Shown here piece by piece: positions 1 through 11,634 of a stretch of 11,634 nt of DNA. Source of the stretch: Gallionella sp. (GTDB taxonomy: Bacteria > Pseudomonadota > Gammaproteobacteria > Burkholderiales > Gallionellaceae); the NCBI GenBank assembly GCA_004298605.1, contig SCPW01000043.1:1-11634 (forward strand), in the 5' to 3' direction. The notes below the pieces were generated by a model. That model searched no databases. It was not told where the DNA came from and worked only from the letters and a program-made list of their open reading frames with translations. How positions within the stretch are numbered: the stretch's first letter is position 1; each line of letters opens with the position of its first letter. The translations under genes were made by a program, and so were the position numbers.

Positions 1-210
1 TCAAAAATTGCCAAACCTGATTTTAGCGGTACAAATAAGGACACTGTACTCGATCAAATCAACTCGCTTCTGGGTATTAATGGAGACTCACGAGAGTGGC
101 GCTATCTGAATAAAGGCGTGCATGAAGAAGCTGACCGCGCAGAGTTCGACCGGTCAGCAGTTCAGCAAATCGTGACCACTCTTGAGAAACTTGATGCTGC
201 ACTGTCATAG
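1..210 (+). CDS. C-terminal fragment of a probable AAA/RecF-like ATPase
   Basis: An open frame enters from the left edge and ends at a TAG at 208-210, giving the last 69 residues of a larger protein. The visible part is hydrophilic and probably helical. It carries the stretch YLNKGVHEEADRAEFDR followed by a helix ending LEKLDAAL. From memory, an 'NKG-hE-e-DR-EFDR' tail of this kind closes some AAA or RecF/SMC-like ATPases found with defence and restriction genes, but no Walker motif lies in the window, so the assignment is tentative. The stop is 15 bases before the RhuM-family start, so the two genes are probably co-transcribed. It could also be the tail of another nucleotide-dependent DNA-processing protein. 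The rest of the gene lies outside the window. Confidence 0.6.
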   Translation, partial: SKIAKPDFSGTNKDTVLDQINSLLGINGDSREWRYLNKGVHEEADRAEFDRSAVQQIVTTLEKLDAALS

Positions 211-225
211 AACGGAAGGCACGAC

Positions 226-1260
226 ATGACTGACGATAGCAAGAAACTCATCCGCAACAGCACCGCCGAGTTCCTGATCTTCACCGCTCAGGCCGGTGAG
301 CAGAGCATCGAGGCGCGTTATGAAGACAAAACTGTCTGGCTGACGCAGAAGCTGATGGCTGAGCTGTTTGCAGTGGATGTGCGCACGGTCAGTGAGCACT
401 TGAAGAACATTTTTTCCAGCGGTGAGCTGGGCGAAGATTCAGTTGTCCGGAAATTCCGGATAACTGCCGCCGACGGCAAATTCTACGCCACCAACCACTA
501 CAACCTCGATGCCATCATATCGGTCGGCTATCGGGTCAACTCGGTGCGCGCCACCCAGTTTCGCCAGTGGGCCACCGGTGTGCTGCGCGAGTTTGCCATC
601 AAGGGCTATGTGCTGGACAGGAAGCGCCTGGAGAACGGCGCTTTTCTGGGTGAGGACTATTTCGAACACCTGCTGGCCGAGATTCGAGAGATTCGGCTGT
701 CCGAGCGCAAGTTCTATCAAAAAGTCACTGACATCTACGCCACGGCAGTGGATTACAACCGCGATGCGCCCACCACAAAGGCCTTCTTCGCCAAGGTGCA
801 GAACAAGCTGCATTTCGCCATCCATGGGCACACTGCCGCCGAGCTTATCGTGCAGCGTGCCGATAGCGGCAAGCCGCATATGGGCCTGACCTCTTGGGAG
901 AATGCTCCCGGCGGAAAAATCATCAAGACGGATGTCGTTGTCGCCAAGAACTATCTTTCACGGGAAGAGCTGGACGCCCTCGGGCGTATCGTGAACTCGT
1001 ACCTCGATCTGGCCGAGGATCGCGCCCGCCGCAATATTCCGATGACGATGGAAGACTGGGCCAAGCGGTTAGATGCCTTTCTGGAGTTTGCCGAGCGGGA
1101 CGTATTACAGGATGCAGGCAAGATTTCCGCAGAAATGGCCAAAGCGTATGCGGAAAGTGAGTTTGAGAAATACCGTATCGTGCAAGACCGGCTGTTCGAG
1201 AGCGACTTTGACCGGGCGATAAAGCAGATCGAGGCCAAACAAAAGCCAGACAGTAATTAA
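226..1260 (+). CDS. RhuM-family protein
   Basis: This 344-residue protein matches the RhuM (Virulence_RhuM) family, named after a Salmonella pathogenicity-island gene. Its biochemical function is not established. Visible family features, in order, are an N-terminal strand region, a helix-turn-helix-like segment with WLTQKLMAELF and VRTVSEHLKNIF (about residues 33-65), the block VGYRVNSVRATQFRQWA (about 100-116), the YFEHLLAEIREIRLSERKFYQKV segment (split here as helix about 144-166), and a C-terminal half with FFAKVQNKLHFA, GHTAAELI and AKNYLSREEL. It is full length. The ATG at 226 is supported by GGAAGG at about 214-219. The 15-base gap to the upstream ATPase-like gene suggests one operon. 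RhuM genes often sit in islands with restriction or defence genes, so a defence or DNA-binding role is possible, but that is inference. Confidence 0.88.
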   Translation: MTDDSKKLIRNSTAEFLIFTAQAGEQSIEARYEDKTVWLTQKLMAELFAVDVRTVSEHLKNIFSSGELGEDSVVRKFRITAADGKFYATNHYNLDAIISVGYRVNSVRATQFRQWATGVLREFAIKGYVLDRKRLENGAFLGEDYFEHLLAEIREIRLSERKFYQKVTDIYATAVDYNRDAPTTKAFFAKVQNKLHFAIHGHTAAELIVQRADSGKPHMGLTSWENAPGGKIIKTDVVVAKNYLSREELDALGRIVNSYLDLAEDRARRNIPMTMEDWAKRLDAFLEFAERDVLQDAGKISAEMAKAYAESEFEKYRIVQDRLFESDFDRAIKQIEAKQKPDSN

Positions 1261-1488
1261 AAGCCTGACTAAAATCACGGCGTATCAGTGCGATCTTGGA
1301 CTGATGCTTGGCTCATCGCGAATAACAGGTATGCGCATAGGAGCGGAAGTTTGACTGGCTAGCGATTGATGGCTGCCATGGCCGAGCAGCGGCCCTTCCA
1401 ATAGCAATGCAAAGTGATCACAAACAGTTCAATTCAAACTGAACCACAACCTAAGTTTCTGGGCAATGCAATAGCGATGTGATGAAGC

Positions 1489-1494
1489 TATAAT
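1489..1494 (+). promoter_or_regulatory. Probable -10 box for the toxin-antitoxin operon
   Basis: A perfect TATAAT lies 32 bases before the antitoxin ATG, within the 265-base gap 1261-1525. No good -35 hexamer is seen at the usual 16-18 base distance, so the promoter may be weak or activator-dependent. The same gap holds two copies of GCAATGCAA (1404-1412 and 1463-1471) and a short inverted repeat CAGTT...AACTG (1425-1441). The second direct copy would lie over the -35 region, where a ribbon-helix-helix antitoxin could bind for autorepression. A CGGAG at 1514-1518 is the ribosome binding site. The rest of the gap holds no gene I can support. Confidence 0.5.
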
Positions 1495-1525
1495 GCTCTC
1501 GTATTAATTCAGTCGGAGTAGCGCC

Positions 1526-1780
1526 ATGTCCACTACCATGACACTGCCAACAAGATTTGCCACGCGTCTTGAAAAGCTAGCATTGGAGGCGGGAAGCACG
1601 CCGGAGAAAATGCTGGATTTCGTTATGCAGGACGGCTTTGAATATACCGAGAATTTCATGCATCAGATCAAGCAAGGCATGGCTGATGTTAAAGCGGGTA
1701 GAGTCGTTTCACACGAAGAGGCGATGACTCGTTTGCGTTCTGCTGTTGAGCGACATGCCAACAAAAAGCAAGCGGCTTGA
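1526..1780 (+). CDS. ParD/RHH-type antitoxin
   Basis: This 84-residue protein has the form of a ribbon-helix-helix antitoxin. A short N-terminal strand (about residues 3-10, TTMTLPTR) precedes two predicted helices (about 11-36). A charged C-terminal part (about 40-84) contains DVKAGRVVSHEEAMTRLR, similar in style to the toxin-wrapping tail of ParD and related antitoxins. Such proteins neutralise a RelE/ParE-fold toxin and repress their own operon as dimers. The ATG at 1526 has CGGAG seven bases upstream. The end of the gene overlaps the start of the toxin gene, typical of a coupled pair. The family call rests on pattern and on the partner. CopG-like or another RHH subfamily is equally possible. 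Confidence 0.75.
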   Translation: MSTTMTLPTRFATRLEKLALEAGSTPEKMLDFVMQDGFEYTENFMHQIKQGMADVKAGRVVSHEEAMTRLRSAVERHANKKQAA

Positions 1781-2117
1781 TTGGGCTGAATCGGCACTGG
1801 ATGAGCTGGGTGTCGGGATTGCCCACTACGCTGAACGAAATCCTGTGGCCGCGCAACGTATGCTAAAAGAAATCAATCATGCGGCGGTGTCAATTTCTCA
1901 AGCTCGCATGAGCTTAGAGAATTGCCTACCTTTGGTGGAATCTCTGGTTGCAACTGAAGTTCCAAGCAAAGGCAGGCCAGGTCGACTTGCCGGAACGAGA
2001 GAGTTGGTGGTTGTTGGTTCACGCACACCGTACATTCGGGTTTTTTCTGAAGTAAAACATCCTCAACCCGCCATACAGATTTTACGCGTTATGCACACCG
2101 CCAGAAAGTTTCCCTAG
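1755..2117 (+). CDS. ParE/RelE-superfamily toxin with a lengthened middle
   Basis: This protein has about 120 residues. The family's hallmarks are present: an N-terminal W-x-x-x-AL-x-x-L helix, YAERNPVAAQRML in helix 2, the GRPGRLAGTRELVV block that leads into the beta sheet, then PYIRVFSEV and a last strand ILRVMHTARKFP. ParE toxins poison DNA gyrase and RelE toxins cut ribosome-bound mRNA; the GRPGR-GTREL signature favours the ParE side. Most ParE proteins have about 95-100 residues. Here about 19 extra residues lie between helix 2 and GRPGR. I chose ATG 1755, which overlaps the antitoxin by 26 bases. A TTG at 1746 in the same frame would add three residues. Whether the longer version is still toxic cannot be told from sequence. 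Confidence 0.8.
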   Translation: MPTKSKRLDWAESALDELGVGIAHYAERNPVAAQRMLKEINHAAVSISQARMSLENCLPLVESLVATEVPSKGRPGRLAGTRELVVVGSRTPYIRVFSEVKHPQPAIQILRVMHTARKFP

Positions 2118-2165
2118 CCATGCCCCCATCAACCCGCACCCTGCAATCAAGGCTCCAGTAGCGGT

Positions 2166-2696
2166 ATGACATCCCTCTCAATCATCGTCGCGATGGCGCA
2201 AAACCGCACCATCGGCATCAACAACACCCTGCCGTGGCGCTGCCCGGAAGACCTCAAGCACTTCAAGGCGCTCACCATGGGGCATCACATGATTATGGGG
2301 CGCAAGACGTTCGAGTCTATCGGCAAGCCTTTGCCGGGACGCACCACGGTGGTGGTTTCGCGCGACCGCAATTTGAAGATAGCCGGATGCACTGTCGCGC
2401 ATTCGCTGCCCGAAGCCATCGCATCATGCGCGGGCGACCCGCAGGTTTTCGTGGTCGGCGGCGCGGAGATTTACGCGCAGGCGCTGGATTTGGCGGATAC
2501 GCTCTATATCACCGAAATCCGGCAGAACGTCATCGGCGATGCCGCGTTCCCCGAATTTGACCGGGCGAAATGGCTGGAAGTATCGCGTGAAACACACCGG
2601 CAGGAAACGCCGGAACCGCTGGAGTATCACTTCGTCACTTACCGGCGGCAAAGGGTAGGGCGCGATTCGTCGCGCCATTCTTCGGTGCATGAATAG
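2166..2696 (+). CDS. folA: Dihydrofolate reductase
   Basis: The enzyme reduces 7,8-dihydrofolate to tetrahydrofolate with NADPH in the cytoplasm, supplying one-carbon carriers for thymidylate, purine and methionine synthesis; trimethoprim targets it. The 176-residue protein starts with the family strand LSIIVAMAQNRTIGINN, then TLPWRCPEDLKHFK, in which D29 is the substrate-binding acidic residue. MIMGRKTFESIGKPLPGRT and VFVVGGAEIYAQAL (the NADPH-binding GG) follow. A normal bacterial enzyme ends near EYHFVTYRRQ, at about residue 161. The last 15 or so residues and the TAG are encoded by an inserted REPIN-like repeat, so the native C-terminus has been replaced by a short basic tail, probably harmless. 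AAGG at about 2149-2152 is a weak, distant ribosome binding site. thyA, a frequent neighbour elsewhere, is not in the window. Confidence 0.96.
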   Translation: MTSLSIIVAMAQNRTIGINNTLPWRCPEDLKHFKALTMGHHMIMGRKTFESIGKPLPGRTTVVVSRDRNLKIAGCTVAHSLPEAIASCAGDPQVFVVGGAEIYAQALDLADTLYITEIRQNVIGDAAFPEFDRAKWLEVSRETHRQETPEPLEYHFVTYRRQRVGRDSSRHSSVHE

Positions 2697-2732
2697 ATCA
2701 GGGCGCGATGAATCGCGCCCCTACCCTTGCCG
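2646..2732. repeat. REPIN-like double palindrome in the 3' end of folA
   Basis: Two palindromes lie in inverted orientation. The left one (2659-2676) has a 7-bp GGCGCGA/TCGCGCC stem with a TTCG loop. The right one (2701-2720) has an 8-bp GGGCGCGA/TCGCGCCC stem with a TGAA loop. A GTAG head (2655-2658) precedes the left palindrome and its complement CTAC (2721-2724) follows the right one. The match between arms extends outward to CGGCAAAGGGTAG against CTACCCTTGCCG, with one base of length difference. GTAG-headed REP palindromes in inverted pairs are the known form of REPINs, which are mobilised by RAYT (TnpA-REP) transposases; none is in the window. The element encodes the last residues and stop codon of folA, and its strong hairpins could terminate both folA and the convergent cyclase gene. 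Confidence 0.8.
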
Positions 2733-2751
2733 TTATTCGCGCACATCCGAA

Positions 2752-4113
2752 TTATTTCTCGGTCCGCTGCAAATAAATTGATCCGCGCTTTTGTGCGTTG
2801 TATGCGTCATCATCGCGCTGCGATAGCTCGGGAACATAGGCATAGCTGTTCCTCCCTCTCTTTTTTACTTCATACATTGCCCGGTCCGCGCATTTCAACA
2901 GGCCGGAGATATCCTGCGCATCGACCGGATAGAGCGCGATCCCGACACTCGCCGAAACAGTCCCGGTTTCTCCTTCCAACATGAAAGGCTTGCCCAGCTC
3001 CCGAACAATGGCTTGAGCGATCCGCTCGATATCTTGGCGCTCTCCGAACTCGGGCAGGATGACGGTGAATTCATCGCCGCCGAGGCGCGCCACCGTATCC
3101 GTTTCACGCACGCATTGGCCGATGCGGCGCGCCGCTTCTATCAATAGCAAATCGCCTTGGTCATGCCCCAATCTGTCATTGATTTGCTTGAACTCGTCGA
3201 GATCGATAAACAGCAGCGACAGATGCAGCCCGGTCCGGTTCGCCTTCTTGACTTCCTGCCCGAGCCGGTCAAAGAACGAACGCCGGTTGGGCAGGCCGGT
3301 CAAGGTGTCGAAGTTCGCGTATTGCCAGATTATTTCATCCTGTTTTTTCTTCTCCGTGATATCCGAAAACTGCGCCACATGGCGGAATACGCTGCCATCC
3401 CGATGCCTGATGAGGCTGATGTTGACCCATTTGGCGATCGGCTCGCCGCTCTTGCGGCGATCCCATATCTCGCCCTGCCAATGCCCTTTGCCGATGATGT
3501 CCCGCCACATTTCCTGATAGAAAGTCTGGTCGTGCATCCCCGAGTGAAGAATGCCGGGCGTCTTGCCGTACAAATCATCCAGGGTATAACCGGTAATCCG
3601 CGTGAACGCCGGATTCACCGCGACAATGAGGTTGTTCTCGTCGGTCACCATGACGGCTTCGCCGCCCGACATGTAGATGTCCGCCGCCAGCCTCATCGGT
3701 TCTTCCATATGCTTGCGCGCGGAAATGTCTCTCGCGATGGCGCAGTTGAACTCGTTGTTGCCATAGGCGAGATAAGTGATCATCACTTCCACGGGAAATA
3801 TCCGCCCGCTCTTGGCGCGGTGCAGCGCCTCCAGGCTGAACGAACCGAGCGCCTTCGCCTCCCGCCAATGCACCCGCCATGACTCATCGCTGAAGCTCGG
3901 GGAGAAATCCGGCACGCGATAAGCGAGTATCTCCTCGCACGAACATCCCAAAGATCGGCAAGCCGCTTCATTGGCGTAAACCACCCGGCCTTCCGGGTTC
4001 AGCCAGAAGACCGCATCACCCAAGCGATCGAAAGCGATTTGCAAGAGCTCCGCGCCCGGCAAACCGCCGCCGCCCCTCGCGAACTGCTCTGCCATGCTCA
4101 TCGGCATATTCAT
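2752..4113 (-). CDS. PAS-PAS-GGDEF diguanylate cyclase
   Basis: The protein makes the second messenger c-di-GMP from two GTP. Residues are numbered from the GTG at 4122. PAS domain 1 spans about 24-135 (DAVFWLNPEGRVVYANEAACRSLG; split here as 36-59), PAS domain 2 about 147-257 (ending FSDITEKKKQDE) and the GGDEF domain about 265-428. The catalytic motif GGDEF is intact at 348-352, DTLTGLPNR starts the domain at 272, and the RxxD inhibitory site is present at 339-342, so product feedback is expected. There is no EAL domain, signal peptide or membrane segment, so this is a cytosolic sensor whose ligand (small molecule, haem, flavin) is unknown. I prefer ATG 4113 because GGGG lies seven bases upstream; GTG 4122 adds three residues. 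It is 50 bases downstream of the winged-helix gene and probably shares its transcript. Confidence 0.93.
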   Translation of the reverse strand: MNMPMSMAEQFARGGGGLPGAELLQIAFDRLGDAVFWLNPEGRVVYANEAACRSLGCSCEEILAYRVPDFSPSFSDESWRVHWREAKALGSFSLEALHRAKSGRIFPVEVMITYLAYGNNEFNCAIARDISARKHMEEPMRLAADIYMSGGEAVMVTDENNLIVAVNPAFTRITGYTLDDLYGKTPGILHSGMHDQTFYQEMWRDIIGKGHWQGEIWDRRKSGEPIAKWVNISLIRHRDGSVFRHVAQFSDITEKKKQDEIIWQYANFDTLTGLPNRRSFFDRLGQEVKKANRTGLHLSLLFIDLDEFKQINDRLGHDQGDLLLIEAARRIGQCVRETDTVARLGGDEFTVILPEFGERQDIERIAQAIVRELGKPFMLEGETGTVSASVGIALYPVDAQDISGLLKCADRAMYEVKKRGRNSYAYVPELSQRDDDAYNAQKRGSIYLQRTEK

Positions 4114-4163
4114 TGGCTGCACCCCATATTCTCGATGAAGCCGGGTAACTGCATCTTCCTGCT

Positions 4164-4520
4164 TCAGTTCTTTCGCGGCTTGGACGATGCTTCGTGTTTG
4201 GCAAGATGCTCGGTAAGTCTGGAAAGATGATCGGTTAGCATCCTGATGGTGGAGGCGCTCAACTGCAATATGACATACCGGCGGTCGCCGCTCGACTCGA
4301 ATTTTTCCACCATGCCCTCGCGCACCAGGCGGCTCAGGTATCTGCGCACCGTCGCATCGGAGGTGATCCCCAACAGCGACAATTGCTTCAGTGTCAGCGG
4401 AGTTCCCAGTTCCTGGTGAAACCCGATTTCGATGAGGATATCGAAATCTTTGTATGTCTTGATTCCCGGGATTTGATTCAGGACGGATTTTATTTTTTTT
4501 AATTTCGTGAAAGTTGCCAT
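4164..4520 (-). CDS. Winged-helix (MarR-like) transcriptional regulator
   Basis: This 118-residue DNA-binding protein has one winged helix-turn-helix domain. A lysine-rich N-terminus (about 1-22) leads to a helix, then PLTLKQLSLLGITSDATVRRYLSRLVREGMVEKF (split here; about 41-74) gives the recognition helix with TVRRYLSRL, and DRRYVILQLS forms the wing. A C-terminal helix (about 90-110) could serve in dimerisation. It is short for a MarR protein (usually about 140), with a reduced dimerisation region, so assignment to a named family is uncertain. GAGG lies nine bases before the ATG. The cyclase gene follows closely on the same strand, so this regulator may control the pair. A perfect palindrome about 50 bases upstream is a possible autoregulatory site. 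Confidence 0.8.
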   Translation of the reverse strand: MATFTKLKKIKSVLNQIPGIKTYKDFDILIEIGFHQELGTPLTLKQLSLLGITSDATVRRYLSRLVREGMVEKFESSGDRRYVILQLSASTIRMLTDHLSRLTEHLAKHEASSKPRKN

Positions 4521-4569
4521 GTATCCGTACCTCTAAGCAGGTTGGCTAACCGTAACGATTTGTCCGTGC

Positions 4570-4580
4570 TTGTTCAACAA
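4570..4580. promoter_or_regulatory. Palindromic candidate operator upstream of the winged-helix gene
   Basis: TTGTT-C-AACAA is a perfect 11-base palindrome 50 bases upstream of the winged-helix start, in the 167-base gap 4521-4687. MarR-type regulators usually bind AT-rich palindromes of TTG...CAA type near their own promoter. A weak -35 candidate (TTGAAC, - strand) overlaps it, which would fit repression. One copy only, so this is suggestive. Confidence 0.3.
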
Positions 4581-4623
4581 CAATTGATGTGCAAAATGAT
4601 CTACACCTGTTGCGCCGCCGCCC

Positions 4624-4664
4624 GGAAACGAACGAGGCGGGCAACGCCCGCCTCATCCGTTTCC
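4624..4664 (-). terminator. Hairpin terminator after the decarboxylase gene
   Basis: A 9-bp perfect stem GAGGCGGGC/GCCCGCCTC (4634-4642 and 4646-4654) with a three-base loop is extended by an outer 7-bp stem GGAAACG/CGTTTCC after a small internal loop. It lies 24 bases beyond the decarboxylase stop. Read on the - strand, the inner stem is followed by GTTCGTTTCC, a modest U-rich tail, so intrinsic termination is likely though not textbook. Confidence 0.65.
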
Positions 4665-4687
4665 GCCCTGTCATTGCCGGGCTGCGG

Positions 4688-6934
4688 TTATTTCACGCAA
4701 TCCACAAAAAAGCGCTTTTCCCCATCCACTTCTTCCGCTACCAGCCCGTGAATATCGGTCTCGAAACCGGGCAGTTTCTGATTGATGGCGCGCGCAAATT
4801 TGAGATAGTCCACGATGGTTTTATTGAATATTTCCCCCGGAATCAGCAGCGGGATGCCCGGCGGATAGGGGGTCAGCAACACCGCCGTAATACGCCCTTC
4901 GAGCCGGTCGATTTCCACGCGCTCGATTTCGTCGTGCGCCATTCTGGCGAACGCATCGGAGGGTTTCATCGCCGGCTGCATGTCGGACAAATACATTTCG
5001 GTGGTCATGCGCGCCACGTTGTGGGTGTTGTAGGCATCGTGGATCTGCTGGCACAAATCGCGCAATCCGACGCGCTCATACTGCGGGTGCGCCACCACGA
5101 ACTCCGGCAGGATGCGCCACAGCGGCTGGTTCCTGTCATAGTCGTCCTTGAACTGCTGGAGCGCGGTCAGCAGCGTGTTCCAGCGCCCCTTGGTGATGCC
5201 GATGGTGAACATGATGAAGAACGAGTACAGGCCGCACTTCTCGACAATCACGCCATGCTCGGACAAGTATTTGGTCACCATGGCCGCCGGGATGCCGCTG
5301 TCGGCGAAGTCGCCATCCACGCCCAGCCCCGGCGTGATGATGGTCGCCTTGATCGGGTCGAGCATGTTGAACCCTTCGGCGAGATCGCCGAAGCCATGCC
5401 ATTTGTCCGACGCCTTCAGCACCCAGTCCTCGCGCGACCCGACGCCTTCCTCGGCGAGGCTGTCCGGCCCCCACACCTTGAACCACCAGTCCTGGCCAAA
5501 CTCTTCATCCACCTTGCGCATCGCGCGGCGGAAATCCAGCGCTTCGGCGATGGATTCTTCCACCAGTGCCGTGCCGCCCGGCGGTTCCATCATCGCCGCC
5601 GCCACGTCGCACGAAGCGATGATGGCGTACTGCGGGCTGGTCGAGGTGTGCATCAGATAGGCTTCGTTGAACACATGGTTGTTCAGCTTGCGCGTTTGCG
5701 GTTCGCGCACCAGTATTTGCGATGCCTGCGACAATCCGGCCAGCAGTTTATGGGTGGACTGGGTGGCGAAAATCATCGATTCTTTGGCGCGCGGCCGATA
5801 TTTGCCGATGGCGTGCATATCCTTGTAAAAATCGTGGAAGGCCGCATGTGGCAGCCACGCCTCGTCGAAATGCAAGGTGTCGATGTGCCCGTCCAGCATC
5901 TCCTTGAGCATCTCCACGTTGTACACGATGCCGTCGTAGGTGCTCTGAGTGATGGTCAGGATGCGCGGCTTCTTGGTTTTATCTTTGATGAACGGATTCG
6001 CGTCAATCTTGCGCTGGATGCTCTCCGGCTCGAATTCCGATTTCGGGATCGGCCCGATGATGCCGTAATGGTTGCGCGTCGGCGTGAGAAACACCGGCAC
6101 CGCGCCGGTCATCATGATCGCGTGCAAAATGGATTTGTGGCAGTTGCGGTCCACCACCACGATGTCGTCCGGCGCAACGGTGGAATGCCACACGATCTTG
6201 TTCGAAGTGGAGGTGCCGTTGGTGACGAAAAATAAATGATCCGCATTGAAAATGCGCGCCGCGTTGCGCTCCGAAGCCGCCACCGGCCCGGTGTGGTCGA
6301 GCAATTGCCCGAGCTCGTCCACCGAATTGCACACGTCGGCGCGCAGCATGTTTTCACCGAAGAATTGATGGAACATCTGCCCGACCGGCGATTTCAAAAA
6401 CGCCACACCGCCCGAGTGCCCCGGGCAATGCCAGGAATAGGAGCCATCCTGCGCGTAGTGCAGCAGGGCGCGAAAAAACGGCGGCGCCAGCGAATCCAGA
6501 TAGGATTTGGCTTCGCGGATAATGTGGCGTGCCACGAATTCCGGCGTGTCCTCGTGCATGTGGATGAAGCCGTGCAACTCGCGCAACACATCGTTGGGGA
6601 TGTGCCGCGAAGTGCGCGTTTCGCCATACAAATAAATCGGGATGTCAGCATTCTTGAAACGGATTTCCTGGACGAATGCGCGCAAGCTTTTCAGCGCAAC
6701 CTCGGTCTCTTCCGCGCTGCCACCGCCGAACTCCTCGTCGTCGATCGACAGCAAAAACGCCGAAGCGCGGCTCTGCTGCTGCGCGAAAGAAGTCAGGTCG
6801 CCATAACTGGTAACCCCGAGCACTTCCAGACCTTCTTTCTCGATGGCATCGGCCAGCGCGCGGATGCCCAGACCGCTGGCATTTTCGGAGCGGAAGTCTT
6901 CATCAATGATGACGATAGGGAAACGGAATTTCAT
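4688..6934 (-). CDS. Orn/Lys/Arg decarboxylase, AdiA/LdcC-like, PLP-dependent
   Basis: This 748-residue cytosolic enzyme removes the alpha-carboxyl group of a basic amino acid to give CO2 and a di- or polyamine (agmatine, cadaverine or putrescine), consuming a proton. The wing (receiver-like) domain covers about 1-145, the fold-I PLP core about 150-590 and the C-terminal domain about 600-748, matching the roughly 710-755 residues of the large inducible family. PLP motifs are present: SWHCPGHSGGV (167-177), the phosphate loop NGTSTSNK (239-246), DRNCHKS (262-268), HFDEAW with D357, and STHK with the Schiff-base lysine K396. Family resemblance is closest to AdiA and LdcC, but the substrate cannot be fixed from sequence by eye. 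AGGGG eight bases before the ATG is a good ribosome binding site. No amino-acid antiporter gene is adjacent, unlike the acid-resistance operons adiAC or cadBA, so a polyamine biosynthetic role is possible. Confidence 0.95.
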   Translation of the reverse strand: MKFRFPIVIIDEDFRSENASGLGIRALADAIEKEGLEVLGVTSYGDLTSFAQQQSRASAFLLSIDDEEFGGGSAEETEVALKSLRAFVQEIRFKNADIPIYLYGETRTSRHIPNDVLRELHGFIHMHEDTPEFVARHIIREAKSYLDSLAPPFFRALLHYAQDGSYSWHCPGHSGGVAFLKSPVGQMFHQFFGENMLRADVCNSVDELGQLLDHTGPVAASERNAARIFNADHLFFVTNGTSTSNKIVWHSTVAPDDIVVVDRNCHKSILHAIMMTGAVPVFLTPTRNHYGIIGPIPKSEFEPESIQRKIDANPFIKDKTKKPRILTITQSTYDGIVYNVEMLKEMLDGHIDTLHFDEAWLPHAAFHDFYKDMHAIGKYRPRAKESMIFATQSTHKLLAGLSQASQILVREPQTRKLNNHVFNEAYLMHTSTSPQYAIIASCDVAAAMMEPPGGTALVEESIAEALDFRRAMRKVDEEFGQDWWFKVWGPDSLAEEGVGSREDWVLKASDKWHGFGDLAEGFNMLDPIKATIITPGLGVDGDFADSGIPAAMVTKYLSEHGVIVEKCGLYSFFIMFTIGITKGRWNTLLTALQQFKDDYDRNQPLWRILPEFVVAHPQYERVGLRDLCQQIHDAYNTHNVARMTTEMYLSDMQPAMKPSDAFARMAHDEIERVEIDRLEGRITAVLLTPYPPGIPLLIPGEIFNKTIVDYLKFARAINQKLPGFETDIHGLVAEEVDGEKRFFVDCVK

Positions 6935-6970
6935 GTTCAGCCCCTTAAGTATGTGGAGTGGAGCGCCACG

Positions 6971-7000
6971 CCTCGCGCACAGCTATAGCATTGCGCGAGG
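6971..7000 (-). promoter_or_regulatory. Inverted repeat and possible extended -10 promoter of the decarboxylase gene
   Basis: CCTCGCGC (6971-6978) and GCGCGAGG (6993-7000) form a perfect 8-bp inverted repeat around a 14-base loop, 36 bases before the decarboxylase ATG. On the - strand the loop contains TGCTATAGC, which resembles an extended -10 box; no good -35 is seen. The repeat could be an operator flanking the promoter or, if transcription starts upstream, a leader hairpin. The rest of the gap 6935-7136 holds a second weak hairpin (ATTGGTC/GGCCAAT, 7023-7039) and no gene. Confidence 0.35.
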
Positions 7001-7136
7001 TTGGGCTTCGGTGAAGATTCATATTGGTCACAGGCCAATGTGTGCCGGAACTAGAACGAAATTTCATTACTTAACTCTCAGTGGGAATAACTAATTTGGC
7101 GCGGATTGTCGCAGATTTCAGCCAAGGCGTGAGAGA

Positions 7137-8426
7137 TTATGCCAACTCGACAACACGCCGCTTAGTCAAAGCTTTCCCGGCGGTTCTAAACAAATCTAGG
7201 ATAACCGCTGCAACGACGGGAACAGAAACGGAATTGCCGAATTGGCGGTACGCGTGAACATCTTCCGGGTGACAGTGGAAGGTATCAGGAAACCCCTGCA
7301 ATCTGGCACATTCTCGCGGCGTGATATGGCGAACCCTCCCGTTATGTGCCACACCGAGCTTGTGTGCATCGCTGGTAACCAAAGTAATCGAGATGCTTTG
7401 CGGGTCGAGGAACTTGAACACTTCAAACGACATGTTGCCGGAGACAGGGTTGTATTTTCCATCAACCTCTTTCAGGTAACCTTTTTGGGAAAGGCTTTCG
7501 ATAATCTTCGACAGGTTAGGGTGATTGAAAAACGTTTTGATCTGATCGAGCGTGAGCTTTTTGCCATCCTGATCCGCGCCGAAGTGTTTCTTGCGACGGT
7601 TGGCCACCAGCGCATTCATAAAATCCATTTCTTCCTGCGCGCATTCGCCCTTGATACCCAATTCCCAGGAATGGAGTGATTTGCCATTCCGGTGGTCGAT
7701 CATGCGATAGCCCGCAAGCGCTTCCGGGCCGCCCTTGATCTGGCGCAACAGGCTTTGCACGAACGCATCCGAACAATCATATTTTGCTGGCGGCGAATCC
7801 TCCAGAATATCTGCAACCACTTTGGTCTCAATCTCGTCGAACATCGAACGCTGCGCAAGTTGCTGTTTGAATTTGTGCGAGTCTGCCGCGCCAAGATCGG
7901 AATTGAGTGTCAATTTCGGCTGTTCGTTTTTGATGCCTACGATATAGACTCTAACCCGATTTTGAGGAACACCGAAGTTGGAGCTATTGAGGATGACATA
8001 AGAGACACCGTAGCCCAGCTTTTTCAAGTGTTCGAGTATGGTGTTGAAGGTTCTTCCATGATCGTGAGTAGTAAGGCCGCGCACGTTCTCAAGCAAAAAA
8101 CCTTGCGGTCGATGATCCCGCAAAAATCGCTCTATCTGAAAAAATAATGTGCCGCGCGTGTCGCCGAACCCTTTTTGCTTTCCCGCATATGAAAATGGCT
8201 GACAAGGAAAGCCCGCCAACAAAAAATCAAAATCAGGAACATCGGTAATTTGGTAAATATCGCCCTGCGGCTTCTCACCGAAGTTCAATGCGTAAGTCTC
8301 TTGCGCGTATTTGTCTATTTCTGATGAAAGAACGCACTGCGTCTGTATGCCCAACTCTCGTGTGGCTTGCTCAAAGCCAAGGCGTATCCCGCCTACTCCA
8401 GCAAACAAATCCACGAAACGTATCAT
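7137..8426 (-). CDS. C5-cytosine DNA methyltransferase of a Type II R-M system
   Basis: The enzyme transfers a methyl group from S-adenosylmethionine to carbon 5 of cytosine, protecting host DNA from the adjacent endonuclease. It has 429 residues from the chosen start. Canonical motifs appear in order: motif I FVDLFAGVGGIRLGF (4-18), motif IV GFPCQPFS with the catalytic C75, motif VI ENVRGL (113-118), motif VIII QNRVRVYIVGI (155-165), a long target-recognition region (about 170-360), motif IX RECARLQGFPDTF and motif X FGNSVSVPVV. A longer frame reaches 8492, but the ATG at 8426 gives the classic four-base ATGA overlap with the endonuclease stop and begins just before motif I, so I chose it. 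Recognition sequence cannot be read by eye. A+T content is visibly higher than in the flanking decarboxylase and dcd genes, a sign of acquisition. Confidence 0.95.
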   Translation of the reverse strand: MIRFVDLFAGVGGIRLGFEQATRELGIQTQCVLSSEIDKYAQETYALNFGEKPQGDIYQITDVPDFDFLLAGFPCQPFSYAGKQKGFGDTRGTLFFQIERFLRDHRPQGFLLENVRGLTTHDHGRTFNTILEHLKKLGYGVSYVILNSSNFGVPQNRVRVYIVGIKNEQPKLTLNSDLGAADSHKFKQQLAQRSMFDEIETKVVADILEDSPPAKYDCSDAFVQSLLRQIKGGPEALAGYRMIDHRNGKSLHSWELGIKGECAQEEMDFMNALVANRRKKHFGADQDGKKLTLDQIKTFFNHPNLSKIIESLSQKGYLKEVDGKYNPVSGNMSFEVFKFLDPQSISITLVTSDAHKLGVAHNGRVRHITPRECARLQGFPDTFHCHPEDVHAYRQFGNSVSVPVVAAVILDLFRTAGKALTKRRVVELA

Positions 8427-9460
8427 TGCAGCTTCTCTTTGATGAAAGCTGCCAGGATCGCGATTTCGTCCGCCGAATAAGCGATAGTGCAATCACTATA
8501 GCGACAGATTGTGCTGACCGCCGAAGAGCGCTGAAAATTGCCTGCACCGTCGATGACATATGCAATCCAATAGCCATCCTGGTGCATCGCTGCTTGCCTG
8601 CTTTCGGCCTGCCCCGCTTTGCGCTCGATCACACTATTGGTTGTTACTTGAAAAGTGACTTCTACACCAACCTTCTTTTTTCCCTTGACCACCACTACGT
8701 CGAACGGCATTCCTCCATCTTTATCGTAGTGAGACAAAACGATCTTTCCATTGCGCTCAATCGTGTACGCTTGCGGCAAATGCTGCGTCAAAATTTCCAC
8801 AACATAATCCTGCGCAATCTGCCCCAAGCTATTTGCGCTTGCTCCTGTGGTGATGCGGCTGACATTGATATAGCGCTCGCGCACGTATTTCGAAATTGCG
8901 GTTTCATCACCCAACAACGCACCAATTTCGCATTTCTCCAGCCCGGCCAAATGCGCGGCTTCAGATGTTGAGCCAAACATCAAAATCATCGCCATGTCCT
9001 GATAAAGCCCATCCATCCCAACTTCCTGAACTATTGCCGCCCCGTCAATTTTGAGTTTGGTATTGCCCAATCCACTAACTGGTAAGCGCTGAAAATCGTA
9101 GCGGTAAGATTTGCCCGCCATGATGAACTGCATAAAGTGGTGCTTGGTTTTCGGGTCAAGAGGGAACACATCGGCAAATTCTCTCCCCAATCGTTTAATC
9201 ATTTCCCCGCCGTAATCCGCCAACACGACAAGGTGTTTTAAAAATAGATTTGCCGGCATTTGAGAAGCCGCAAGCACATCGAATATTTGCGTGGGGGTTT
9301 TGCCTGAAATTTTCAGGATACTGATAAATTGCTCTTGGGTAGCAACCAAATTTGGGATGACACTTACTTCGGCGACTTGTTTTTCAAGCGCTTTAGGCCA
9401 CCACTTTTCAGCGTGGGATTCAAGCTCATGAATATTTCTGTTGAACTTAATCTTTGCCAT
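8423..9460 (-). CDS. Putative Type II restriction endonuclease
   Basis: This 345-residue protein is assigned by its position and a plausible nuclease core. It overlaps the cytosine methyltransferase by four bases (ATGA). Residues 248-271 read as a PD-(D/E)xK-like hairpin: D254 in GGMPFDVVVV, a short turn KGKKK, then GVEVTFQ with E267. The usual lysine two residues after the glutamate is replaced by T269, with Q271 and K281 as nearby candidates, so the catalytic centre may be a variant. The N-terminal part (about 1-200) is alpha-rich without a recognised domain and may carry DNA recognition. AGAGG six bases before the ATG is a good ribosome binding site. The enzyme should cut unmethylated DNA at the methyltransferase's target site. 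No methylation-specific or nicking function is indicated, though these cannot be excluded. Confidence 0.8.
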   Translation of the reverse strand: MAKIKFNRNIHELESHAEKWWPKALEKQVAEVSVIPNLVATQEQFISILKISGKTPTQIFDVLAASQMPANLFLKHLVVLADYGGEMIKRLGREFADVFPLDPKTKHHFMQFIMAGKSYRYDFQRLPVSGLGNTKLKIDGAAIVQEVGMDGLYQDMAMILMFGSTSEAAHLAGLEKCEIGALLGDETAISKYVRERYINVSRITTGASANSLGQIAQDYVVEILTQHLPQAYTIERNGKIVLSHYDKDGGMPFDVVVVKGKKKVGVEVTFQVTTNSVIERKAGQAESRQAAMHQDGYWIAYVIDGAGNFQRSSAVSTICRYSDCTIAYSADEIAILAAFIKEKLQ

Positions 9461-9521
9461 TCAGAACCTCTCTGAGATACCTCGCTACAGCTTTGCCGTA
9501 AAAATAGTTTGATGCTGCCAA

Positions 9522-9743
9522 CTACTCTTGCGGTGGATAAGGATTCACCAGTTCGCCGACCAACTCGCTCAACACGACACGGAATTGCCGCTCGTCGCAC
9601 CCCATCAGCACTGCATCCTCCAATGCGTCCTGGCAGATTTGCCGGATTTCTTCGAGGTTCTCGCGCAGCACTTTGTTCTTTTCCACGCAGGCGATAATTT
9701 CGCCTTTTGGGGAGCGCCAGATGATTTGCTTGTCGTGCGGCAT
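9522..9743 (-). CDS. Small protein of unknown function next to dcd
   Basis: I do not recognise a named family. The 73-residue protein starts MPHDKQIIWRSPKGEIIACV, followed by a charged helical stretch (about 21-48) and LVGELVNPYPPQE at the end. It has two cysteines (C19, C37) plus C49 and no signal peptide or membrane segment. The ATG at 9743 is five bases after the dcd stop, on the same strand, so it is almost certainly co-transcribed with dcd. A longer frame reaching back to 10295 only shadows dcd and is not used. Reading-frame integrity, codon use like dcd and tight spacing argue for a real gene. A weak AAGATG upstream suggests translation partly coupled to dcd. The restriction-modification operon begins 61 bases downstream. 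Confidence 0.72.
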   Translation of the reverse strand: MPHDKQIIWRSPKGEIIACVEKNKVLRENLEEIRQICQDALEDAVLMGCDERQFRVVLSELVGELVNPYPPQE

Positions 9744-9748
9744 GCGGG

Positions 9749-10315
9749 TTACATCTTGGGCAGAGTGACGCCGACCTGCCCCTGGTATTTCCCGCCACGG
9801 TCTTTGTATGACGTTTCGCAAATTTCGTCCGACTCGAAGAACAACACTTGCGCCACGCCCTCGTTGGCGTAAATCTTGGCGGGCAGCGGGGTGGTGTTGG
9901 AGAACTCCAGGGTGACATAACCTTCCCATTCCGGTTCGAACGGCGTGACGTTGACGATGATGCCGCAGCGCGCGTAGGTGGATTTGCCCAGGCACACGGT
10001 CAGCACGCTGCGCGGGATGCGGAAATATTCGACGGTGCGCGCCAGCGCAAAGGAGTTTGGCGGGATGATGCAATAGTCGGCGGTGACCTCGACGAAAGAA
10101 TTCGGGTCGAAGTTTTTCGGATCGACGATGGTGCTGTTGATATTGGTGAACAGCTTGAATTCGTTGGAACAGCGGATGTCGTAACCGTAGCTGGAAGTGC
10201 CGTAAGACACGATGCGCTTGCCGTCCTGCATTTTCACCTGATTCGGTTCGAACGGTTCGATCATGCCGTGCTGCTCCGCCATGCGGCGTATCCATTTGTC
10301 TGACTTGATGCTCAT
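9749..10315 (-). CDS. dcd: dCTP deaminase
   Basis: The enzyme deaminates dCTP to dUTP, feeding the dUTPase-thymidylate synthase route to dTTP. The 188-residue protein is full length and belongs to the trimeric dUTPase-like fold. Visible motifs are [12 protein letters not shown] (38-49), GKSTYARCG (110-118, with S112 and R116 of the active site), [18 protein letters not shown] (123-140) with the catalytic glutamate E137, and the C-terminal nucleotide-covering segment [11 protein letters not shown] (169-179). The extended N-terminus [19 protein letters not shown] is typical of betaproteobacterial Dcd and supports the ATG at 10315. No Shine-Dalgarno sequence precedes it. That ATG lies inside one copy of a 12-bp direct repeat bordering a repeat-rich insertion, so the original leader has been displaced by 127 bases and the promoter must lie within or beyond the insertion. 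Confidence 0.97.
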
Positions 10316-10449
10316 AAATTCAGGGAAGGGGGAAGGGGGAAGGGGGAAGGGTAAGAGCAGAGGGCCACAGCGCTGCGCTGAATTTACCCTTCTCCCTTCA
10401 CCCTTCTCCCTTCCCGCCTTTCCCCTTCCCGCTCCTCCTCATAAATTCA
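10311..10449. mobile_element. Small heptad-repeat insertion with 12-bp flanking direct repeats
   Basis: The perfect direct repeat CTCATAAATTCA occurs at 10311-10322 and 10438-10449, bracketing 115 bp. Inside, the left arm (10323-10354) is built of 7-bp GGAAGGG units and ends GGGTAA. The right arm (10384-10415) is nearly its reverse complement, built of heptads CCCTTCT/CCCTTCA. Between them lies a perfect palindrome CAGCGC-T-GCGCTG (10368-10380). A pyrimidine-rich stretch (10416-10437) completes the insertion. The direct repeats look like a target-site duplication. No coding sequence fits inside, so any mobility would be in trans. The left arm is G-rich enough for a quadruplex. Alternatives are slippage-expanded repeat DNA or a MITE. 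Confidence 0.7.
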
Positions 10450-10490
10450 AGGCCGCGATTTTAACCAATTCGCCGCCGGTGCGCGCGATT

Positions 10491-10499
10491 TGCTAAAAT
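10491..10499 (+). promoter_or_regulatory. Possible extended -10 promoter of metG
   Basis: TGCTAAAAT reads as an extended -10 box (TG-N-TAAAAT, five of six matches to TATAAT) 31 bases before the metG ATG. No -35 match is seen at the usual spacing. It lies outside the repeat insertion in the 215-base divergent gap between dcd and metG. No strong Shine-Dalgarno sequence precedes metG. Confidence 0.45.
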
Positions 10500-10530
10500 C
10501 TGCGCCTTTACAGCATTCCGGCAACTTTCC

Positions 10531-11634
10531 ATGGCTACCCGAAAAATCCTCGTCACCTCCGCATTGCCCTACGCCAACGGCAGCATCCACCTCGGCCATC
10601 TGGTGGAATATATCCAGACCGACATCTGGGTGCGCTTCCAAAAAATGATGGGGCACGAAATATATTATGTGTGCGCCGATGACACGCACGGTACACCCAT
10701 CATGCTGCGCGCGGAGAAGGAAGGCATCACCCCCGAGCAACTGATAGATCGCGTGTGGCACGAACACAAGGCGGATTTCGATGGCTTCCATGTGGCGTTC
10801 GACCACTACGGCAGCACCAACAGCGCGGAAACCAAAGAATACGCGCAGGGAATTTATCGCAAACTCAAGGCCGCCGGTTTAATCGAAGTGCGTGCCGTCG
10901 AACAGTTTTACGATCCGGTCAAAAACATGTTTTTACCGGATCGTTTCATCAAGGGCGAATGCCCGAAGTGCGGCGCCAAAGACCAGTACGGCGACAACTG
11001 CGAAGTCTGCGGCGCAGCCTACACTCCGGCGGAAGTGAAGAACCCCTATTCCGCCGTGTCCGGCGCCAGACCGGAGATGCGCGCTTCCGACCACCATTTC
11101 TTCAAACTCTCCGACCCGCGCTGCCAGGCCTTTCTGCGCGAATGGACGAAGAGCGGCACGCTGCAACCCGAAGCCGCGAACAAGATGCAGGAATGGCTGG
11201 GCGGCGAAGGCGAAAATAAACTCTCCGATTGGGACATCTCGCGCGATGCACCCTATTTCGGCTTCGAGATTCCCGGCGCGCCGGGCAAATATTTCTACGT
11301 CTGGCTGGATGCGCCGGTGGGCTATATGGGGAGCTTCAGGCAACTGTGCAATCAGAGGGCAGAGGACAGAGGACAGAGGACAGAAACTCCCTCTCCCCTC
11401 GCGGGAGAGGGCGTTCCAAACTTTGACGAATACTGGAAGGCCGACTCTAAAACCGAGCTATACCACTTCATCGGCAAAGACATCCTCTACTTCCACGCGC
11501 TGTTCTGGCCCGCGATGCTGCAAAACGCCGGTTTCCGCACCCCGACCAAACTGTTCGCGCACGGCTTCCTCACCGTCAACGGCGAGAAAATGAGCAAATC
11601 GCGCGGCACGTTCATCACTGCGGACAGTTACCTC
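10531..11634 (+). CDS. metG: Methionyl-tRNA synthetase, N-terminal part
   Basis: The enzyme charges tRNA-Met with methionine using ATP in the cytoplasm and is essential for initiation and elongation. The window holds the first 368 codons, all in one frame, and the gene runs off the right edge; full proteins of this type have about 550-700 residues. Class I signatures are intact: HLGH at 20-23 in [14 protein letters not shown], and KMSKS at 353-357. A zinc knuckle has C144, C147, C157 and C160. [13 protein letters not shown] (256-268) and [12 protein letters not shown] (311-322) are typical. Between LCNQR and FDEYW, about 16 extra residues (roughly 277-296, including [17 protein letters not shown]) replace a short linker of about eight seen in E. 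coli. These are encoded by repeat DNA inserted without breaking the frame. The protein probably still works, because the insert falls in a loop region. Confidence 0.96.
11353..11411 (+). repeat. Heptad repeat plus hairpin inserted in metG
   Basis: Four tandem CAGAGGA-type heptads (11353-11380, the first ending in G) and a partial fifth are followed by a hairpin with a perfect 9-bp stem CCCTCTCCC/GGGAGAGGG (11389-11397 and 11403-11411) and a five-base loop. In the metG frame this reads as the extra linker ending PSPLAGEG, a peptide that, from memory, appears in many spurious proteobacterial proteins because the CCCTCTCCC...GGGAGAGGG palindrome is a common dispersed repeat. No flanking direct repeat was found. 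Confidence 0.75.

Follow-up and report, generated by a model that had tools for sequence, protein, structure and literature searches.

At the dcd–metG boundary of a Gallionella sp. genome, a hairpin built from tandem 7-bp repeats is bracketed by a perfect 12-bp direct repeat, one copy of which contains the dcd start codon. The window, that is the whole analysed stretch of 11,634 nt, had received a first-pass annotation from its letters alone, in which this structure was read as a non-autonomous mobile repeat that duplicated its target on insertion and displaced the control DNA of dcd. The locus raises the question of whether the hairpin is a recent insertion or a part of the dcd leader with a role in translation. 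The reading favored here, at a probability of roughly 60%, is that the ribosome-binding site of the leader is split and that a heptamer hairpin, itself rewritten at a fast pace, bridges its two parts. On the comparisons below, the hairpin looks less like a new mobile-element insertion than like an RNA structure that is kept while its sequence is constantly rewritten.

Layout of the dcd–metG gap

The 215-bp gap between dcd and metG is resolved into its parts in Table 1. The geometry given by the first-pass annotation was recovered in full, including the two identical repeat copies, the two inverted heptamer arms, the central palindrome and the start codon inside the first copy. The copies lie 127 bp apart, start to start, with 115 bp (10323-10437) between them.

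Table 1. Features of the dcd–metG region, with positions in the window
Feature	Position	Strand	Basis or remark
dcd (dCTP deaminase), 188 aa	9749..10315	minus	ORF + Pfam PF22769, E 4.9e-37
12-bp direct repeat, proximal copy CTCATAAATTCA	10311..10322		sequence; contains dcd start codon
Arm 1, GGGAAGG x4.1 heptamer array	10323..10351		G-rich on + strand; 3' C-rich arm in dcd mRNA
Loop region (34 nt)	10352..10385		13-base palindrome CAGCGCTGCGCTG at 10368-10380
Arm 2, degenerate CCCTTCN (pyrimidine) heptamers	about 10386..10433		borders approximate; 5' G-rich arm in dcd mRNA
GAGGAGGAG, candidate Shine-Dalgarno (SD) sequence	10432..10440	minus	immediately 5' of hairpin
12-bp direct repeat, distal copy CTCATAAATTCA	10438..10449		identical to proximal copy
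metG (methionyl-tRNA synthetase)	10531..11634, continues past window end	+	ORF + Pfam; strand opposite to dcd

Complementarity is 91% for the best-matching pair of arm segments, which spans 32 nt, and 71% for a longer pairing of 42 nt. With at most 2 mismatches allowed, the window contains GGGAAGGGGGAAGGG 7 times vs 0.02 expected. As dcd-strand RNA, the 139 nt from repeat to repeat fold at -78.9 kcal/mol, an energy that none of 200 shuffles attained (shuffle mean -52.4, z -6.1). In this full fold the repeat copies pair with one another and the AUG is covered. Within the range of 20-170 nt upstream of the dcd ATG, GAGGAGGAG is the best anti-SD match (-12.3 kcal/mol), and it overlaps the distal repeat copy by 3 bases. 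Scans for terminator-like sites (10250-10560) and for promoters found none, and an Rfam covariance-model search of the window returned no matches at the gathering score.

The comparison of leaders indicates that the dcd start is shared with relatives through the N-terminus MSIKSD. An in-frame start farther upstream was rejected: although 41 more codons upstream are free of stops (229 aa in all), ATG, GTG and TTG are all missing from them, and MSIKSD is conserved. Among named records, Dcd comes closest to those of Nitrosomonadales MAGs (96-97%), followed at 95% by a Sideroxyarcus (Gallionellaceae) MAG and a Propionivibrio; from these records, "phylum" in the genome sets below is taken to mean Pseudomonadota. 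Elsewhere in the window, genes for a C5 cytosine methylase and a BanI-like restriction enzyme (Pfam) lie beside dcd at 7137-9460, their frames overlapping at 8423-8492. A RhuM-family gene and a ParE-like toxin gene, the latter preceded by a small gene, occupy 226-2117 upstream of folA.

The coding sequence of metG carries repeats of its own, in the form of an in-frame insert (11353-11411) that combines CAGAGGA heptamers (11353-11384) with a CCCTCTCCC..GGGAGAGGG palindrome (11389-11411). Relatives vary at this codon: some have no insert and others have different ones, some of these with palindromes; other heptamers found there are CAGGATT (L054) and GAGGATC (L060). By this comparison, the codon position is a fixed in-frame hot spot.

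The heptamer hairpin family and the 12-bp direct repeat

A search for copies of the element outside the window had been proposed, and such copies exist. With the 139 bp as query, the own genome gave 33 matches up to E 10, those with E<1e-3 lying on 12 contigs besides the window's own. When 21 of these own-genome loci were inspected by eye with their flanks, most proved to be hairpins with a G-arm, a short loop and a C-arm, and a few were single arms. The motif GGGAAGGGNGAAGGG is present in 28 of 37 genus genomes vs 0 of 24 other genomes of the order; across 76 genus genomes it occurs 0 to 58 times per genome, with 43 carrying it. A reversed-pattern control for these counts was uninformative, since a pattern so close to its own mirror image hardly changes on reversal. 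Another heptamer with several copies in the own genome is CAGAGGA, with 17 matches (up to 2 mismatches) on 8 contigs, that of the window included.

A detector for inverted tandem-arm pairs, in its second, gapped version, recorded 22 pairs of period 7 in G020 (348 kb), 2 each in G029 and G064 (400 kb each, unselected) and 0 in the control G040; the G020 contigs were picked for carrying the motif, so that their density is biased. At the other periods from 5 to 11 the detector returned 0, except for 1 at period 9 in G020. The first, ungapped version had given 19, 2, 0 and 0 for G020, G029, G064 and G040, with 2 at period 9 in G020.

The feature is an inverted heptameric repeat pair of the type of Rehm et al. 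(2015), with G-rich 7-bp units in two convergent arrays between genes. According to that paper, the GGGNATC repeats of Xanthomonas and Nostoc are dispersed, mostly between aligned genes near start or stop codons, with 70 and 75 inverted heptamer pairs in two Xanthomonas genomes and extensive length and sequence variation at shared positions. The paper gives their function as unknown, stresses G-quadruplexes and reports generally no association with mobile elements (PMC4692102). The suggestion that the repeat may be undescribed was accordingly half right, inverted heptamer pairs being already known from Xanthomonas. The present hairpins share with the described repeats their G-rich heptamers, dispersal, intergenic location, inverted pairing and variability at shared positions. 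They differ in that different heptamers occupy one site within one genus, in that hairpins stand between the dcd SD and ATG, and in that similar arms surround IVP genes (PMC4692102).

Heptamer hairpins as such range more widely than the genus. By eye, hairpins of other heptamers precede dcd in two Gallionellaceae records (L154 and L172) and in L071, which belongs to a different family of the order, with no clear SD before the arm. Among 69 usable named loci in a wider set of dcd leaders, 2 pass the detector, which misses by-eye cases such as L112, L154 and L172. A survey of 36 hairpins for nearby start and stop codons was too noisy to serve as more than a source of examples; some hairpins away from dcd have a good SD between arm and ATG. 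At one own-genome locus (L041, G000 C286 about 5783), GGGAAGG heptamers seem by eye to lie in frame within a reading frame, presumably that of a dehydrogenase component.

With regard to the 12-bp direct repeat, none of 20,000 single-base shuffles of two 40-bp border windows, which were chosen after the repeat was seen, reproduced it. The repeat is therefore not compositional chance, as had been argued from its length; whether it is a target-site duplication is a separate question. The expectation that other copies would carry long flanking duplications did not hold. In 55 deduplicated hairpins, border repeats of at least 6 bp numbered 6 vs 6.4 expected, counted within 25-bp borders beyond which the window's own repeat extends, leaving it uncounted. 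Repeats whose longest form was exactly 5 bp numbered 22 vs 15.0 expected under a permuted null, so that a shorter duplication is possible. For the 17 other dcd leaders with a hairpin, the longest repeat shared by the borders measures 3-5 bp, and among all 18 only the window genome has a long one.

Furthermore, each repeat copy is partly matched in relatives, and in different ones. The distal copy TTGAATTTATGAG corresponds to TTAAACTTATGAG in G003, where the proximal side reads GGAAGTTAACATG. The proximal copy CTGAATTTATGAG has the counterparts CTGAATTTTATGAG in G318 and CTGAATTTTTATGAG in G011, of the form CTGAATTTT(T)ATGAG, and the distal sides there differ. Each of these three leaders holds a partial counterpart of one copy and lacks the other. 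An ancestor with a single TGAATTTATGAG would be without a local SD, whereas 21 of the 22 leaders without a heptamer hairpin have one. The nearest hairpin-less related leader (G338) is 89% identical over 273 bp, and the exact empty site is absent from all hairpin-less dcd leaders read. By eye, AGC or part of it flanks the hairpin on both sides in five leaders (G012, G034, G333, G061 and G339; AAGC in three), which hints at a duplication of very few bases. A 12-bp target-site duplication was rejected on the lack of excess at 6 bp and above, the 3-5 bp repeats of the 17 leaders and the separate counterparts of each copy. This evidence appears strong but not final, and the 12-bp repeat would be a local peculiarity of the window genome.

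The hairpin between Shine-Dalgarno sequence and dcd start codon

Leaders of dcd were read in 40 of the 76 genus genomes, those for which loci were returned, and were divided by eye according to whether they carry a heptamer hairpin (18 leaders) or lack one (22); the SD segments were likewise picked by eye. In the 18 species, including that of the window, the hairpin fills the stretch from an SD-like purine core to the dcd ATG, and it is built from different heptamers. This holds alike for genomes with the dcd-metG arrangement and for those in which dcd adjoins a gene that we take to be mrp. Directly before the hairpin, GGAG was seen by eye in 17 of the 18 leaders and GAGGGG in one (G003).

The local anti-SD energy (positions -20 to -1) of the 18 hairpin-bearing leaders has a median of about 0.1 kcal/mol (range -4.1 to +2.7), and two of them (G003 and G004, about -4) match the weakest hairpin-less leaders. 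The 22 leaders without a heptamer hairpin have a median of about -5.9, with 21 of them between -4.0 and -9.9. Upstream anti-SD matches of -6.4 to -13.8 also occur in leaders without a heptamer hairpin. Such a match alone is consequently little proof, and it is the loss of the local SD that carries the weight. In one leader without heptamers (G023, L063), the local energy is +0.6, and GGAG is followed by a non-heptamer hairpin with no local SD after it; this leader possibly has the same split layout with another stem.

When the 18 leaders were folded with SD and AUG kept free, linear SD-ATG gaps of 62-199 nt (median 92) were reduced to 7-14 unpaired nt across one helix in 16, the misfits being G318 (gap 0) and G004 (gap 19). 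Dinucleotide shuffles of the gap gave one helix with 5-14 nt in 380 of 1800 cases (21%). Fold energies were 2.6-9.0 standard deviations lower than those of shuffles in 16 of the 18, with z -1.0 in G062 and -0.7 in G004. By computation, the arrangement is that of a split ribosome-binding site, with no usable SD by the AUG and an upstream SD brought close by structure.

In addition, the arms prefer their own partners. Own-arm pairing averages -35.2 kcal/mol vs -26.8 when arms are swapped between species, a value matched by 1 of 20,000 permutations, and the own partner ranks as the very best arm in 3 of the 18 leaders. By similarity of their 5' arms the leaders fall into 8 groups. On a dcd tree of 38 of the 40 leaders (16 with hairpin), the hairpin must have been gained or lost at least 9 times; well-supported branches require 4 of these changes, most inner branches are weak, and the species are related.

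The proposed explanation builds on the position of the hairpin, its pairing potential, the lost or weakened local SD, the different heptamers at one site and the own-arm preference. A long RNA hairpin with tandem-heptamer arms would separate the SD GAGGAGGAG (10440-10432 as read on the minus strand) from the dcd start codon. The claim that all upstream control DNA was pushed away is true of the linear sequence, in which the SD is 118 nt off, but not of the predicted fold, in which paired arms would leave it about 10 unpaired nt from the AUG. Arm pairing would in this way bring the SD close, and dcd may therefore keep a split but working ribosome-binding site. We infer that ribosomes use the distal SD. 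The hairpin position in the genus would be either long-lived or a recurrent target. The heptamer sequence probably turns over by tandem-repeat mutation, with both arms changing together and pairing kept; this mode of rewriting, too, is part of the model. As a counterpoint, RNase III could cut the 44-pair stem, which would part the SD from the AUG.

Split ribosome-binding sites are known from T4 genes 38 and 25, in which structure reduces the SD-AUG gap from 22 to 5 and from 27 to 11 nt (PMC3014915). The dcd leaders resemble these cases, as described there, in that RNA structure between SD and AUG gives a working distance, here by computation. They differ from them in their gaps (62-199 nt, compared with 27 nt in gene 25 and 22 nt in gene 38), in their tandem heptamer stems and in belonging to a cellular gene (PMC3014915).

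IVP genes and the rival explanations

Heptamer arms also accompany genes. In the own genome, GGGAAGG-type arms bracket a 23S_rRNA_IVP ORF (PF05635, E 9.2e-36) between dnaK and dnaJ; the element lies at G000 C158 5397-5822 (L022, L096), and dnaJ there is without a local SD. The window hairpin has no IVP/S23 ORF in its 34-nt loop and hence is not itself a 23S rRNA IVS/IVP element. PF05635 was matched in 27 of 41 genus genomes searched and in 44 of 249 genomes of the phylum (41 over the cut-off). The loci occupy recurrent gene gaps, which from their flanking reading frames we take to lie before guaA, folA, dnaJ and other genes. Among 27 genus loci, read out of 30, period-7 arms were detected upstream in 15, downstream in 23 and as an inverted pair in 14. 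The corresponding numbers for 29 phylum loci (L266-L294), which are best-scoring matches rather than a random sample and for some of which the reading frame taken may be wrong, are 17, 23 and 11. Periods 5, 6 and 8-11 gave 0 or 1, and the inverted-arm test failed in 13 of the 27 and 18 of the 29 loci. Strong complementarity (local scores 34-48) links the long GGCAGTA arms that surround IVP genes at L267, L270 and L274, loci from a different family of the phylum.

A tree of 54 IVP proteins places the sequences from the guaA, folA and dnaJ gaps in one group per gap (supports 95/85, 95/87 and 90/92). Rows labelled nuoD cluster with one unlabelled row, the grouping of the gltX rows is weak, and fcl rows appear in two places. 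Heptamers vary within one gap, with CCCCCTT-like and ACGTTTC-like types before dnaJ and four types before folA. Because the tree groups by gap and heptamers differ inside gaps, the ORF-bearing form in the genus seems mostly inherited in place while its arms change. A link between heptamer arms and IVP genes in gene gaps was not found in the titles and abstract openings of open-licence literature. The nearest case there is the Coxiella 23S IVS, in which terminal inverted repeats form a stem and GACAGAT heptamers precede the S23 ORF (PMC4990558). Compared with that description, the window element is likewise a stem of inverted repeats with heptamers, but is ORF-less and lies in an mRNA leader, and the IVP copies read here lie between protein genes (PMC4990558).

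These observations bear on several readings other than the split ribosome-binding site. A recent insertion of a MITE-like non-autonomous element at dcd, with its 12-bp target duplicated, is improbable. The multi-copy family, the hairpin-less relatives, the border repeat unexpected from composition, motif counts that vary within one genus as in lineage-specific spread and the slight excess of 5-bp border repeats speak for this reading, and of the earlier view the membership in a multi-copy family stands. The 12-bp duplication as a footprint of transposition is not supported: border repeats over the family are not of constant length, with no excess at 6 bp and above in the 55 hairpins. Moreover, the 17 other leaders have none longer than 5 bp, relatives carry a counterpart of only one copy, the implied empty site would be without an SD, and one site in 18 species holds hairpins of eight 5'-arm groups. 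REP/REPIN-RAYT systems and MITEs are small, dispersed, inverted-repeat and intergenic, as the present hairpins are; across this family, however, long border duplications are missing and the arms are tandem heptamers. Movement of a REP-like palindrome by a RAYT (Y1 transposase) is very improbable. Y1 transposase matches do occur in 63 of 76 genus genomes, but over the 76 genomes their number is not correlated with that of the GGGAAGG motif, the one heptamer compared (rho 0.16, p 0.16), and G020, the richest in motifs, has one weak match (E 9.3e-5). The tandem arms are also unlike a REP, a single palindrome of 20-40 bp.

On the reading as pure local slippage, slippage of the polymerase would lengthen the arrays and template switching would perfect a chance palindrome, the hairpin having no part in translation; this reading is unlikely. 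It fits the excess of inverted tandem-arm pairs at period 7 alone and the variation of arm length and unit at one site, and polymerase slippage is hypothesized by Rehm et al. as the source of the bacterial heptamer excess (PMC4692102). It leaves unexplained the placement between SD and ATG in 18 leaders, the lost or weakened local SDs, the own-arm pairing and the recurrence of one heptamer type at many sites in one genome. A further reading, doubtful but compatible with a split ribosome-binding site, takes the dcd hairpin as an ORF-less relative of IVP elements. These would be heptamer-arm hairpins with an S23 gene in the loop that sit in mRNA gene gaps as IVSs do in 23S rRNA, their arms being RNase III targets on which the IVP protein may act. 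The arms around the dnaK-dnaJ IVP gene, the inverted pairs confined largely to period 7 and the Coxiella heptamers speak for this kinship. Against it stand the loci that failed the inverted-arm test and the tree by gene gap, from which the ORF-bearing form seems to move rarely. Copy number of IVP as the driver of the GGGAAGG motif was rejected (rho 0.06, p 0.69, 41 genomes), and G005 and G018 have at least 10 motifs with no IVP match.

A broader view is tentative, and its probability is put clearly below even. Heptamer-arm hairpins with or without an IVP gene might form one phylum-wide class of intervening RNA elements, in mRNA gaps and occasionally in 23S rRNA. The hairpin would be fixed at its site while both arms are rewritten together and continually, and some host genes, dcd among them, would depend on it as a split-site bridge.

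Altogether, heptamer repeats, noted in bacteria as abundant and unexplained, would gain a testable role as bridges of split ribosome-binding sites. The 18 dcd leaders provide a natural series in which different stems apparently do one job. Furthermore, heptamer arms are tied to the IVP protein family by association across several families of the phylum.
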